Positions 1 through 64,000 of a stretch of 64,000 bases of DNA are shown here, one piece after another. The notes below the pieces were generated by a model that did no database searches, was not told the DNA's origin, and saw nothing but the letters and a program-made list of their open reading frames with translations. The first letter of the stretch is position 1, and each line of letters begins with the position of its first letter. Both the position numbers and the translations under genes were made by a program. This DNA is from Sulfitobacter marinus (lineage in GTDB: Bacteria; Pseudomonadota; Alphaproteobacteria; Rhodobacterales; Rhodobacteraceae), in the NCBI RefSeq assembly GCF_900116285.1, contig NZ_FPAJ01000002.1, forward strand, positions 124,001-188,000, read 5' to 3'.

Positions 1-1
1 A

Positions 2-346
2 ACTGCCAAGGCAGGAAACGAAGGGTATCCCCCTTTCAACATCGAACAAACATCAGATTATAGCTACCGTATCACGCTGGCAGTTGCGGGCTTCGCCGAG
101 GAAGATCTGTCGATCACCGTCGAAGACCGGCAATTGGTGATACGCGGCCGCCAAACCGACGGGCCTGACGACCGGGTTTTCCTGCATCGCGGGATAGCGG
201 CGCGGCAATTCCAGCGGTCATTCGTGTTGGCTGACGGGGTCGAAATCGGCGAGGCGCTGATGGAGAACGGCCTACTTCATGTGGATCTAAGCCGCTCGAA
301 GCCGGAAAAAGTAGTTCAGACGATTAAAATCAGAAAAGGGGAATAA
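2..346 (+). CDS. Hsp20 family small heat shock protein (C-terminal part)
   Basis: The gene runs in from the left edge, so its start is not in the window. The visible 114 residues open with YPPFNIE and continue into an alpha-crystallin domain (YRITLAVAGF, ITVEDRQLVIRG, then FQRSFVLADGVEI and a final VVQTIKI strand). This is the IbpA-like class of ATP-independent holdases, which bind unfolding proteins in the cytoplasm and hand them to DnaK/ClpB. The stop codon lies one base before the ATG of the DUF1150 gene, so the two are surely co-transcribed. The heat-shock promoter would be upstream of the window. Confidence 0.93.
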   Translation, partial: TAKAGNEGYPPFNIEQTSDYSYRITLAVAGFAEEDLSITVEDRQLVIRGRQTDGPDDRVFLHRGIAARQFQRSFVLADGVEIGEALMENGLLHVDLSRSKPEKVVQTIKIRKGE

Positions 347-347
347 A

Positions 348-566
348 ATGCAAAATACAGAAACGCATCTTAAGGACCGGACCGTATACGTGAAAACGAT
401 TGCCGTGTCCGACCTGCCCCTTGAAGTGCGCGAACAGGCCGAAGGGCTTGAACAGCTTTACGCGGTTCATGACGCAAAGGGTCAGCAATTGGCGCTGGTC
501 GGTGATCGGAAGCTGGCGTTTAGCTTGGCCCGTGACCACGATTATGCACCGGTGATGGTTCACTAA
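348..566 (+). CDS. DUF1150 family protein
   Basis: A 72-residue cytoplasmic protein matching the DUF1150 family, known mostly from alphaproteobacteria. The recognisable parts are the N-terminal YVKTIAVSDLP and the central LYAVHDAKGQQLALV, followed by an FSLARDHDYAPV tail. It follows the Hsp20 gene with a one-base gap, an arrangement I know from other Rhodobacteraceae, so a role alongside the small heat shock protein is a fair inference but is not established. No catalytic motif is visible. A strong hairpin follows about 45 bases downstream. Confidence 0.85.
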   Translation: MQNTETHLKDRTVYVKTIAVSDLPLEVREQAEGLEQLYAVHDAKGQQLALVGDRKLAFSLARDHDYAPVMVH

Positions 567-609
567 GATGAGGATAATCAATACGGCATAGGCCCGAAAT
601 GATTGATTG

Positions 610-636
610 ATGAGAAGGCGTATTGCGCCTTCTCAT
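610..636 (+). terminator. Hairpin after the Hsp20-DUF1150 pair
   Basis: A perfect 11-bp stem (ATGAGAAGGCG paired with CGCCTTCTCAT) with a five-base TATTG loop. There is no strong T tract after it, so it may be a weak terminator or an mRNA-stabilising 3' hairpin. It separates the plus-strand pair from the convergent glycosyltransferase gene. Confidence 0.55.
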
Positions 637-712
637 AGAGGCCAATGAACAGTTATCGTTCAAATTGCGTGTATACTCGCCGCCTTGAATTCTCAATGCG
701 GTGTATGGCGAT

Positions 713-1867
713 CTAGTCGCGCTTTTTCCCTTCCAGTACAGCCAGCTTGCGTGCACGTTTGCGGTTTCTTGCGGCCTCGATACTGTTGCGCAAGCCCACG
801 GTCTTGAGCTCGGCACCGGGGTCAAACAACATTATTGCATTGCGCAGGGCCCATTGGCCTATGCTGCCGCGCGCACTGGGTTCGGGCCAAAGCGCACGTT
901 CCGACCAGATCCATCTGCGGGGGGCGTCCGCTGGCTTCACGTCATGCGTCAAAAGATGTTGCGCCAATTTGACCAGTTGTTGGGCGATATTGTATTTTTC
1001 CAGTATCAATTCACGTGCTTGGGTCAAAGCGGGGAGCGACCGGGACCAAAGATCGGTTTCAATCGAGGTCTTAATCGTCTGCGCGGCTTTGTCAGGATCT
1101 GTGGTGTCCAGCTCGAGAAAACTGTCTTCGGGGAAATACTCAGCCAGATTTGTACAACCGCTATAAAACGGAAAAGACCAACACAAAAACGGGTCGGCAA
1201 CTTTTTCTGTCCATGTGTCCCGCCCGGTGCAATTCTCAAGGGCGATGTGGTACTTATGCGGCCAAAGCGCATCAGCTTTATCGTCAATGGTTTTGAAGCC
1301 ACGCCCATAGACATCAAGATATTCTGGAATGCGCTCCATCAAGGCCTCAAGGAACACCAAACGGCTTTTGTGGAATTCTGTATGAACTTTGTTCGACGTA
1401 ACAATCGCGATTTTGTCATGCTTTTGCGGAGGCACGGGCATTGAGGCAAAATGATCGTATCCGCGCAAGGCATCCGCGTGCGCTCGTGCGCCAAACGACA
1501 TGCCTGCAAACCAATACCAGTGTGGCGCTACTTTCCAATGCTCCGTCGCTAAGGTCTTTTCTGTAGCAGAGATGACCGTGCCATATTGGTTCAGATACCG
1601 TGCTGCATAGGGATGTATGTCATCGGGCTCTGCGGCAATGAAAGCGGTCCGTGATTTGGGCAGTTTTGTGGGAACTGAGTAGGACGCTCGGTTAAAAACG
1701 ATCAACGCGTCGATGTCGTCTGGCACCTCTAGACCAATCGTGAATTTCAGACCTGAAAAGGTGTCCGATGACCCTGGGAATTGCTTTAAAAATAACGCGC
1801 TGGGGGCGTCCGTGAACACATGTACTCTTTTTACTTGCTCCACTTCGGCCCCCACCTGCCTAGGCAT
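713..1867 (-). CDS. GT10 (fucosyltransferase-like) glycosyltransferase
   Basis: A 384-residue protein whose second half carries the signature of the GT10 alpha-1,3/4-fucosyltransferase family: HIALEN around residues 207-212, TEKVADPF around 220-227, and a C-terminal FYSGCTNLAEYFPEDSFLEL segment that forms the nucleotide-sugar site. The N-terminal half (residues 1-140) is a diverged Rossmann-type domain. There is no signal peptide or membrane span, so it probably works in the cytoplasm or at the inner membrane face on a surface glycan. It stands alone: no other sugar genes lie near. The donor (GDP-fucose is usual for the family) and acceptor cannot be told. The ATG at 1867 has a weak ribosome site; a start some 10 codons in is possible. 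Confidence 0.78.
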   Translation of the reverse strand: MPRQVGAEVEQVKRVHVFTDAPSALFLKQFPGSSDTFSGLKFTIGLEVPDDIDALIVFNRASYSVPTKLPKSRTAFIAAEPDDIHPYAARYLNQYGTVISATEKTLATEHWKVAPHWYWFAGMSFGARAHADALRGYDHFASMPVPPQKHDKIAIVTSNKVHTEFHKSRLVFLEALMERIPEYLDVYGRGFKTIDDKADALWPHKYHIALENCTGRDTWTEKVADPFLCWSFPFYSGCTNLAEYFPEDSFLELDTTDPDKAAQTIKTSIETDLWSRSLPALTQARELILEKYNIAQQLVKLAQHLLTHDVKPADAPRRWIWSERALWPEPSARGSIGQWALRNAIMLFDPGAELKTVGLRNSIEAARNRKRARKLAVLEGKKRD

Positions 1868-1892
1868 TCAAAAATATTGCTCTGCCCAAAAA

Positions 1893-3608
1893 TCAGTTGT
1901 TGGATATGAGTCCCATGCTTTCCAGCTTGAGCAACACTTGGTGCGCGCAGTTGTCGACGTCGACATTTTCCGTCTCAACGGCCAGTTCAGGGTTTTCAGG
2001 GACATCGTAAGGGTCTGAGATCCCGGTAAACTCCTTGATCTTGCCTTCGCGGGCCAGCTTGTACAGACCCTTGCGGTCACGGCGTTCGCATTCCTCGATC
2101 GATGTGGCCACGTGAATTTCCACGAAAGCACCAAAGGATTCCACATCCTCACGTACCGCGCGACGTGTGGTGGCATAGGGCGCGATGGGCGCACAGATCG
2201 CGATGCCGCCGTTCTTGGTGATCTCGGAAGCGACATATCCGATGCGGCGGATGTTCAAATCGCGGTGTTCTTTGCTAAAGCCCAGTTCCGAAGACAGGTT
2301 CTTGCGCACGATATCGCCATCCAGCAACGTGACCGGACGACCGCCCATTTCCATCAGCTTGACCATCAAGGCATTGGCGATGGTGGATTTGCCCGATCCC
2401 GAGAAACCGGTGAAGAACACGGTAAAGCCCTGCTTGTTCCGCGGCGGACGGGTACGGCGGAGCTCTTCGACAACCTCGGGGAAAGAGAACCATTCGGGGA
2501 TCTCAAGACCCTCTTGCAGGCGGCGGCGCAATTCGGTGCCCGAGATGTTCAGGATGGTGATGTCATCTTTGTCTTTGATCTCGTCAATGGCCTCGTATTG
2601 GGCGCGTTCCTGTACCCAGACCATGTGTTTGAAATCGACCATTTCGATGCCCATTTCCTCTTGATGCTCGCGGAACAAGTCCTGCGCATCATAAGGGCCA
2701 TAAAAATCTTCGCCTTTGGAGTTGTTGCCGGGGCCCGCGTGATCGCGGCCCACGATGAAATGCGTGCAGCCGTGGTTCTTGCGGATCAGACCGTGCCAGA
2801 CCGCCTCGCGGGGGCCGGCCATGCGCATGGCCAGGTTTAGTAGGCTCATTGACGTGGTCGCCGAGGGGTATTTGTTCAACACGGCCTCGTAGCAACGCAC
2901 GCGGGTAAAGTGATCAACATCGCCGGGTTTGGTCAGGCCAACAACGGGGTGGATCAGCAGGTTTGCCTGGGCTTCACGGGCGGCGCGAAAGGTCAGTTCC
3001 TGGTGCGCACGGTGCAGTGGGTTACGGGTTTGGAAGGCTACAACCTTGCGCCAACCCATCTTGCGGAAATAGGTGCGCAATTCGTTCGGCGTGTCGCGAC
3101 GTGCCTTGAAATCATAGTGAACGGGCTGCTGGATGCCCGTGATCGGACCACCCAGATAGACGTTGCCAGCGGTGTTATGCAGATAGTTTACCGCCGGGTG
3201 GGCGCTGTCATCGGCACCAAAGACTCTTTCCGCCTCTACCGCCTTATTCGGCGTCCAACGGTCGGTGACGGTCATGATCGCAAGAATAACACCTTCTTGA
3301 TCGCGCAGGGCGATGTCTTGGCCAATCTCAAGCCCTTCGGCGAATTTGTCAGAGACATCCAGATTGATTGGCATGGGCCACAGTGACCCGTCCGCCAGAC
3401 GCATGTTTTCGACAACGCCGTTATAATCTTCTTCTGTCAAGAACCCCTTGAGCGGGTTGAACCCGCCGTTCATCAGCAGTTCAAGGTCGCAAATCTGGCG
3501 CGGGGTCAGATCGTGGCTGACCAGCTCGCCTGCTTCCACCTTCAGCTTTTGCGCCGAATCGTAAGAAACATAAAGTTCGGGGATCGGTGCTAGGTTCGAC
3601 GTCTGCAT
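1893..3608 (-). CDS. sat: Bifunctional sulfate adenylyltransferase / adenylylsulfate kinase
   Basis: A 571-residue fusion that makes APS from sulfate and ATP and then phosphorylates it to PAPS, the entry to assimilatory sulfate reduction and sulfation. Residues 1-390 are an ATP sulfurylase of the homo-oligomeric Sat type, with QTRNP-LHRAH at 193-202 and GRDHAGPG at 287-294. Residues 395-571 are an APS kinase with a Walker A GFSGSGKST at 401-409, the LLDGD metal-binding motif near 428-432 and the FSKEHRDLNIRRIG segment. The order Sat then CysC is the bacterial fusion type, not CysN-CysC. Its PAPS product could feed the sulfotransferase-like gene at 39.6 kb, though that link is only inference. 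Confidence 0.95.
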   Translation of the reverse strand: MQTSNLAPIPELYVSYDSAQKLKVEAGELVSHDLTPRQICDLELLMNGGFNPLKGFLTEEDYNGVVENMRLADGSLWPMPINLDVSDKFAEGLEIGQDIALRDQEGVILAIMTVTDRWTPNKAVEAERVFGADDSAHPAVNYLHNTAGNVYLGGPITGIQQPVHYDFKARRDTPNELRTYFRKMGWRKVVAFQTRNPLHRAHQELTFRAAREAQANLLIHPVVGLTKPGDVDHFTRVRCYEAVLNKYPSATTSMSLLNLAMRMAGPREAVWHGLIRKNHGCTHFIVGRDHAGPGNNSKGEDFYGPYDAQDLFREHQEEMGIEMVDFKHMVWVQERAQYEAIDEIKDKDDITILNISGTELRRRLQEGLEIPEWFSFPEVVEELRRTRPPRNKQGFTVFFTGFSGSGKSTIANALMVKLMEMGGRPVTLLDGDIVRKNLSSELGFSKEHRDLNIRRIGYVASEITKNGGIAICAPIAPYATTRRAVREDVESFGAFVEIHVATSIEECERRDRKGLYKLAREGKIKEFTGISDPYDVPENPELAVETENVDVDNCAHQVLLKLESMGLISNN

Positions 3609-3724
3609 GGCTATCTCGCAATATATCAGTACAAATGGAGGTTTTGCCGGGGTTTAGACCGGTGTGTTTGGGCTAATCAAGGCTTGCGTCCTGTTTGCTG
3701 AGAATTACGGACAATGACGCGATT

Positions 3725-3757
3725 TTTGTTAGGAAATAGCAATTCTTTCCCAACAAA
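3725..3757. promoter_or_regulatory. Imperfect inverted repeat between sat and trxB
   Basis: TTTGTTAGGAAA and TTTCCCAACAAA form a 12-bp dyad with one mismatch around a nine-base centre. Neither strand shows a T tract after it, so it is a poor terminator and a better candidate operator or UTR structure for sat, which starts 116 bases away. Part of it, TTGCTATTTCC on the minus strand, recurs at 4879-4889 on the other side of trxB. Confidence 0.4.
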
Positions 3758-3775
3758 CTATCACCAAGCCGAAAG

Positions 3776-4795
<1,020 letters not shown>

Positions 4796-5005
4796 TTAAG
4801 TGATCCTATTTGTTAAGCCAATATAGCGATGCCAAGGAGCGCCTTAAACCCCATGAATACACCAAGCTGGGTAGCTGTTTGCTATTTCCGGGCGATGCGA
4901 CGACAAGCGCGAAAGGCACCAGAATCATATTGTTGCGTGCTGGCGAAAGAATATTGCGCCCCACAGCGGGGGTGTTATAACAATCGGAAATAAACTGGGG
5001 GTTTT

Positions 5006-5506
5006 ATGGCAGGGACGCGGCTGGATCCGATTGACCGGAAAATTTTAGCCGAATTGCAGGCGGATGGTCGTATGACCAACGTTGAGCTTGCGAAACGTGT
5101 CGGCATTTCTGCGCCTCCTTGCTTGCGGCGTGTGCGCACACTTGAGGAAAGCGGATATATCCGTGGCTATCATGCGGATGTGAATGCACGTGATCTGGGC
5201 TTTGAAGTACAGGTCTTTGCGATGGTCGGCCTTGCCAGCCAAGCCGAATCAGATCTGACGACGTTCGAGGAAAAATGCCGCGGGTGGCCGCTGGTCCGAG
5301 AATGCCACATGCTTAATGGCGAAGTGGATTTCATCCTTAAATGTGTTGCGCCGGACCTGTCGACCTTTCAAAGCTTTCTGACGGGGCGATTGCTGACCAC
5401 ACCCAATGTTGCCAGTGTGAAAACCAGCCTTGTCATTCGGCCAGCCAAGGATGAACCCGGCGTGCCCTTTGATGTGTTGGAAGACAGATTAAGCACAAGC
5501 GCTTAA
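5006..5506 (+). CDS. Lrp/AsnC family transcriptional regulator
   Basis: A 166-residue regulator with the standard two-part build: an N-terminal winged helix-turn-helix (LDPIDRKILAELQADGRMTN, then VELAKRVGISAPPCLRRV, residues 6-44) and a C-terminal RAM ligand-binding domain with the ECHMLNGEVDF turn near residues 97-107. Lrp/AsnC proteins are octameric or similar and respond to amino acids. The gene is divergent from trxB and converges on the Hint gene 14 bases downstream. The ligand is not known; autoregulation and control of trxB are plausible. Confidence 0.92.
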   Translation: MAGTRLDPIDRKILAELQADGRMTNVELAKRVGISAPPCLRRVRTLEESGYIRGYHADVNARDLGFEVQVFAMVGLASQAESDLTTFEEKCRGWPLVRECHMLNGEVDFILKCVAPDLSTFQSFLTGRLLTTPNVASVKTSLVIRPAKDEPGVPFDVLEDRLSTSA

Positions 5507-5520
5507 GGCAGGGCGCGCTT

Positions 5521-6318
5521 TTAGGCGGACATCGCCATGTCGGATGGGTCCGGCGCGCGCGGGTGGCACAAAGCGCCAAAATCAACTTCGCTCCGGATAT
5601 GTGGGAACATTCCCAAGAACTGGTCTCGGTGACGTATGGGAACGTCACGCAGGAAATCTATTCCGGGGTGGAATGTTTCAACGGACAGCCCGCCTACGGT
5701 GATGGTTGCGTGTTCATCAAGACAGAGGTGGTACAGGCGAACCGGTGTTGGCGGTGAAATGGCGATGATATTCACGCCGTCCACCAGATCGCGCACCGGT
5801 GTAAGTATCTCTTTTTCCGAACCTTCGCCGCGCATGTTCAGTGGGGTATGTAAAATCCGTGCCGAAGGTCCAAAGGTGACGAAGCCTGTGGGGCGTCCGA
5901 CGCCAAGACTGTCAGCCATAACGCGCACCAAGGGGGTGCGTTGGCCGGTGTCGGCGGGCACGAATGAGCTGGAGCCGATCCAGATCAGCGGCGAAGAAGT
6001 GCCATCGCTTTTTACGATCATGTCACCGGGGTGCAGGTCTTCTACGGCGATTTCGCCTTCGGTGGTGAGGACAGGCGATCCATGGGCAAAGGCCGCAAAG
6101 GCGTTTTCGAAAACCGGCAGGGTAGGGGCGCGATTTTGACCGATAAACACAGTTCCATCGGCGCGCTTTGCAACGATCTCGTAGCTTCGGCTTGGCTGGT
6201 TGGTCTGCATTTTCGGCCCTTTTGATAGATAAGAAGTATAATAGCCTCGCGCGCTGATGTCATTAGACAGCGAAATTGGTTTAGATACGATTGAGGACGA
6301 CATGGTGTTCTGCATCAT
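5521..6318 (-). CDS. Hint-domain protein with altered catalytic positions
   Basis: I place the start at the ATG-ATG pair at 6318, which has an AGAAAG ribosome site; the frame stays open 33 codons further upstream. The 265-residue product carries a Hint_2-type fold: FAHGSPVLTTEGEIAVEDLHPGDMI marks block A to B (given in two parts by position, roughly residues 76-100), and YHLCLDEHATI with GGLSVETFHPG marks the C-terminal blocks. The usual catalytic Cys before the PGT turn is Ala, and the block-B His seems absent, so protein self-splicing or cleavage is unlikely. Roseobacters carry many Hint proteins of unknown role, often beside RTX-like secreted proteins; none is nearby here. Confidence 0.75.
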   Translation of the reverse strand: MMQNTMSSSIVSKPISLSNDISARGYYTSYLSKGPKMQTNQPSRSYEIVAKRADGTVFIGQNRAPTLPVFENAFAAFAHGSPVLTTEGEIAVEDLHPGDMIVKSDGTSSPLIWIGSSSFVPADTGQRTPLVRVMADSLGVGRPTGFVTFGPSARILHTPLNMRGEGSEKEILTPVRDLVDGVNIIAISPPTPVRLYHLCLDEHATITVGGLSVETFHPGIDFLRDVPIRHRDQFLGMFPHIRSEVDFGALCHPRAPDPSDMAMSA

Positions 6319-6535
6319 TGTATTACTTTCTAGTCGGGCATCACATGGTTCAAGCCTGCGCGGATACGCAGGTCGAGAAGCATGCATGAATGATGCAGTT
6401 CTCGTGCACCGGCCCAACGCAATTGCGTGTGGTGCCGTCCTTTGGCGTTAAACTAAATTTGGCCTTTCAGCCGACGGGCCAAACCTTGATCAGGCTGCCC
6501 CTTGGGCGGCGTACTGCCTATCCCCGTGGCGGAAA

Positions 6536-6679
6536 TTAGGCGCTCTTGCGTACCGGTTGAGGCACATCGCGTGACGCGATAAAGGCGGCGCGGCGCGCAC
6601 CACGTGCCCAAGGCATTTGCGTTGTTTCTTTGGCGGCGGCGGCAACAACAGACTTGATAAAGCGTGTGTTCGTTTTCAT
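6536..6679 (-). CDS. Small conserved-looking basic protein, 47 residues
   Basis: An ATG at 6679 follows a clear AAAGGGGA ribosome site. The product is MKTNTRFIKSVVAAAAKETT followed by QMPWARGARRAAFIASRDV and a PVRKSA end: an amphipathic N-terminal helix, then an Arg/Ala-rich segment. I recall similar short proteins opening with MKTNTRFIKSV in Roseobacter genomes, but no function is known to me. Codon use matches the neighbours and the ribosome site is strong, which is why I call it a gene despite its length. It lies 217 bases upstream of the Hint gene on the same strand. Confidence 0.72.
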   Translation of the reverse strand: MKTNTRFIKSVVAAAAKETTQMPWARGARRAAFIASRDVPQPVRKSA

Positions 6680-6967
6680 GATCGTATCCCCTTTGACATG
6701 TGGTCATTTGTGCGTTGGGACCAATATGCAAAGGCTTTTGGGCAAGGTTAGGGCGTCGAAAAATTTCTTTCCTTGAAATTCAAATGCTGGAAATCAAGTT
6801 TATGACGGTTTCGCCCCAATCGTTTTGAACGCCATGTTTTGCGGGTGTTTTTAGGGCCTGCATTATGGCGCGCGCCGATGATCTGGTGCAGGCGGCAGGG
6901 CACCAAGATACGGTATCTGGCAAAACCATGGCAGGTGTTCGTCGCATTTTCGACAAATTGTCGCGAC

Positions 6968-7723
6968 TCAGAGGGTGATCGCTGCGATCAACCGGCCGTA
7001 GTCAGCTTCTTTGGAATGTGTCGTGCGGCGGTAGGAGTAGAACCGGGCCGGATCGTCATAGGTGCAGTGACGGGTCCATTCAGCATTGCCCACCCCGGCT
7101 GCACGCAGGCGGTTCAAACCAAATCCGGGAAGATCAAATTGCATACGATCCTCCGCGCCATTGGAGAAATAGCGGGCATAGTCGGGATCTTCGGCAAGGA
7201 AATCCTCAAGGAACTCTGGCCCGACTTCATAGGCGCGTTGACTGATGCAAGGGCCAATAACCGCAGATATATTGGCACGCTGCGCGCCTAATGTTTCCAT
7301 TGCTTCGACGGTGGCCAGTAGCACGCCATCCAGCGCCCCACGCCAACCCGCATGGGCGGCCCCGATCACACCTGCGTCAGGGTCGGCAAACAGCACCGGT
7401 TGGCAATCCGCCGTCAAAACGGACAGGGCAAGCCCCGGGGTGGCAGTGACCAAGGCATCCGCTCGCGGCGTTTCGTCAAGCGGACCATCGACGGTGATCG
7501 CTGTGGCTGAATGTATCTGGTGCACACCAACTAGATGTGTGTCCGGCACACCCATCGCATCTGCGACCCTAGCGCGGTTGATCTGCACAATCTCGCGCTG
7601 GTCTGAACTGCCATAGCCGCAGTTCAATCCGGTAAACACACCAGAAGATGCCCCGCCACGGCGCGTGAAAAACCCGTGGCGCAGCCCACCCAGACAATCA
7701 GATGTTAGAATTTCAAGCGTCAT
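6968..7723 (-). CDS. pgeF: Peptidoglycan editing factor PgeF (YfiH/LACC1 family)
   Basis: A 251-residue protein of the multicopper-polyphenol-oxidase-like (DUF152) family. The metal or active-site signature is complete: HQIH at residues 68-71, TADC at 104-107 and HAGWRG at 124-129. Family members act as purine nucleoside phosphorylases and, in E. coli, prevent misincorporated L-Ser in peptidoglycan. It is the last gene of a three-gene operon; its ATG overlaps the stop of the upstream MidA-like gene by four bases. Confidence 0.93.
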   Translation of the reverse strand: MTLEILTSDCLGGLRHGFFTRRGGASSGVFTGLNCGYGSSDQREIVQINRARVADAMGVPDTHLVGVHQIHSATAITVDGPLDETPRADALVTATPGLALSVLTADCQPVLFADPDAGVIGAAHAGWRGALDGVLLATVEAMETLGAQRANISAVIGPCISQRAYEVGPEFLEDFLAEDPDYARYFSNGAEDRMQFDLPGFGLNRLRAAGVGNAEWTRHCTYDDPARFYSYRRTTHSKEADYGRLIAAITL

Positions 7724-8784
7724 CGTTCCAATCCCGGTGGCGGTATCTGTGTCGGTGGATACAGCCCGATTACCTTGAACAGGTTTCCCATTTCATCCGG
7801 GTGCGTCAAGCGCCGATGTGCGGCAATATGCGCCTCTAGCCTCGGGCCGCCCATGCTCTTGGCTAAATCTTGCGCACGCTGCGTAATGCCAAGCCTTTCA
7901 AGGAAAACACCTTGGGGCGTTACGCGGGTATGCAGGGCCGGCGCGGCTGCGGCGACAAGCTGTTCAAAATCGACATGCGCGGTCAAGTCGCTGCTGCCGG
8001 GGGCCAGCAGCGGGTTCGTCTTTTCGTGGGCGCGCAATGCTTGAAAGGTGTCACCCAAACTGCGCCAATCCCCATAGTCAATGATAAGTGCCGCGCCGCC
8101 ATGGGTCGCAATGCGCCCCGATACCGCCTGCAGGTTTGGCGCAATTTGTGCGCAGTCCTCGATCAGGTCGCCCTCGGCGGTGTCGTCAAGGCGCGGGGCA
8201 AGGGCGGGTTGTGGCAAAACCGGCCCCAACCCAAAGCTGAGAGCCCCGTCTGTTACCCCGATCTGCCGCTCGCGCCAGCTATCGCCGCTGCGGATGAACT
8301 GGCGGATCGGCAGCGCATCAAAGAATTCGTTGGCCACCAGATACAGCGGTTGATCGGGCAGGGTGTCTGCGGTGTCGGCCCATCCGAGCTTGTGCTGGCT
8401 CAATGTGGCCGCTTGAACATCGCGCAGCTTGGGCGATGCCTCGACCAGCGTAATCTCGGCCGCATCAACAAAGCCCGGCACATTGCGAGTCGCGCGTAAG
8501 ATGTCTGCCATCAGCGTTCCGCGTCCGGGGCCTAGCTCGGCCAAGGTAAACCGCTTTGGCGCACCCTGAGACAGCCAGGTCTGCGCAAGGCACAGGCCGA
8601 TCATCTCTCCGAACATCTGGCTGATCTCGGGGGCGGTGGTGAAATCACCTTGAACGCCAAATGGATCGCCCGTGGTGTAGTAGCCCATCGTGGGGTGCAG
8701 CAGGCAGGTCGCCATGTATTCATCAATACGCATTGGGCCATTGGCGCGTATCTGCGCTTTTATATGGTCCAGAAGGTCGCTCAT
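7720..8784 (-). CDS. MidA/NDUFAF7-type class I SAM-dependent methyltransferase
   Basis: The start is set at 8784, where the ATG overlaps the lgt stop in an ATGA; the open frame upstream is only lgt read in another frame. The 354-residue product has the COG1565 hallmarks: MTMGYY-like [14 protein letters not shown] at 30-43, [15 protein letters not shown] at 46-60 and the SAM-binding ELGPGRGT at 83-90. In eukaryotes NDUFAF7 methylates an arginine of complex I subunit NDUFS2; the bacterial target is less certain. Tight coupling to lgt and pgeF suggests co-expression rather than a shared pathway. Confidence 0.92.
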
Positions 8785-9665
8785 GCGGCGCGTCTGGCCC
8801 GCAGAATGAAAAACGCTCCGACTGCGATCATTGGCAGGCACAGGATTTGCCCCATGGTTAAACCATAGCCGCCGATTTCCCACGCAAGGCCCAGCGGGTT
8901 GCCGGGGGCGATGAACTGCGCATCCGGTTGGCGGACAAATTCGACCATGAAGCGGGCGATGCCATATCCGGCGAGAAACGTGCCGCTGATTAGGCCGGGG
9001 CATTTAAACGCTCCGCGACGCCACGCCATGTACAGCAGAAATGTGCCCAGGATCAGCCCTTCGAGCAGCGCCTCGTAGAGTTGCGAGGGGTGGCGGGCGC
9101 AGATGCCCAGCACGTCTGGGCAGTCTTGTGCCGCAGCCGTCGGAAAGGCGACGCCCCACGGCAAGTCCGTCGGGCGGCCCCACAGCTCGGCATTGATGAA
9201 ATTGGCCACCCGCCCCAAAAACAACCCCGGCGCGAGGCCAAGGGCGACCATATCCCCGGTCGATATCTTGTTCAGGCCGTGGCGGGTGGTGAAGACCAGC
9301 AACGCCACGATGACGCCGATCGCGCCGCCATGGAACGACATCCCACCTTCCCAAATCCGTAGGATTTGAAACGGGTTCTCCAGATAATAGGCCGGCTGAT
9401 AAAACAGCACATAGCCAAGCCGCCCGCCCAAGATCACACCCAGAATAACCCAGAACAGCAGGTCTTCGACCCGCTCTTTGGTCATGACGGGGGCGGCGTC
9501 CTTCCAATATTCGGGATGATTGACGGTGCGTACAACCAATCGCCAACCGATCAGGATGCCGGCAATATAGGCAAGCGCATACCAGCGAAGGGCAAAAGTC
9601 ATGCCAAATAACGAAACCGAGAAAATCTCGGGGGATATATTCGGGAAGTCGATCATTGCGTTCAT
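8781..9665 (-). CDS. lgt: Prolipoprotein diacylglyceryl transferase
   Basis: This inner-membrane enzyme moves diacylglycerol from phosphatidylglycerol to the lipobox cysteine of prolipoproteins, the first step of lipoprotein maturation. With the start at 9665 it has 294 residues and about seven membrane spans. The Lgt signature [13 protein letters not shown] is at residues 151-163, and the essential HGGAIG motif is at 112-117. I prefer the [15 protein letters not shown] start because it matches the usual roseobacter N-terminus; the frame remains open 21 codons upstream. It heads the lgt-MidA-pgeF operon. Confidence 0.95.
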
Positions 9666-9761
9666 AGAGGCGATTGAGCCTGCCCGTGCGGTGAAGTCAA
9701 CCTTGCGAGAACATGAATTGAGCACCATATAGAGAGCAGCCGCTGATCAGGAGAGACCACA

Positions 9762-10004
9762 ATGCAGACCCGCAACAAGATTTTCGACGATATTTCGCAG
9801 ATGATGACCAATGCCATGGGCGTCGCACAAGGGGCCAAAACCGAGGCGGAAACCGCCATGAAAGGTATGATGGACCGTTGGCTGGCCGATCGTGATTTTG
9901 TGACCCGCGATGAATTTGATGCGGTGCGCGCGATGGCGCAGAAAGCCCGTGAAGAGAACGAGGCGCTTAAGGCGCGTTTGGACGCGATGGAAGCCAAAGG
10001 CTGA
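9762..10004 (+). CDS. ubiK: UbiK family ubiquinone biosynthesis accessory factor
   Basis: An 80-residue protein of the BMFP/YqiC (UbiK) family. Residues 1-45 form an amphipathic helix (IFDDISQMMTNAMGVAQGAK), and residues 50-78 form a predicted coiled coil (RDEFDAVRAMAQKAREENEA) that trimerises in known members. In E. coli UbiK binds UbiJ and supports aerobic ubiquinone synthesis at the membrane. It starts 96 bases from the divergent lgt. A G/C hairpin with a T-rich tail follows. Confidence 0.88.
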   Translation: MQTRNKIFDDISQMMTNAMGVAQGAKTEAETAMKGMMDRWLADRDFVTRDEFDAVRAMAQKAREENEALKARLDAMEAKG

Positions 10005-10035
10005 TCGCCGCTTTCAATTCCGTTTGAATTCAGCA

Positions 10036-10076
10036 AAAGGCATCCGGATTTGCGTTCGGGTGCTTTGTTTATTTTG
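10036..10076 (+). terminator. Probable terminator of ubiK
   Basis: AAAG-CATCCG (one bulged G) pairs with CGGGTGCTTT across a ten-base loop, followed by GTTTATTTTG. The position, 30 bases after the ubiK stop, fits an intrinsic terminator, but one wobble pair and the bulge make it moderate. Confidence 0.45.
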
Positions 10077-10250
10077 TGGGCAGGGTGGTTTTATCGCCCT
10101 TCAGTCCAGTATCGGCGCGCAAACCTTTGTTAAGCATGAAATTTTTGTGACGTTATCCACAAAATACTGCGGTTATCCCCTAGCTTTTGCATCTATCCCC
10201 AGAAAAAGACTTGCCAGACCGCCATCATATGCGCACCATATCTAGTATGG

Positions 10251-10271
10251 GGTGCGGGAATATTCCCCACC
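10251..10271. promoter_or_regulatory. Palindrome upstream of the YbjN gene
   Basis: GGTG-C-GGGAATATTCCC-CACC is a near-perfect dyad about 72 bases before the gene start. It overlaps the right arm of another possible hairpin (10233-10255), so the two structures exclude each other if transcribed. It could equally be a DNA operator. Confidence 0.4.
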
Positions 10272-10342
10272 TTATAGTGAACTCACCCACGTATAGAGGT
10301 GCCGTTGGTGCCGATATGCCCAAGAAGATACGAGGTGGTAAC

Positions 10343-10843
10343 ATGGCCCTAAGCGAGCAATATCTTGACGACGAAATCCATCCCATCGACATCGTCGAAA
10401 ATCTGGCAGCTTTTAACGACTGGGATTTTGACAGAATTTCCGATGAACAGATCGCAATGGCGGTTGAGGGGCAGTGGCGGACCTATTCGATTACACTTGC
10501 ATGGTCTGCCTATGACGAAACGCTGCGGTTGATCTGTTCGTTTGAAATGGACCCACCTGCCGAAAAACTGCCCGAGCTATACCACCTGCTGAACGATATG
10601 AACGATCAATGCTGGGCGGGTGCGTTCACCTATTGGTCTGAACAAAAGACGATGATCTATCGCTATGGTCTGGTGCTATCTGGCGGTCGCGAGGCATCTG
10701 CCGAACAGATCGACACGATGATCGGTGCGGCTGTGCTCAGCGCTGAACGCTACTATCCGGCTGTGCAGCTTGTGCTTTGGGGCAACCAAACGCCCAAGCA
10801 GGCGCTAGAGGTTGCCATTGCAGAGGCCTACGGCCACGCGTAA
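10343..10843 (+). CDS. YbjN domain-containing protein
   Basis: The start at 10343 is chosen for its GAGGTGG ribosome site. The 166-residue product matches the YbjN family, whose fold resembles type III secretion chaperones: an N-terminal strand-helix with WDFDRISDEQIAMAVEG, a central YSITLAWSAYDETLRLICSF hairpin, and a C-terminal helix ending in PKQALEVAIAEAYGHA. In enterobacteria YbjN affects motility and stress responses; the role in alphaproteobacteria is unknown to me. It is 38 bases upstream of proC on the same strand, so it may head that operon. Confidence 0.85.
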   Translation: MALSEQYLDDEIHPIDIVENLAAFNDWDFDRISDEQIAMAVEGQWRTYSITLAWSAYDETLRLICSFEMDPPAEKLPELYHLLNDMNDQCWAGAFTYWSEQKTMIYRYGLVLSGGREASAEQIDTMIGAAVLSAERYYPAVQLVLWGNQTPKQALEVAIAEAYGHA

Positions 10844-10881
10844 GTGTTGCCCCCAAGTGTTTAAAATTGGGGGCTATCGCG

Positions 10882-11697
10882 ATGAAAGATACACGTATTG
10901 CTAAAGACGGGCTGGTTCTGCTGGGCTGTGGCAAGATGGGTTCAGCGATGCTGGCCGGTTGGCTGGCGCGTGGATTGCCGAAATCATCGGTTTGGGTGAT
11001 TGATCCCTATCCATCTGACTGGCTGAAAGATCAGGGCGTTCAGTTGAACGTCGATCTGCCTGCCGCCCCCGCCATCGTGTTGGTCGCTGTAAAACCGCAA
11101 ATGATGGGCGACGCCTTGCCGACGTTGCAGGCGATGGGCAATGGCAAGACCGTGTTCGTGAGCGTCGCCGCGGGCACCACAATCGCCACCTTTGAGAAAA
11201 CACTGGGTGCGCAGACACCGATCGTGCGCGCCATGCCGAACACGCCTGCCGCCGTAAGCCAAGGCATCACCGCTATCGTTGGTAATGATAATGTCGGTGC
11301 CAAGGGCATGGCCGAGGCCGATGAGCTGCTGAGCGCCGTCGGTGACGTGGTCTGTTTGGAGGAAGAGGCGCAGATTGATGCGGTGACGGGGGTCAGCGGC
11401 TCTGGCCCGGCCTATGTATTTCACATGATCGAAACCATGGCGGCGGGCGGTGTTGCCCAAGGGCTAAGCCCGGAACTGGCGTTGCAACTGGCGACAGCGA
11501 CTGTTGCCGGGGCAGGGGCCTTGGCCAAAGCGGCGGATGAAGACCCCACGCAATTGCGCAAGAACGTGACCAGCCCGAATGGTACGACGCAGGCCGCGCT
11601 TGAGGTGCTGATGGATGAAGAAAACGGATTTCCGGCCCTGCTAAAGCGCGCTGTCGCTGCCGCCGCCGATCGGTCGAGGGAGCTGTCGCGTGACTGA
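10882..11697 (+). CDS. proC: Pyrroline-5-carboxylate reductase
   Basis: The last enzyme of proline synthesis: it reduces 1-pyrroline-5-carboxylate with NAD(P)H. The 271-residue product has the Rossmann motif GCGKMG at residues 15-20, AVKPQ near 69-73, RAMPNTPA near 114-121 and the P5CR signature SPNGTT near 230 close to the C-terminus. The start at 10882 gives the usual length. Its end overlaps the next gene by eight bases, so it is translationally coupled to the CsaA-like gene and the dehydrogenase. Confidence 0.96.
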   Translation: MKDTRIAKDGLVLLGCGKMGSAMLAGWLARGLPKSSVWVIDPYPSDWLKDQGVQLNVDLPAAPAIVLVAVKPQMMGDALPTLQAMGNGKTVFVSVAAGTTIATFEKTLGAQTPIVRAMPNTPAAVSQGITAIVGNDNVGAKGMAEADELLSAVGDVVCLEEEAQIDAVTGVSGSGPAYVFHMIETMAAGGVAQGLSPELALQLATATVAGAGALAKAADEDPTQLRKNVTSPNGTTQAALEVLMDEENGFPALLKRAVAAAADRSRELSRD

Positions 11698-12028
11698 GAT
11701 CAGCTTTGACGAGTTTCTGGCGGTTGATATCCGCGTTGGCACGGTCACACGTGCCGAGCCTTTCCCCGAAGCGCGTAAACCCGCCATCAAGATGTGGATC
11801 GATTTTGGCCCCGAGGTGGGCGAACGCAAGACATCCGCTCAGATCACGGTGCATTACACGCCCGAAGATCTGGTCGGCACCCAAGTCATGGGTGTGGTGA
11901 ATTTCCCGCCACGCCAGATCGGGCCGTTCATGTCCGAGGTTCTGGTGCTTGGGGTACCTGATGAGAACGGGGCGATTGTGCTGACGCGGCCCGCGCAGCC
12001 TGTCCCAAACGGAGGACGCTTGCATTGA
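11690..12028 (+). CDS. csaA: CsaA-like tRNA-binding domain protein
   Basis: A 112-residue protein that is a single OB-fold tRNA-binding (EMAP/Trbp111) domain. It shows DIRVGTV near residue 12, AIKMWIDFG near 31, the KTSAQI pattern near 47 and the C-terminal EVLVLGVPDENG. Its length and dimer-forming C-terminus fit CsaA, proposed as a secretion chaperone in Bacillus; the RNA-binding role is better supported by the fold. It overlaps proC by eight bases and the dehydrogenase by four. Confidence 0.88.
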   Translation: MTEISFDEFLAVDIRVGTVTRAEPFPEARKPAIKMWIDFGPEVGERKTSAQITVHYTPEDLVGTQVMGVVNFPPRQIGPFMSEVLVLGVPDENGAIVLTRPAQPVPNGGRLH

Positions 12029-12975
12029 CCAAACTATTGATTGCCCGCCCCGCCCCCGACGAAGTGCGTGCCGCGCTTGCGGGCTTTGATGTGACATACC
12101 GCGACATTGATACGCCGATGTCAGCGGATGAAATGCGCGCGGCCTTGCGTGACTATGATGGTGTGCTGCCGACCTTGGGGGACATGTTTTCCGCCAATCT
12201 GTTCGCGCAGATAGAAAACCTGCGCTGCAAAATCCTCGCCAATTTTGGGGTCGGGTATAACCATATTGATGCGGCGGCGGCCAAAGCCAGCGGCATTCTC
12301 GTGTCCAACACGCCCGGTGCTGTGACGGATGCCACCGCAGATATCGGCATGACGCTGATGTTGATGGCAGCCCGCCGCGCCGGCGAAGGCGAACGGCTTG
12401 TGCGCTCTGGCGCTTGGACCGGTTGGCACCCATCGCAACTGCTGGGTATGCATTTGACGGGCAAGACCGTTGGCATCGTCGGCATGGGCCGGATCGGCCA
12501 AGCGGTGGCACAGCGGTGTCATTTTGGGTTTTCCATGCCGGTAAAATACTTCAGCCGCAGCGCCAAAGACCTTGCCTATGAGGCCGAGCATATCAGCGAC
12601 CTTACAGCCTTGGTCGCCGCTGTGGATGTCGTGGTGATTGCGGTTCCGGGGGGCGATGACACGCATCATCTGATTGATGCCGATGTTTTGGCGGCGATGC
12701 GGCCCCATGGCCTGTTGATCAACATCGCCCGCGGCAACATCGTCGATGAAAACGCGCTGATTGATGCTTTGCAGGCAGGGTCCATCGGCGGTGCGGGTTT
12801 GGACGTTTACGAATTCGAACCGGCGGTTCCAGACGCGTTGCGCGCCTTGGATAACGTGGTTCTGTTGCCGCATTTGGGCACAGCGTCCCACGAGGTGCGG
12901 TTGAATATGTGGATGATGGCGGTCGATAATCTAAAGGCCGGTGTCGCAGGGCAAACGCCCCCGAACGCAGTTTAG
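12025..12975 (+). CDS. D-2-hydroxyacid dehydrogenase (glyoxylate/hydroxypyruvate reductase type)
   Basis: A 316-residue NAD(P)-dependent dehydrogenase of the D-isomer family. The substrate domain carries NFGVGYNHID near residues 72-81, the nucleotide-binding GMGRIG near 153-158, the catalytic Arg in INIARGNIVDE near 232-242, and the Glu/His pair in VYEFEPAVPD and LLPHLGTAS. These point to a glycerate or glyoxylate/hydroxypyruvate reductase rather than phosphoglycerate dehydrogenase, which is longer. It ends the proC operon and overlaps the convergent tdk by four bases. Confidence 0.9.
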   Translation: MTKLLIARPAPDEVRAALAGFDVTYRDIDTPMSADEMRAALRDYDGVLPTLGDMFSANLFAQIENLRCKILANFGVGYNHIDAAAAKASGILVSNTPGAVTDATADIGMTLMLMAARRAGEGERLVRSGAWTGWHPSQLLGMHLTGKTVGIVGMGRIGQAVAQRCHFGFSMPVKYFSRSAKDLAYEAEHISDLTALVAAVDVVVIAVPGGDDTHHLIDADVLAAMRPHGLLINIARGNIVDENALIDALQAGSIGGAGLDVYEFEPAVPDALRALDNVVLLPHLGTASHEVRLNMWMMAVDNLKAGVAGQTPPNAV

Positions 12976-13550
12976 CGCCCGACGGCCGCGCGCCAGTGGC
13001 GACGGCAGAGCGAGACATAGGTCTCGTTCCCGCCGATCTGTACCTGCGCGCCCTCTTTGATGGCTTGTCCCTGTGCATCCTGACGTACCACCATCGTGGC
13101 TTTCTTGCCGCAATGGCAGATGGTGCGCACTTCGCGCATCTCATCCGCGAGCGCCAGCAAGGTTGCCGAACCGGGGAACAAAAGCCCCCGAAAATCGACC
13201 CGCAACCCGTAGCACATGATCGGCACGCCTAAATCATCGACGGCACGGGCCAATTGCCAAACTTGTTCTTCGCCCAGAAACTGCGCCTCGTCGATAAAGA
13301 TACAGGCGCAGGGACCTGACTCCAGACGGGCCTTGATCTTTTCAAACAGATCTTCGTCAGTGCCAAATGTATCGGCCTCTTGTCCGATGCCGATGCGTGA
13401 CGCGATACGTCCGTCGCCCGCACGATTATCAAATTGCGCCGTCAGCAAATACGGGACCATGCCGCGCTCCACATAGTTATGTGCGGCTTGCAGCAGCACC
13501 GTGGATTTGCCTGCGTTCATGGTCGAGTAGTGGAAGTATAGCTTTGCCAT
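12972..13550 (-). CDS. tdk: Thymidine kinase (type II)
   Basis: A 192-residue cytoplasmic kinase that phosphorylates thymidine with ATP. The P-loop MNAGKST is at residues 11-17, the catalytic-Glu motif FIDEAQF at 85-91, and a zinc ribbon is formed by the CHCGKKA pair and a later CRRHW. Length is typical of the bacterial type II enzyme. It works in the same salvage network as the cdd-deoA-deoB-upp operon 16 kb away. Confidence 0.95.
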   Translation of the reverse strand: MAKLYFHYSTMNAGKSTVLLQAAHNYVERGMVPYLLTAQFDNRAGDGRIASRIGIGQEADTFGTDEDLFEKIKARLESGPCACIFIDEAQFLGEEQVWQLARAVDDLGVPIMCYGLRVDFRGLLFPGSATLLALADEMREVRTICHCGKKATMVVRQDAQGQAIKEGAQVQIGGNETYVSLCRRHWRAAVGR

Positions 13551-13651
13551 GGGTCCCTTTACAGGCAGTCGGGGCGGGCGTTCAAGGTGGGTGCTGCGAA
13601 TTGATGGCGGGGATGGCGTGCGGTCACAAAAACCATAGATAAACGCCGCGC

Positions 13652-14776
13652 TTACCCGTGGCGTTCAACCAGTACAGAGCCGACGGAATATCCCGCACCA
13701 AATGAACAGATCAGCCCAACATCCCCTTCGGCCAGATCGCTGGAATATTTGGAAAATGCGATGATCGATCCAGCGGATGATGTGTTTGCATAGTCTTGCA
13801 GAATATTGGGTTGTTCGCCTGCCTCTGGTGCGCGGCCAAGCACCTTGCGCCCGATGAAATCATTCATCGATTTGTTGGCCTGATGCAGCCAAATCCGTTT
13901 CAGATCAGCTGCCTCGACGCCATCGTCCGCCATATGGCCCGCGATATGTTCTGCGACCATGGGCAGCACTTCCTTGAACACTTTGCGCCCGTTTTGCATG
14001 AATTGCATGTCACGGCGATCCGCAACACCATCGGGGCGTGACCGGCGCAGGAAACCGTTGTTGTTGCGAATGTTGTTTGAGAACTGCGTCGCACAACGGG
14101 TCGATTTAATCTCGAAATAGGGGCCTGTTGCGTCCTCGACCCGTTCAATCAAAACGGCGGTGGCAACGTCACCAAAGATGAAATGGCAATCACGGTCGCG
14201 CCATTCCAGATGGGCTGAACAAATCTCGGGGTTCACGACCAGCGCCGACCGGATCGATCCGGACCGTATCATGTCGGCAGCGGCCTGAATGCCAAAGGTG
14301 GCCGACGAACAGGCCACGTTCATGTCAAAGGCAAAGCCGTTGATTTCCAACAGGTCCTGAATTTCAATCGCCACCGCAGGATACGCGCGTTCAAGGTTCG
14401 ACGCGGCGCAAATCACCGCATCCACATCCGCCGCCGTCTTGCCCGCATCAGCCAATGCCTTTTGCGCGGCATCCAGCGCCATTTCAGCCATTATCCCGGG
14501 TTCATCATCCGACCGTTGGCGCAGCAGCGGGTGCATAACCTTTGGGTCCAGAATGCCGGTTTTGTCCATGACATAGCGTTGCTCAATGCCCGACGCCTTA
14601 AAGATAAACTCTTCCGAGGAATGATCCTTGGCCGCAAGCGTGCCCGCCGCGATCTCGTCGGCGTGTTCGACGTTATAAAGATCGGCATAGGCGTTAAAGG
14701 CGACAACCAGCTCGGCGTTGGTGATAACCTGATCCGGCGTGAAAATCCCGCTACCGGTAATGGCTGGTGTGTACAT
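13652..14776 (-). CDS. Beta-ketoacyl-ACP synthase III family protein (PA3286-like)
   Basis: With the start at 14776 the protein has 374 residues, longer than canonical FabH (about 320). The KAS III triad is intact: Cys in NVACSSATFG (C156), His in IWLHQAN (H298) and Asn in YANTSSAG (N331). The N-terminal insertion (residues 30-90, with EFIFKASGIEQRYVMDKTGIL) resembles Pseudomonas aeruginosa PA3286, which as I recall condenses medium-chain acyl-CoA from beta-oxidation with malonyl-ACP to shunt it into lipid synthesis. That role here is inferred from similarity. It is a single gene, not in a fab cluster. Confidence 0.85.
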   Translation of the reverse strand: MYTPAITGSGIFTPDQVITNAELVVAFNAYADLYNVEHADEIAAGTLAAKDHSSEEFIFKASGIEQRYVMDKTGILDPKVMHPLLRQRSDDEPGIMAEMALDAAQKALADAGKTAADVDAVICAASNLERAYPAVAIEIQDLLEINGFAFDMNVACSSATFGIQAAADMIRSGSIRSALVVNPEICSAHLEWRDRDCHFIFGDVATAVLIERVEDATGPYFEIKSTRCATQFSNNIRNNNGFLRRSRPDGVADRRDMQFMQNGRKVFKEVLPMVAEHIAGHMADDGVEAADLKRIWLHQANKSMNDFIGRKVLGRAPEAGEQPNILQDYANTSSAGSIIAFSKYSSDLAEGDVGLICSFGAGYSVGSVLVERHG

Positions 14777-14930
14777 GATGAACCCTTTCTTGCAGACCAC
14801 CGATAAAGCCCAAAACAAGCAGTAAGGTCAAGCTGAAGCGCCCCGCTTTGCGCCCGTTTGCGTGATAAACGGTTGTCATGCCGGGGGCTTGATTGCACTG
14901 TCGTCCAAACCCACCCATACCGGAGCCGCC

Positions 14931-15641
14931 ATGACCCTGCCGCCGCTTTTGCCCCTTGGTGAACTTGATCAGCTTGCCCAAGAAATGGGAACTGATAAAT
15001 CATCGCGCACCCATGACTACATGCGGCTGTATGAGTTTCTGTTCAAACCGTTCAAGGATCAGGAGTTCTGCTTTATGGAGCTGGGCGTCGGCCTGCCGCG
15101 CATCAAAGCGGCGTCTTTGCGGTCATGGCGGCAGTTCTTTACCAAGGCGCTGATCGTGGGCGTGGATAATGACCGGCGGGTGCGCAAATTTTCAGGCGAT
15201 GATTTCACGATCTGCATCGGTGACGCGTCGGACCCCGCGTTTCTGACCAAAATGGCGCAGACTTATAAGCCGTCCATCGTGCTGGACGACGCCAGCCACA
15301 AATGGTCGCATCAGATCATCGCGTTCAAAACCATGTTCCCGTTGCTGCCCCCTGGGGGGCTATACGTGATCGAGGATATTTTCACGTCCTTCCCGATGCC
15401 GATCAAATATGACGTCTACGCGGATCATCCTGAATCCTGCTGGACCTTCATCTCGCGGCTACAGGCGGCTTTGGCTGGCTGCCAAACCGAATGGCCCGCA
15501 CTAAGCGCAGAGGAATCCGAGCTGGTGTCCTGGATCGACGCCGTGTTCCTGACCCGCCGCACGGTGATCTTTGTGAAGAGGGAGGCGCAGCGCCCTGAGG
15601 AAGTAGAGCGGGTGGCGGAGTTGAAGCGGCGGCAGGGGTGA
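14931..15641 (+). CDS. Class I SAM-dependent methyltransferase-like protein
   Basis: A 236-residue protein; I use the ATG at 14931 because the frame upstream lacks a plausible ribosome site. It resembles the CmcI/macrocin-O-methyltransferase group: MGTDKSSRTHDY near residues 20-31, a SAM-site strand MELGVG at about 50-55, VGVDND near 84-89 and the VLDDASHKW segment near 123-131. GGLYVIEDI near 150 is the typical post-core strand. Its substrate is not known. It converges on carB and stands alone. Confidence 0.7.
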   Translation: MTLPPLLPLGELDQLAQEMGTDKSSRTHDYMRLYEFLFKPFKDQEFCFMELGVGLPRIKAASLRSWRQFFTKALIVGVDNDRRVRKFSGDDFTICIGDASDPAFLTKMAQTYKPSIVLDDASHKWSHQIIAFKTMFPLLPPGGLYVIEDIFTSFPMPIKYDVYADHPESCWTFISRLQAALAGCQTEWPALSAEESELVSWIDAVFLTRRTVIFVKREAQRPEEVERVAELKRRQG

Positions 15642-15821
15642 GGAGACAGCCGCCAAGCCCGGAATCAAGCCGCAGGCACCGGGCCATCGCCTGCCCGCCC
15701 CACGGGTAGGCGATTTATCAAGGCTGAGCACGTCTTGGATAACACACATCACGGCAGCAGAGATAAAGTGGTCAGATCAACAGTTGCATCGCCTTCCCGC
15801 AGGCAGGCTATGCCCCTTTGA

Positions 15822-18800
15822 TTACCCCTGCAGCGACTTCACGCCAATCTCGTCTTCGGCCTGTGCTTTGATCGCCAGTGCGGCCGCATAGGATCCCGCA
15901 GCGGTGGTGAAGTACGGGATCTTGTCATAGAGCGCGATGGAGCGGATGGATTTGCTGTCTTCGACCGCTTGCGCGCCTTCGGTGGTGTTCATCACCAGTT
16001 GGATCGCTTCGTCCTTCATCATGTCGGTGATGTCGGGGCGGCCTTCGTAGACTTTGTTGACGATCTGACACGCGATATCGTGGGATGTCAGCCAATCGGC
16101 GGTGCCACGGGTCGCGACGATGGTAAAGTCTTGCTCGAGCAGGATGCGCGCGGCGCTTAGCATGTCGTCGGTTTTATCCATGTCCTTGATCGACAGGAAG
16201 GCGCAGCCGTTGCGGGGCAGCGGGTTGCCGGCACCCATTTGCGCCTTGAGGAAGGCGCGGGGAAAGTCACGATCCCAGCCCATGACTTCACCGGTAGAGC
16301 GCATTTCCGGCCCCAGCAGCGTGTCGACACCGGGGAAACGGGCGAAGGGTAGCACCGCCTCTTTCACCGAGAACCACGGCATGTTCGGGTCGGCCAACGT
16401 CATCGGATCGCCAAGCGGCAGCACGTCGTCATAGGCGGCGTCGGCGTTATAGGGCGCGCGCAGCGGGAAGTTCGACAGCGGCTCGCCCGCCATGATCCGC
16501 GCGGCGATGGATGCGATAGCTGAATCGGTTGCTTTGGCCACGAAAGGCACGGTGCGCGAGGCGCGAGGGTTGACCTCGATCAGGTAAATCTCGCCGTCTT
16601 TGATCGCGAACTGGATGTTCATCAGGCCGACCACGTTGAGCGCAAGGGCCAGCGCCTTGGTCTGTTTTTCGACCTCGGCGATGATGTCGCGGGGTAGGGA
16701 ATAGGGGGGCAGCGAACAGGCGCTGTCACCGGAGTGAACGCCCGCCTCTTCGATGTGTTGCATGATGCCTGCGACGTGGACGTTCTTGCCGTCGCACAGC
16801 GCGTCAACGTCAAGCTCGACCGCGCCGGACAGGTAGTTGTCGAGCAGCACGGGGCTTTTCCCGGAAACAACAACGGCCTCACGGATGTAGCGTTCAAGGC
16901 TGGCTTGGTCGCGCACAATCTCCATCGCGCGGCCGCCCAAGACGTAGGAGGGGCGGATCACCAGCGGGAAGCCGATGTCGGCGGCGATTGAAAGCGCCTC
17001 GGCGTCGGAATGGGCGATGCCGTTATGGGGCTGCTTTAGGCCAAGTTTCTTGATCAGATCGGCAAAGCGTTCGCGGTCTTCGGCCAGATCGATCATGTCG
17101 GGTGTGGTGCCAAGGATCGGGATGCCTGCGTCTTGCAAGGCTTGCGCGATTTTCAGCGGGGTTTGACCGCCGAATTGAACGATCACACCGTGCAGCGTGC
17201 CGTTTTCCTGTTCGACGCGCATGATTTCCATGACGTGTTCAAAGGTCAGCGGCTCGAAATACAAGCGGTCCGAGGTATCATAGTCGGTCGATACGGTTTC
17301 GGGGTTACAGTTGACCATAATGGTTTCGTAACCCGCGTCGGTCAGCGCATAGCAGGCGTGACAGCAGCAATAATCAAACTCAATGCCTTGGCCGATGCGG
17401 TTCGGGCCACCGCCCAGGATCACGACCTTTTTGCGGTCGGACGGGCGGGCCTCGCATTCGACTTCGTCAAAGGCGGGAGATTCGTAGGTGGAATACATGT
17501 AAGGGGTTTGCGCTTCGAACTCGGCGGCGCAGGTGTCGATGCGTTTGAACACGGCCTTGACGCCAAGGTTCAGGCGGGCGCGGCGCACGTTGTCTTCGTC
17601 GCGGCCGGTCAGTGTCGCAAGGCGTGCGTCGGTAAAGCCCATCATCTTGAGCTGGCGCATGCCAGTCTCTGTCAACGGAAGACCCTCTTCACGCACAACT
17701 TCCTCGGCCTCGACGATCTCGCGGATACGGGCAAGGAACCACGGGTCGAACATGGTCACCCCGTGGATGTCCACGTCGGACATGCCGTGGCGCATCGCTT
17801 GGGCGATGGTGCGCATGCGATCCGGTGTTTGCTTGCTGATCGCTTTGATCAGGGCGGCCTGTTCGGGGGCACCGGGGATGTCGATCTCGTCAAAACCGGT
17901 CAGGCCTGATTCCATCGAGGCCAGCGCCTTTTGCAGGGATTCGTGGATGGTGCGGCCAATCGCCATCGCCTCGCCCACGGATTTCATCGCGGTGGTCAGA
18001 TAGGGTTCGGAACCGGGGAATTTCTCAAAGGCGAATTTCGGGATCTTGGTAACGACATAGTCGATTGTCGGCTCAAAGCTCGCTGGGGTGACGCCGGTGA
18101 TGTCGTTATCAAGCTCGTCCAGGGTAAAGCCAACGGCCAGTTTCGCCGCGATTTTGGCAATCGGAAAGCCCGTGGCCTTGGAGGCTAGTGCAGAGGAACG
18201 GCTGACGCGGGGGTTCATTTCGATCACGACCATACGGCCATCGGCAGGGTTCACGGCCCATTGCACGTTCGATCCGCCGGTTTCGACGCCAATCTCGCGC
18301 AGGACGGCGATCGAGTGATTGCGCATGATCTGGTATTCTTTGTCGGTCAAGGTCAGCGCCGGGGCGACGGTAATCGAATCGCCCGTGTGCACGCCCATTG
18401 GATCCACGTTTTCGATGGAGCAGACGATGATGGCGTTGTCGGCAGTGTCGCGCACGACCTCCATCTCGTATTCTTTCCAGCCCAGCAGGGATTCGTCGAT
18501 CAGGATTTGCCCCATCGGGGACGCGTCCATGCCCGAGCGGCAGAAGAACTCATAATCGTCGCGGTTATAGGCCACACCGCCGCCGGTGCCGCCCATGGTA
18601 AAGGCGGGGCGGATGATCGCGGGCAGACCGACATATTCAAGCGCTTCGAGCGCGATGGCCACACCCGCGGCAAGGTCTTTTTTGCCGTCGGCATTCTTGG
18701 GGGCCGTGACGATGGTGGCCTTGGGGTTTTCGATGCCGAGACGATCCATCGCTTCGCGGAAAAGCTGGCGATCTTCTGCCATTTCAATGGCTTCGCGCTT

Positions 18801-19154
18801 GGCCCCGATCATTTCGACGCCGTATTTTTCCAGCACGCCCATTTCTTCGAGGGCGAGGGAGGTGTTCAGCCCGGTCTGGCCACCCATGGTGGGCAGCAAC
18901 GCATCGGGGCGTTCTTTTTCGATGATTTTCGCGACGATTTCGGGGGTAATCGGTTCGATATATGTGGCGTCTGCCAGCCCGGGGTCGGTCATGATGGTGG
19001 CGGGGTTGGAGTTGACGAGGATGACGCGGTAGCCTTCCTCTTTCAGGGCCTTACAGGCCTGAGCGCCAGAATAGTCGAATTCGCAGGCCTGACCAATCAC
19101 GATGGGCCCTGCACCAATGATCATAATCGATTGGATATCGGTTCTTTTCGGCAT
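15822..19154 (-). CDS. carB: Carbamoyl-phosphate synthase large subunit
   Basis: A 1110-residue ATP-grasp enzyme that makes carbamoyl phosphate from bicarbonate, ammonia (from the CarA glutaminase subunit) and two ATP, feeding arginine and pyrimidine synthesis. The N-terminal half begins [20 protein letters not shown] and the duplicated C-terminal half [21 protein letters not shown] (each seen near residues 10 and 575). [13 protein letters not shown] and [13 protein letters not shown] are the two ATP-grasp metal motifs. The last 150 residues are an MGS-like allosteric domain. carA is not in the window. An intergenic repeat copy begins just upstream of the start. Confidence 0.98.
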
Positions 19155-19162
19155 GCTTCAGG

Positions 19163-19181
19163 CCCCCGGGATATTTGCAAA
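19163..19181 (+). repeat. Intergenic repeat copy 1 (short, carB upstream)
   Basis: CCCCCGGGATATTTGCAAA, sharing the CCCCGGGATATTT core with the copy at 19269-19310 but lacking the GC hairpin and the right part. It lies 9 bases upstream of the carB start codon. Confidence 0.5.
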
Positions 19182-19268
19182 TTCTCCGCGTTATAGGCGT
19201 TGGGGGGAGAGGTGCAAGGGGGGATGATCGGTATTCTGGCCGGGTTTTGGGTTTGGTTGGCGCGGATT

Positions 19269-19310
19269 GGGGCGCTGCCCCAAACCCCGGGATATTTAAG
19301 AGCCAGAGAA
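19269..19310 (+). repeat. Intergenic repeat copy 2
   Basis: A GC hairpin (GGGGCGCTGCCCC) followed by CCCCGGGATATTTAAGAG and CCAGAGAA. The same right-hand sequence recurs at 57361-57412 and, inverted, at 57432-57455. It sits between carB and the esterase gene. Confidence 0.65.
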
Positions 19311-19350
19311 CAAGTGACGTTTGGCAGGGTATCGGCGCGCGTGCGCGGGT

Positions 19351-20115
19351 TCAACTGTGATCCAAGAAGGCGCGCAGGGAAGCCTCGAACGCGCGGGGGT
19401 TTTCGGCATGCAGCCAATGGCCTGCGTTCGGGATTTTAGCGAAATGTGCATTGGGAAATAGGGATTTGATCAGGGGGCGGTATTCGGGTTGCACGTAATG
19501 CGAAGCAGCACCTGATAGAAAGAGCGTGGGGCCGTTGAAGGGGTCTGTGACGTTTTCGGGCCAGCCGACGATGTTGAGCATCTCGGCTTCGAGGACGTCA
19601 AGGTTCAGTTTCCATGCCTTGTTGGTCACGTCCAGCGATTGGGTGAAAAAGCTTTGCAATGCGGGTTCGACCCCGGCGGCGGCAAGCTGTTCTTGCGCGT
19701 CGGAGCGGCGCGTGAGTGTGGTAAGATCAACGCTGCGCATGGCGTCGATAAAACCCTGTTGGTTATGGTCGTAAGCGACGGGGGCGATGTCGGCGACGAT
19801 CAGGCGGCGCACCAGTTCGGGGTGCTGAAGGGTCAGAACCATCGACGCCTTGCCCCCCATCGAGTGGCCACACACATCCATCGGCGCGCCGAGGTGGCGA
19901 ATAAGCTCTGCCAGATCGGCGGCCATGTCGGGATAGGTCTGCGTGTCCGCGCGCGGGCTGTCACCGTGATTGCGCATATCAACGGTGATCACCCGGCGGG
20001 TGTCGGATAGTCGCTTGGCGATCACACCCCAGTTTCGGCCCGAGCCGAACAGGCCATGGACAATCAAAAGGGCGGGGGCATCTGTTGCGGTGCCATATTC
20101 TGAGAAATTGAGCAT
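19351..20115 (-). CDS. Alpha/beta-fold hydrolase (YbfF-type esterase)
   Basis: A 254-residue cytoplasmic hydrolase with a complete catalytic layout: oxyanion-hole HGLFGSG at residues 20-26, nucleophile Ser85 in GHSMGG, and the C-terminal His in NAGHWLHAENP. The early DMRNHGDSPR segment is typical of the YbfF/ABHD11 group of acyl (thio)esterases. The substrate is not known. It is divergent from a small membrane-anchored protein gene 54 bases away. Confidence 0.87.
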   Translation of the reverse strand: MLNFSEYGTATDAPALLIVHGLFGSGRNWGVIAKRLSDTRRVITVDMRNHGDSPRADTQTYPDMAADLAELIRHLGAPMDVCGHSMGGKASMVLTLQHPELVRRLIVADIAPVAYDHNQQGFIDAMRSVDLTTLTRRSDAQEQLAAAGVEPALQSFFTQSLDVTNKAWKLNLDVLEAEMLNIVGWPENVTDPFNGPTLFLSGAASHYVQPEYRPLIKSLFPNAHFAKIPNAGHWLHAENPRAFEASLRAFLDHS

Positions 20116-20169
20116 GTTGTGAGATTTAGGGCCATTGCAGCGGATAGGCCAGAGTGTTTAGGGTATCGA

Positions 20170-20544
20170 ATGCTGAGCCAAAAAGACATTCGCAAGAAAA
20201 CACATGTGGTGCGCCGCCAGTTGGAGCTGAAGCTGGGTGTGCGGGGCCGTGATCTGGAGCATGCGTTGCGCAAAGCGCGGCGTCGCTTGCCCGTCGCGAT
20301 TCACACGCAGGCAAGCGCCTTGGCCGAGGCCGAATTTTTCGCGGAAAACCCGAAGATGGCGCGGCGGTTGCACGGGTGTGAGGTGCGGGCTGCGTTTGAC
20401 AGCGTGATGGCGCATTTGCGCGGGATAGATGTGGCAGAGATGCGCAAGGATCGTATTCTGGCTGTCGCAGGGAGCGTTGCGTTTAGCCTGTTGTTCGTGG
20501 CGGTCGCTTTTGTCGGTTTTCTTTGGTGGCGCGGTTACGTCTGA
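20170..20544 (+). CDS. Hypothetical protein with a C-terminal membrane anchor
   Basis: A 124-residue protein, started at the ATG at 20170 ([20 protein letters not shown]). Residues 1-60 are strongly basic and helical, residues 60-92 are acidic/mixed, and residues 97-120 form one hydrophobic span ([20 protein letters not shown]). This build suggests a tail-anchored inner-membrane protein with a cytoplasmic basic domain. I recognise no family. It overlaps the convergent cupin gene by 10 bases at the 3' ends. Confidence 0.65.
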
Positions 20545-20936
20545 GCGCCGTATTGCGCGTCGGTGACATGCTCTAGCCAATCGACCGCTTTTCCGTCCAA
20601 GGCTTCTTGAATGGCAAGATGGGTCATGGCGCAGTCAGGCGCGGCCCCGTGCCAGTGTTTTTCGCCGGGCGCGAACCAGACAGTGTCGCCAGGGCGCAGG
20701 GGTTGGATCGGCCCGCCATGGGATTGGGCGAGGCCAGCGCCCGACAGTACCACGAGTGTTTGACCCAAGGGGTGCGTATGCCAAGCGGTGCGCGCGCCGG
20801 GTTCAAACGTCACGGCCGCCGCGCGGATGCGGGCAGGGTCGGGGGCGGAGACGACGGGATCAAGGCGCACATGACCGGTGAAATAGTCGGGTGATCCTGC
20901 TTCGGAGTGGCGGGAGCCTGCGTGCTTGATATCCAT
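20535..20936 (-). CDS. Cupin domain-containing protein
   Basis: A 133-residue single-domain cupin. Motif 1 is visible as [17 protein letters not shown] (His and Glu/Gln metal positions, residues 51-67) and motif 2 as [16 protein letters not shown] (81-96). Such (R)-mandelonitrile lyase/carboxymuconolactone-like cupins bind Mn or Fe; no substrate can be assigned. A leaderless or weak ribosome site precedes the ATG. Confidence 0.85.
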
Positions 20937-21055
20937 GGGGGCCTCTTTGTCATAGGAATGAGTATCAGAGGATCACGGCAGATCGCGCTAATTGCAAGAT
21001 TGATGATATGCGCCCCGGCACCTGAAGGGGCCGGGGTTGACTTTGCGAGTGTGGA

Positions 21056-21117
21056 GGGGGGCGCTGCCCCCGCCCTGTCAGGCTTCCCCCGGGATTTTTG
21101 GAACCATTTGGAAATGG
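21056..21117 (+). repeat. Intergenic repeat copy 3
   Basis: GC hairpin GGGGGGCGCTGCCCCC, an 14-base spacer, then CCCCCGGGATTTTTGGAAC and CATTTGGAAATGG. The right half closely matches the minus-strand copy at 61051-61100. It lies between the cupin gene and the end of glyA. Confidence 0.65.
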
Positions 21118-21131
21118 ACGGGGGAAGACGC

Positions 21132-22409
21132 TTAGAGATTTGGGTAAATGGGGAAGCGGGCGCAGAGTGCTTCGACTTCGGCTTTTACCTTGGCTTCGAC
21201 CTTGGCGTTGCCATCGGCACCATTGGCAGCAAGTCCATCGACGACTTCGATAATCCAGTCGGCGACCTGGCGGAACTCAGCTTCGCCAAAGCCGCGGGTT
21301 GTGGCGGCGGGGGAGCCAAGGCGAATGCCTGATGTGATCGTTGGCTTTTCAGGGTCGAAGGGCACGCCGTTTTTGTTGCAGGTGATATGGGCGCGGCCAA
21401 GAGCTTTGTCCACGATATTGCCTGTCACGCCTTTGGGGCGCAAATCGACCAGAACGACATGTGTGTCGGTGCCGTGGGTTACGGTGTCGAGCCCGCCTTT
21501 GATCAACTGATCGCTTAGCGCTTGGGCATTTGCGATGACCTGTTTGATGTAGGTTTTAAACTCGGGCTGCAGGGCCTCGCCAAAGGCGACGGCTTTGGCG
21601 GCGATGACATGCATCAGCGGGCCGCCTTGGATGCCTGGGAAGATGGCGGAGTTGAATTTCTTTGCCAGTGCCTCGTCATTGGTGAGGATCATGCCGCCGC
21701 GCGGGCCGCGCAGGGTTTTATGTGTGGTTGTCGTCGCAACATGGGCATGGGGGAAGGGCGAAGGATGTTCGCCCGCCGCAACCAGACCTGCGAAATGGGC
21801 CATGTCCACATGCAGATATGCGCCAACCATATCGGCGATCTCGCGCATGCGTTTGAAATCGATCTGGCGCGGGATTGCAGAGCCGCCGGCGATGATCATT
21901 TTGGGCTGGTGTTCTTTGGCCAGCTCTTCGACTTGGTCATAGTCCAGCAGGTTGTCCTGCTTGCGCACGCCGTATTGGATGGCGTTGAACCATTTGCCCG
22001 ACTGGTTCGGCTTGGCACCATGGGTCAGGTGGCCCCCTGCGTCGAGGCTCATCCCGAGGATGGTGTCACCCGGCTGCAAGAGCGCCTGAAACACGCCTTG
22101 GTTTGCTTGCGAGCCGGAGTTTGGTTGTACGTTGGCAAAGCCGCAGCCAAACAATTCCTTTGCACGGTCAATGGCCAGGTTTTCCGCGACATCGACGAAT
22201 TCGCATCCACCGTAATAGCGACGGCCCGGGTAGCCTTCGGCGTATTTGTTGGTCATCACCGAGCCTTGCGCTTCCATCACTGCGGCAGAGACGATGTTTT
22301 CGGAGGCGATCAATTCGATTTCGCTGCGCTGGCGGCCCAGCTCGTCTGAAATGGAGCCGAAAATGGCAGGGTCTGCTTGCGACAGGGATTTGGTGAAGAA
22401 ACCGGACAT
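21132..22409 (-). CDS. glyA: Serine hydroxymethyltransferase
   Basis: A 425-residue PLP enzyme that interconverts serine and glycine while loading tetrahydrofolate with a one-carbon unit. The PLP lysine is K231 in [14 protein letters not shown], with [10 protein letters not shown] near 32-41 and [13 protein letters not shown] near 57-69. The length and motifs are standard. The gene is divergent from nadK with about 170 bases between; I saw no riboswitch in that leader. Confidence 0.98.
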
Positions 22410-22578
22410 TTGGTGTTCCTTTTGGAAAGGGTGTGGGTTGCGCGTTGTCTATCCCAAACCATTGGCGGGGTGAAGGTCGTATTCCGCCGGACGGGACGAC
22501 ATAAACGGCAAAGCTGGTAGAGCGGTGGATAATGTGGTTCTTTCGGGTCTGAATATCCCCGATTGGAAACATGCACCG

Positions 22579-23334
22579 ATGAAAATCGCCTTTACCGCCA
22601 GCCGCGCTGATGTCGCTCAAGCCGCTTTGCAGGCGCTGAGCAAACGGTATGGTAATGTACCCGCGGCTGAGGCCGAGATGATCGTGGCGCTGGGGGGGGA
22701 CGGGTTCATGTTGCAAACCTTGCATGACACCCAAGAACTGCATGTGCCGGTCTACGGAATGAACCGGGGCACCATCGGGTTTTTGATGAACGAATACGCC
22801 GAGGAGGGGCTGGGCGAGCGGTTGGATGCGGCTGAGGAAGCGGTGATCAACCCATTGGTGATGGTCGCAACCCACGCCGATGGCACCACGTCGATGGGGC
22901 TGGCCCTGAACGAGGTGGCGCTGCTGCGCGAGGGGCCGCAGGCGGCAAAGCTGCGGATCAGCGTGGATGGGCGCGTGCGCATGGAAGAGCTGGTGTGTGA
23001 TGGCGCGCTTTTGGCGACACCTGCGGGGTCGACTGCCTATAATTATTCCGCACACGGGCCGATCCTGCCGATTGGGGCTGATGTGCTGGCGCTGACTGCG
23101 GTGGCGGCTTTCAGACCCAGACGCTGGCGCGGCGCGCTTTTGCCGAAAACGGCAACGGTACGATTTGATGTGCTTGAACCCGATAAGCGACCCGTGATGG
23201 CCGATGCTGATGGCATATCGCACCGCCATGTTGTGTCGGTCGAGATCAGATCAGACCCGACGATTTCGCACAGCATTCTATTCGATCCCGGACATGGGTT
23301 GGAAGAGCGGTTGATCAGCGAGCAGTTTACCTAA
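22579..23334 (+). CDS. nadK: NAD kinase
   Basis: It makes NADP from NAD and ATP (or polyphosphate). I use the ATG at 22579 ([14 protein letters not shown]), the usual start in roseobacters; an in-frame ATG at 22525 is less likely. The 251-residue product has the GGDG motif at residues 39-42, [13 protein letters not shown] near 59-71, NEVALLRE near 112 and [15 protein letters not shown] near 146-160, all NadK signatures. Confidence 0.95.
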
Positions 23335-23351
23335 ATCTACGCTGTCTTTGG

Positions 23352-23376
23352 GGAACCAAACCAGCGGTCGGACGTT
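23352..23376 (+). promoter_or_regulatory. EcfG-type (general stress) promoter for csbD-like gene
   Basis: GGAAC at 23352-23356 and CGTT at 23373-23376 with a 16-base spacer fit the alphaproteobacterial EcfG sigma factor consensus (GGAAC-N16/17-CGTT). It lies about 70 bases upstream of the CsbD-family gene, which is a stress gene in other bacteria, so sequence and context agree. Confidence 0.72.
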
Positions 23377-23444
23377 GATGTGATGAGACGGGAAAGGCAC
23401 CCTGATGGTGCTGGAAACGCCGCAAAGCATAATGGAGAACCGCT

Positions 23445-23645
23445 ATGAATTGGGATACAGTCAAAGGCAACTGGAAACAGATGACCGGCAAAATCAAAGA
23501 AGAATGGGGCGACCTGACGGATGATGATCTGACCGAGGCCGCAGGCGAACGTGACCAACTGGTTGGCAAAATCCAAGCCAAATACGGCGTCGCCAAAGAC
23601 GAAGCCGAAAAGCAAGTCGATAACTTTATGGCAAAGCATAACTAA
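23445..23645 (+). CDS. CsbD family stress protein
   Basis: A 66-residue protein starting MNWDTVKGNWKQMTGKIKEE, the CsbD family opening, followed by GERDQLVGKIQAKYGVAKD. Family members are small, helical, highly soluble and induced by general stress (SigmaB in Bacillus); their molecular function is unknown. A GGAGAA ribosome site precedes the ATG. An EcfG-like promoter upstream and a strong terminator downstream make it an independent stress-controlled unit. Confidence 0.93.
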   Translation: MNWDTVKGNWKQMTGKIKEEWGDLTDDDLTEAAGERDQLVGKIQAKYGVAKDEAEKQVDNFMAKHN

Positions 23646-23664
23646 GCTGGCCTGAATGAAGTGG

Positions 23665-23691
23665 AAAGGCGGTCCTTGGGGCCGCCTTTTT
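23665..23691 (+). terminator. Intrinsic terminator of the CsbD gene
   Basis: AAAGGCGGTCC pairs with GGGCCGCCTTT (one G-U pair) around a three-base loop and runs into five Ts. It begins 20 bases after the csbD stop. Confidence 0.88.
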
Positions 23692-23712
23692 CGTGCCGGG
23701 CCTTGGTGAGTC

Positions 23713-23955
23713 TTAGATCAAAAAATACCGCGCGATACCGTACACATAAAGCGCTGAGAACATCATGTTGAGGTATTTCAGCTGTGGTTCTGTCCGCAGC
23801 CAACCGCAGTAAACCCATATCAGGCAAAAGGGCAGGCTGAACAGCATCGCCGCCAATTGCCACCCTTGCACCAGACTAATTGTGCTGAAAATGCCCAAAG
23901 CGACCGCAGTCCATTTCAACTGCTGTTCAAAGGCCGCAAGCCGTAAAAGTATCAT
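23713..23955 (-). CDS. Small integral membrane protein, unknown
   Basis: An 80-residue protein that is mostly hydrophobic: likely spans at about residues 14-31 (WTAVALGIFSTISLVQGW), 33-50 (LAAMLFSLPFCLIWVYCGW region) and 60-79 (YLNMMFSALYVYGIARYFLI). Three short spans with Trp, Tyr and Arg at the ends recall small transporter-like or DUF-type membrane proteins of Rhodobacteraceae, but I cannot assign a family. It lies between the CsbD terminator and the DUF4336 gene and is divergent from the latter. Confidence 0.6.
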   Translation of the reverse strand: MILLRLAAFEQQLKWTAVALGIFSTISLVQGWQLAAMLFSLPFCLIWVYCGWLRTEPQLKYLNMMFSALYVYGIARYFLI

Positions 23956-24126
23956 CGTGAAAGCTCTCTGGAAATCAGCGCCGTGAACCCGGCGATCTGA
24001 TGCGTTTTTGGTAATCCAATGTGCTTAAGATCGCAATAACGGTTTTCAGGCGACCGAAGGCTTGGACAGGTTCGTCGCGGCGTTGTAATCTGATTGCGAT
24101 GATGCTTTCGAGAGGAGCAGCGTATC

Positions 24127-24819
24127 ATGACCCCTTTTGGACTAAATCTTTGGCTTTTTGATGGGCCTGCGGTAACAGGGGCGGCGGGTTTCAAATTTCC
24201 GACGCGCATGGCGGTCGTCCAAATGCCGGGTGACGCGGGCGTGTGGGTATGGTCGCCGGTTGCCTTGACCCAAGATATTCGCGATGCCGTTGATGCGCTT
24301 GGTCCCGTCCGCCACTTGGTGGCCCCCAACAGTCTGCACTATAGTTTCCTAGCGGAGTGGGCAGCGGCTTATCCTGATGCACGGGTGTATGCGGCACCCG
24401 GCCTGACGGAAGAGGTTGCTGGAACAGTAATTCATTCAACGATTAGCGACGAACCTGAACCAGCTTGGGCCGGCGCGGTGGATCATGTGGTCGTGCGCGG
24501 AAACAAGATCACGACCGAGGTGGTGTTTTTCCATAGGGAGTCGGCGACGGTACTGGTGACGGACTTTGTTCAGCAGATCCCACAAGGATGGTATCGCGGC
24601 TGGCGCGCTGTGGTGGCGCGTCTGGATCTGATGACTGCCCCCGTTCCTTCGGTCCCGCGAAAATTCCGTATGGCGACAACGGATAAAGCCGCTGCGCGTG
24701 ATGGCGTCGGGCGCATCTTGGAATGGCCGTCAGAGCGTCTGGTCATGGCGCATGGTGCGCCGATATCATCTGGCGGAAAAGAGACGTTGCAGCGGGCATT
24801 TGGCTGGCTCATGCGGTAG
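24127..24819 (+). CDS. DUF4336 domain-containing protein
   Basis: A 230-residue protein matching DUF4336, a family related in fold to metallo-beta-lactamases. Visible landmarks are FPTRMAVVQMPGDAGVWVWSP near residues 24-45, APNSLHYSFLAEWAAAYPDA near 65-85, and ERLVMAHGAPI near 206-216. The HXHXDH zinc motif of true metallo-beta-lactamases is not seen in the usual form; the single NSLHYSF replaces it. A GAGGAG ribosome site precedes the start. Its function is unknown. It converges on prpE. Confidence 0.8.
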   Translation: MTPFGLNLWLFDGPAVTGAAGFKFPTRMAVVQMPGDAGVWVWSPVALTQDIRDAVDALGPVRHLVAPNSLHYSFLAEWAAAYPDARVYAAPGLTEEVAGTVIHSTISDEPEPAWAGAVDHVVVRGNKITTEVVFFHRESATVLVTDFVQQIPQGWYRGWRAVVARLDLMTAPVPSVPRKFRMATTDKAAARDGVGRILEWPSERLVMAHGAPISSGGKETLQRAFGWLMR

Positions 24820-24875
24820 GCTTGGTCGCCTAACCGCTTTGTGTAAACAGCAATGCAGCCCTGTCTGCTCGCCTA

Positions 24876-26768
24876 TTATTCCTTCGCGTAGCCGATTGTC
24901 TGAAGCGCTGCTTTGATCTCGTCCAGAATGGCAGGATCGTCGATGGTGGCGGGCATTTTGAACGCTTCCCCATCTGCGATTTTGACCATGGTGGCGCGCA
25001 GGATTTTACCTGATCGCGTCTTGGGCAGGCGGTCCACGACAAGGGTCAGCTTAAAGGCAGCCACAGGTCCAATCTGGTCGCGTACCATCTGGACGCATTC
25101 GGCGGTGATCTCGCTATGGGGGCGGTTCACACCTTTGGACAGGCATACAAAACCCATCGGTGCCTGACCTTTCAGGGCGTCGCTGACACCGATCACAGCG
25201 CATTCCGCCACATCGGGATGCGCGGCGAGCACTTCCTCCATCGCGCCGGTGGACAGGCGGTGACCCGCCACGTTGATCACGTCATCGGTGCGCGCCATGA
25301 TATAAAGATAGCCATCTTCGTCGATCATGCCCGCATCGCCGGTCTCATAATATCCGGGGTAGGTGGTCAGATAGCTTTTGCGGAAACGGTCTTCGGCGTT
25401 CCAAAGCGTCGGCAAGGTGCCGGGGGGCAGGGGCAATTTGATCGCGATGGACCCCAGTGTGCCTGCGGGTTGGGCATGGCCCGCCTCGTCCAGAATTTGC
25501 ACGTCATAGCCGGGCATCGGTACGGTGGGGGACCCGATTTTGACCGGTAGCGCCTCGAGGCCTGCGGGGTTGCCGGCAATGGTAAAGCCGGTTTCAGTTT
25601 GCCACCAGTGATCATAGACGGGCACGCCCAGTTTTTCCTGCGCCCAGACGACAGTATCGGGGTCGGCGCGTTCGCCGGCTAAGTACAATCCGCGCAGGCT
25701 GGAGATATCGTATTTGGCAATTTCCAAGCCGTCCGGGTCTTCGCGTTTGACGGCACGAATGGCGGTTGGCGCGGTAAAGAAACTGCGCACGTTATGTTCT
25801 TCGATGATCCGCCAAAAGGTGCCAGCATCGGGGGTACCGACGGGCTTGCCCTCAAACACAATTGTGGTGTTGCCGTGGATCAGCGGACCATAGCAAATAT
25901 AGCTGTGGCCCACGACCCAGCCCACATCGGATGCCGCCCAAAAGACATCGCCAGGATCGACGTTGTAGATGTTTTTCATGGTCCAGTTCAGCGCGACCAG
26001 ATGGCCAGCCGTGTGCCGTACCACGCCCTTGGGTGCGCCGGTGGTGCCGGACGTATACAGGATATAGGCTGGGTGATTTCCGTCAACCGGAACGCAATCT
26101 GCGGGGGCAACACCGTCTTGGGCCGCGTGCCAATCCAGATCACGACCGGGGAGCAGATCGCATGGGGATTGGTCGCGTTGCAGGATCATGCAGAAATCAG
26201 GCTTATGATCGGCCTGCTCAATGGCGCTGTCCAGCAGGGGTTTATACTGAACGATACGGTTCGGCTCCAACCCGCAGGACGCAGCGAGGATCGCCTTGGG
26301 GGTGCAATCGTCGATCCGTACGGCCAGTTCATGTGCGGCAAAACCGCCAAAGACAACGGAATGCACCGCGCCGATTCGGGCGCAGGCCAGCATCGCCTCA
26401 AGCGCCTCGGGGACCATGGGCATATAGATGATGACGCGGTCTCCTTTGGTCACGCCATTGGCCTGTAGCGCCCCGGCGACTGCGGCCACACGGGTTTGCA
26501 ATTCGGCGAATGTGATCTTGGTCTGGGTGCCGGTGATAGGGCTGTCATGGATGATCGCGACCTGATCGGCGCGGCCGTTTTCAACATGGCGGTCCACGGC
26601 GTTATAACAGCCGTTTACCTTGGCATCGGCGAACCATTCATAAAGTCCGTTGCCCTTGTCGAACATCGCTTGGGTCGGTGCCTGATCCCAGTCAATTGTC
26701 TTTGCTTGGTCCAGCCAATAGGCCTCAGGATTTTCCTGCCAGTTTTTGTAGGTGTCGTGATACCCCAT
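24876..26768 (-). CDS. prpE: Propionyl-CoA synthetase / acetyl-CoA synthetase-like
   Basis: A 630-residue ANL-family ligase that activates a short acid via an acyl-AMP. I set the start at 26768 (MGYHDTYKNW), consistent with other PrpE proteins; the frame is open 50 codons upstream. The P-loop-like YTSGTTGAPKG is at residues 238-248, the conserved WWQTETG lies near 357-363, and the C-terminal catalytic Lys is in TRSGKILRA. The N-terminal YKNWQENPEAYW and the motif spectrum favour propionate over acetate, but substrate use should be tested. It would supply propionyl-CoA for the methylmalonyl or methylcitrate routes, which are not in the window. Confidence 0.9.
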   Translation of the reverse strand: MGYHDTYKNWQENPEAYWLDQAKTIDWDQAPTQAMFDKGNGLYEWFADAKVNGCYNAVDRHVENGRADQVAIIHDSPITGTQTKITFAELQTRVAAVAGALQANGVTKGDRVIIYMPMVPEALEAMLACARIGAVHSVVFGGFAAHELAVRIDDCTPKAILAASCGLEPNRIVQYKPLLDSAIEQADHKPDFCMILQRDQSPCDLLPGRDLDWHAAQDGVAPADCVPVDGNHPAYILYTSGTTGAPKGVVRHTAGHLVALNWTMKNIYNVDPGDVFWAASDVGWVVGHSYICYGPLIHGNTTIVFEGKPVGTPDAGTFWRIIEEHNVRSFFTAPTAIRAVKREDPDGLEIAKYDISSLRGLYLAGERADPDTVVWAQEKLGVPVYDHWWQTETGFTIAGNPAGLEALPVKIGSPTVPMPGYDVQILDEAGHAQPAGTLGSIAIKLPLPPGTLPTLWNAEDRFRKSYLTTYPGYYETGDAGMIDEDGYLYIMARTDDVINVAGHRLSTGAMEEVLAAHPDVAECAVIGVSDALKGQAPMGFVCLSKGVNRPHSEITAECVQMVRDQIGPVAAFKLTLVVDRLPKTRSGKILRATMVKIADGEAFKMPATIDDPAILDEIKAALQTIGYAKE

Positions 26769-27042
26769 GTGCGGCTCCCTCCCGTGATCGCTTGGTTCTT
26801 GTGGTAGGCCACAGTCGCGGGGCAGGGCAAGGTTTTTGCTGCGGTCAGGGGGCATTGTGAAAGAAAGTTTACAGCTTTTGACTGGGTCGCGTTGAAGGGC
26901 TTTACAAGCCGTCTTGATCAAAGATGTCGAAAACAGACCGCCTTGTCGAATATGGATCAGTATTGTCTGCGGCCGGTATGTACGCTGATCTTTAGGGGCG
27001 GTATCCCACCGGCCCCGTGTCTTTGATCAAAGGTTTAGGACA

Positions 27043-27171
27043 ATGGGTGATAAGATCGCCAACAAAAAGAAAAAGGCCAAAGCGGACGCGCGGCCTGCCA
27101 AGCAGCCAGTTGCAGCAGTGGCTGATATCAAACCGGTATTCGCAGCCAAGGGTGGTAAATCCGAAAAGTAA
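27043..27171 (+). CDS. Short Lys/Ala-rich protein, 42 residues
   Basis: ATG at 27043 after TTTAGGA, ending in TAA at 27171. The product is MGDKIANKKKKAKADARPAK then a QPVAAVADIKPVFAAKGGK stretch. It is very basic (13 Lys/Arg of 42), low in complexity and probably unstructured, like small nucleic-acid or ribosome-binding proteins. A clean terminator follows 24 bases later, and the reading frame fits between two minus-strand genes; both support a real gene. I recognise no family. Confidence 0.55.
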   Translation: MGDKIANKKKKAKADARPAKQPVAAVADIKPVFAAKGGKSEK

Positions 27172-27194
27172 TCCGGATTGATTAAGGGACTGCA

Positions 27195-27226
27195 CGCCGC
27201 CCCAAACCGGGCGGCGTTTGTCGTTT
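27195..27226 (+). terminator. Terminator after the short basic protein
   Basis: CGCCGCCC pairs perfectly with GGGCGGCG across a six-base loop (27203-27208), followed by TTTGTCGTTT on the plus strand. Its orientation fits the 42-residue gene, not the convergent malic enzyme. Confidence 0.75.
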
Positions 27227-27231
27227 CAGAC

Positions 27232-29505
27232 TTAACCGTATTCGGTGACCGGTGTGCCGGCAATCGCGCCCACGTTTAGCAAACCGCGTGCGGTGATCGA
27301 CGAGGACACGATATGCGCGCGGTTGCCCATGCCCATGAGGATTGGGCCGACTTCCAGACCGCCACCTTTGATCTTGAGTATATTGCGCACGCCTGACGCC
27401 GCATCTGCATGGGCAAAGACCAGTACATTCGCGGCCCCTTCCATCCGGTTCGATGGCAGCAGGCGATTGCGCAAATCCGCATCAAGCGCGGTGTCGATGT
27501 TCATCTCACCCTCGTAGCAGAAGTTGTGGTTGCCCTCATCCAGCATGCGAATGGCGGCGCGCAAACGTTTGCCGCTGCCTTCGCCCTGATTGCCGAACTG
27601 GCTTTGGGAACAGAACGCAATTTTCGGCTCAAGCCCGAAACGACGGACGTGGCGGGCTGCACCAATTGCGATCTCGGCGATTTGTTCAGGGGTGGGGTGC
27701 AGATGCACCTGCGTGTCGGCGATAAACAGGGGTCCGTCTTCGAGGATCATGAGAGACAAGGCACCATGCGGCCGCTTGCCATCGCGGCCCAAGACCTGTT
27801 CGATATAGTTCAGGTGCCAGCGGAATTCGCCAAAGGTGCCGCAGATCAAACTGTCTGCTTCCTCGCGATAGACCATGACCGCGCCGATGGCGGTGGTGTT
27901 GGTGCGCATGATCGCGCGGGCAATATCAGGCGACACGCCGCGGCGTGCCATAAGGTGGTGATAGGTTTCCCAGTAATCGCGGTAGCGTGGGTCGTTTTCG
28001 GGGTTCACCAGATCGACGGTCTCGCCCAGCCTGATGGTTAAACCGGCCTTTTCGATGCGCCGCTCAATGACGTCGGGGCGACCGATCAGGATCGGGCGCT
28101 CGCTGGTTTCCTCGACCATCGCTTGTGCGGCGCGCAAGACGCGCTCGTCTTCGCCTTCTGCAAAGACGATACGGCGCGGCGCAGCGCGGGCGGCATCGAA
28201 AACCGGGCGCATCAGCAGGGCAGATTTGAACACCGAGCTGTCCAATTTGTGACGGTAGGCATCCAGATCCTCGATCGGACGAGTCGCCACACCGGTCTCC
28301 ATTGCGGCCTTCGCCACAGCCGAGGACACGACCCCAATGAGGCGTGGATCGAAGGGCTTTGGGATCAGGTAGTCAGCGCCGAACGTCAGTTGCTCGCCCT
28401 GATATGCAGCGGCAGCCTCGGCCGAGGTCGTGGCGCGGGCCAAGGCGGCGATACCGTCAATGCAGGCGATCTTCATCTCGTCGTTGATGGTGGTGGCCCC
28501 CACATCCAGCGCACCGCGAAAGATAAACGGAAAACACAATACGTTATTGACCTGATTGGGAAAATCCGACCGACCCGTTGCAATAATCGCATCAGGTGCC
28601 ACGTTGCGGACGAGGTCGGGCATGATTTCGGGCGTTGGGTTTGCAAGGGCGAAAATAACAGGCCTAGGGGCCATTTTCTGCACCATTTCGGGCGTCAGAA
28701 CACCGGGGCCCGATAAGCCAAGGAACAGGTCTGCGCCGCCAATCACATCTTCCAGACTGCGCAGATCGGATTTTTGCGCGTATTCGGTTTTGATCGGGTT
28801 CATGTCGACCTCGCGGCCCTTGTAAACCAGACCGTGAATGTCGCACAGCCAGACGTTTTCGCGTTTGACGCCCAGTTTCAGCAGCATGTTCAGGCAGGCG
28901 ATGCCCGCCGCCCCGCCGCCTGTTGACACGATTTTGATGTCTTCGAATTTCTTTTTGGCCACGAAAAGCGCGTTTTTGACAGCGGCCCCCACAACGATGG
29001 CGGTGCCATGCTGGTCATCATGGAAAACCGGAATATTCATCCGCTCTCGGCAGATTTTTTCGACGGTAAAGCAATCCGGTGCCTTGATGTCTTCAAGGTT
29101 GATCGCCCCGAATGTGGGTTCCAACGCGCAGACCAGCTCAGCCAGTTTTTCGGGATCGTTTTCGTTCAGTTCAATGTCAAAGCAATCGATATTGGCGAAT
29201 TTCTTGAACAGGACGGCTTTGCCCTCCATCACCGGTTTGGAGGCCAATGCGCCGATATTGCCCAAGCCTAAAACGGCAGTGCCATTTGTGACCACGCCGA
29301 CCAAGTTGGCACGGGTGGTGTAGAGCGCAGCCGTCGACGGATCCGACTTAATCTCGAGACACGCCTCGGCGACGCCGGGGGAATAGGCGCGGGCCAGATC
29401 ACGACCATTGGCCAGCGGCTTGGTCGCGCGGATTTCCAGCTTTCCGGGTTTTGGAAAGGCATGATAATCAAGCGCTGCTTGGCGCAGGTTGGGCGCGTCG
29501 GTCAT
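27232..29505 (-). CDS. maeB: NADP-dependent malic enzyme (MaeB type)
   Basis: A 757-residue enzyme that decarboxylates malate to pyruvate with NADP. The start at 29505 (MTDAPNLRQAALDYHAFPKP) has an AAGGACC ribosome site; the frame extends 50 codons upstream through a repeat-like stretch. Residues 1-425 are the malic enzyme part (YSPGVAEACLEI near 41, FHDDQHGTAIVVGAA near 135, STGGGAAGIACLN near 168) and residues 430-757 are a phosphotransacetylase-like domain without known enzymatic role, thought to be regulatory (acetyl-CoA sensing). Confidence 0.95.
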   Translation of the reverse strand: MTDAPNLRQAALDYHAFPKPGKLEIRATKPLANGRDLARAYSPGVAEACLEIKSDPSTAALYTTRANLVGVVTNGTAVLGLGNIGALASKPVMEGKAVLFKKFANIDCFDIELNENDPEKLAELVCALEPTFGAINLEDIKAPDCFTVEKICRERMNIPVFHDDQHGTAIVVGAAVKNALFVAKKKFEDIKIVSTGGGAAGIACLNMLLKLGVKRENVWLCDIHGLVYKGREVDMNPIKTEYAQKSDLRSLEDVIGGADLFLGLSGPGVLTPEMVQKMAPRPVIFALANPTPEIMPDLVRNVAPDAIIATGRSDFPNQVNNVLCFPFIFRGALDVGATTINDEMKIACIDGIAALARATTSAEAAAAYQGEQLTFGADYLIPKPFDPRLIGVVSSAVAKAAMETGVATRPIEDLDAYRHKLDSSVFKSALLMRPVFDAARAAPRRIVFAEGEDERVLRAAQAMVEETSERPILIGRPDVIERRIEKAGLTIRLGETVDLVNPENDPRYRDYWETYHHLMARRGVSPDIARAIMRTNTTAIGAVMVYREEADSLICGTFGEFRWHLNYIEQVLGRDGKRPHGALSLMILEDGPLFIADTQVHLHPTPEQIAEIAIGAARHVRRFGLEPKIAFCSQSQFGNQGEGSGKRLRAAIRMLDEGNHNFCYEGEMNIDTALDADLRNRLLPSNRMEGAANVLVFAHADAASGVRNILKIKGGGLEVGPILMGMGNRAHIVSSSITARGLLNVGAIAGTPVTEYG

Positions 29506-29601
29506 AATTCTTGGTCCTTTTGGCGAATGGTTTAGCGTTAAACTAAATTTTCGACCGCGCCAACATGGCATTTGACGTGGCGTCGTGCTGTTGGGGATCA
29601 A

Positions 29602-29661
29602 GGGTGCCAGCCCCCTTCGCGGCAAGCCGCTCATCCCCCGGAGTTTTTCTGGCAAAATGAA
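29602..29661 (+). repeat. Intergenic repeat copy 4
   Basis: A GC-rich left part (GGGTGCCAGCCCCC, then a GCGGCAAGCCGC hairpin) and the right core CCCCCGGAG followed by TTTTTCTGGCAAAATGAA. The core differs by two bases from the copies at 32635-32700 and 44805-44853. It lies upstream of cdd. Confidence 0.7.
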
Positions 29662-29734
29662 CGAGAAAGGTTTTTATTCTTTTGCCATCGCAACTTTGAG
29701 CAAAGGTTTTTATACTTTCTTGAACGGAGGCAGA

Positions 29735-30130
29735 ATGACACAAGATTTAAGAGAAAAAGCCAGCGCAGTTCGGGAAAATGCCTATGCGCCATATTCTGAT
29801 TTTAAGGTGGGGGCGGCGCTGCGCGGGGTTTCCGGCACTATATATATAGGCTGCAACGTTGAGAATGTTGCCTATCCTGAAGGCACATGTGCCGAGGCCG
29901 GTGCCATCGCAGCGATGGTGGCTGCGGGCGAAACCGGGTTTACCGAAGCCTATGTGATTGCGGGCAGTCCGATGCCAATTACGCCTTGCGGCGGCTGCCG
30001 GCAAAAGCTGGCGGAATTTGGCAAGGGCGATGTGCGCGTCACCATGGCCACGCTTTCCGGTGTGGAAGAGGTCATGTCGCTGTCTGAGCTGCTGCCGGGC
30101 GCATTCGGTCGCGAACATATGGAAACATAA
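29735..30130 (+). CDS. cdd: Cytidine deaminase
   Basis: It converts cytidine and deoxycytidine to uridine forms. The ATG at 29735 follows a CGGAGG ribosome site; upstream frame is only repeat sequence. The 131-residue length is that of the homotetrameric class. Zinc ligands are seen in CAEAGAI (Cys and catalytic Glu near residues 53-55) and PCGGCRQ near 86-92. It heads the cdd-deoA-deoB-upp operon for pyrimidine nucleoside salvage. Confidence 0.96.
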   Translation: MTQDLREKASAVRENAYAPYSDFKVGAALRGVSGTIYIGCNVENVAYPEGTCAEAGAIAAMVAAGETGFTEAYVIAGSPMPITPCGGCRQKLAEFGKGDVRVTMATLSGVEEVMSLSELLPGAFGREHMET

Positions 30131-30133
30131 GGC

Positions 30134-31438
30134 GTGGATGCGCGTGGAATTCTAGGCAAGCTACGGCACCGGCAGTTGCCCAATCGTAAGGAATTGGCGT
30201 GGTTTGCGCGGGCTTTGGCGGACGGGCGCGTCAGTGATGCGCAGGCGGGTGCCTTTGCCATGGGGGTTTGTCAGGTCGGCCTGAGCGATGCGGGCCGTGT
30301 GGCGCTGACCCTTGCAATGCGCGATAGCGGTCAGGTTCTGTCATGGGATGTGAACGGGCCGGTGTTGGACAAGCATTCTACGGGCGGCGTCGGCGATTGT
30401 GTCAGCCTTGTTCTGGCACCGGCCTTGGCGGCCTGCGGTGCTTATGTGCCGATGATTTCGGGGCGCGGGCTGGGGCATACCGGCGGCACGCTGGACAAGA
30501 TGGAAGCTATACCGGGCGTATCGACGCAAATGGGTGAGGGGCAGTTGCGGCAGATCATTGGCCGAACCGGCTGTGCGATTGTGGGGGCGACAGGCGATAT
30601 CGCGCCTGCGGACAAACGGCTGTATGCTGTGCGCGACGTGACATCGACCGTGGATAGCATGGACCTGATAACCGCGTCGATCCTGTCAAAGAAACTGGCC
30701 GCAGGTCTGCAAGGATTGGTGCTGGACGTCAAAGTTGGCAGCGGTGCGTTCATGAAAGATATTGAGCAGGCGCAGCTGTTGGCCAATGCCTTGACCAACA
30801 CCGCGAATGCCAGCGGGTGCAAGACGACTGCGATCATTAGCGATATGAGCCAGCCTTTGGTGCCCAGCCTTGGCAATGCACTTGAGGTGGTGGAGGTGAT
30901 GCGGGTGCTGACGGGGCAGATCGAGGGCCCGATTGTATCAGTTTGTGCGGCTTTAGGGGGCGTTTTGCTGGCTAATGCAGGGCTGGCTGCGGATGTGCAA
31001 AAGGGCGCTGATGCCATTTGTGCCGCCATCCGTGATGGCCGTGCGGCAGAGCGGTTTGGTATGATGATTGCGCAGATGGGCGGGCCGACACAGTTTGTTG
31101 AAAATTGGAGCCGCTTTTTGCCAGAGGCCACTGTTATCGGCCAAATTTCCGCGCCAGGGGCGGGCTATGTCGCGGCGATAGATGGCGAGGCGTTGGGCAT
31201 GGTCGTGGTCGCGCTTGGCGGTGGACGTATGTTGGAGACCGACGAGATCAACACGGCGGTGGGGCTGTCCGAAGTGGTGCGGCTGGGCGCGAGAGTTGCC
31301 AAAGGTGATCCTTTGGCTGTCATTCATGCGGTCCGGTCTGATGACGCTGAAAAGGCGGTCAGAGCCGTGCGCGCAGCCGTTACACTGTCAGACGAACCTG
31401 TTACACCACCGGATCTTATCGTTGAGCGGGTGGGTTGA
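30134..31438 (+). CDS. deoA: Thymidine phosphorylase
   Basis: It splits thymidine with phosphate into thymine and deoxyribose 1-phosphate. The start is a GTG at 30134, three bases after the cdd stop; there is no in-frame ATG that keeps the N-terminus (DARGILGKLRHRQLPNRKEL). The phosphate-binding DKHSTGGVGD is at residues 79-88 and SGRGLGHTGGT at 109-119. The length, 434 residues, is normal. The product sugar phosphate goes to DeoB, encoded next. Confidence 0.95.
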   Translation: MDARGILGKLRHRQLPNRKELAWFARALADGRVSDAQAGAFAMGVCQVGLSDAGRVALTLAMRDSGQVLSWDVNGPVLDKHSTGGVGDCVSLVLAPALAACGAYVPMISGRGLGHTGGTLDKMEAIPGVSTQMGEGQLRQIIGRTGCAIVGATGDIAPADKRLYAVRDVTSTVDSMDLITASILSKKLAAGLQGLVLDVKVGSGAFMKDIEQAQLLANALTNTANASGCKTTAIISDMSQPLVPSLGNALEVVEVMRVLTGQIEGPIVSVCAALGGVLLANAGLAADVQKGADAICAAIRDGRAAERFGMMIAQMGGPTQFVENWSRFLPEATVIGQISAPGAGYVAAIDGEALGMVVVALGGGRMLETDEINTAVGLSEVVRLGARVAKGDPLAVIHAVRSDDAEKAVRAVRAAVTLSDEPVTPPDLIVERVG

Positions 31439-32631
31439 TGGCACGTGCATTTTTGGTGGTGATGGATTCGGTTGGTATTGGTGGCGCACCTGATGCCGAT
31501 GCGTTTTTTAACGGATCTGTTCCCGATGTTGGTTCAAACACTGTCGGGCATATTGCCCAAGCCTGCAGCGAGGGGCGCGCAGAGGAGGGCCGTTCGGGCC
31601 CGCTACGCCTGCCCAATCTGGTGGGGATGGGGCTGGGTGCCGCGACTAAGCTGGCCAGCGGGCTTGAGGTGGAGAGTTTGGCCGGAGAAGTCAGCGGCAG
31701 GTGGGGGGCGGCAACGGAGCTGTCGCGCGGTAAGGATACGCCGTCGGGTCATTGGGAGCTTGCCGGGTTGGTCGTGCCTTGGGAATGGCATTACTTTGAT
31801 GACGTCGACGCTTCGTTCTCGCCGGAGCTGCTGGCGAAAATGGCGGCGCTGGCCGGAACCCAAGGGGTGCTGGGCAATTGTCATGCGTCTGGCACCGCCA
31901 TCATCGAGGAACTGGGGGCTGAGCATATCAAGACAGGTTATCCGATCTGTTATACATCCGCGGATAGTGTGTTGCAGGTTGCTGCGCATGAGGATCATTT
32001 CGGGTTGGGGCGGCTGATAGAGCTATGTGCAAAGGTCGCGCCGATTGCCCATGAGATGAAAGTTGGCCGGGTGATCGCACGGCCCTTTGTCGGGGACGCC
32101 GAGACTGGATTTACACGCACCGCCAATCGTCGTGATTTTGCCATCGCACTGCCCGCGCCTGTGCTGAGCAACTGGGTTCAGGACGCCGGGCGACACGTGT
32201 ATGCGGTTGGCAAGATCGGGGATATTTTCTCGATGTCGGGCTTTGACGAAGTGCGCAAAGGGCCTGATGAGACCCTGATGCGGCATTTGGTGGATTTGGT
32301 CGACAGCGCGGTGGATGGTAGTCTGACCTTTGCCAATTTTGTCGAGTTTGACAGTTTATATGGCCATAGGCGCGATGTGTCGGGCTATGCGCGTGCGCTG
32401 GAATGGTTCGACGCCGAAATCGGAACGATCGCGTCGAAGCTGCGCGATGGGGACATTCTGGTGTTGACTGCGGATCATGGGAACGATCCCACATGGGTGG
32501 GAACCGATCACACCAGAGAACGCGCGCCGGTGCTGGTGCGCGGTTTGGGCCAGGGGTGTTTGGGGCTGATCGGGTTTACGGATGTGGCCACCTTGGTGGC
32601 AGAGCATCTGGGCGTCACCGTTCCAAAATAG
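31438..32631 (+). CDS. deoB: Phosphopentomutase
   Basis: It interconverts (deoxy)ribose 1-phosphate and 5-phosphate. The ATG at 31438 shares one base with the deoA stop (TGATG), so translation is coupled. The alkaline-phosphatase-superfamily metal sites are seen in VVMDSVGIGGAPDA near residues 7-20, GHWELAG near 104, and LTADHGNDPTWVGTDHT near 340-356. Length 397 is standard for the family. Confidence 0.96.
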   Translation: MARAFLVVMDSVGIGGAPDADAFFNGSVPDVGSNTVGHIAQACSEGRAEEGRSGPLRLPNLVGMGLGAATKLASGLEVESLAGEVSGRWGAATELSRGKDTPSGHWELAGLVVPWEWHYFDDVDASFSPELLAKMAALAGTQGVLGNCHASGTAIIEELGAEHIKTGYPICYTSADSVLQVAAHEDHFGLGRLIELCAKVAPIAHEMKVGRVIARPFVGDAETGFTRTANRRDFAIALPAPVLSNWVQDAGRHVYAVGKIGDIFSMSGFDEVRKGPDETLMRHLVDLVDSAVDGSLTFANFVEFDSLYGHRRDVSGYARALEWFDAEIGTIASKLRDGDILVLTADHGNDPTWVGTDHTRERAPVLVRGLGQGCLGLIGFTDVATLVAEHLGVTVPK

Positions 32632-32634
32632 CCC

Positions 32635-32700
32635 GGGAGGGGGCCAGCCCCCCTCGTGGCAGGCCACGATTCTTCCCCGGAGTTTATTTGGCAAAATGAA
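32635..32700 (+). repeat. Intergenic repeat copy 5
   Basis: GGGAGGGGGCCAGCCCCCC hairpin, a second small GTGGCAGGCCAC hairpin, then CCCCGGAGTTTATTTGGC and AAAATGAA. The right 20 bases are identical to the copy at 44805-44853. It falls within the salvage operon, between deoB and upp. Confidence 0.72.
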
Positions 32701-32778
32701 CCCAGAGGGAGCCGCTGTGGTTGCGGGCCAAGGCATTTCAAGGCAAGAGTTTGGTCAAGCAAAATGGAGAGCGCAGCT

Positions 32779-33420
32779 ATGCCCGATACATCTGAATATC
32801 TTACCGTGGTGAACCATCCGCTGGTGCAGCACAAGCTGACCATCATGCGCGACAAGGAAACGCCGACAGCCGTGTTCCGTCAATTGCTGCGCGAGATTAG
32901 CCAGCTTTTGGCTTATGAGGTGACGCGCGGCCTGCCGATGACCACAAAGCGGATCGACACACCGATGCAGCCGATGGATGCGCCGACGTTGGACGGTAAG
33001 AAGCTGGCGTTGATATCGATCCTGCGGGCGGGCAATGGTTTGCTGGACGGTGTTCTTGAGCTGATCCCGTCGGCGCGCGTGGGGTTTGTTGGCCTTTACC
33101 GTGATGAAGAGACGCTTAAGCCGGTGAAATATTACTTTAAGGTGCCCGAAGGTATGGATGACCGGTTGGTGATTGCGGTGGACCCGATGTTGGCCACGGG
33201 CAATTCATCTGTCGCGGCGATCGATATGTTGAAGGAGGCCGGTGCCACCAATATCCGGTTCTTGTGCCTCTTGGCGGCCCCCGAAGGCATCAAGCGCATG
33301 CAAGAAGCCCACCCTGATGTGCCAATTGTGACGGCAGCCGTGGATGAGAAGCTGAACGAATTAGGGTATATTGTACCGGGGCTTGGTGACGCCGGAGACC
33401 GGATGTTCGGCACGAAATAG
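32779..33420 (+). CDS. upp: Uracil phosphoribosyltransferase
   Basis: It makes UMP from uracil and PRPP. I use the ATG at 32779 with a GGAGAG ribosome site; an ATG at 32764 is also in frame. The 213-residue product has the PRPP loop [11 protein letters not shown] near residues 131-141 and the C-terminal [15 protein letters not shown] uracil-binding segment. It ends the operon, and the intervening repeat copy could adjust its expression or RNA stability. Confidence 0.96.
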
Positions 33421-33512
33421 TGGCCTAAATGCGGTATTGTCGACATAGTAAGCTTTACTCTGGCTAGGGGATAACGCATGATTTATGCTATATGTTGTGT
33501 TCGGGGGCGCAG

Positions 33513-34781
33513 ATGAAGTTTAGAAATGTTGTCGCAATCGCTATCATTTTTGGAACTGCGAGCATCAGCGCGCTGCAGGCCCAATCGTTTCGGGATCAAC
33601 CCAAAGAGTTCCCCCCGGCATCCTATAAGGGCAAGCAATATGTCGACAGTACGGGCTGTGTTTTCATTCGGGCGGGTATCGACGGAAACGTGACATGGGT
33701 GCCGCGGGTGACGCGCAAACGTGTAGGGGTCTGTGGCTTTAAACCGACCAATGCCGGCACCGCGCTGGCGTCCTCTGCGCCGCTGAACGCAGGCGCGGTG
33801 CAGATCACGCTGAACACGCCGCCTGCGCAGACTGCGCCGGTTGCTGTGAAACCCCGCCCCGTGCCAAAAATCCGTCGCACAGCGCCTGTTGTTCGGCAGA
33901 CGGCCCCGAAAGTGGTGCGCCAAACCGCACAGCGGCCGGTAGTTGCGGTCCCTGCTGCCGCTCAGGCTGCACCTGTGTGTTCGGAAAGATCGCCCATTGC
34001 GCAGCGCTATATGGCGGGGGCGAGAATGGCAGTACGCTGCGGCCCGCAGACAGCGCGAATTGAAGCCAACCCCGTTGGCGGCACGCACATGACGCCGAAA
34101 CGTAAAATGCCGGCAGGCACCGTGATGGTAAGCCCAAACACCCGTATTGTGCCCAAACATGTCGCGGTGAACCGCATCAATACTTACAACACCGTGCAGG
34201 TCCCCAAAGGCTATAGATCGGTATGGGAGGATGATCGCCTGAACCCCAAACGGACCGAGCAAACACTTGCGGGGCGGGCGCAGATGAATTTGATGTGGAC
34301 CAACACCGTGCCACGCCGTTTAGTCAATCAAACGACAGGGCAAGATGTGACGGCGAAAATGCCATTGGTTTACCCCTATACGTCGATTGATCAGCAGCGC
34401 CTTGAAATGGGGAAGGTCACCTTGTCCACGCGAAACGGTGTGACGGTCAAACGGATCGTGCGAAACCGTGGGGTATCATCCACCGTGCGCAGGCCAACCT
34501 ATTCCAGCCGTTCCGCTGCCAAGGCTGATACCGCCGCAGTTGCGCCGATACGCAATGGTGGCAGTACCTATGTGCAGGTGGGTGTTTTTCAAAACGCAGG
34601 CAATGCGCAGCGGACGGCCCAGCGTATTGCGGGCATGGGCATGGTCGCGCGCATCGGTAAGTCGGTGCGCGGCGGCAAGACCTATCTGTCCGTCCAGGCG
34701 GGGCCCTTTGCCAAAGCGTCAGCGCCCCATGCATTGGGTAAGTTACGCGGCAGCGGCTATGGTGATGCCTATATTCGCTAG
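33513..34781 (+). CDS. SPOR domain-containing secreted protein
   Basis: A 422-residue exported protein. The signal peptide spans residues 1-23 (KFRNVVAIAIIFGTASISALQA). Residues 30-75 hold a conserved two-Cys segment (DSTGCVFIRAG, VGVCGF). Residues 100-165 are low-complexity and basic with repeated RQTA units. The C-terminal SPOR domain (about 345-422) contains YVQVGVFQNAGNAQRTAQRI and the YLSVQAGPFAKASAP strand. SPOR domains bind denuded septal peptidoglycan, so a periplasmic division-site role is likely. The start at 33513 gives the signal peptide a normal length. Confidence 0.85.
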   Translation: MKFRNVVAIAIIFGTASISALQAQSFRDQPKEFPPASYKGKQYVDSTGCVFIRAGIDGNVTWVPRVTRKRVGVCGFKPTNAGTALASSAPLNAGAVQITLNTPPAQTAPVAVKPRPVPKIRRTAPVVRQTAPKVVRQTAQRPVVAVPAAAQAAPVCSERSPIAQRYMAGARMAVRCGPQTARIEANPVGGTHMTPKRKMPAGTVMVSPNTRIVPKHVAVNRINTYNTVQVPKGYRSVWEDDRLNPKRTEQTLAGRAQMNLMWTNTVPRRLVNQTTGQDVTAKMPLVYPYTSIDQQRLEMGKVTLSTRNGVTVKRIVRNRGVSSTVRRPTYSSRSAAKADTAAVAPIRNGGSTYVQVGVFQNAGNAQRTAQRIAGMGMVARIGKSVRGGKTYLSVQAGPFAKASAPHALGKLRGSGYGDAYIR

Positions 34782-34784
34782 CGC

Positions 34785-35507
34785 TTAGGTCTGATTTGAA
34801 ACAAGTGGCCAGTCGGTGTTGATCCGGCTGGCCATTTCTTTTGCCCAAATCGCATATATTTCAGAGCCGGGGTGAAAACGGTCAGCCGCCATTTGCGTCG
34901 GGTCCAACGGCAGATCGAACCCGATGTGATGCCAGTGCTTTTCAGCGGCGAGTGTTGTGGCCAGCGCCGCGTTAAAGCGGTCCGCCTGCTTGCCCAAGGT
35001 CCAGCGCAAGGGCTGTGGCAGGATCGGGAAAAGACCCAGCGGTGGCACGCCTGTCATATACACAAGACGCGGCGCAAAAAGCTGGTCGATCCGCGCTCGC
35101 AATGCCTGTTGGCGTTGTTGCCAAACCTTGAAGGGGACAGCATGGGTCACATCATTCACGCCCAAGGCCGTCACAACAATATCGACGGGGTAGGGGGCTT
35201 GCCTTTCAAGATGTTTAAGGGTGCTGGCGGTCGTTGCGCCGGTTCTTGCAATCAAGCGCCAGTTGAGCGTGAAATCCTGCGACAGCTGTTTGGCCAATTG
35301 GCCAGCGAGGGCTTGATCCTGATGGGTGACGCCGACGCCTGCAGCGGATGAATCGCCCAATATGAGCACCGATAACGCAGGACCGCTGCCGATTGTGCCT
35401 TCTCGGGGGCCGCTTGCCTCGGGCAGTTGCAGGGCACGGGCACGCACGGCGGCGGCCTGCATCAGCAACACAGGTGACAGGGCAATGCGTAGGCTCGTAT
35501 CCAGCAT
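34785..35507 (-). CDS. SGNH/GDSL hydrolase (arylesterase-like)
   Basis: A 240-residue hydrolase with the SGNH blocks in order: block I ILGDSSAAGVGV (Ser near residue 53), block II Gly near 90, block III ALGVNDVTHA (Asn) near 112-121, and block V DRFHPGS near 217-223 with the Asp-His pair. Residues 10-26 are hydrophobic and could be a weak anchor. The substrate (lysophospholipid, aryl ester or a sugar acetyl group) cannot be told. It is coupled, with a nine-base gap, to the upstream pseudo-peptidase gene. Confidence 0.85.
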   Translation of the reverse strand: MLDTSLRIALSPVLLMQAAAVRARALQLPEASGPREGTIGSGPALSVLILGDSSAAGVGVTHQDQALAGQLAKQLSQDFTLNWRLIARTGATTASTLKHLERQAPYPVDIVVTALGVNDVTHAVPFKVWQQRQQALRARIDQLFAPRLVYMTGVPPLGLFPILPQPLRWTLGKQADRFNAALATTLAAEKHWHHIGFDLPLDPTQMAADRFHPGSEIYAIWAKEMASRINTDWPLVSNQT

Positions 35508-35516
35508 GAGTTTCCT

Positions 35517-36530
35517 TTATCCGCCGCAGATGTTTTGGAGGCGTAGCCAATCGGCATCGTTGATCAAGGGGGCTGTATCTTGGCCAGCCATTGGGTCGCC
35601 CTCGATCAAGGCCAATGTGGTCTCGCCGGTGATATCAAGTGCTTCTGCATATGGGGTGCTGTGCAGGCGTTCTTCGTTGAACTGCGCCAGCAGTTGATCC
35701 ACTGGTGCAGGGGTATCCCGCGCGGTCATCAGTACCTCGGCATAGCTTGTAAGCGCCGGTTCGGATATTTCACCGGTCGTGAGCAGGCGGAAGTTTTCGC
35801 GCAAACCCAGATCAGCCAGCATATCGCGCAAGGGATCGCTTTGCGCACGTTTGACCACCTCGGACAGGATGAAACCGGCGGCAACATCGGGGGATTCATA
35901 ATCCTCGAATATCGTTTTGTTCAGCACGATCAACCCCCCGGGCAGGTGGATGCTGTCGCGGGTCATGGCGGGCAAGACGGTCAATGGCCCCGCTGACAGG
36001 CGCGTGCTAAGTTTGGCTAAGGCTATGCGGCCACGCGGGTTATTACAGGCCACACCGGAAACCCGTTCAATCTGACGCAGCAGGGCCGTCCCGATCGAGG
36101 CGCGTTTCACCTTTGGCACCACTTTCAGCGTGTGATCCTGCATTGCACCGGGCAGCCAGAACAAGGCCAAGGCAACGACCGTTAGGATCGAACCAAGGAC
36201 ACCGATCAGCCGCAAGCGACCCGGATGCGGGCGGCTGCGTTCGACTGCGCGGCGCAGGGTTTCGATGGCATCAATCATCTCGCCGTGGGTCTCTGCGATC
36301 TCGAGCGTTTCGGCAGGGTCGCCGTCGGGGTGAAATATCGCAGGCTGGATACCGGGGTTCGCGCGTGCGACAGCGGCAAGCGACCAATGCGCGATGGCTT
36401 GGTCTTTCATGTCGGAAATCACCAGCGTCGCGTCCCCGATCGACACGATGACCTCGCGACGTTGATCATCGGGGTTGGCACGCCAAAGGCCCGTCGCTTC
36501 GATGCGCGCGTATTTCGTAAGGGCCGTCAT
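35517..36530 (-). CDS. Membrane-anchored M48-like protein without HExxH
   Basis: A 337-residue protein with a soluble N-terminal domain (1-100), one membrane span at about residues 108-127 (LIGVLGSILTVVALALFWLP) and a C-terminal domain of about 200 residues. The latter resembles the start of M48 peptidase cores: HLPGGLIVLNKTIFEDY (residues 195-211) and a following helix VAAGFILSEVVKRAQSDPL. In M48 enzymes that helix holds HExxH; here it reads SEVVK, so zinc-dependent catalysis is unlikely. The relation is from the motif pattern only and could be wrong. It lies in an operon with the SGNH hydrolase. Confidence 0.6.
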   Translation of the reverse strand: MTALTKYARIEATGLWRANPDDQRREVIVSIGDATLVISDMKDQAIAHWSLAAVARANPGIQPAIFHPDGDPAETLEIAETHGEMIDAIETLRRAVERSRPHPGRLRLIGVLGSILTVVALALFWLPGAMQDHTLKVVPKVKRASIGTALLRQIERVSGVACNNPRGRIALAKLSTRLSAGPLTVLPAMTRDSIHLPGGLIVLNKTIFEDYESPDVAAGFILSEVVKRAQSDPLRDMLADLGLRENFRLLTTGEISEPALTSYAEVLMTARDTPAPVDQLLAQFNEERLHSTPYAEALDITGETTLALIEGDPMAGQDTAPLINDADWLRLQNICGG

Positions 36531-36639
36531 GAGCTGCGATATACTGCCTTGTTGTTTTTCTCTACTTTACCATCTGATAAGACTTGAGCAATGGGCCAGC
36601 GCAGGCCAGCATGGCGCAAAGGGGTAGGAGATCAACTTA

Positions 36640-37113
36640 ATGGATGTAAAACCAGCCGTATCTGCCGACATCCCCGCGATTGCAGCACTGTGGCATCATG
36701 GATGGATGCAGGGGCATGGCGCAGCCGCACCAAAATCACTCATCAATCAGCGTACAGCGGACGAGTTTTTGACTCGGACCAAGGCGCATTTGGCGCAGAC
36801 GCAGGTCGCTTGCATTAAGGGAGAAATGGCCGGGTTCTTTATGATCGAGGGTGACGAGCTGTATCAATTCTACGTCGCGCCGGGTTTCCAAGGCTCCGGT
36901 GTCGCAACCGAGTTGATGGCGAAGGCTGAGGCAGCACTTGGTGACGGGTTAAAGTGGCTGGCCTGTCTGGTCGGTAATGACCGCGCGGCACGATTTTACG
37001 AAAAGTCCGGCTGGGTTCTGGCCGCGACGGTGCCTTATGAGGTCGAGACCGAAGAGGGCCCGTATGTGATTAATTCGTGGCGCTTTGAAAAACGTCTAGG
37101 CGCTGCCCGCTAG
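36640..37113 (+). CDS. GNAT family N-acetyltransferase
   Basis: A 157-residue acetyltransferase of the GNAT fold. The acetyl-CoA site is in YVAPGFQGSGVATELMAKAE (residues 72-92 region, with the Q/R-x-x-G-x-A pattern) and the C-terminal strand motif is in LACLVGNDRAARFYEKSGW (107-125). The substrate is unknown. A bidirectional terminator follows, and the gene faces the DUF992 gene. Confidence 0.9.
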   Translation: MDVKPAVSADIPAIAALWHHGWMQGHGAAAPKSLINQRTADEFLTRTKAHLAQTQVACIKGEMAGFFMIEGDELYQFYVAPGFQGSGVATELMAKAEAALGDGLKWLACLVGNDRAARFYEKSGWVLAATVPYEVETEEGPYVINSWRFEKRLGAAR

Positions 37114-37120
37114 AACGAAA

Positions 37121-37145
37121 AAAGGGCGGCATAACACCGCCCTTT
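37121..37145. terminator. Bidirectional terminator between GNAT and DUF992 genes
   Basis: AAAGGGCGG and CCGCCCTTT form a perfect nine-base stem around CATAACA, preceded by a run of As and followed by Ts. It can stop both convergent genes. Confidence 0.85.
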
Positions 37146-37167
37146 GCTCTTAACATTTCTGAAGGAT

Positions 37168-37674
37168 TTAGCCTTCGACGCGTGTCAGGTTGATCTCGCC
37201 CACACCTACAGCAAGGTTCATGCCGTTTTGGGTATTCACGCTTACGGGTTGCAGGGCCAAGGTGTTTTCGGAACCACCGGTCATGACGTTGGCACCAAGG
37301 CCTACACCAAATGTCGCTTCGGCGGATACGCCTTTATAGGAACCGTTTAGGCCACCCTCGCTATACTCGGACTCGGTTGGTGCCAGAACCAGCCATGACA
37401 TCTGGCCGTTTGTTGTCTCACCGATATCCAGACCCCAGCGGTTGATCTCGCCGACATATGTCTCGTCTGCTTGGCCCTCTTCAACAGGGTTGAAGGTGCA
37501 GGTCAGCTCGCGGCTGGAACCGATGATGAAACCACTGCCGTCGCCAACATCACAGCTAAGCGATCCAACTTCTGTATGATCCACTGTTTCGTTATCCGCT
37601 GCCAGGGCTGCGCCGCCAAACATTGTGCCAACCATCAGTGCAGTGCTTAGGGTAAGTTTCGAAGTCCGTGTCAT
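37168..37674 (-). CDS. DUF992 domain-containing exported protein
   Basis: A 168-residue protein with a clear signal peptide (residues 1-25, ending GGAALA before ADNETV). The mature part matches DUF992, a periplasmic family of alphaproteobacteria: VGSLSCDVGDGSGFIIGSS, the second Cys in ELTCTF, and a C-terminal AVGVGEINLTRVEG. Two Cys in the mature part may form a disulfide. The function is unknown. Confidence 0.88.
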   Translation of the reverse strand: MTRTSKLTLSTALMVGTMFGGAALAADNETVDHTEVGSLSCDVGDGSGFIIGSSRELTCTFNPVEEGQADETYVGEINRWGLDIGETTNGQMSWLVLAPTESEYSEGGLNGSYKGVSAEATFGVGLGANVMTGGSENTLALQPVSVNTQNGMNLAVGVGEINLTRVEG

Positions 37675-37874
37675 GTTATTCGCTTTCCGTCACTCGTTAA
37701 AAGTGTCTGTTACAAAATTTTCAGGCAGCGAACTGTCGTCCGCGAGTGCCCTTCGTTACAGGGAGACAACCAGCGCGGTCGCCGTTTGTTCCAAGGAATT
37801 TCAAACAGGTCTATGGGAAGGGCGACCACTTGGCCCAGCCGAACAGCGCATTGCTTTGACACGCAGGCTAACCG

Positions 37875-39497
37875 CTAGAGCGTGGCCGCTTTCTTGCGCA
37901 GTTCGAATTTTTGGATTTTGCCAGTCGATGTCTTTGGCAGCTCTTGGAACACGACCTTTTTGGGGGCTTTGAACCCCGCCAAAGTTTCGCGCGCAAAGGC
38001 AATCATCGCCGCCTCGTCCCCGGTTTGGCCGGGTTTCAGCTCAACAAAGGCGCAAGGCACCTCGCCCCATTTATCATCGGGTTTGGCGACCACGGCAGCA
38101 AGGTTCACATCCGGGTGCCCCATCAGCACGCCTTCGATTTCAACCGAGGAAATGTTTTCGCCGCCCGAGATGATGATATCCTTGGCGCGGTCGGCGATCT
38201 GCATATAGCCGTTTGGATGCTGCACAGCCAAATCGCCTGAATGGAAATAGCCGCCCTCAAACGCCTCTTTCGTGGCTTCGGGGTTCTTAAAGTACCCTTT
38301 CATCACCGAATTCCCGCGGATCATGATCTCGCCTTGGGTGGCCCCGTCCTTGGTGACTTGGGTCATGTCGGGGTTCAATACGGTGATGTCTTCCATCATT
38401 GGCATCGGCACCCCTTGGCGGGCTTTCACGGCGGCGCGGTCTTCGCCTTGCAAGGCATCCCACTCATCGCTCCACAGGCATTCGGTGACGTGGCCATAGG
38501 TTTCGGTCAGCCCGTAAACCTGGGTGACGTTGAAACCCAATGCCTCGATCTTGGACAGGGTCGCGGGGGCGGGGGGCGCACCGGCGGTGAAGACTTCGAC
38601 AACATGATCGAACGCACGGCGTTCGCTGTCGGGCGTGTTGACCAGCATGTTCAGCACAATCGGCGCACCGCCGAAATGGGTCACCCCTTGGTCTGCGATG
38701 GCATCGTAAATAGCGCTTGCGGTGATGTCGCGGCAACAGACCAAGGTGCCCCCCAAAAGGGGCATCATCCACGCATGGTTCCAACCGTTGCAATGAAACA
38801 AGGGCACGATCTGCATAAAGACCGGGCGCATCACCATACGCCAGCTGACAACTGTGCCCATGGTCATCAGATACGCCCCGCGATGGTGGTAAACAACGCC
38901 CTTGGGCCGGCCCGTTGTGCCAGACGTATAGTTCAAGGCAAGGCTTTCCCATTCATCCTGCGGCATGATCCAGGCATAGGCAGGATCAGCCTTGGCCAGC
39001 AGGTCCTCATATGTCGGGTGCCGTCCGGTTGCGGGGACACTGGCATGGGCATCGGGGACTTCGATCAGGGCGGGCGGCGTGTCTAGTGCTGCGCAGGCGG
39101 CCTCGGCCAATTCGATAAATTGTGTATCAACCAGCGCGACTTTAGCCTCGCCGTGGTCAAGGATATAGGCGACAGTATCGACGTCCAAACGGGTGTTGAT
39201 GGTGTTCAAGACGGCACCGCATGCGGGCACGCCGAAATGGGCCTCGGCTTGGGCAGGGATATTTGGTAAAATGGTCGATACCACGTCGCCGGGAATCACG
39301 CCCATATCCGCCAGAGCCGATGCCAAGCGGCTACATCTTGCGTGATACTGGGCATAAGTCGTGCGGTGCGGACCATAAGAAATGGCCAGCACATCGGGAA
39401 ACACATGGGCGGCGCGTTGCAGATGCGACAGCGGGCTAAGTGGCACATAATTGGCGCGGCACTTTTCCAATCCGTCTTCGTTTTTCATCCAACCCAT
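37875..39497 (-). CDS. Acyl-CoA ligase (medium/long-chain or methylmercaptopropionate type)
   Basis: A 540-residue ANL-family ligase; the start at 39497 has a GGAGGG ribosome site, and the 27 residues upstream are not conserved-looking. The AMP/ATP motif TSGTTGRPKG is at residues 191-200, YGLTETYG near 340, the AMP-binding YFHSGDLAV near 421, and the catalytic Lys in KTSTGKIQK near 529. Length, and the HFGVPACGAVLNTINTRL segment, match the roseobacter acyl-CoA synthetases of which DmdB (methylmercaptopropionate:CoA ligase) is one. The substrate is not decided by sequence. Confidence 0.87.
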   Translation of the reverse strand: MGWMKNEDGLEKCRANYVPLSPLSHLQRAAHVFPDVLAISYGPHRTTYAQYHARCSRLASALADMGVIPGDVVSTILPNIPAQAEAHFGVPACGAVLNTINTRLDVDTVAYILDHGEAKVALVDTQFIELAEAACAALDTPPALIEVPDAHASVPATGRHPTYEDLLAKADPAYAWIMPQDEWESLALNYTSGTTGRPKGVVYHHRGAYLMTMGTVVSWRMVMRPVFMQIVPLFHCNGWNHAWMMPLLGGTLVCCRDITASAIYDAIADQGVTHFGGAPIVLNMLVNTPDSERRAFDHVVEVFTAGAPPAPATLSKIEALGFNVTQVYGLTETYGHVTECLWSDEWDALQGEDRAAVKARQGVPMPMMEDITVLNPDMTQVTKDGATQGEIMIRGNSVMKGYFKNPEATKEAFEGGYFHSGDLAVQHPNGYMQIADRAKDIIISGGENISSVEIEGVLMGHPDVNLAAVVAKPDDKWGEVPCAFVELKPGQTGDEAAMIAFARETLAGFKAPKKVVFQELPKTSTGKIQKFELRKKAATL

Positions 39498-39631
39498 GAT
39501 GTACCCTCCGGCGTTCGTGGTTTTTCTGCTTGAGTATTGCGCCAGTTGCGTGAAGTTAAAAGTATGAAACACAGCCAATCAAATGATGATGCCGCACAGC
39601 GGGCCGCGCGCGCGGCGCAAAGGCCTGTGCG

Positions 39632-40288
39632 ATGATCATCAGCCGTGGCCGCAACTACATCTTTGTGCATATCCCCAAGACCGGGGGGACGTCGCTGGCG
39701 CTGGCGCTGGAAGGGCGCGCTATGAAGGATGACATCATGCTGGGCGACACCCCCAAAGCGCTAAAGCGCCGGAAGCGGATGAAGGATGTGCAGGCGGCCG
39801 GGCGGCTTTGGAAACATTCGACGCTGGCCGATATTGAAGGGGTGGTGACCCGCGACGAGATTGCGCAAATGTTTAGTTTTACCTTGGTGCGCAACCCGTG
39901 GGACCGGATCGTAAGCTATTATCACTGGCTGCGGGTGCAATCCTTTGATCACGCCATGGTCCGGCTTGCGCAACAAAACAGTTTCGCCGCATTCCTTGAA
40001 GCGCCCGCGTTACAAGCCAGCCTGCAAAACGCCCCCTATGGCAGCTATCTGCAAGACGGCGGGGGGGCAGAGCAGGGTAATCTGTTCATCCGGCTTGAGC
40101 ATTTTGCGCAGGATGCCGAGCCCCTGTTTGACCATCTGGGGTTCACGCTGACGCTGCCCAACGAAAACGCCTCTGACCGCGATGCTGAATACCAAAGCTA
40201 TTATTCGGACGCGCTTTCGCAGATTGTTGCACGGATTTGTGCCGTCGATATTGCGCGGTTCGGCTACCGTTTCGGGGATGCGGACTAG
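39632..40288 (+). CDS. Sulfotransferase family 2-like protein
   Basis: A 218-residue protein with the Sulfotransfer_2 PAPS-binding motif HIPKTGGTS at residues 13-21 and the 3'-phosphate site VRNPWDR at 86-92. The family moves sulfate from PAPS to glycans or lipids; bacterial members often modify exported polysaccharide or work on capsule and lipid targets. No transferase neighbours are present. The start at 39632 is 134 bases from the divergent acyl-CoA ligase. PAPS could come from the Sat/APS kinase fusion in this window. Confidence 0.85.
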   Translation: MIISRGRNYIFVHIPKTGGTSLALALEGRAMKDDIMLGDTPKALKRRKRMKDVQAAGRLWKHSTLADIEGVVTRDEIAQMFSFTLVRNPWDRIVSYYHWLRVQSFDHAMVRLAQQNSFAAFLEAPALQASLQNAPYGSYLQDGGGAEQGNLFIRLEHFAQDAEPLFDHLGFTLTLPNENASDRDAEYQSYYSDALSQIVARICAVDIARFGYRFGDAD

Positions 40289-40317
40289 CCCACGGACCCA
40301 TTGCGATAGATACAAAA

Positions 40318-40343
40318 ACGGCCAGCAGTCACCTGCTGGCCGT
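40318..40343. terminator. Strong bidirectional terminator
   Basis: ACGGCCAGCAG and CTGCTGGCCGT form a perfect 11-bp stem around TCAC. On the minus strand it is followed by TTTTTG and ends the fadA-fadJ block; on the plus strand ATGTGTTTT follows the sulfotransferase gene. Confidence 0.88.
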
Positions 40344-40367
40344 ATGTGTTTTAGATGTGTCGCCTGA

Positions 40368-42569
40368 TCAGGCGGCTTTGGCATCCGGCCCGAAACGGCC
40401 ATAGAATGTCTGACCTTTGTCTGCCATCTCGCGCAGTAGGGCAGGGCATTCGAAACGATCGCCGAACTTGGCTTGCAATTGGTCACAGCGCTCGGCGGCA
40501 TAAGGTGCGCCGATGATGTCGAGCCAGCTGAAAGGGCCACCGGACCAAGGCGCAAAGCCCCAGCCAAGGATCGCGCCAACATCGCCTTCGCGGATGTCTT
40601 CCAGCACGCCTTCTTCCAATGCGCGTACGGCTTCAAGCACTTGAACGAACATCAGACGGTCCTGCACATCGCGCAGATCAGGCTGCTCGTCGGCCAGCGG
40701 GAACTTGTCGTGCATGCCCTTCCAATAGCCCTGACGCTTGCCCTTTTCATCATAGTCGAAAAAGCCGGCTTTGGCTTTGCGGCCCAGACGGCCCAGATCT
40801 TCCATCCAGAAAATCAGATCGTCGGCTTGGGACGCAGGATAGGCATTGCCCATCGCAGCTTTGGTCGCGCGGGCAATCTTGGCCCCCAGATCAATGGACG
40901 TCTCGTCGGTCAGTTGCACGGGCCCAACAGGGAAGCCCAGCAATTGCGCCGCGTGATCCACAAGTTGCGGTGCCACACCTTCGGTGATCATCCGTGCGCC
41001 TTCGTTGGCATAAGGGATGATGCAGCGGTTGGCATAGAAGAACCGCGCGTCGTTCACCACGATGGGTGTCTTGCGGATCTGGCGCACGTAGTCGAGCGAT
41101 TTGGCCACAGCACGATCACCGGTTTCCTTGCCTTTGATGATCTCGACCAGCAGCATCTTCTCGACGGGCGAAAAGAAGTGGATGCCGATGAACTGATCCG
41201 CGCGTGACGATGCCTTGGCCAGTTCCGTGATCGGCAGGGTCGAGGTGTTGGAGGCGAAAATGCAATCGTCGGGGATCACGGCTTCGACCTTCTTGGTCAT
41301 CTCGGCCTTGACGGCGGGGTCTTCGAACACTGCTTCAATGATCAGATCGCAACCTTTCAGCGCGTCCAGATCGGTGGTCGCGGTGATCAGGTCCAACGCG
41401 GCCTGCTTCTTCTCTTCGGTGGACTTGCGACGTGCAATGCCCTTGTCAAAGAAGCTCGCGGAATAGGCTTTGCCTTTGTCTGCGGCTTCTTGGGTCTGGT
41501 CGATCAGCACAACTTCGATACCGGCCTGAACAGACACAAGCGTGATGCCCGCACCCATCATGCCTGCACCCAAAACGCCCAGCTTTTTGACGCGCTGGTC
41601 TGGCACACCTTCGGGGCGCACAGCACCTTTTTCCAAGGCCTCCTTGTTCAGGAACAGCGATTGGATCATGGCGGATGACGACGGGTTCATCAGGATGTTG
41701 GTGAACCAGCGTGCCTCGATCTTGAGCGCTGTATCAAACGGCACCAATGCACCTTCATATACGGCGCTTAGCAATGCTTTGGCGGCCGGGAATGCACCTT
41801 GGGTCTTGCCGTTTACCATCGCGTTGGCACCGACAAATGTCATAAAGCCAGCGGGGTGGTAAGGCGCGCCGCCTGGCATTTTATAGCCCTTGGCATCCCA
41901 AGGTTTCAGAATGTCCGCGTCTTTGGCGTTCAAGACCCACTCTTTCGCGGCGGCAACCGGATCGGCGACAACCTCGTCGATAAGGCCCGCAGATTTCGCC
42001 GCGGATGGTGCAACCATCTTGCCCTCAAGCAAGAAAGGCGACGCACCCATTGCGCCCAGTTTACGTGTCAGGCGCGTAGTGCCGCCCGCACCAGGGAAAA
42101 TGCCGACCATAATCTCGGGCAGGCCGATGCGCGCCTTGGGGTTGTCCGCGACGAAAATGCGGTGCGTGGCCAGTGGCAGTTCCAGACCGATACCAGCGGC
42201 AGTGCCGGGCAGAGCAGACGCAATCGGCTTGCCGCCCTTGTTGGTTTTCGGGTCCATGCCAGCACGTTCAATCTTGCGAAGCAGGGCGTGCATTTTCATG
42301 GTACCGTCGAACAGCCCTTGGGCCGGATCATCGCCCGCATCTTCGCGCATTTTGGCCAGTAGGTTCAGGTCCATACCGCCCGCGAAGGATCCATCCTTGC
42401 CGGACGTGACAACCGCACCCTTGATGCTGTCGTCGGACAAAACGGTGTCGATGATCGCGTCCAGTTCGGACAACCCTTCGATCGACATGACGTTCATGGA
42501 TTTACCGGGGACGTCCCAGGTGATGATGGCGACGCCGTCTGCGTCCTTGGTCATTGTGAAATCGGTCAT
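40368..42569 (-). CDS. fadJ: Fatty acid oxidation complex alpha subunit (FadJ/FadB type)
   Basis: A 733-residue fusion of enoyl-CoA hydratase/isomerase and 3-hydroxyacyl-CoA dehydrogenase. Residues 1-300 are the crotonase part with oxyanion residues around FAGGMDLN (62-69) and the catalytic-Glu segment LPEIMVGIFPGAGG (150-163). The NAD-binding GAGMMGAG is at 334-341, IFASNTSTLPI near 437 and the His-Glu dyad in GIHFFSPVEKM near 464-474. With the thiolase it catalyses the last three steps of beta-oxidation. It is the final gene before the terminator at 40318-40343. Confidence 0.96.
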   Translation of the reverse strand: MTDFTMTKDADGVAIITWDVPGKSMNVMSIEGLSELDAIIDTVLSDDSIKGAVVTSGKDGSFAGGMDLNLLAKMREDAGDDPAQGLFDGTMKMHALLRKIERAGMDPKTNKGGKPIASALPGTAAGIGLELPLATHRIFVADNPKARIGLPEIMVGIFPGAGGTTRLTRKLGAMGASPFLLEGKMVAPSAAKSAGLIDEVVADPVAAAKEWVLNAKDADILKPWDAKGYKMPGGAPYHPAGFMTFVGANAMVNGKTQGAFPAAKALLSAVYEGALVPFDTALKIEARWFTNILMNPSSSAMIQSLFLNKEALEKGAVRPEGVPDQRVKKLGVLGAGMMGAGITLVSVQAGIEVVLIDQTQEAADKGKAYSASFFDKGIARRKSTEEKKQAALDLITATTDLDALKGCDLIIEAVFEDPAVKAEMTKKVEAVIPDDCIFASNTSTLPITELAKASSRADQFIGIHFFSPVEKMLLVEIIKGKETGDRAVAKSLDYVRQIRKTPIVVNDARFFYANRCIIPYANEGARMITEGVAPQLVDHAAQLLGFPVGPVQLTDETSIDLGAKIARATKAAMGNAYPASQADDLIFWMEDLGRLGRKAKAGFFDYDEKGKRQGYWKGMHDKFPLADEQPDLRDVQDRLMFVQVLEAVRALEEGVLEDIREGDVGAILGWGFAPWSGGPFSWLDIIGAPYAAERCDQLQAKFGDRFECPALLREMADKGQTFYGRFGPDAKAA

Positions 42570-42594
42570 TTATCTCTCCCTGATTTGGAGTGTG

Positions 42595-42894
42595 TTACGA
42601 GCGCTGAGATGTGTAATCAGCGAATTTTTCAAGCAGTGATCGGATCAAAGCAATCGTGGCCTCTGGGCCATCGGTGCAATCTTCTTCGCTCAGCAATATC
42701 CGTTTGAAGTCGTTGAAACTCTCGCGGTCAAAGCTGTCGCTGGGATCATTGCGATGCTTAAAGAACAGCGGCGGCGTGTTCTGATAGAGGCGCACATAGG
42801 CCCCGCCGCGTTCTTCCTTGATCTTCAGGTCTTTCAATCCACGCTTTGCCGCCAGACCGGCGACAGCGTGGAAGGGATGGGGTTGGTCGCCCAT
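42595..42894 (-). CDS. Unknown 99-residue protein between fadA and fadJ
   Basis: The start ATG at 42894 shares a base with the fadA stop. The product is rich in charged residues (Lys, Arg, Glu, Asp) with no membrane span. It begins MGDQPHPFHAVAGLAAKRGL, followed by KIKEERGGAYVRLY, then a PPLFFKHRNDPSDSFDRESF segment and an EEDCTDGPEATIALIRSLLEKFAD helix at the C-terminus. I recognise no family. Its coupling to fadA and fadJ in one transcript suggests that it serves the fatty acid oxidation complex or its control. Confidence 0.65.
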   Translation of the reverse strand: MGDQPHPFHAVAGLAAKRGLKDLKIKEERGGAYVRLYQNTPPLFFKHRNDPSDSFDRESFNDFKRILLSEEDCTDGPEATIALIRSLLEKFADYTSQRS

Positions 42895-44105
42895 TAGACC
42901 CGCTCGATGATTGTGGCTGCACCCATGCCGGATGCAATGCAAAGCGTGGCCATGCCGACTTCTTTGTCGGACCGCTCAAGCTCGTCCAGCAATGTGCCGA
43001 TGATCATGGCACCGGTCGCGCCCAAGGGGTGACCCATGGCGATGGACCCGCCGTTAACGTTGACCTTGCTGTCATCCACGTCGAACGCCTGCATGAAACG
43101 CATGACCACGGCGGCGAAGGCTTCGTTAACCTCGAAGAGATCGATATCGCCGATCTTCATGCCGTTGTCGGCTAGGATTTTCTCGGTCACGGGCACAGGG
43201 CCGGTCAACATGATTGTGGGATCGGTGCCGATTTTGGCGGTGGCGCGGATTCGGGCGCGTGGCTTAATGCCGTATTTCTCGCCGAATTCCTTGTTGCCGA
43301 TCAGCACAGCCGCCGCACCGTCAACGATCCCTGATGAGTTGCCCGCGTGGTGGATGTGGTTAATTTTCTCAAGATGCGGGTACTTCATCAGCGCGATCTT
43401 GTCGAAACCGGGCATCACTTCGCCCATCTGCTGAAACGCAGGGTTTAGCGACCCAAGCGATTGCATGTCGGTCTGGGGGCGCATGTATTCATCGTGGCTC
43501 AGGATCGACAGGCCGTTCTGATCCTTAATGTCGATGACGGATTTGGCAAAACGGCCTTCGTCCCATGCCATCTTGGCGCGTTGCTGGGATTTGACCGCCA
43601 GCTGATCTGCTTCTTCACGGGTGAAACCGTATTCTGTCGCGATAATGTCGGCGGAAATGCCCTGCGGCACGAAATATTTTTCCATCGCAAGCGTGGGATC
43701 AACCGCAATCGCAGCACCGTCGCTGCCCATGGCAACGCGGCCCATCATTTCAACGCCGCCCGCGATATAGGCCATGCCCGCACCGCCCTTGACCTGGTTG
43801 GCGGCCAGGTTCACGGCCTCCATGCCGGACGCACAGAACCGGTTGATCGCAAGACCCGGAATGCGCTCGTCCAGATCAGATGCCAACACGGCCGAGCGTG
43901 CAAGGCAACCGCCCTGTTCCATGACTTGGGTCACGTTGCCCCAGATCACGTCCTCGACTGCGTGACCTTCAAGGTTGTTGCGGTCCTTCAGCGCGTTCAG
44001 CGTCAGCGCGGACAGGCGCAGCGATGTCAATTCATGCAGCGCGCCGTCTTTGCGGCCCTTACCGCGCGGGCTGCGCAATGCGTCATAAATATAGGCTTCA
44101 GTCAT
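42894..44105 (-). CDS. fadA: Acetyl-CoA C-acyltransferase (thiolase) of beta-oxidation
   Basis: A 403-residue thiolase. The nucleophile is Cys91 in NRFCASGMEAV; the His of the NGGSIAMGHPLGATGA block and the second Cys in CIASGMGAA near residue 390 complete the triad. The length and the partner fadJ mark it as the beta-subunit of the fatty acid oxidation complex. Its stop overlaps the 99-residue gene. Confidence 0.96.
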   Translation of the reverse strand: MTEAYIYDALRSPRGKGRKDGALHELTSLRLSALTLNALKDRNNLEGHAVEDVIWGNVTQVMEQGGCLARSAVLASDLDERIPGLAINRFCASGMEAVNLAANQVKGGAGMAYIAGGVEMMGRVAMGSDGAAIAVDPTLAMEKYFVPQGISADIIATEYGFTREEADQLAVKSQQRAKMAWDEGRFAKSVIDIKDQNGLSILSHDEYMRPQTDMQSLGSLNPAFQQMGEVMPGFDKIALMKYPHLEKINHIHHAGNSSGIVDGAAAVLIGNKEFGEKYGIKPRARIRATAKIGTDPTIMLTGPVPVTEKILADNGMKIGDIDLFEVNEAFAAVVMRFMQAFDVDDSKVNVNGGSIAMGHPLGATGAMIIGTLLDELERSDKEVGMATLCIASGMGAATIIERV

Positions 44106-44123
44106 TAGGTGTCTCCCTTTAAG

Positions 44124-44762
44124 TCAAGCGCGGTCAGCAGGGCTGCCGGGCATCAGGTCATACGGGGCTTTCCAGCCCGGTGTTTCGCTCAGACGCGTAA
44201 GCCACGCGTCGATATTTGGCCAATCCTTGCGGTTGAAGCCGAAAGGTTCGGGGTAATAAAGGTAGCCGCAGCAGCTTAGATCGGCGTTGGTGATGCCATC
44301 ACCCACGATCCAGTCACGCCCTTCAAGATGATCGTTAAGCACTGCGTAAGCAGCAGTAAGACGCCCCTGCATAAAGCTGATGACTTCCTTAGGCTGCTTG
44401 TTTTCGGGCAGGAAGTTCATCAAAAAACGTGTCATGCCAGCGTTGGAGCTAAGCTTGTGGTTATCCCATAAAACCCACCGCAAAATCTCGCGCCGTTCGG
44501 TGGAATCTTTGCCGCCGAATTTGCCGGATTTCTCGGACACGTAATCCTGAATCACGCCGGATTGGGTCAACCTAACATCGCCGTCGATCATAACCGGCGC
44601 TTCGCCCATCACATTTGTGCTGGTGCGAAAATCCTCTGTACGCGTTTCACCGCCAAAAAAATCGACTTTGACCGGCTCCCAAGCAAGGCCAGACAGTTCC
44701 AGCGCAAGGGCTGCTTTGTAGGCGTTTCCGCTTTCTCCGAAGCAATGCAATTTGATGGTCAT
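44124..44762 (-). CDS. Glutathione S-transferase family protein
   Basis: A 212-residue GST-fold protein. The thioredoxin-like N-terminal domain is KLHCFGESGNAYKAALALEL (residues 4-23), with GEAPVMIDGDVRLTQSGVI (51-69) carrying the cis-Pro and the glutathione gamma-glutamyl site. The C-terminal helical domain contains GDGITNADLSCCGYLYY near 157-173. The start at 44762 excludes an upstream stretch of the repeat copy 6. Its position 18 bases upstream of fadA suggests handling of reactive or CoA-linked intermediates, which is only inference. Confidence 0.88.
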   Translation of the reverse strand: MTIKLHCFGESGNAYKAALALELSGLAWEPVKVDFFGGETRTEDFRTSTNVMGEAPVMIDGDVRLTQSGVIQDYVSEKSGKFGGKDSTERREILRWVLWDNHKLSSNAGMTRFLMNFLPENKQPKEVISFMQGRLTAAYAVLNDHLEGRDWIVGDGITNADLSCCGYLYYPEPFGFNRKDWPNIDAWLTRLSETPGWKAPYDLMPGSPADRA

Positions 44763-44804
44763 TTGAACCTCCCTAAGGTCGTTTTCTGTCTCTCTGGTCG
44801 ACGT

Positions 44805-44853
44805 GGGGGGGGCACACCCCCACACCCCCGTGGAGTTTATTTGGCAAAATGAA
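44805..44853 (+). repeat. Intergenic repeat copy 6
   Basis: A G8 then CACACCCCCACACCCCC hairpin (compound) followed by GTGGAGTTTATTTGGC and AAAATGAA. Its core is identical to copy 5. Copy 7 lies inverted about 150 bases to the right. Confidence 0.72.
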
Positions 44854-45000
44854 ATCAAAAGGTTTCAATTTTAAGATGTTCTTAGTGGCTGCGCTTTATC
44901 AACGTGACGCGCCGCAGGCTGGAGAGCTGAGCGGCGTGCAAAGTGAAACCCTGTCTCTTTCTTGGTTTGCACTAAGGTTGAGGCAGGGCCTTGCCGCCCG

Positions 45001-45029
45001 TTTCATTTTGCCAAGTAAACTCTCCCCGA
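45001..45029 (-). repeat. Intergenic repeat copy 7 (inverted)
   Basis: The plus strand reads TTTCATTTTGCCAAGTAAAC then TCTCCCCG; on the minus strand this is the GGAGAGTTTACTTGGC plus AAAATGAA core. It faces copy 6 as a large inverted pair in the intergenic region between the GST and the RHH-like genes. Confidence 0.68.
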
Positions 45030-45054
45030 AGGGTCGGTATCATCCTCTCTCGCG

Positions 45055-45267
45055 TTATTTTTTTCGATCATCGAGTTCGGCGTTAAAGAGCCGCAGGCGC
45101 GTTGTCAGATTTTCTTCATTCATGACGCTGTTGAAGTTTTCAAAGAGAAAAGACAGCGCTTCCCCTTCGTCTAGTCCTGCCTCGGTCGCGAATTTTTTGA
45201 GCCGCCGGTAACCGTCTTCGGTCATGGCGACGGGGAAACGGCGGGTGAGGCGCAAACGTTTGGGCAT
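45055..45267 (-). CDS. Small ribbon-helix-helix-like protein
   Basis: A 70-residue protein: MPKRLRLTRRFPVAMTEDGY then RRLKKFATEAGLDEGEALSF and a final LFENFNSVMNEENLTTRLRLF helix. A basic short strand (RFPVAMTED) followed by two helices is the ribbon-helix-helix layout, typical of small DNA-binding repressors and antitoxins. No toxin gene lies beside it. Its place between the acyl-CoA dehydrogenase and GST genes on the same strand suggests co-expression with the oxidation block. Family assignment is tentative. Confidence 0.55.
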   Translation of the reverse strand: MPKRLRLTRRFPVAMTEDGYRRLKKFATEAGLDEGEALSFLFENFNSVMNEENLTTRLRLFNAELDDRKK

Positions 45268-45317
45268 CGGGAACCTTTCGAAAAGCGTTAGGTGGGGTTT
45301 CCCCCACCTTTGCTAGT

Positions 45318-47099
45318 TTAGAAGTTTGCCGCGTCCAGCGCCATCACCGTATCCGCACCGGTCTGGATGCGGGTCAGGTGCAGGGCTGTGGCAGGCAATT
45401 GCCGTGCCATGTAGTAGCGGCCGGTGGCCAGTTTCGTCTCGTAAAAGGACGCGTCGCCGGTGCCGTCTGCAAGAGCCTTTTTCGCGGCCAGACCCATTTT
45501 CGCCCACATATAGCCAAGGCAGACCTGACCAAACATGTGCATGAAGTCGGTCGAGCCAGCCAAAGCATTGTTGGGGTTTTTCATGCCGTTTTGCATGAAG
45601 TACATACCAGCGGCTTGCAGGTCCTTGCTCGCGGCTTTCAGTGGCTCAAGATAGGCCGCGTCGAATTCGGCGTCTTGGCCTGTGTTTTCCTTGATAAAGG
45701 TTTTCAGCATCTCGAAGAACGCCATCACGTGTTTGCCACCGTCTTGCGCCAGTTTGCGGCCCACAAGGTCAAGGGCCTGAACGCCGTTGGCCCCTTCATA
45801 GATCATTGCAATACGGGCATCGCGGGTGAACTGGGACATGCCCCATTCTTCGATGTAGCCGTGGCCGCCGTAAACCTGCTGCGCTTTGACGGTCATGTCA
45901 TAGCCCACATCGGTCAGGAAACCCTTGATGACGGGCGTCATTAGAGACACCAGACCATCCGCGTCTTTATCGTTGGAGCGGTGCGCGGCGTCGATCAGGT
46001 TTGCACCCCAAAGGATGAATGCGCGTGCGCCTTCGACAAAAGATTTCTGGTCCATCAAGCTGCGGCGGATATCTGGGTGAACGATCAGCGGATCAGCCGG
46101 ACCATTGGGGTTTTCGGTCCCTGTTACGGCACGGCCTTGCAGGCGGTCCTTGGCGTAGTCCAACGCGTTTTGATAGGCAACATCGGCCTGCGCCAGACCT
46201 TGCATGCCAACGCCAACGCGGGCCTCGTTCATCATCGTGAACATGGCGCGCATGCCTTTATGCTCTTCACCCAGCAGATAGCCGACAGCGCCATCATAGT
46301 TCATCACGCAGGTGGAGTTCCCGTGGATGCCCATTTTCTCTTCGATGGAGCCGACGGAAAGGCTGTTGCGATCACCAAGGGAGCCATCTTCGTTCACCAT
46401 GAACTTGGGAACGATAAACAGCGACACGCCTTTGATGCCTTCGGGGCCGCCTTCGATCTTGGCCAGAACCAGATGGATGATGTTATCGGCCATGTCGTGA
46501 TCGCCGGAGGAGATAAAGATTTTCTGGCCAGAGATTTTATAGCTGCCGTCTTCCTGAGGTGCTGCTTTGGTGCGCATCAGGCCCAGGTCGGTGCCGCAAT
46601 GTGGTTCGGTCAGGTTCATGGTGCCGGTCCATTCGCACGAGACCATGTTCGGCAGGTAGGTGTCTTTTTGCGCGTCTGACCCGTGGGCTAGAATTGCGGA
46701 TGCCGCACCGTGGGTCAAACCCTGATACATGGTGAATGCTTGGTTGGAGGCCGAGAACATCTCGCCCACGGCGGTACCCATGACGTAGGGCATATTTTGG
46801 CCACCGTATTGTTCTGGCATGTCCAGCCCGGGCCAGCCGCCTTCTTTGACCTTGGCAAAGGCATCCTTAAAACCGATTGGCGTATAGACAACGCCATTTT
46901 CCAGACGGCAGCCTTCTTTGTCGCCCACGGCGTTCAGCGGTGCCAGCACTTCCGAGGTCAGCTTGCCTGCTTCCTCAAGGATAGCCGAGGTGAAATCGGC
47001 CTCAAGCTCATCATAGCCTGGGATGATCTGCTCGGTGACCTGCAGTACATCGTGTAGCACGAATTGCATGTCTTTGATGGGTGCTGTGTAGCTCGGCAT
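45318..47099 (-). CDS. DmdC-like acyl-CoA dehydrogenase
   Basis: A 593-residue flavoprotein, longer than normal acyl-CoA dehydrogenases (about 390) because of a C-terminal extension of about 130 residues (from [13 protein letters not shown] onward). The catalytic core is seen in [39 protein letters not shown] and [23 protein letters not shown]. The long class contains DmdC, which oxidises methylmercaptopropionyl-CoA in DMSP demethylation, and its paralogs with medium/long-chain substrates. Sequence alone does not separate these. It is preceded by a MerR regulator and followed by fatty acid oxidation genes. Confidence 0.85.
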
Positions 47100-47148
47100 G
47101 GTGGGTTCTCCCTTGGGCGGATATCTGTAAAACTGTTGGTGGTTCGGG

Positions 47149-47550
47149 TTATTCTGCCGCTTTACGCGGGTTGCTGAGTGAGGCGATCATCTTTTCCCCC
47201 CATTTCAGCTGGTCGCGCAAATCGTCGATGGCTTGATCTATTTCGTCGCGCTGCGCTTCGAGATCGGCCAGCCGGTCGCGGGCGATGTCATAGGTGCGGG
47301 CCAGCTGGGTCTGTTGCTGGTCACCCATGTGATAGAGGTCAAGCAGCTGGCGAATCTCTTCGAGACTGAAGCCAAAGCGTTTGCCACGGATGATCAGTTT
47401 CAAGCGGGCGCGGTCACGCTTGGTGAAAAGGCGCTTTTGTCCTTGCCGCTCTGGAAACAGCAGTTCTTTTGCTTCGTAAAAACGCAATGTTCGCGGGGTT
47501 ACATCAAATGTATCGCACATCTCGCGGATGGTCATTGTCGTAGTGTTCAT
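47149..47550 (-). CDS. MerR family regulator 1 (upstream of the acyl-CoA dehydrogenase)
   Basis: A 133-residue MerR-type regulator from the ATG at 47550. The winged HTH is [21 protein letters not shown] (residues 6-26, shortened in two parts) then [24 protein letters not shown]; a long dimerisation helix ([31 protein letters not shown]) follows. It lacks a metal-binding Cys cluster. It is close to the LiuR-type regulators that control branched-chain and fatty acid oxidation. Fifty bases separate it from the dehydrogenase, so it is probably autoregulated with its operon. A paralog follows upstream. Confidence 0.88.
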
Positions 47551-47631
47551 TTGTCGGTGCCACTCTCGCATAAAAGGCCATTCGAGACCGATTTGGGGGG
47601 TTCGAGGATGCATTACAACACGGGATACAGT

Positions 47632-47649
47632 TGACGTAGTAGTACGTCA
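47632..47649. promoter_or_regulatory. Candidate MerR operator: TGACGTA-GTAG-TACGTCA
   Basis: A perfect seven-base dyad with a four-base centre, about 90 bases upstream of the MerR 1 start. TTGACGT half-sites recur at 47631 and, inverted, at 47681-47687, as expected for a MerR binding region. It fits the position for autoregulation. Confidence 0.55.
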
Positions 47650-47662
47650 CGTCACTTTTGGG

Positions 47663-47677
47663 TTTACCTAAGGTAAA
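47663..47677. promoter_or_regulatory. Second dyad TTTACC-TAA-GGTAAA
   Basis: A perfect six-base inverted repeat with a three-base centre in the same leader. Its meaning is unclear: a second operator for the paralog or the promoter region itself. Confidence 0.45.
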
Positions 47678-47841
47678 TTCACGTCAACTTTTAAAAGATC
47701 GTCAAAAGGGCCCACCTGCAAGGTGTTTTGCGCGGATAATCGCGTTCATTCCCGCTAAGTTTGAATGAATTTTATGGAATTACCGACATGGCTGATGGGG
47801 GCAGACAGATTAAAAAGGCGCGCTCTGCACCCGCGGGCGAC

Positions 47842-48216
47842 CTACATCTCTTTTAGGGCATCTGCCGTATCATCGCGAAGGCGCTGCAGCTCGTCTATTG
47901 CTTCATCCAACTGGGCACGTTGATCGGCCAGTTCTAGCAATTGCCGGTCTGCGCTGACGACCCATGCACGCATCTGCGCTTCGGTGCCTTCTTTTTCGTA
48001 GATCAGCAACCACTGGCGGATGCCTTCTAGGGAATACCCAAATTTGCGTCCGCGCATGATCAATTTCATACGTGCAATTTCCCGTGGGCCATAGCTGCGC
48101 GACCGGCCATCACGTTCGGGATGCAGCAATTCGATATATTCATAATACCGCAAGGTCCGCGGCGTTACGTCAAACTCGGCACACATCTCCTTAAAGGTAA
48201 GGCGTTTCTCGGACAT
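47842..48216 (-). CDS. MerR family regulator 2
   Basis: A 124-residue paralog of the regulator at 47149: both have [19 protein letters not shown]-type HTH (here residues 8-25), RMKLIMRGRKFGYSLEGIRQ and a long C-terminal helix (ELADQRAQLDEAIDELQRL). The identity to MerR 1 is high around the HTH, so a tandem duplication is likely. The GGAGAAAG ribosome site fixes the start at 48216. Target unknown; the neighbours suggest acyl-CoA metabolism. Confidence 0.9.
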   Translation of the reverse strand: MSEKRLTFKEMCAEFDVTPRTLRYYEYIELLHPERDGRSRSYGPREIARMKLIMRGRKFGYSLEGIRQWLLIYEKEGTEAQMRAWVVSADRQLLELADQRAQLDEAIDELQRLRDDTADALKEM

Positions 48217-48332
48217 TACTTTCTCCTCGCTTCGGAAACTATGCGCAAGCTGAGCCAAGCGCAACAGGCGGGGTTGCTCTTTGCGGCGGGGATGGTTGAT
48301 ATAAGTGACAGGATTTCAAAGGGAACTGACAA

Positions 48333-48752
48333 ATGTCAGACAAAATGCGGATTGCCGGACAATTTATCGCAGCTTTGCCATTCAGCGATGCGCTGAATAT
48401 GTCGCTAGAGGATATTGGTGATGGCAGCGCGGTTATCTCGATGCCCTATGATTCCAAGCTTGTGGGCGACCCGCGTACCGGGGTGGTTCACGGCGGCGCG
48501 GTGTCGGCGCTGATGGATACCTGCTGCGGCGCTGCGGTGATGAGCCATCCCAGTAGCCCCGGTGGGACGGCCACCATTGACCTGCGTATTGAATATTTGC
48601 GGGCGGCCAAACCCGGCCAGAAAATCACCACCCGCGCAGAATGCTACCACGTCACGCGATCCGTCGCCTTTGTGCGCGCCACCGCCCATGACGAGGAAGA
48701 CACAAACCCGGTCGCCACGGCCACAGGCAGCTTTGTAGTGGAGGGTAAATGA
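48333..48752 (+). CDS. PaaI family hotdog thioesterase 1
   Basis: A 139-residue hotdog-fold protein. Motifs: GVVHGGAVSALMDTCCGAAV (residues 49-68) and TIDLRIEYLRAAKPGQKI (73-91 region), typical of the PaaI/acyl-CoA thioesterase class, which hydrolyses aryl- or acyl-CoA. It is divergent from the MerR 2 gene and overlaps the next thioesterase by four bases. Confidence 0.9.
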   Translation: MSDKMRIAGQFIAALPFSDALNMSLEDIGDGSAVISMPYDSKLVGDPRTGVVHGGAVSALMDTCCGAAVMSHPSSPGGTATIDLRIEYLRAAKPGQKITTRAECYHVTRSVAFVRATAHDEEDTNPVATATGSFVVEGK

Positions 48753-49264
48753 TGAGCGGACGTACCAAACCAGAGGCCGTTCAGGTCGTCAAAAAGCGCC
48801 GTGACGGAGCGCTGAATGCGCTGATCAGCGGCGTGCCCTATATCAATTTTCTGGGCATTGAATTTGACCGCCGCGGCGACGAGCTGACTGCGATATTGCC
48901 CTTTTCTGAAAAGCTGATTGGCAACCCGATCATCAAGGCTCTTCACGGCGGGGCCACGGCATCCTTTCTTGAGGTGACATCGATTATCACGCTGAGCTGG
49001 AGCTATCTGTGGGAAGATCTGGAATCCGGGGTGCTGGACGTCGAAAAAATGGACAGCGAGCATATGCCGCGCTTACCCAAGACGATTGACTTTACCGTCG
49101 ATTACCTGCGCTCTGGCTTGCCCCGCGATGCCTATGCGCGGGCCAGAATTAATCGATCCGGGCGCCGATATGCTTCGGTCCATGTCGAGGCATGGCAAGA
49201 TAACCGTGCAAAACTGTTTGCGCAGGCGACAGGGCATTTCCTGATGCCGCAACGCCGTGACTGA
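48749..49264 (+). CDS. PaaI family hotdog thioesterase 2
   Basis: A 171-residue second hotdog protein: IKALHGGATASFLEVTSIIT (residues 59-78) replaces the usual HGG with the same His-Gly-Gly pattern, and TIDFTVDYLRSGLPRDAYARA is the second motif region. It is longer than its neighbour by an N-terminal extension. Overlaps of four and eight bases with the flanking genes make a three-gene operon with the MATE exporter. Substrate unknown. Confidence 0.87.
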   Translation: MMSGRTKPEAVQVVKKRRDGALNALISGVPYINFLGIEFDRRGDELTAILPFSEKLIGNPIIKALHGGATASFLEVTSIITLSWSYLWEDLESGVLDVEKMDSEHMPRLPKTIDFTVDYLRSGLPRDAYARARINRSGRRYASVHVEAWQDNRAKLFAQATGHFLMPQRRD

Positions 49265-50621
49265 AGCAATCCCGAAGGGCGAGGTAAGCGCGGTCGCGCA
49301 AGGTCGGCTTTCCGCCAGCGAGGTGGTGACCCACCGCCGTGTTTTGAATATTGCGATCCCAATTGTAATTTCCAACGCGACGGTGCCGATATTGGGGGCT
49401 GTGGATACCGGCGTTGTGGGGCAGATGGGTCTTGCGGCCCCGATCGGGGCTGTGGGTATCGGCGCAATCATCCTTTCCGCGCTCTATTGGTTGTTCGGGT
49501 TTTTGCGTATGGGGACGGTTGGCCTGACGGCCCAAGCCGCCGGCAATGGCGACGATGCCGAAGTTGCGGCGCTACTGACGCGCGGTTTGCTGATCGGCGG
49601 GTTGGCAGGGTTTGCCATTATTCTGCTGCAGATTCCCCTGTTCTGGGCATCGTTTCAGGTGTCCCCCGCCAGTGCAGAGGTCGAGGGGCTTGCCCGTTCC
49701 TACATGCAAATCCGCATCTGGTCGGCACCTGCGGCGATTGCGATTTATGCCATCACCGGCTGGCTGATCGCCCAAGAACGCACCCGTGCGGTACTGGTCA
49801 TTCAGGTCTGGATGAACGGGCTGAACATCCTGCTGGATCTGTGGTTCGTGCTGGGTCTGGATTGGGGCGTTGAAGGTGTGGCCTTTGCCACTTTCCTTGC
49901 TGAATGGACGGGGGCTGCCTTGGGTCTTTGGTTCTGTCGCGCGGCCTTTGCTGTGCCGGCGTGGCGCGACTGGGTCCAAGTATTTGACGGCCCGCGCTGG
50001 ATCAACATGATGAAGGTGAACAGTGATATTCTGGTCCGGTCCTTGTTGCTGGAAGCGATCTTTGTGTCGTTCCTGTTTCTCGGTTCGGGTTTTGGCGATG
50101 TAAAGCTGGCGGCCAATCAGGTGTTGCTGCAGTTTTTGATGATCACCGCTTATGCGCTGGATGGCTTTGCCTTTGCGGCCGAGGCGTTGGTCGGTCGCGC
50201 GATGGGCCGAAAACAGCGCGATGTCCTGCGGCGCAGTGCGCTGCTGACCAGCGGCTGGGGCTTGCTGGCTTGCACGTTGATGACGGTGGGGTTCGCGATT
50301 GGCGGCGGCGCGATTATTGATCTGATGACGACGGCCCCATTGGTGCGCGTCGAGGCGCGGGCGTTCCTGCCCTATATGATCGCCGCCCCGTTGCTGGGCT
50401 GTGCTTCGTGGATGCTGGATGGGATTTTCATCGGGGCAACGCGGTCGCGGGACATGCGCAATATGATGGCGGTATCCTTTGCCATCTATTGTGCGTGCGC
50501 GGCGGTTTTGGTGCCCATGCTTGGCAATCACGGTTTATGGATTTCCCTGCTGGTCAGTTTTATCGCCCGCGGCGTGACGCTTGGCCTGCGTTATCCGGCG
50601 CTTGAGCGGGCCGCGGGCTGA
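49257..50621 (+). CDS. MATE family efflux transporter (DinF-like)
   Basis: A 454-residue inner-membrane transporter with twelve predicted spans, starting with GTG at 49257 (overlapping thioesterase 2). Landmarks: ILGAVDTGVVGQMG (residues 45-58), WLFGFLRMGTVGLTAQAAG (78-96) and the second half ALDGFAFAAEALVGRAMGRK. It belongs to the DinF branch of MATE exporters, driven by Na+ or H+. The substrate is unknown; coupling to acyl-CoA thioesterases could hint at export of an acid product, but this is inference. The stop is inside a terminator stem. Confidence 0.9.
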   Translation: MTEAIPKGEVSAVAQGRLSASEVVTHRRVLNIAIPIVISNATVPILGAVDTGVVGQMGLAAPIGAVGIGAIILSALYWLFGFLRMGTVGLTAQAAGNGDDAEVAALLTRGLLIGGLAGFAIILLQIPLFWASFQVSPASAEVEGLARSYMQIRIWSAPAAIAIYAITGWLIAQERTRAVLVIQVWMNGLNILLDLWFVLGLDWGVEGVAFATFLAEWTGAALGLWFCRAAFAVPAWRDWVQVFDGPRWINMMKVNSDILVRSLLLEAIFVSFLFLGSGFGDVKLAANQVLLQFLMITAYALDGFAFAAEALVGRAMGRKQRDVLRRSALLTSGWGLLACTLMTVGFAIGGGAIIDLMTTAPLVRVEARAFLPYMIAAPLLGCASWMLDGIFIGATRSRDMRNMMAVSFAIYCACAAVLVPMLGNHGLWISLLVSFIARGVTLGLRYPALERAAG

Positions 50622-50649
50622 GCCGGAATTTTTGGAAAATTCCGGCTCA
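50619..50649. terminator. Bidirectional terminator holding both stop codons
   Basis: TGAGCCGGAATTTT and AAAATTCCGGCTCA form a perfect 14-bp stem around TGG. The left arm starts with the TGA of the MATE gene, and the right arm ends with the TGA (on the minus strand) of the arsC-like gene. The T- and A-runs are inside the stem. Confidence 0.85.
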
Positions 50650-51000
50650 GCCCGCCAGCAAAATGTTCACTGTTTCCGGTGGTCGTCCGATGATCGCTTG
50701 GCTGTCTTTAAAGACGATAGGGCGCTCGATCAGGATCGGGTTTTCGACCATCGCCTTCATCAGGGTCAAATCATCGCTATCCTTACTCAAACCCAGCTCT
50801 TTGAACCGGGTCTCGCCCGTGCGCATCATGTCGATGGGCCGCAGACCAAGTGCGGATTTTGCCGCTTCAAGCTCTGCCATTGTGGGCGGGCTGTCCAGGT
50901 AACGGCGCACGGCGACCTTCGCCCCGGTGGCCTCGATCAGTGCCAAGGTCTGGCGTGACTTTGAGCAGCGCGGGTTGTGCCAAATGGTGATCACAGCCAC
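50647..51000 (-). CDS. arsC: ArsC-like arsenate reductase family protein
   Basis: A 117-residue protein of the glutaredoxin-linked ArsC family: Cys12 in [12 protein letters not shown] is the active site, and the [17 protein letters not shown] segment (residues 93-110) supplies the Arg residues. No other ars genes are near. In such settings YffB/Spx-type relatives often have unknown redox roles. The start overlaps pyrD by 10 bases, so it ends the pyrD operon. Confidence 0.88.
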
Positions 51001-52034
51001 CCCTCGCGTCTGCTGCCAACGGCGTCGGCAACCGTGGCAAAGCCATCGCGTGCCAGCAGTTGATCCAGCCCCCGCGCAATATCAGCGGCCAGCGATAGGC
51101 CGCCGTAAACCAACGCGGTATAAAGCTGAACCGCCGAGGCCCCTGCGCAAATCTTAGCATAGGCATCTTGGGCCGATCCGATACCGCCCACACCGACCAA
51201 CGGAATGTCGGTCAATGTCGATAGGCGCGCCAACACGCGGGTTGATTTTTCAAACAGCGGTGCACCCGATAGTCCGCCCATCTCGTCGCGGTGGGGGCTG
51301 TGCAATCCGGTGCGGTCCAATGTTGTGTTTGTGGCAATGATTGCAGCCACGCCCGCCTGATTGGCCACATCGGCGACGTCTGCGATTTCGGCCTCGGTCA
51401 GGTCCGGCGCGATTTTCAGGAAGACGGGCGTTGATCGGCGCACGTCCATAACACCTGACAAAAGTGCGGCCAGCGCGGCCTTGCCCTGCAAATCACGCAG
51501 CTTTTCGGTGTTGGGGGACGATACATTGACGGTCGCAAAATCTACGTGATCGCGGGCTTTCTCCATCACACGCGCGAAATCGGCGGCGCGGTCCGTGCTG
51601 GTTTTATTGGCCCCAAGGTTCAGACCGACGGGAATGCCGGGTGCCCGGTCGCGCAGGCGGGCGCAAATCGCATCCATCCCTTCGTTGTTGAACCCGAAGC
51701 GATTGATTGCGGCGCGGTCCTCGGTCAGGCGAAACAGGCGGGGTTTGTCATTGCCGGGCTGGGGCAAGGGTGTGGCTGCACCCACTTCGATAAAGCCAAA
51801 ACCCGCTTTTGAAAGTGGCGCAATGGCGGTTGCGTTTTTGTCAAATCCGGCGGCCAGACCCACCGGGTTCGGCAGCGCCATTCCGGCCAATGTGATTTTC
51901 AGCCGATCCGAAGTCACGGGTCCCGGCATTGGTGCCAACCCCATTCGCAAGGCCGAGATCGCAAGGCCATGCGCGGCCTCTGGGTCGATCTTGCGCAGGG
52001 CGCGCAGGCCGATTTGTTCCGCGAAATGTTTCAT
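50991..52034 (-). CDS. pyrD: Dihydroorotate dehydrogenase, quinone-dependent (class 2)
   Basis: A 347-residue FMN enzyme of the inner membrane that oxidises dihydroorotate to orotate and passes electrons to quinone. N-terminal [21 protein letters not shown] is the membrane-associating helical extension of class 2. [32 protein letters not shown] and the catalytic Ser in [15 protein letters not shown] are signatures. It overlaps the DUF1330 gene by four bases. Pairs functionally with carB elsewhere in the window. Confidence 0.97.
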
Positions 52035-52462
52035 GCAAATTCATCCGTGATGGGGAGGGGACCACTGCGGATCAGCCGTGACGTGACAACAGCCGCTTGA
52101 CGGTGAACTACGGCCTGCTTGTAGCGCGGGTCTGATATCATCTGCAAAAATGCATGGGCGTTGGGGTAGTGGGCAATGAACATAATGTCCCATGCTTCGT
52201 CGCTGGGACCAATCAACGTGGCCTCGAACTGACCACGCCAGATGATAGAGCCGCCTACGTCAGCCAACACAGGGCCGCTTGCGGCACCGTAATTCTTGTA
52301 GGCTTCGGCACCGGTCAGGTTCTTGGCGGCCAGCGCGTGATCGCTTGGGTAATCGGCATACTTGCACAAGCGCACAAGGTTCAGCATGTTCAAAGGTGTG
52401 TCGCGGTCCAGCCCCTTAAAGGCATCAAATTGCGCGCGGTCGGGATCAATATAATCGGTCAC
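52031..52462 (-). CDS. DUF1330 domain-containing protein
   Basis: A 143-residue protein with a dimeric ferredoxin-like (DUF1330) fold: [30 protein letters not shown] and [20 protein letters not shown], the last being the family core strand-helix. No catalytic residue assignment is possible. It is the second gene of the four-gene operon ending in arsC, with four-base overlaps on each side. Confidence 0.85.
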
Positions 52463-52803
52463 GCGGTTTCAAACCCCGCCGGAAACTGATGCGCGCCGTC
52501 TAGCAGCGGCAAAGGTTGCGCCCATGCGACGTCGGTCAATTGAAGATCGCGATAAAGATGGGGGAATTCTGCGCCACCGCGCGACACCTCCCATTTCAGG
52601 GCGTCATCCAACCGGTCGGTTTCCACGGCAAGCAAGAATAAATCTTCTTCGCCCGCGAAATGTTTTGCCGCTGTTTCGGCGGCTTGGGATGCGGTTGAGA
52701 AATGGACATAGCCATCGGCCACGTCAATTGGTGCACCTTGGGTTTTGCCCGCGTTGCGCAGTGTTTGCCATTCGTCGGCGCGGAAAATTTTGTATATCAA
52801 CAT
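52459..52803 (-). CDS. DUF952 domain-containing protein
   Basis: A 114-residue protein matching DUF952: MLIYKIFRADEWQTLRN, DGYVHFSTASQAAETAAKHF and FPHLYRDLQLTDVAW are the family segments. The start at 52803 gives the usual N-terminus; the frame extends nine codons upstream. This heads the operon DUF952-DUF1330-pyrD-arsC. The function is unknown; the family occurs often near pyrD in Rhodobacteraceae as far as I recall. Confidence 0.88.
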   Translation of the reverse strand: MLIYKIFRADEWQTLRNAGKTQGAPIDVADGYVHFSTASQAAETAAKHFAGEEDLFLLAVETDRLDDALKWEVSRGGAEFPHLYRDLQLTDVAWAQPLPLLDGAHQFPAGFETA

Positions 52804-52967
52804 GAGCCCGTGATGCCTTGGCGATGGCAAACGGTCAAGACCTGTGCAGTGCAGGGCATCTTGCGTGACTTGACCCTGCGGCAGGCCATGATTGGTGCAA
52901 ATGATCTTTGACAGATGGCAAGACGAAGGTCACGATATAGAAAAATTACAACTTTGGGGGTACCACC

Positions 52968-54524
52968 ATGAAACGATTCCTGACCGCAACAGCAGCGCTT
53001 GCTTTGACAGCGGGTGTTGCGCAGGCTGATTATAGCCTGACCATTTTGCACACCAATGACTTTCACGCCCGGTTTGAACCGATCAGCAAATATGACGGCC
53101 CGTGTTCATCCGATGACAACGCTGAGGGCAAATGCTTTGGCGGTACGGCCCGTTTGGTGAATGCGATCAAAGATGCCAAGGCGCGGACCAACAACTACAT
53201 TCTCGTGGATGGCGGCGACCAGTTCCAAGGGTCGCTTTTCTATAGTTACTACAAGGGCCAGATGGCCGCCGAGATGATGAACAAGCTGGGTTATGATGGT
53301 ATGACCGTCGGCAACCACGAATTCGACGACGGCCCCGAAGTGCTGGCCGGGTTTATGGATGCGCTTGAATTCCCGATCCTGATGTCGAACGCTGATATCT
53401 CTGCTGAACCGCTTTTGGCGGGCAAGCTGGCAAAATCAGCCGTGCTTGAGCGCGGCGGAGAAAAAATTGGCCTGATTGGTCTGACGACCGAAGACACAGA
53501 CGAGCTGGCCAGCCCTGGTGAAAACGTGATCTTTACCGATTCCGTTGCAGCCGTGCAGGGTGAAGTTGATCTGCTGACCGCACAAGGCGTGAACAAGATC
53601 ATCGTGCTCAGCCACTCGGGTTATAAGGTCGATCAGATGGTCGCAGCAAACACCACAGGTGTTGATGTGATCGTGGGCGGGCATTCCAACACGTTGCTGT
53701 CCAACTCGAACGACCGTGCCGAAGGGGCATACCCTACGATGGTTAATGAAACAGCCATCGTTCAGGCATACGCCTTTGGTAAATACTTGGGCGAGCTGAA
53801 CGTCACCTTTGACGATGACGGCAACCTGAAAGAAGCCTCGGGTGAGCCGATATTGATTGACGCGGGCGTTGCCGAGGACGAAGGCACCATTGCGCGCATC
53901 GCTGAACTGGCACAGCCGTTGGATGAGATTCGCAACAAGGTCGTGGCCGAAACATCCGAGATGATCGAAGGCGACCGTTCCGTTTGCCGGGTTATGGAAT
54001 GCGCAATGGGTAACCTGATCGCCGACGCGATGCTGGCGCGTGTGGCCGACCAAGGCGTGCAAATCGCAATCCAGAACAGCGGTGGCATCCGGTCTTCGAT
54101 TGACGCGGGCGAGGTAACAATGGGCGAAGTTCTGACGGTGCTGCCGTTCCAAAACACCCTGTCCACATTCCAGGTGTCTGGCGCGACCATGCTTGAGGCT
54201 CTTGAAAACGGCGTCAGCCAGATCGAGGAAGTCGCAGGCCGTTTCCCACAAGTGGCAGGTATGACCTATGCCGTGGATGCAAAAGCTGAAGTTGGCAGCC
54301 GCATCAGTGACGTGATGGTCGCTGGCGAACCGATTGATCCAGCCAAGGTTTACGGCGTTGTGTCCAACAACTACGTGCGCAATGGCGGCGACGGCTATGC
54401 GATGTTCAAGACAGCCGAAAACGCCTATGACTACGGCCCGGATGTTGCAGATGTCACGGCTGAATTCATCGCGGCGAACGGGGCCTACACGCCCTATGTT
54501 GATGGGCGCATCACGCTGAAATAA
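52968..54524 (+). CDS. Periplasmic 5'-nucleotidase / metallophosphatase (UshA-like)
   Basis: A 518-residue exported enzyme with a signal peptide at residues 1-20 (ending AGVAQA). The metallophosphoesterase core has DFH at 31-33, GGDQ at 82-85, GNHEFDDG at 115-122, LSHSG near 217 and GGHSN near 240. The C-terminal 5'-nucleotidase domain has QNSGGIRSSID near 360 and GGDGYAMF near 478. It hydrolyses extracellular nucleotides to nucleosides and phosphate, which can feed the salvage operon at 30 kb. A strong terminator follows. Confidence 0.94.
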   Translation: MKRFLTATAALALTAGVAQADYSLTILHTNDFHARFEPISKYDGPCSSDDNAEGKCFGGTARLVNAIKDAKARTNNYILVDGGDQFQGSLFYSYYKGQMAAEMMNKLGYDGMTVGNHEFDDGPEVLAGFMDALEFPILMSNADISAEPLLAGKLAKSAVLERGGEKIGLIGLTTEDTDELASPGENVIFTDSVAAVQGEVDLLTAQGVNKIIVLSHSGYKVDQMVAANTTGVDVIVGGHSNTLLSNSNDRAEGAYPTMVNETAIVQAYAFGKYLGELNVTFDDDGNLKEASGEPILIDAGVAEDEGTIARIAELAQPLDEIRNKVVAETSEMIEGDRSVCRVMECAMGNLIADAMLARVADQGVQIAIQNSGGIRSSIDAGEVTMGEVLTVLPFQNTLSTFQVSGATMLEALENGVSQIEEVAGRFPQVAGMTYAVDAKAEVGSRISDVMVAGEPIDPAKVYGVVSNNYVRNGGDGYAMFKTAENAYDYGPDVADVTAEFIAANGAYTPYVDGRITLK

Positions 54525-54545
54525 TATAGGCTTCACAGGTTTAAG

Positions 54546-54577
54546 GCGCGCCATTTCGCGATGGCGCGCTTTTTTTT
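54546..54577 (+). terminator. Intrinsic terminator of the 5'-nucleotidase gene
   Basis: GCGCGCCAT and ATGGCGCGC form a perfect nine-base stem around TTCGCG, followed by eight Ts. Confidence 0.93.
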
Positions 54578-54684
54578 GTGGGCTTTACTGATTGCTATGT
54601 GGGCATCGAAAGCTCAGTCCGCAGCTGTGCTAAAGCAGATAACGCCAGCGTTTAAGTAACCTTGCGCCGTTCAGTGGCGGGGAG

Positions 54685-55038
54685 CTATTCGCTTAGGGGC
54701 GGCTCGTCAAAGCTGATCGTACCCTCATAGGGACCGTCGCCTTGACCGGCGGAGCTGGTGAAAACCAGCGATGAAGATCGATCAACCACATAGCTGAAGC
54801 TGCTGCCCTGGCTTAGGGCCTCTGACTCCCACGACTTATCTGCAGCTGTGATCGTTCTTGAACTCTCCGAGCTGTTCGTAAACGTTATCGTGTCGCCCGC
54901 ATCTACATAGATAACAGCGGGAAAGAACGCCTGATCCAACACCATGACGTCATGGGTCTGCGCGAGCACGGCACTACCGCTCGTTGCCAAAGTGACTGTG
55001 GCAAAGGTTGCCGCGGCCTTGTGAAAAGTAGTTGGCAT
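54685..55038 (-). CDS. Cupredoxin-like exported protein lacking copper ligands
   Basis: A 117-residue protein; I start it at 55038 (MPTTFHKAAATFATVTLATS), giving a signal peptide cleaved after SAVLA. The mature part resembles plastocyanin/amicyanin-type proteins (MVLDQAFFPAVIYVDAGDTITFTN, then a SWESEALSQGSSFSYV strand). The usual first His is Arg in SSRTIT, and the C-terminal Cys-His-Met cluster is replaced by FTSSAGQGDGPYEGT. So copper binding looks lost. Perhaps it is structural or binds a different partner. A palindrome lies just upstream. Confidence 0.62.
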   Translation of the reverse strand: MPTTFHKAAATFATVTLATSGSAVLAQTHDVMVLDQAFFPAVIYVDAGDTITFTNSSESSRTITAADKSWESEALSQGSSFSYVVDRSSSLVFTSSAGQGDGPYEGTISFDEPPLSE

Positions 55039-55075
55039 AGTGAATGCTCCTGACAGCGGCCCCACCCGGTTACAG

Positions 55076-55090
55076 TTAAGCGTCGCTTAA
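55076..55090. promoter_or_regulatory. Perfect palindrome TTAAGCG-T-CGCTTAA
   Basis: A 15-base palindrome 38 to 52 bases upstream of the cupredoxin-like start and 43 bases from the LysR stop. It fits an operator overlapping the cupredoxin promoter; the regulator is unknown. Confidence 0.5.
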
Positions 55091-55132
55091 GATAATATTG
55101 TGACGGAAATAGGGCGAATAATTCGAGAGCCG

Positions 55133-56041
55133 TTAAAGATTTTCATCTGTCTGTGTAGTGAGCCAGGCCTTAAAGGACCGCAGCGCTGCGGTCTCAACGC
55201 GATCCTCGGGCCAGACCAGATAGTAATTCCCGATGCTCTGCGTCGTCTGAGTCGAGGCCAGAACCAGCTGTTTTGCGCGTAAATAGGGATCGGCGGAAAA
55301 AGTGGGCAGCAAGGCCACGCCAAGTCCGTGCACCGCTGCCTGTGCCATGGTCGAAAACTGGTCAAATATCATGCCGGATGGTGGCTCATCGCGTACACCA
55401 AGCGCCTCAAGCCAGCGTGCCCACCCCTTTGGTCGGGTCTCAAGGTGCAGCAGGGGATAACGCAGGATGTCGGCGGGGCTGTTCAGCGGCGTCTCCAGCA
55501 ATTCGGGTGCACATACCGGCACGACCGTTTCCGGCATCAGGTGCAGATAGGCGGCGCCGGACCAGTCTTCTTTACCAAAATGGATCGCCGCATCAAAGGG
55601 ACTGCTTTGGAATGAAAACGGATTCAACCGTGTGCTGAGGTTCACAGTGACCTCGGGGTGGGCTTGGGCAAAATCGCGCAAACGCGGTGCCAGCCAATGC
55701 ATGCCAAAGCCGGGAAGGATCGCGAGGTTCAGCGCCCCGGCCATCGGGTTTGTACGTGCCGAGATCGACGCCTGCGCCAGCCTGTTCAATACTTCGCGCA
55801 CCTGAACGACATAGCTTTTCCCGGCATCGGTCAGCACCAACTGCCGGCCTTTCCGGTCCAACAGCGCAACACCCAGCTGGTCTTCGAGAGTTTTCAGTTG
55901 TCGGCTGATTGCACTTTGGGTCAAGCACAGCTCAAGCGCCGCCTGCGTGGCGCTTCCTAGCCGTGCAACAGCCTCAAAAGCGAGCAATGCGTTGATAGAG
56001 GGCAGAAAACGGCGGGGGGCTATCATATGACTAAAACTCAT
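55133..56041 (-). CDS. LysR family regulator (GcvA/GcdR-like)
   Basis: A 302-residue LysR-type regulator: HTH at residues 14-45 (LPSINALLAFEAVARLGSAT, then LTQSAISRQLKTLEDQLG), a linker helix, and an effector-binding domain that starts near residue 100 and contains the HFGKEDWSGAAY and GLGVALLPTFSADPYLR segments of the GcvA class. It is divergent from gcdH with 84 bases between, the standard setting for GcdR, which responds to glutarate compounds. That function is inferred from the setting. Confidence 0.88.
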   Translation of the reverse strand: MSFSHMIAPRRFLPSINALLAFEAVARLGSATQAALELCLTQSAISRQLKTLEDQLGVALLDRKGRQLVLTDAGKSYVVQVREVLNRLAQASISARTNPMAGALNLAILPGFGMHWLAPRLRDFAQAHPEVTVNLSTRLNPFSFQSSPFDAAIHFGKEDWSGAAYLHLMPETVVPVCAPELLETPLNSPADILRYPLLHLETRPKGWARWLEALGVRDEPPSGMIFDQFSTMAQAAVHGLGVALLPTFSADPYLRAKQLVLASTQTTQSIGNYYLVWPEDRVETAALRSFKAWLTTQTDENL

Positions 56042-56125
56042 AACTCTAGGATAAAGCAGCGATAGTATTCCGCGCCCGTCTTTGCAATAGTTCGCCCAAA
56101 CCTACACCCATTGGGAGGATACCGA

Positions 56126-57349
56126 ATGAACGCCGAAGCCCCAGTTCTCAAGGCCAAAGACGCGCCAAACATGAGCAGCTTTGATTGGACGGACCCGTTC
56201 CGTCTGACAGATCAACTGACCGAAGACGAACGCATGATCCAGGAAAGTGCGCGCGCTTACGCGCAGGAAAAGCTGCAGCCCCGCGTGATTGACGCCTTTG
56301 CGAATGAAGTGACGGACCCTGCGATTTTCAAAGAAATGGGCGATATGGGCCTGTTGGGCGTGACAGTCCCCGAGGAATACGGCGGCTTGGGCGGCAACTA
56401 TGTGTCCTACGGTCTGGTGGCGCGCGAAGTTGAACGCGTGGACAGCGGATACCGGTCGATGATGTCCGTGCAATCCAGCTTGGTAATGTACCCGATCTAT
56501 GCCTACGGGTCCGAGGCACAGCGCAAAAAGTACCTGCCCAAGCTGGCGAGCGGTGATTTCATCGGCTGCTTCGGCCTGACCGAACCTGATGCAGGATCTG
56601 ACCCCGCAGGTATGAAAACGCGGGCCGTGAAAACGGCAAACGGGTACAAGCTGATCGGGTCCAAAATGTGGATTTCGAACGCGCCGATCGCAGATGTGTT
56701 TGTGGTCTGGGCCAAATCCGAAGAACATGGCGGAAAAATCCGCGGCTTCATCCTTGAGAAAGGCATGAAAGGGCTGTCCGCACCAAAGATCGGTAACAAA
56801 CTGTCCCTGCGTGCATCGATCACCGGTGAAATCGTCATGGATAACGTCGAAGTCGGCGAAGACGCGTTGCTGCCCCATGTCGAAGGCCTTAAAGGCCCGT
56901 TCGGTTGTTTGAACCGCGCGCGCTATGGCATCAGCTGGGGCGTTCTTGGCTCGGCCGAGTTCTGCTGGCACGCCTCGCGTCAGTACGGATTGGACCGCAA
57001 GCAGTTCAACAAGCCGCTGGCGCAGACACAGCTGTTTCAGAAGAAACTTGCCGACATGATGACGGAAATCTCGCTCGGACTTCAGGCATCCTTGCAGGTC
57101 GGCCGCTTGATGGATCAAGCCAACGCCGCGCCTGAGATGATCTCGATCGTGAAACGCAACAACTGCGGTAAGGCCCTGGATATCGCACGCATGTCGCGTG
57201 ATATGCACGGCGGTAATGGTATTAGCGGAGAATACCAAGTGATCCGCCATATGATGAACCTAGAGACGGTCAATACCTATGAAGGTACACATGACGTCCA
57301 TGCGTTGATCTTGGGTCGTGCCCAAACCGGCCTTCAGGCATTTTTCTAA
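56126..57349 (+). CDS. gcdH: Glutaryl-CoA dehydrogenase
   Basis: A 407-residue FAD enzyme that converts glutaryl-CoA to crotonyl-CoA and CO2 in lysine and aromatic breakdown. The start at 56126 follows a GGGAGGAT ribosome site. The catalytic base is the Glu in [19 protein letters not shown] near residue 385, and [19 protein letters not shown] is near 150. The [13 protein letters not shown] segment is specific for GcdH as opposed to medium-chain dehydrogenases. Crotonyl-CoA then enters the fadJ/fadA route. A divergent LysR gene probably controls it. Confidence 0.95.
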
Positions 57350-57360
57350 AGACGGAATGA

Positions 57361-57412
57361 GGGGGCTGTCTGCCCCCTCAAACTCCCCCGAGGATATTTA
57401 GAAGCCAGAGAA
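57361..57412 (+). repeat. Intergenic repeat copy 8a
   Basis: GGGGGCTGTCTGCCCCC hairpin, then CTCAAACTCCCCCGAGGATA and TTTAGAAGCCAGAGAA. Its right arm is a near inverted repeat of copy 8b, and it lies directly after gcdH. Confidence 0.68.
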
Positions 57413-57431
57413 GAGCGGAATTGGTTCCTTT

Positions 57432-57455
57432 TTCTCTGGCTCTTAAATATCCCCG
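57432..57455 (-). repeat. Intergenic repeat copy 8b (inverted)
   Basis: TTCTCTGGCTCTTAAATATC then CCCG, the reverse complement of the CCCCGGGATATTTAAGAG-type core of copy 2. It faces copy 8a across 19 bases. Confidence 0.68.
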
Positions 57456-57494
57456 CCGGAGGCACCTTTTGGAGGAGCCTTTGGCCAGATCGGA

Positions 57495-59684
57495 ATGGTG
57501 ACAATGGACCGCGTACAGATTGTTCATGATAATTTCCTGCGTCGCATTGCGGCGCAGGATTTTCCTGTTGGCGGCGCCGTCACTCCCGGATTGGATAATG
57601 CATCGGCTGTCGGATTGTACCGTGCGCAGGTTTTATCCCGTGCGCTGGATCTGCAAAGCCGTGTGATGCAGGCCAATAAGCAGGGGTTCTATACCATTGG
57701 GTCCAGCGGGCATGAGGGAATGGCTGCCGTTGCTCATGCACTGCGCCCCGATGATATAGCTTTTCTCCATTACCGGGATGCTGCCTTTCAGATCGCGCGC
57801 GCTGATCAGGTCGGCGGGCAAGATATGTTGCGCGACATGTTGCTGTCTTTTGCTTGTTCCTCGGACGATCCGACCAGTGGAGGGCGTCACAAGGTGTTGG
57901 GTAGCCGCCGCCTGATGATCCCGCCGCAGACGTCGACCATTGCCAGCCATTTGCCCAAAGCGCTCGGTGCGGCCCACGCGTTGGGGTTGGCCCGGCGTAA
58001 CCCGCCGGAACATCGATTGCTGGCCCATGATGGGATTGCAATGTGCAGTTTTGGGGACGCATCAGCGAACCATTCCACGGCGCAAGGGGCTATCAATGCG
58101 GCTTGTTGGACTGCAGTTCAGGGAGTCCCTTTGCCGTTGCTCTTCGTGTGCGAGGACAATGGCATTGGCATTTCGACGAAGACGCCAACCGGGTGGATCA
58201 ACGCCTCCATGTCGGCACGTCCGGGTCTTGCGTATTTCGAGGCGGACGGCTTGGATTTGTTCGCGGCCTATTCCGCAGCCAAGGCCGCGGCGGATTTTGT
58301 CCGCAAGCATCGCAAGCCCGCCTTTCTGCATCTGCGCACCGTGCGGCTTTATGGCCATGCGGGGGCCGATATCGCGACAAGTTACCTGCCGAAATCCGAG
58401 GTCGAGGCCGACGAGGCGAATGATCCGTTGTTGCATACTGTGCGTCTGTTGGCCGATGCCGGTACTTTGACTGCGGGCGAAGCATTGGCGATTTACACCG
58501 AAATGTTGGATGCTGTCGCGCAGGCCGCCGATGATGTTGTGACCCGCCCGCATCTGCAATCGGCGGCGGATGTAATGTTCAGCATTGTGCCGCCCAAACG
58601 CGCCTGTGCGCTGGTCAATGGCCCGTCCGACGCGCGCCGAGCAGAGCTGTTCGGGGGTGATATTAACCAAATGACGGCCCCGCAACCGTTGTCCAAGATC
58701 ATCAACTGGGCGCTGCATGATCTGATGCTGGCCCATCCTGAAACCCTGATCATGGGCGAGGACGTGGGCCGCAAGGGCGGTGTTTACGGCGTCACGCAAA
58801 AGCTGCAATCGCGTTTTGGCCCCGCCCGCGTGGTGGATACATTACTGGATGAGCAATCCATTCTGGGTTTCGCCATTGGTGCCGCACATAATGGCTTTGT
58901 CCCGATGCCCGAAATCCAGTTCCTGGCCTATTTGCACAATGCCGAGGATCAGTTGCGCGGCGAGGCGGCAACCTTGCCGTTTTTCAGCAACGGGCAGTGG
59001 ACCAACCCCATGGTGCTGCGCATTGCGGGGCTGGGCTATCAAAAGGGGTTCGGCGGGCATTTCCACAATGACAACTCCTTGGCTGTGTTGCGCGACATTC
59101 CCGGCATCATCATTGCGTGTCCTTCCACCGGCGCGGATGCGGCGATGATGCTGCGCGAAGCACACCGCCTTGCGCGCGAAGAGCAACGGGTTGTCGTGTT
59201 TGTCGAACCGATCGCGCTCTACCCGATGCGGGATCTGCTGGAAGCTGGTGATGGCGGCTGGATGACGTCCTACCCCGCGCCCGATGAGCGGATCGGCTTG
59301 CAAGAGATTGGCGTGCATGGCGATGGCAGTGACTTGGCGATCGTGACCTATGGCAATGGCCATTACCTAGGTCGGCAGGCGCAGGCTGATCTGGCGGCTC
59401 TAGGCGTGCAAGCGCGCGTAATCGACATGCGTTGGCTCGCGCCCTTGGCCGAAGATGCGATTATTACTGCTATCGGTGACCGCCCCGTTCTGATCGTGGA
59501 TGAATGTCGCCGCACCGGTGGTCAGGCCGAAGCCATCATGGCCCTGATGCAGGAACGCGGCGTCGCCCATTTCGCGCGCCTCACGGCCGAAGACAGCTTT
59601 ATCGCCACAGGCCCTGCTTATGCTGCGACACTGCCATCGCGCGAGGGGATCGTTGCCGCATCCAAGACGTTACTGGGAAAGTAG
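57495..59684 (+). CDS. Fused E1 alpha/beta subunit of a branched-chain 2-oxoacid dehydrogenase-like enzyme
   Basis: A 729-residue protein in which a TPP-dependent E1-alpha (residues about 1-345, with YRDAAFQIARADQVGGQD, GDASANHSTAQGAINAACW for TPP-Mg and DDPTSGGRHKVLGSRRL as phosphorylation-loop-like part) is joined to an E1-beta (about 395-729, with MGEDVGRKGGVYGVTQKL and PIALYPMRDLLEAG). It decarboxylates a 2-oxo acid and passes the acyl group to a lipoyl E2. No E2 or E3 gene follows in the window, so partners must lie elsewhere. The start ATG at 57495 lacks a clear ribosome site; ATG at 57504 is an alternative. Confidence 0.88.
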   Translation: MVTMDRVQIVHDNFLRRIAAQDFPVGGAVTPGLDNASAVGLYRAQVLSRALDLQSRVMQANKQGFYTIGSSGHEGMAAVAHALRPDDIAFLHYRDAAFQIARADQVGGQDMLRDMLLSFACSSDDPTSGGRHKVLGSRRLMIPPQTSTIASHLPKALGAAHALGLARRNPPEHRLLAHDGIAMCSFGDASANHSTAQGAINAACWTAVQGVPLPLLFVCEDNGIGISTKTPTGWINASMSARPGLAYFEADGLDLFAAYSAAKAAADFVRKHRKPAFLHLRTVRLYGHAGADIATSYLPKSEVEADEANDPLLHTVRLLADAGTLTAGEALAIYTEMLDAVAQAADDVVTRPHLQSAADVMFSIVPPKRACALVNGPSDARRAELFGGDINQMTAPQPLSKIINWALHDLMLAHPETLIMGEDVGRKGGVYGVTQKLQSRFGPARVVDTLLDEQSILGFAIGAAHNGFVPMPEIQFLAYLHNAEDQLRGEAATLPFFSNGQWTNPMVLRIAGLGYQKGFGGHFHNDNSLAVLRDIPGIIIACPSTGADAAMMLREAHRLAREEQRVVVFVEPIALYPMRDLLEAGDGGWMTSYPAPDERIGLQEIGVHGDGSDLAIVTYGNGHYLGRQAQADLAALGVQARVIDMRWLAPLAEDAIITAIGDRPVLIVDECRRTGGQAEAIMALMQERGVAHFARLTAEDSFIATGPAYAATLPSREGIVAASKTLLGK

Positions 59685-59803
59685 CCCCGCCTACGCACCC
59701 GTTTTCTCGCGGCCAACTTTGACTTCGGGCGTGGCATCGGTGCTTTTGCCCCGCTCGCCGTTTTCCGGTTAAACTGCGCGAGCACCTGCTATTTTAGCAT
59801 CGC

Positions 59804-61042
59804 TTATGTCCCTTCTTGGTCCACGGGCGCGCCGCCCTGAAACGCGTTGCCATTGGCGTAATCACAGGGGGCTTCCTGCATCTGCAAATGCAGGTCTGAC
59901 CCGGCATAGGGATGCGCGCGGGCCAGATCTTCATTCACGTTCATGCCCAAACCGGGGGCGGTCGGGGCAGGAATATATCCATCTTCGACCTGAATGCTCC
60001 CCTTGATCAGTTGATCGTGAAATGGGGTTCCGATGCATTCGCACATCAAGATGTTGGGAATGGAAACGGCCAGATGTATGTTCGCGGCCCATTCCACTGG
60101 GCCTGCGTAAAGATGCGGCGCGATCTGCGCGTTATACACTTCGGCCATGGCGGCGATCTTCTTGGTTTCCCAGATACCCCCGGCGCGCCCCAATGCGGGC
60201 TGCAAGATAGCAGCAGCACCGGCGCGCAACACTGGCGCGAATTCTGCCTTGGTGGTCAGGCGTTCCCCGGTGGCGACGGGGATACCGACGCTGCGGGCAA
60301 CGACCGCCATTTGCTCGACCGCATCCGGCGGGATCGGCTCTTCGTACCATAGCGGGCTATATGGCGCGATCGCTTGGCCCAAACGTATCGCACCGGCGGT
60401 GGTGAATTGCCCGTGGGTGCCAAATAGCAAATCGGCCTTGTCGCGCACTGCATCGCGGATGGCTTTGCAAAAGGCGACCGATTGGCTGATGTCGGTCATC
60501 GCGGGCATATGTCCGCCGCGCATCGTATAGGGACCAGCAGGATCAAATTTGATTGCGGTATAACCGCGTGCCACGCAATCAAGCGCCGATTCCGCGGCCA
60601 TTTCCGGAGAGGTCCAAAACGCCGCGATGTCATGGTGGGGAAGCGGGTACAGATAGGTATAGGCGCGCACGCGCTCGTTCATCCGCCCGCCAATCAACGC
60701 ATAAACCGGGCGGTCACGGTCTTTGCCCAAAATATCCCAGCAGGCGATTTCCAACCCGGAGAATGCGCCCATCACCGTCAAATCAGGCCGCTGGGTAAAA
60801 CCTGACGAATAGACCCGGCGAAACATCAGCTCGATGTCTTCGGGGTTCTGCCCCTGCATATGCCGTTCGAACACATCCTGGATTACAGCGCGCATCGCCT
60901 CAGGGCCTACGGAAGAGGCATAACATTCACCCCAACCGACAACCCCAGTATCCGTGGTCACCTTGACCAATATCCAATACCGCCCACCCCAGCCCGGCGC
61001 AGGGGGGGCTGTCACAATCACATCAAGATCCTGAAGCTTCAT
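59804..61042 (-). CDS. Mandelate racemase/muconate lactonizing enzyme family protein
   Basis: A 412-residue member of the enolase superfamily. Residues 1-130 form the capping domain; the barrel holds the KxK-like IKFDP near 164, the metal residues in LLFGTHGQFTT and WYEEPIPPDA with GERLTTKAEFAP, and a catalytic His in QIAPHLYAGPV near 313. The set GTHGQ/EEP/GERLT/APHLY is that of the galactonate dehydratase-type or related acid-sugar dehydratases, not of muconate cycloisomerase. The exact substrate cannot be assigned. A repeat copy lies just upstream. Confidence 0.87.
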   Translation of the reverse strand: MKLQDLDVIVTAPPAPGWGGRYWILVKVTTDTGVVGWGECYASSVGPEAMRAVIQDVFERHMQGQNPEDIELMFRRVYSSGFTQRPDLTVMGAFSGLEIACWDILGKDRDRPVYALIGGRMNERVRAYTYLYPLPHHDIAAFWTSPEMAAESALDCVARGYTAIKFDPAGPYTMRGGHMPAMTDISQSVAFCKAIRDAVRDKADLLFGTHGQFTTAGAIRLGQAIAPYSPLWYEEPIPPDAVEQMAVVARSVGIPVATGERLTTKAEFAPVLRAGAAAILQPALGRAGGIWETKKIAAMAEVYNAQIAPHLYAGPVEWAANIHLAVSIPNILMCECIGTPFHDQLIKGSIQVEDGYIPAPTAPGLGMNVNEDLARAHPYAGSDLHLQMQEAPCDYANGNAFQGGAPVDQEGT

Positions 61043-61050
61043 TTTACAGC

Positions 61051-61100
61051 CTTATCTTCCAAATGGATTAAAATCCCGGGGGTATGGGGGCTGGCCCCCA
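61051..61100 (-). repeat. Intergenic repeat copy 9 (inverted)
   Basis: On the minus strand: TGGGGGCCAGCCCCCATACC hairpin, then CCCGGGATTTTAATCCATTT and GGAAGATAAG. It matches copy 3 in the second half with few differences. It lies upstream of the enolase-superfamily gene. Confidence 0.66.
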
Positions 61101-61160
61101 TTTGGGTTGCGTAAGCGGCGGCGCGCAAGGTGCAAGCCTCAACAATGGCCAGACGCGGTC

Positions 61161-62366
61161 TCATGACGTGACCCTAGGGGGCTGCCAGCGGATGAAAATC
61201 GATACAGCAATCACGGTCAACAACAGCGACAACAAAAATGGGGCACCGGGAAAGTAAGGCGCAGCGCCGGGCGCAGTAAACGCGGCAAATGTGCTGGTCA
61301 TGGCCAGCGGGGCAACCACCATTGCCAAGGCCGAAGCAGAGGTCAGCACCCCTTGTAGTTCTCCTTGGGCGTTTTGGGCCACGGCTTGTGACATGATCCC
61401 TTGCAAGGCGACAGGGATAACCCCGGCCAGTGCCGCCAGTGGGGTCAAAAGCAAAACTGTTGTGCCCGACGTCACGGTGGCGATCAGGAAAAACGTGACG
61501 GCGCTAAAGACATATCCGAACAATACGGTGCCGCGCTCCCCGAGGTTTTTCAGAACAGGGCGGATAACCCCCGCCTGTACGATCGCCATAGATAGCCCGA
61601 AAAGGGCAAGCGATGCACCAATGAGAGCGGGCGACCAATCGAACTGTGCCTTGCCGAAATAGCTCCAGACCGAAGGATAAACAGCAAAGGCTAGGTGATA
61701 CAGAAAATAGACCAGCAGCAGACGTTTGATGCCCGGCAGCGCGCCTAGATGCCGTACCGCCCCCAAGGGGTTGGCGCGCCGCAATGACAAAGGCCGCGCA
61801 TTTTCAGGGGCCACGGTTTCCTTCAGCACGACCCAACCAAAGGCGACATTGCTGGCGGCCAGCGCCGCTGCGGCCCAGAAAGGCGCGCGGGTGCCGAGTT
61901 CGGCCAGAAACCCGCCTGCGACGGGGCCCAGCACAAAGCCCATGCCAAATCCCGCGCTCACCAGCCCGAAGTTTGCCGCGCGGTCTTTCGGGGCAGAAAT
62001 ATCGGCCATATAGGTGCTGGCCGTGGCCGCCGTTGCCGCTGAAATGCCGCCGATCACACGGCCCAAAAGCAGCAACCAAATCGACCCGGCCAGTGCCATT
62101 AACACATAATCCAAGGCCATCACTGTCAGCGAGGTCAGCAAGATCGGGCGGCGTCCGAACCGGTCGGACAGGCTGCCGACCAAGGGGCTGAACAGGAACT
62201 GCATCACCGCAAAGGTGGTTGCCAGAACCCCGCCCCATAGGGCTGCTTGCGATAGATTGGCACCGCGCACTTCTTCGATAAGATCGGGCATGACAGGGAT
62301 GATCAGACCGATGCCCATGGAATCGATCATAACAGTCGCAAGGATGAACAACGCCGCCGGTCGCAC
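61161..62366 (-). CDS. TetA-like (TCR/Tet family) MFS exporter
   Basis: A 401-residue proton-driven exporter with twelve spans. I use the GTG at 62366, just after the pcaB stop with AGGAG upstream, as the N-terminus VRPAALFILATVMIDSMGIGL then matches Tet-type proteins; the open frame upstream is only pcaB in another frame. Motif A is GSLSDRFGRRPILL (near residues 68-81), and GRVIGGISAATAATASTYMAD is the family loop. Its coupling to pcaB makes an aromatic-acid or related substrate more likely than tetracycline, but this is a guess. Confidence 0.86.
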   Translation of the reverse strand: MRPAALFILATVMIDSMGIGLIIPVMPDLIEEVRGANLSQAALWGGVLATTFAVMQFLFSPLVGSLSDRFGRRPILLTSLTVMALDYVLMALAGSIWLLLLGRVIGGISAATAATASTYMADISAPKDRAANFGLVSAGFGMGFVLGPVAGGFLAELGTRAPFWAAAALAASNVAFGWVVLKETVAPENARPLSLRRANPLGAVRHLGALPGIKRLLLVYFLYHLAFAVYPSVWSYFGKAQFDWSPALIGASLALFGLSMAIVQAGVIRPVLKNLGERGTVLFGYVFSAVTFFLIATVTSGTTVLLLTPLAALAGVIPVALQGIMSQAVAQNAQGELQGVLTSASALAMVVAPLAMTSTFAAFTAPGAAPYFPGAPFLLSLLLTVIAVSIFIRWQPPRVTS

Positions 62367-62370
62367 CGCG

Positions 62371-63696
62371 TCAAAGCTCCTGCGCGCGTGTAACGAACGC
62401 TTGGGCGTCCACCGCGGCATGGCCCATCTGATGGGCGGGGTCGAACAAGCCTGCCGGCAGCTCCGGGTAGTCGGCACGGGCCAGATCGCCCAAAGGCACC
62501 TGCTTGTCCTGTGCGTCACGGCATAATCGTTTGGTCACGGCCTGCGCTTCTGGGCGGGGCATGATTTCGGCCAAGGCGAAGCTCAGCGCTTCGGCGTGGA
62601 TCAGACCCGGCCCGCCCGTCAGTGCGTTGTGCATCTGAACCGGATGCGGGGCGATACCGTCGATCAGGGTTTTCGCATGTTGCAAGCCTGATGCCAGACA
62701 CAGTGCCAGTTGCGGCACGGCCATCCATTCCGCAAACCACGCCCCGCCATCGCGCTGATGTTGATGCGCCGCGGCCGCCTGTAAAGTGGCGCGTTGGCCG
62801 GTGAATTGATGCCCAAGCGCGATGATGGCTGACGGCCCTACGGGGTTTTGCTTCTGTGGCATGGTCGATGATGCACCGGGCGCACCAAGGGCAATTTCCC
62901 CGATCCCGGTCGCAGTCAGCCCCATCATGGATTGCGCCATATGCGACAGCGTCGCCATAACGCGCCCTTGCCAATCAGCGATGCGCAGGACCGGACCGCG
63001 ATCCACATGCCAGCTGCGTTTGGGGTCATTCAGGCCAAGCGCCTTGGCCAGTGCGGCGCGGGTTTCGGCGGCTTTGGGTCCAAGCGCAGAACCGGTGCCC
63101 GCGGCACCTGACAGGGACACGAACAGAGATGTGGTACGCAGGGAATCTAACTCCTCGACCGCGTCGATCAGCGGCATACCCCATTCCGCCAACACCGCGC
63201 CCCAGCTGGTGGGCGTGGCGTGCTGCCCATAGGTACGTGCGGGCAGGGGCAGGGTTTTGTGATCCTCAGCCGCCGCCGCAAGAGATGCAATGAGGGCGCG
63301 CAGGTCGGTTTCGGCCAGCACCAATGCCTGACGCAGGCGCAGCATCAGCGCGGTGTCGATGATGTCTTGGCTGGTCGCCCCCCAATGAACGTGCTGCGCA
63401 AATTCGGGGGCCTGCATTTCGGCGCGGAACTGCGCCAGCAGCCCCGGTACGCTGACCCCGTTTTCGCCCGTTGCTTTTGCGATGGCACCGGGATCGACCT
63501 GAATTTCGAGCGACGCGCGGTGGATCGCCGCCGCGCTCATCTCGGGGATCACGCCAAGCGCGCCTTGCACCTTGGCCAGCGCCCCCTCGACCAGCAACAT
63601 GGCGCGCACCGCAGCCGTGTCTGAGAACAGACGCCCGGCATCCCCCGTCGGGAAAAGCAGCGCATAAAGGGGGCTGTCGAAAACGCTGGCGGCCAT
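62371..63696 (-). CDS. pcaB: 3-Carboxy-cis,cis-muconate cycloisomerase
   Basis: A 441-residue fumarase/ASL-superfamily lyase of the protocatechuate branch of the beta-ketoadipate pathway. The family signature GASSTMPQKQNPV (residues 270-282) and HWGATSQDIIDT near 104-115 are intact; the C-terminal segment is longer than in plain ASL enzymes, as in known PcaB. No other pca gene is adjacent apart from the hydrolase upstream. It is four bases from the Tet-like gene. Confidence 0.93.
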   Translation of the reverse strand: MAASVFDSPLYALLFPTGDAGRLFSDTAAVRAMLLVEGALAKVQGALGVIPEMSAAAIHRASLEIQVDPGAIAKATGENGVSVPGLLAQFRAEMQAPEFAQHVHWGATSQDIIDTALMLRLRQALVLAETDLRALIASLAAAAEDHKTLPLPARTYGQHATPTSWGAVLAEWGMPLIDAVEELDSLRTTSLFVSLSGAAGTGSALGPKAAETRAALAKALGLNDPKRSWHVDRGPVLRIADWQGRVMATLSHMAQSMMGLTATGIGEIALGAPGASSTMPQKQNPVGPSAIIALGHQFTGQRATLQAAAAHQHQRDGGAWFAEWMAVPQLALCLASGLQHAKTLIDGIAPHPVQMHNALTGGPGLIHAEALSFALAEIMPRPEAQAVTKRLCRDAQDKQVPLGDLARADYPELPAGLFDPAHQMGHAAVDAQAFVTRAQEL

Positions 63697-63699
63697 GTG

Positions 63700-64000
63700 T
63701 TACCTCTTGAGGATCGTATCAATAATCTGCGCCAGCCCTTTGGGGGCAGCAAAGAAGGGCGAATGCCCGGTGGACATCTCATAGACATCCGCGCTTGGCC
63801 AGTCTTTGGTCATTGTCACCTGGTAGGCGGGCGGAATGGTTTGATCATTCATACAGCGGATATAGCTGCGCGGCTTGGCGTCGGCACGGGCCGTATCAGG
63901 CAACGCTTTGGTTGTGGGGGCCACGGCTTGCGCGCACAATAGCGGGTTGGCGAAATCGGCAACACCTTCGGGGCAATCGTTATAGAACAACCCTTCGGTC
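63700..64000 (-). CDS. Alpha/beta hydrolase, C-terminal part
   Basis: The gene runs out of the right edge, so only the last 100 residues are visible (minus strand, open to 64000). The segment SYIRCMNDQTIPPAYQVTMT and the terminal TGHSPFFAAPKGLAQIIDTI carry the Asp and the catalytic His of an esterase-type alpha/beta hydrolase. The HSPFFAAP ending matches salicylate-esterase/hydroxynitrile-lyase-like families, not classic PcaD. It lies four bases upstream of pcaB, so it is likely in the same operon. Confidence 0.78.
   Translation of the reverse strand, partial: TEGLFYNDCPEGVADFANPLLCAQAVAPTTKALPDTARADAKPRSYIRCMNDQTIPPAYQVTMTKDWPSADVYEMSTGHSPFFAAPKGLAQIIDTILKR

Follow-up and report, generated by a model that had tools for sequence, protein, structure and literature searches.

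The locus examined here raises the question of why a gene for a 99-residue protein should lie between the genes for the two subunits of a fatty acid beta-oxidation complex. In the window, by which we mean the whole 64,000-nucleotide stretch of Sulfitobacter marinus DNA that was analysed, this gene (hereafter X) separates fadA from a fadJ-like gene, and a preliminary description made from the letters of the sequence had suggested that its product could be a small subunit, an assembly factor or a brake on the complex. As here, E. coli FadBA and FadIJ are each encoded by neighbouring thiolase and alpha-subunit genes of one complex. According to the part of PMC9329746 available to us, the E. coli genes are transcribed as a pair and no gene between them is mentioned, whereas X or other small genes occupy that position in many of the bacteria considered below. 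A search of the open-licence literature turned up no account of an intervening gene at this position in Rhodobacterales, although one may be mentioned in the body text of a paper. A small E. coli protein of unknown role, YfcZ, is encoded beside fadIJ, the second trifunctional-enzyme operon of that organism; it resembles X in size and in its proximity to such an operon but, unlike X, it is not known to be encoded between the subunit genes.

Organization of the locus

The gene order is acyl-CoA dehydrogenase-like gene, 70-residue ORF, glutathione S-transferase (GST), fadA, X and fadJ, and the features are as follows (window positions).

45318-47099, minus strand: acyl-CoA dehydrogenase-like gene, 593 residues, upstream; named from reading the sequence
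45055-45267, minus strand: charged ORF of 70 residues, flanked by the acyl-CoA dehydrogenase-like and GST genes; no Pfam or NCBIfam match
44124-44762, minus strand: GST-like gene directly upstream of fadA; start inferred from the ORF translation
42894-44105, minus strand: fadA, 3-ketoacyl-CoA thiolase, 403 residues; matches NCBIfam NF006090 (acetyl-CoA C-acetyltransferase) over the cut-off
42892-42896, minus strand: TAATG junction, in which the fadA stop TAA (42896-42894) and the X start ATG (42894-42892) have base 42894 in common
42595-42894, minus strand: gene X, 99 codons and a stop (42597-42595)
42570-42594, minus strand: 25-base spacer between X and fadJ, containing the ribosome-binding-like GGGAGAGA
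40368-42569, minus strand: fadJ-like alpha subunit (enoyl-CoA hydratase / 3-hydroxyacyl-CoA dehydrogenase), 733 residues
40318-40343, minus strand: terminator-like 11-pair stem after fadJ; a consensus match only, found on both strands
39632-40288, plus strand: sulfotransferase-family gene converging on fadJ across the terminator-like hairpin

The preliminary description was right about the extent of the ORF and about the base that its start codon shares with the fadA stop, and its characterization of the protein as soluble and charged is fair when judged by eye. X is not, however, "fused" to anything, as had been written; it is a separate gene whose start is interlocked with the fadA stop. Judging from this arrangement, X is probably transcribed with the fad operon and made together with FadA and FadJ, as had been proposed, and, because of the interlocked start and stop, its synthesis would depend on translation of fadA. 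The GST-like gene, for which the family scan covered positions 44124-44795, is likely to belong to the same operon. The NCBIfam model closest to FadJ is NF008363, with a score below its cut-off, and 18 terminator-like sites are found in the region against 10.8 expected.

Conservation and distribution of X

When presence is scored at E 0.001 or better, X is found in 17 of 60 relatives, all of them in the genus group of the window (g1), where it occurs in 17 of the 36 genomes with the window's own genome counted. In all 17 it lies between fadA and fadJ and keeps the overlap of its ATG with the fadA stop. The frame is intact in 16 of these 17; the frameshift in the remaining genome (G013, loci L013 and L018) may be a sequencing error. 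Intact frames are present in G551 (L071) and at locus L058, where FadA and FadJ are similar to those of G013. In 11 pairs, the dN/dS values of X lie between 0.014 and 0.181, compared with 0.010-0.069 for fadA and 0.009-0.108 for the start of fadJ in the same pairs, in which dS often exceeds 1 and is sometimes saturated. In amino acid sequence, X changes faster than FadA in 10 of these pairs and faster than FadJ in 9. X is under purifying selection and is clearly constrained. The earlier statement that X belongs to no known family also stands, in that the window protein gives nothing over the Pfam or NCBIfam cut-offs (the sole Pfam row, VitD-bind_III, has E 0.24 and is below cut-off) and no match at E 0.1 in PHROGs or PADLOC. 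Marginal PHROG (E 0.032) and PADLOC (E 0.019) rows are obtained with the distant copy at locus L070.

Beyond the genus, X or a relative was detected in 4 of 394 genomes in a family-wide draw, and searches with an X profile gave 13 of 390 genomes order-wide at E 0.01, two of them weak, and 3 of 190 class-wide, one of them weak (G774, E 0.005). Weak profile matches in G210 and G463 (E 0.004-0.01) were taken as chance; no fadA lies within the 3.1-3.2 kb fetched around them. Pooling the genus, family-wide and order-wide searches, with weak matches left out, places the X family in 26 distinct genomes, and in 25 of these X directly follows fadA and lies upstream of fadJ. The exception is G276, in which a solo 94-residue member of the family is encoded away from fadA (L051, 5285-5569, minus strand), next to genes whose translations suggest a sugar ABC transporter. 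A scan of named genomes, which overlaps with the set of 26, returned 17 X loci labelled Sulfitobacter (S. litoralis DSM 17584 and S. brevis DSM 11443 among them), Roseobacter, Ascidiaceihabitans and Roseovarius, and the order fadA-X-fadJ is seen in all 17, with fadA or fadJ cut by a contig end in some cases. Even distant copies (about 28-44% identity) are still found in the fadA-fadJ slot; residues common to X and these copies are H6-P7-F8, R35-L36, F45, D50-P51 and D56. X is followed by a cupin gene in Roseovarius (L070) and in G479, and by an NTF2-like gene and a double cupin in G524.

X is not matched in 19 of the 36 g1 genomes, nor in any of the 68 genomes sampled one per genus, a figure that refers to the genomes picked rather than to the genera because g302, g318 and g324 have an X-family member in another species. 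The expectation that the gene is kept at this spot is therefore borne out in 25 of the 26 genomes that have X, but X itself is not conserved across roseobacters, which goes half-way towards the refutation that the preliminary description had set for itself. Carriage as mobile-element cargo is not supported because X has no match in the plasmids or phages searched.

Other occupants of the fadA-fadJ junction

The junction between fadA and fadJ is a variable slot in the family. We found fadA in 154 of the 158 genomes of the order and surveyed the slot in 80 of these, namely 68 representing one genus each and 12 from genera g318 and g302; fadA occurs in 73 genera, those outside the 68 being g1, g35 and g31, which were covered separately, and g362 and g125, for which no coordinates were listed. 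Junction sizes among the 68 are bimodal, with 21 at 4-42 bases and 47 at 347 bases or more. Twenty-one slots are empty, and 44 of the 47 filled ones contain NTF2/SnoaL-like and/or cupin genes (24 NTF2-like without cupin, 13 cupin without NTF2-like, one of these with a NADAR-like gene in front, and 7 with both), although the profiles that define these classes derive from ORFs of the survey itself, so that the counts lean on the chosen seeds. The other three hold a NADAR protein, a 126-residue ORF (L112) and a 101-residue ORF. Stretches without a class remain within some of the slots assigned to NTF2-like or cupin, such as 436 bases in L154 and, in L137, 577 bases that correspond to a NADAR gene. 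NADAR-domain proteins are encoded in the slots of L128 (G356) and, by sequence likeness, L137 (G398), and the L128 protein matches both Pfam NADAR and the PADLOC candidate defence model PDC-M42C (E 6e-38).

The 12 additional genomes of g318 and g302 have nine NTF2-like, one cupin and two empty slots, and a separate set of 12 further genomes has two NTF2-like, five cupin, four empty and one other, the last (L043) being missed by the slot profiles and giving a DUF6841 (NTF2-like) row at E 7e-4. In g1, slot content was established for 16 of the 19 genomes that lack X (G004, G006 and G032 were left out); fadA is present in all 16, and their junctions contain an NTF2-like gene in 11 cases and a cupin in one, and are short in four. 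One of the short junctions (G021, 123 bases) reads like a decayed NTF2-like gene. The slots are tightly packed: of the 99 in which a gene could be classed, 25 end in a stop that has a 4-base overlap with the start of fadJ. No slot holds more than four ORFs, the number found in G276 (L088, 2472-4734), where the order is double NTF2-like, NTF2-like, cupin and NTF2-like. Ten fadA-bearing class members from outside the family were also compared: in nine of them 5-112 bases separate fadA from fadJ, and the tenth has a gene there that reads as a cupin.

The slot cupins are of the metal-site type. Among 26 of their sequences, each of the residues H, H, E and H is retained in 92-100%, and the two that were scanned both match Cupin_2; the L070 cupin has a match at E 4.9e-54 to the solved chain 3i7d_A, an entry deposited under the name of a sugar phosphate isomerase. 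The label "NTF2-like" is a weak one, with best E-values of 4e-5 to 0.005 among 52 members scanned and Pfam matches to DUF4440 (6), SnoaL_3 (5), SnoaL_2 (4), SnoaL_4 (2) and DUF6841 (2). The NTF2-like and cupin genes of other Rhodobacterales resemble X in place, orientation, tight packing and the small size of their products, but they have no sequence relation to it. Profile comparisons rule out X as a diverged NTF2 or cupin protein: hhalign gives a probability of 0.8% for X against the NTF2-like slot set and the slot HMM gives E 0.3 or worse, and on the cupin side there is no Pfam cupin row and the slot-cupin HMM gives E 2.4 or worse.

Turnover of the slot

Sequences of rpoB were sought from 30 of the 36 g1 genomes and obtained from 29 (G033 gave none). 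On the resulting tree the slot state changes at least seven times and the presence of X at least five times, and five X changes are forced by well-supported branches. A tree built from the adjoining parts of fadA and fadJ also gives seven and five changes, with only three of the X changes forced. Since shuffled labels require 9.9 changes of X on average, as against at least five, inheritance of X is partly vertical. In one case the two trees place a genome differently, G026 pairing with G024 by rpoB (100/100) and with G003 by fadA and fadJ (100/99), and G003 and G026 have the same 21-base empty junction. This single case fits homologous recombination that swapped slot alleles along with the sequences on either side.

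Control junctions

Two other junctions were used as controls. The distance between the etfB and etfA domains is 134-194 bases in all 43 pairs from 40 genomes, all rows being used, so that this junction contains no insert. The corresponding sucC-sucD distance ranges from 472 to 3016 bases and is 650 or more in 26 of 40 cases; these 40 distances come from 39 genomes (G346 counted twice; G293, with a split sucD match, not included), after 22 rows with ligase paralogues or split copies had been left out. The 20 sucC-sucD junctions that were fetched, picked from the longer ones, gave no match at E 10 to the X, NTF2-like or cupin slot profiles, and many of their ORFs look exported or sulfotransferase- or glycosyltransferase-like from a reading of the translations. 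An example of a filled sucC-sucD slot is L212 (G000:C5:148873-150296). Insertion is therefore not peculiar to fadA-fadJ, and these bacteria may accept inserts quite generally, but what fills a junction is specific to it.

Predicted structure of X

An AlphaFold2 model of X built with 18 sequences (pLDDT 88, pTM 0.80) predicts a small alpha/beta domain with elements in the order alpha-beta-beta-beta-alpha-beta-alpha-alpha. A Foldseek search with this model gave nothing at E 0.001 or better. The best VIA-align rows are NGO0050 (Z 7.4, rmsd 3.9, 89 aligned) and I-Bth0305I (Z 6.3, rmsd 4.0, 83 aligned), followed by Toxoplasma mitoribosome chains, VRR-NUC and Hjc, and VIA-align values of Z below 8 may mean only a common arrangement. 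The model of the distant L070 copy is poorer (pLDDT 76) and aligns best with unrelated proteins (Z 5.0 and 4.8); I-Bth0305I follows at 4.7, and Hjc and Vsr are also listed at lower Z than for X. The order of helices and strands in NGO0050, I-Bth0305I, Hjc and Vsr resembles that in the X model, but the Z values are weak, a search of X against the sequences of solved structures (PDB) gave no match (one row, E 2.2), and the (D/E)XK catalytic motif is absent from X. The third strand reads LFFKH, and the residue two before Lys-46 (or the Arg that replaces it) is F or V in the 18 aligned X rows. X thus possibly has a PD-(D/E)XK-like arrangement; membership in that family is not claimed because the motif is missing.

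Discussion

These comparisons identify X, almost certainly, as a real accessory gene of the slot, selected and specific to Sulfitobacter-like Rhodobacterales. Action of its product in or on beta-oxidation is slightly short of an even proposition. Our best overall explanation, which we hold with about even confidence, is that this lineage-specific slot gene encodes a dispensable protein that modulates or binds the beta-oxidation enzyme, or acts on the flux of acyl-CoA through it; in other lineages, the NTF2/SnoaL-like proteins or cupins encoded at this position may have a comparable role. The "brake" of the preliminary description thus survives in a restricted form, X being perhaps a lineage-specific accessory or brake. 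That X keeps its place even at about 28-44% identity favours this explanation, as do the purifying selection on X, the refilling of the slot mostly with NTF2-like and cupin genes, the contrast with the control junctions in what is inserted, and the close packing of the slot genes. Against it stand the solo copy in G276, whose own slot holds four NTF2-like domains and a cupin, the absence of X from about half of the genomes of the genus, and the filling of sucC-sucD.

The same observations give weight to a competing explanation that is nearly as likely as a modulator, namely that the junction is a permissive landing site where small genes profit from expression of the operon and where X is a passenger unrelated to fatty acids. 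This alternative, which we consider a serious one though below even, would account for the inserts in sucC-sucD, another central-metabolism junction, for the solitary G276 copy, for the odd unrelated genes in some slots (NADAR in L128 and, by likeness, L137, the ORF in L112), and for the coming and going of X on the rpoB tree. It does not readily explain why a few recurrent families predominate in the slot and have no match in the 20 fetched sucC-sucD junctions, why X keeps its place over deep divergence, or why etfB-etfA stays clean.

That X is a third core subunit of the trifunctional enzyme or helps to assemble it, as first suggested, is unlikely. The start of X overlaps the fadA stop in 17 of 17 genomes and the gene lies between two subunit genes, but the idea founders on the many close relatives in which fadA and fadJ occur without X: in g1, X is found in 17 of 36 genomes and fadA is present in all 16 of the X-less ones checked. 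Moreover, X occurs in none of the 68 genomes sampled one per genus, 21 of which have nothing between the two genes, the junction is short in 9 of 10 more distant class members, and the available part of PMC9329746 describes the E. coli complexes as made up of alpha and beta chains alone.

Equally improbable is a degenerate PD-(D/E)XK-like nucleic-acid-binding protein of the RAP kind, acting for example on fad mRNA. RAP domains share the PD-(D/E)XK-like fold, and the predicted element order, the leading NGO0050 and I-Bth0305I rows and the return of I-Bth0305I, Hjc and Vsr with the L070 model at lower Z would agree with such a protein; the low Z values, the empty Foldseek result, the unrelated proteins that head the L070 rows, the missing motif and the lack of any link to DNA or RNA argue against it. 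Finally, a chance ORF in the spacer, which the shortness of X and its lack of family matches might suggest, is effectively ruled out by the dN/dS values in 11 pairs and the frame kept in 16 of 17 genomes.

Returning to a modulator of beta-oxidation, a broader and doubtful extension is that the fadA-fadJ junction is a modular socket into which lineages plug, singly or in combination, members of at least three unrelated small families, namely X, NTF2/SnoaL-like proteins and metal cupins, all acting on the same beta-oxidation enzyme or its intermediates, with alleles swapped by recombination in the conserved flanks; X would then be a new family of enzyme modulators. The addition of genes to operons is well known; what is unusual, to our knowledge, is a slot that lies between the obligate subunit genes of a single complex and is refilled repeatedly from a few families. 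If its occupants do not act on beta-oxidation, the slot would be a natural example of central-metabolism operons serving as expression sites for accessory genes. If they do, three groups of uncharacterised proteins would gain a testable role, and marine bacteria would vary the breakdown of fatty acids by swapping small modulators.
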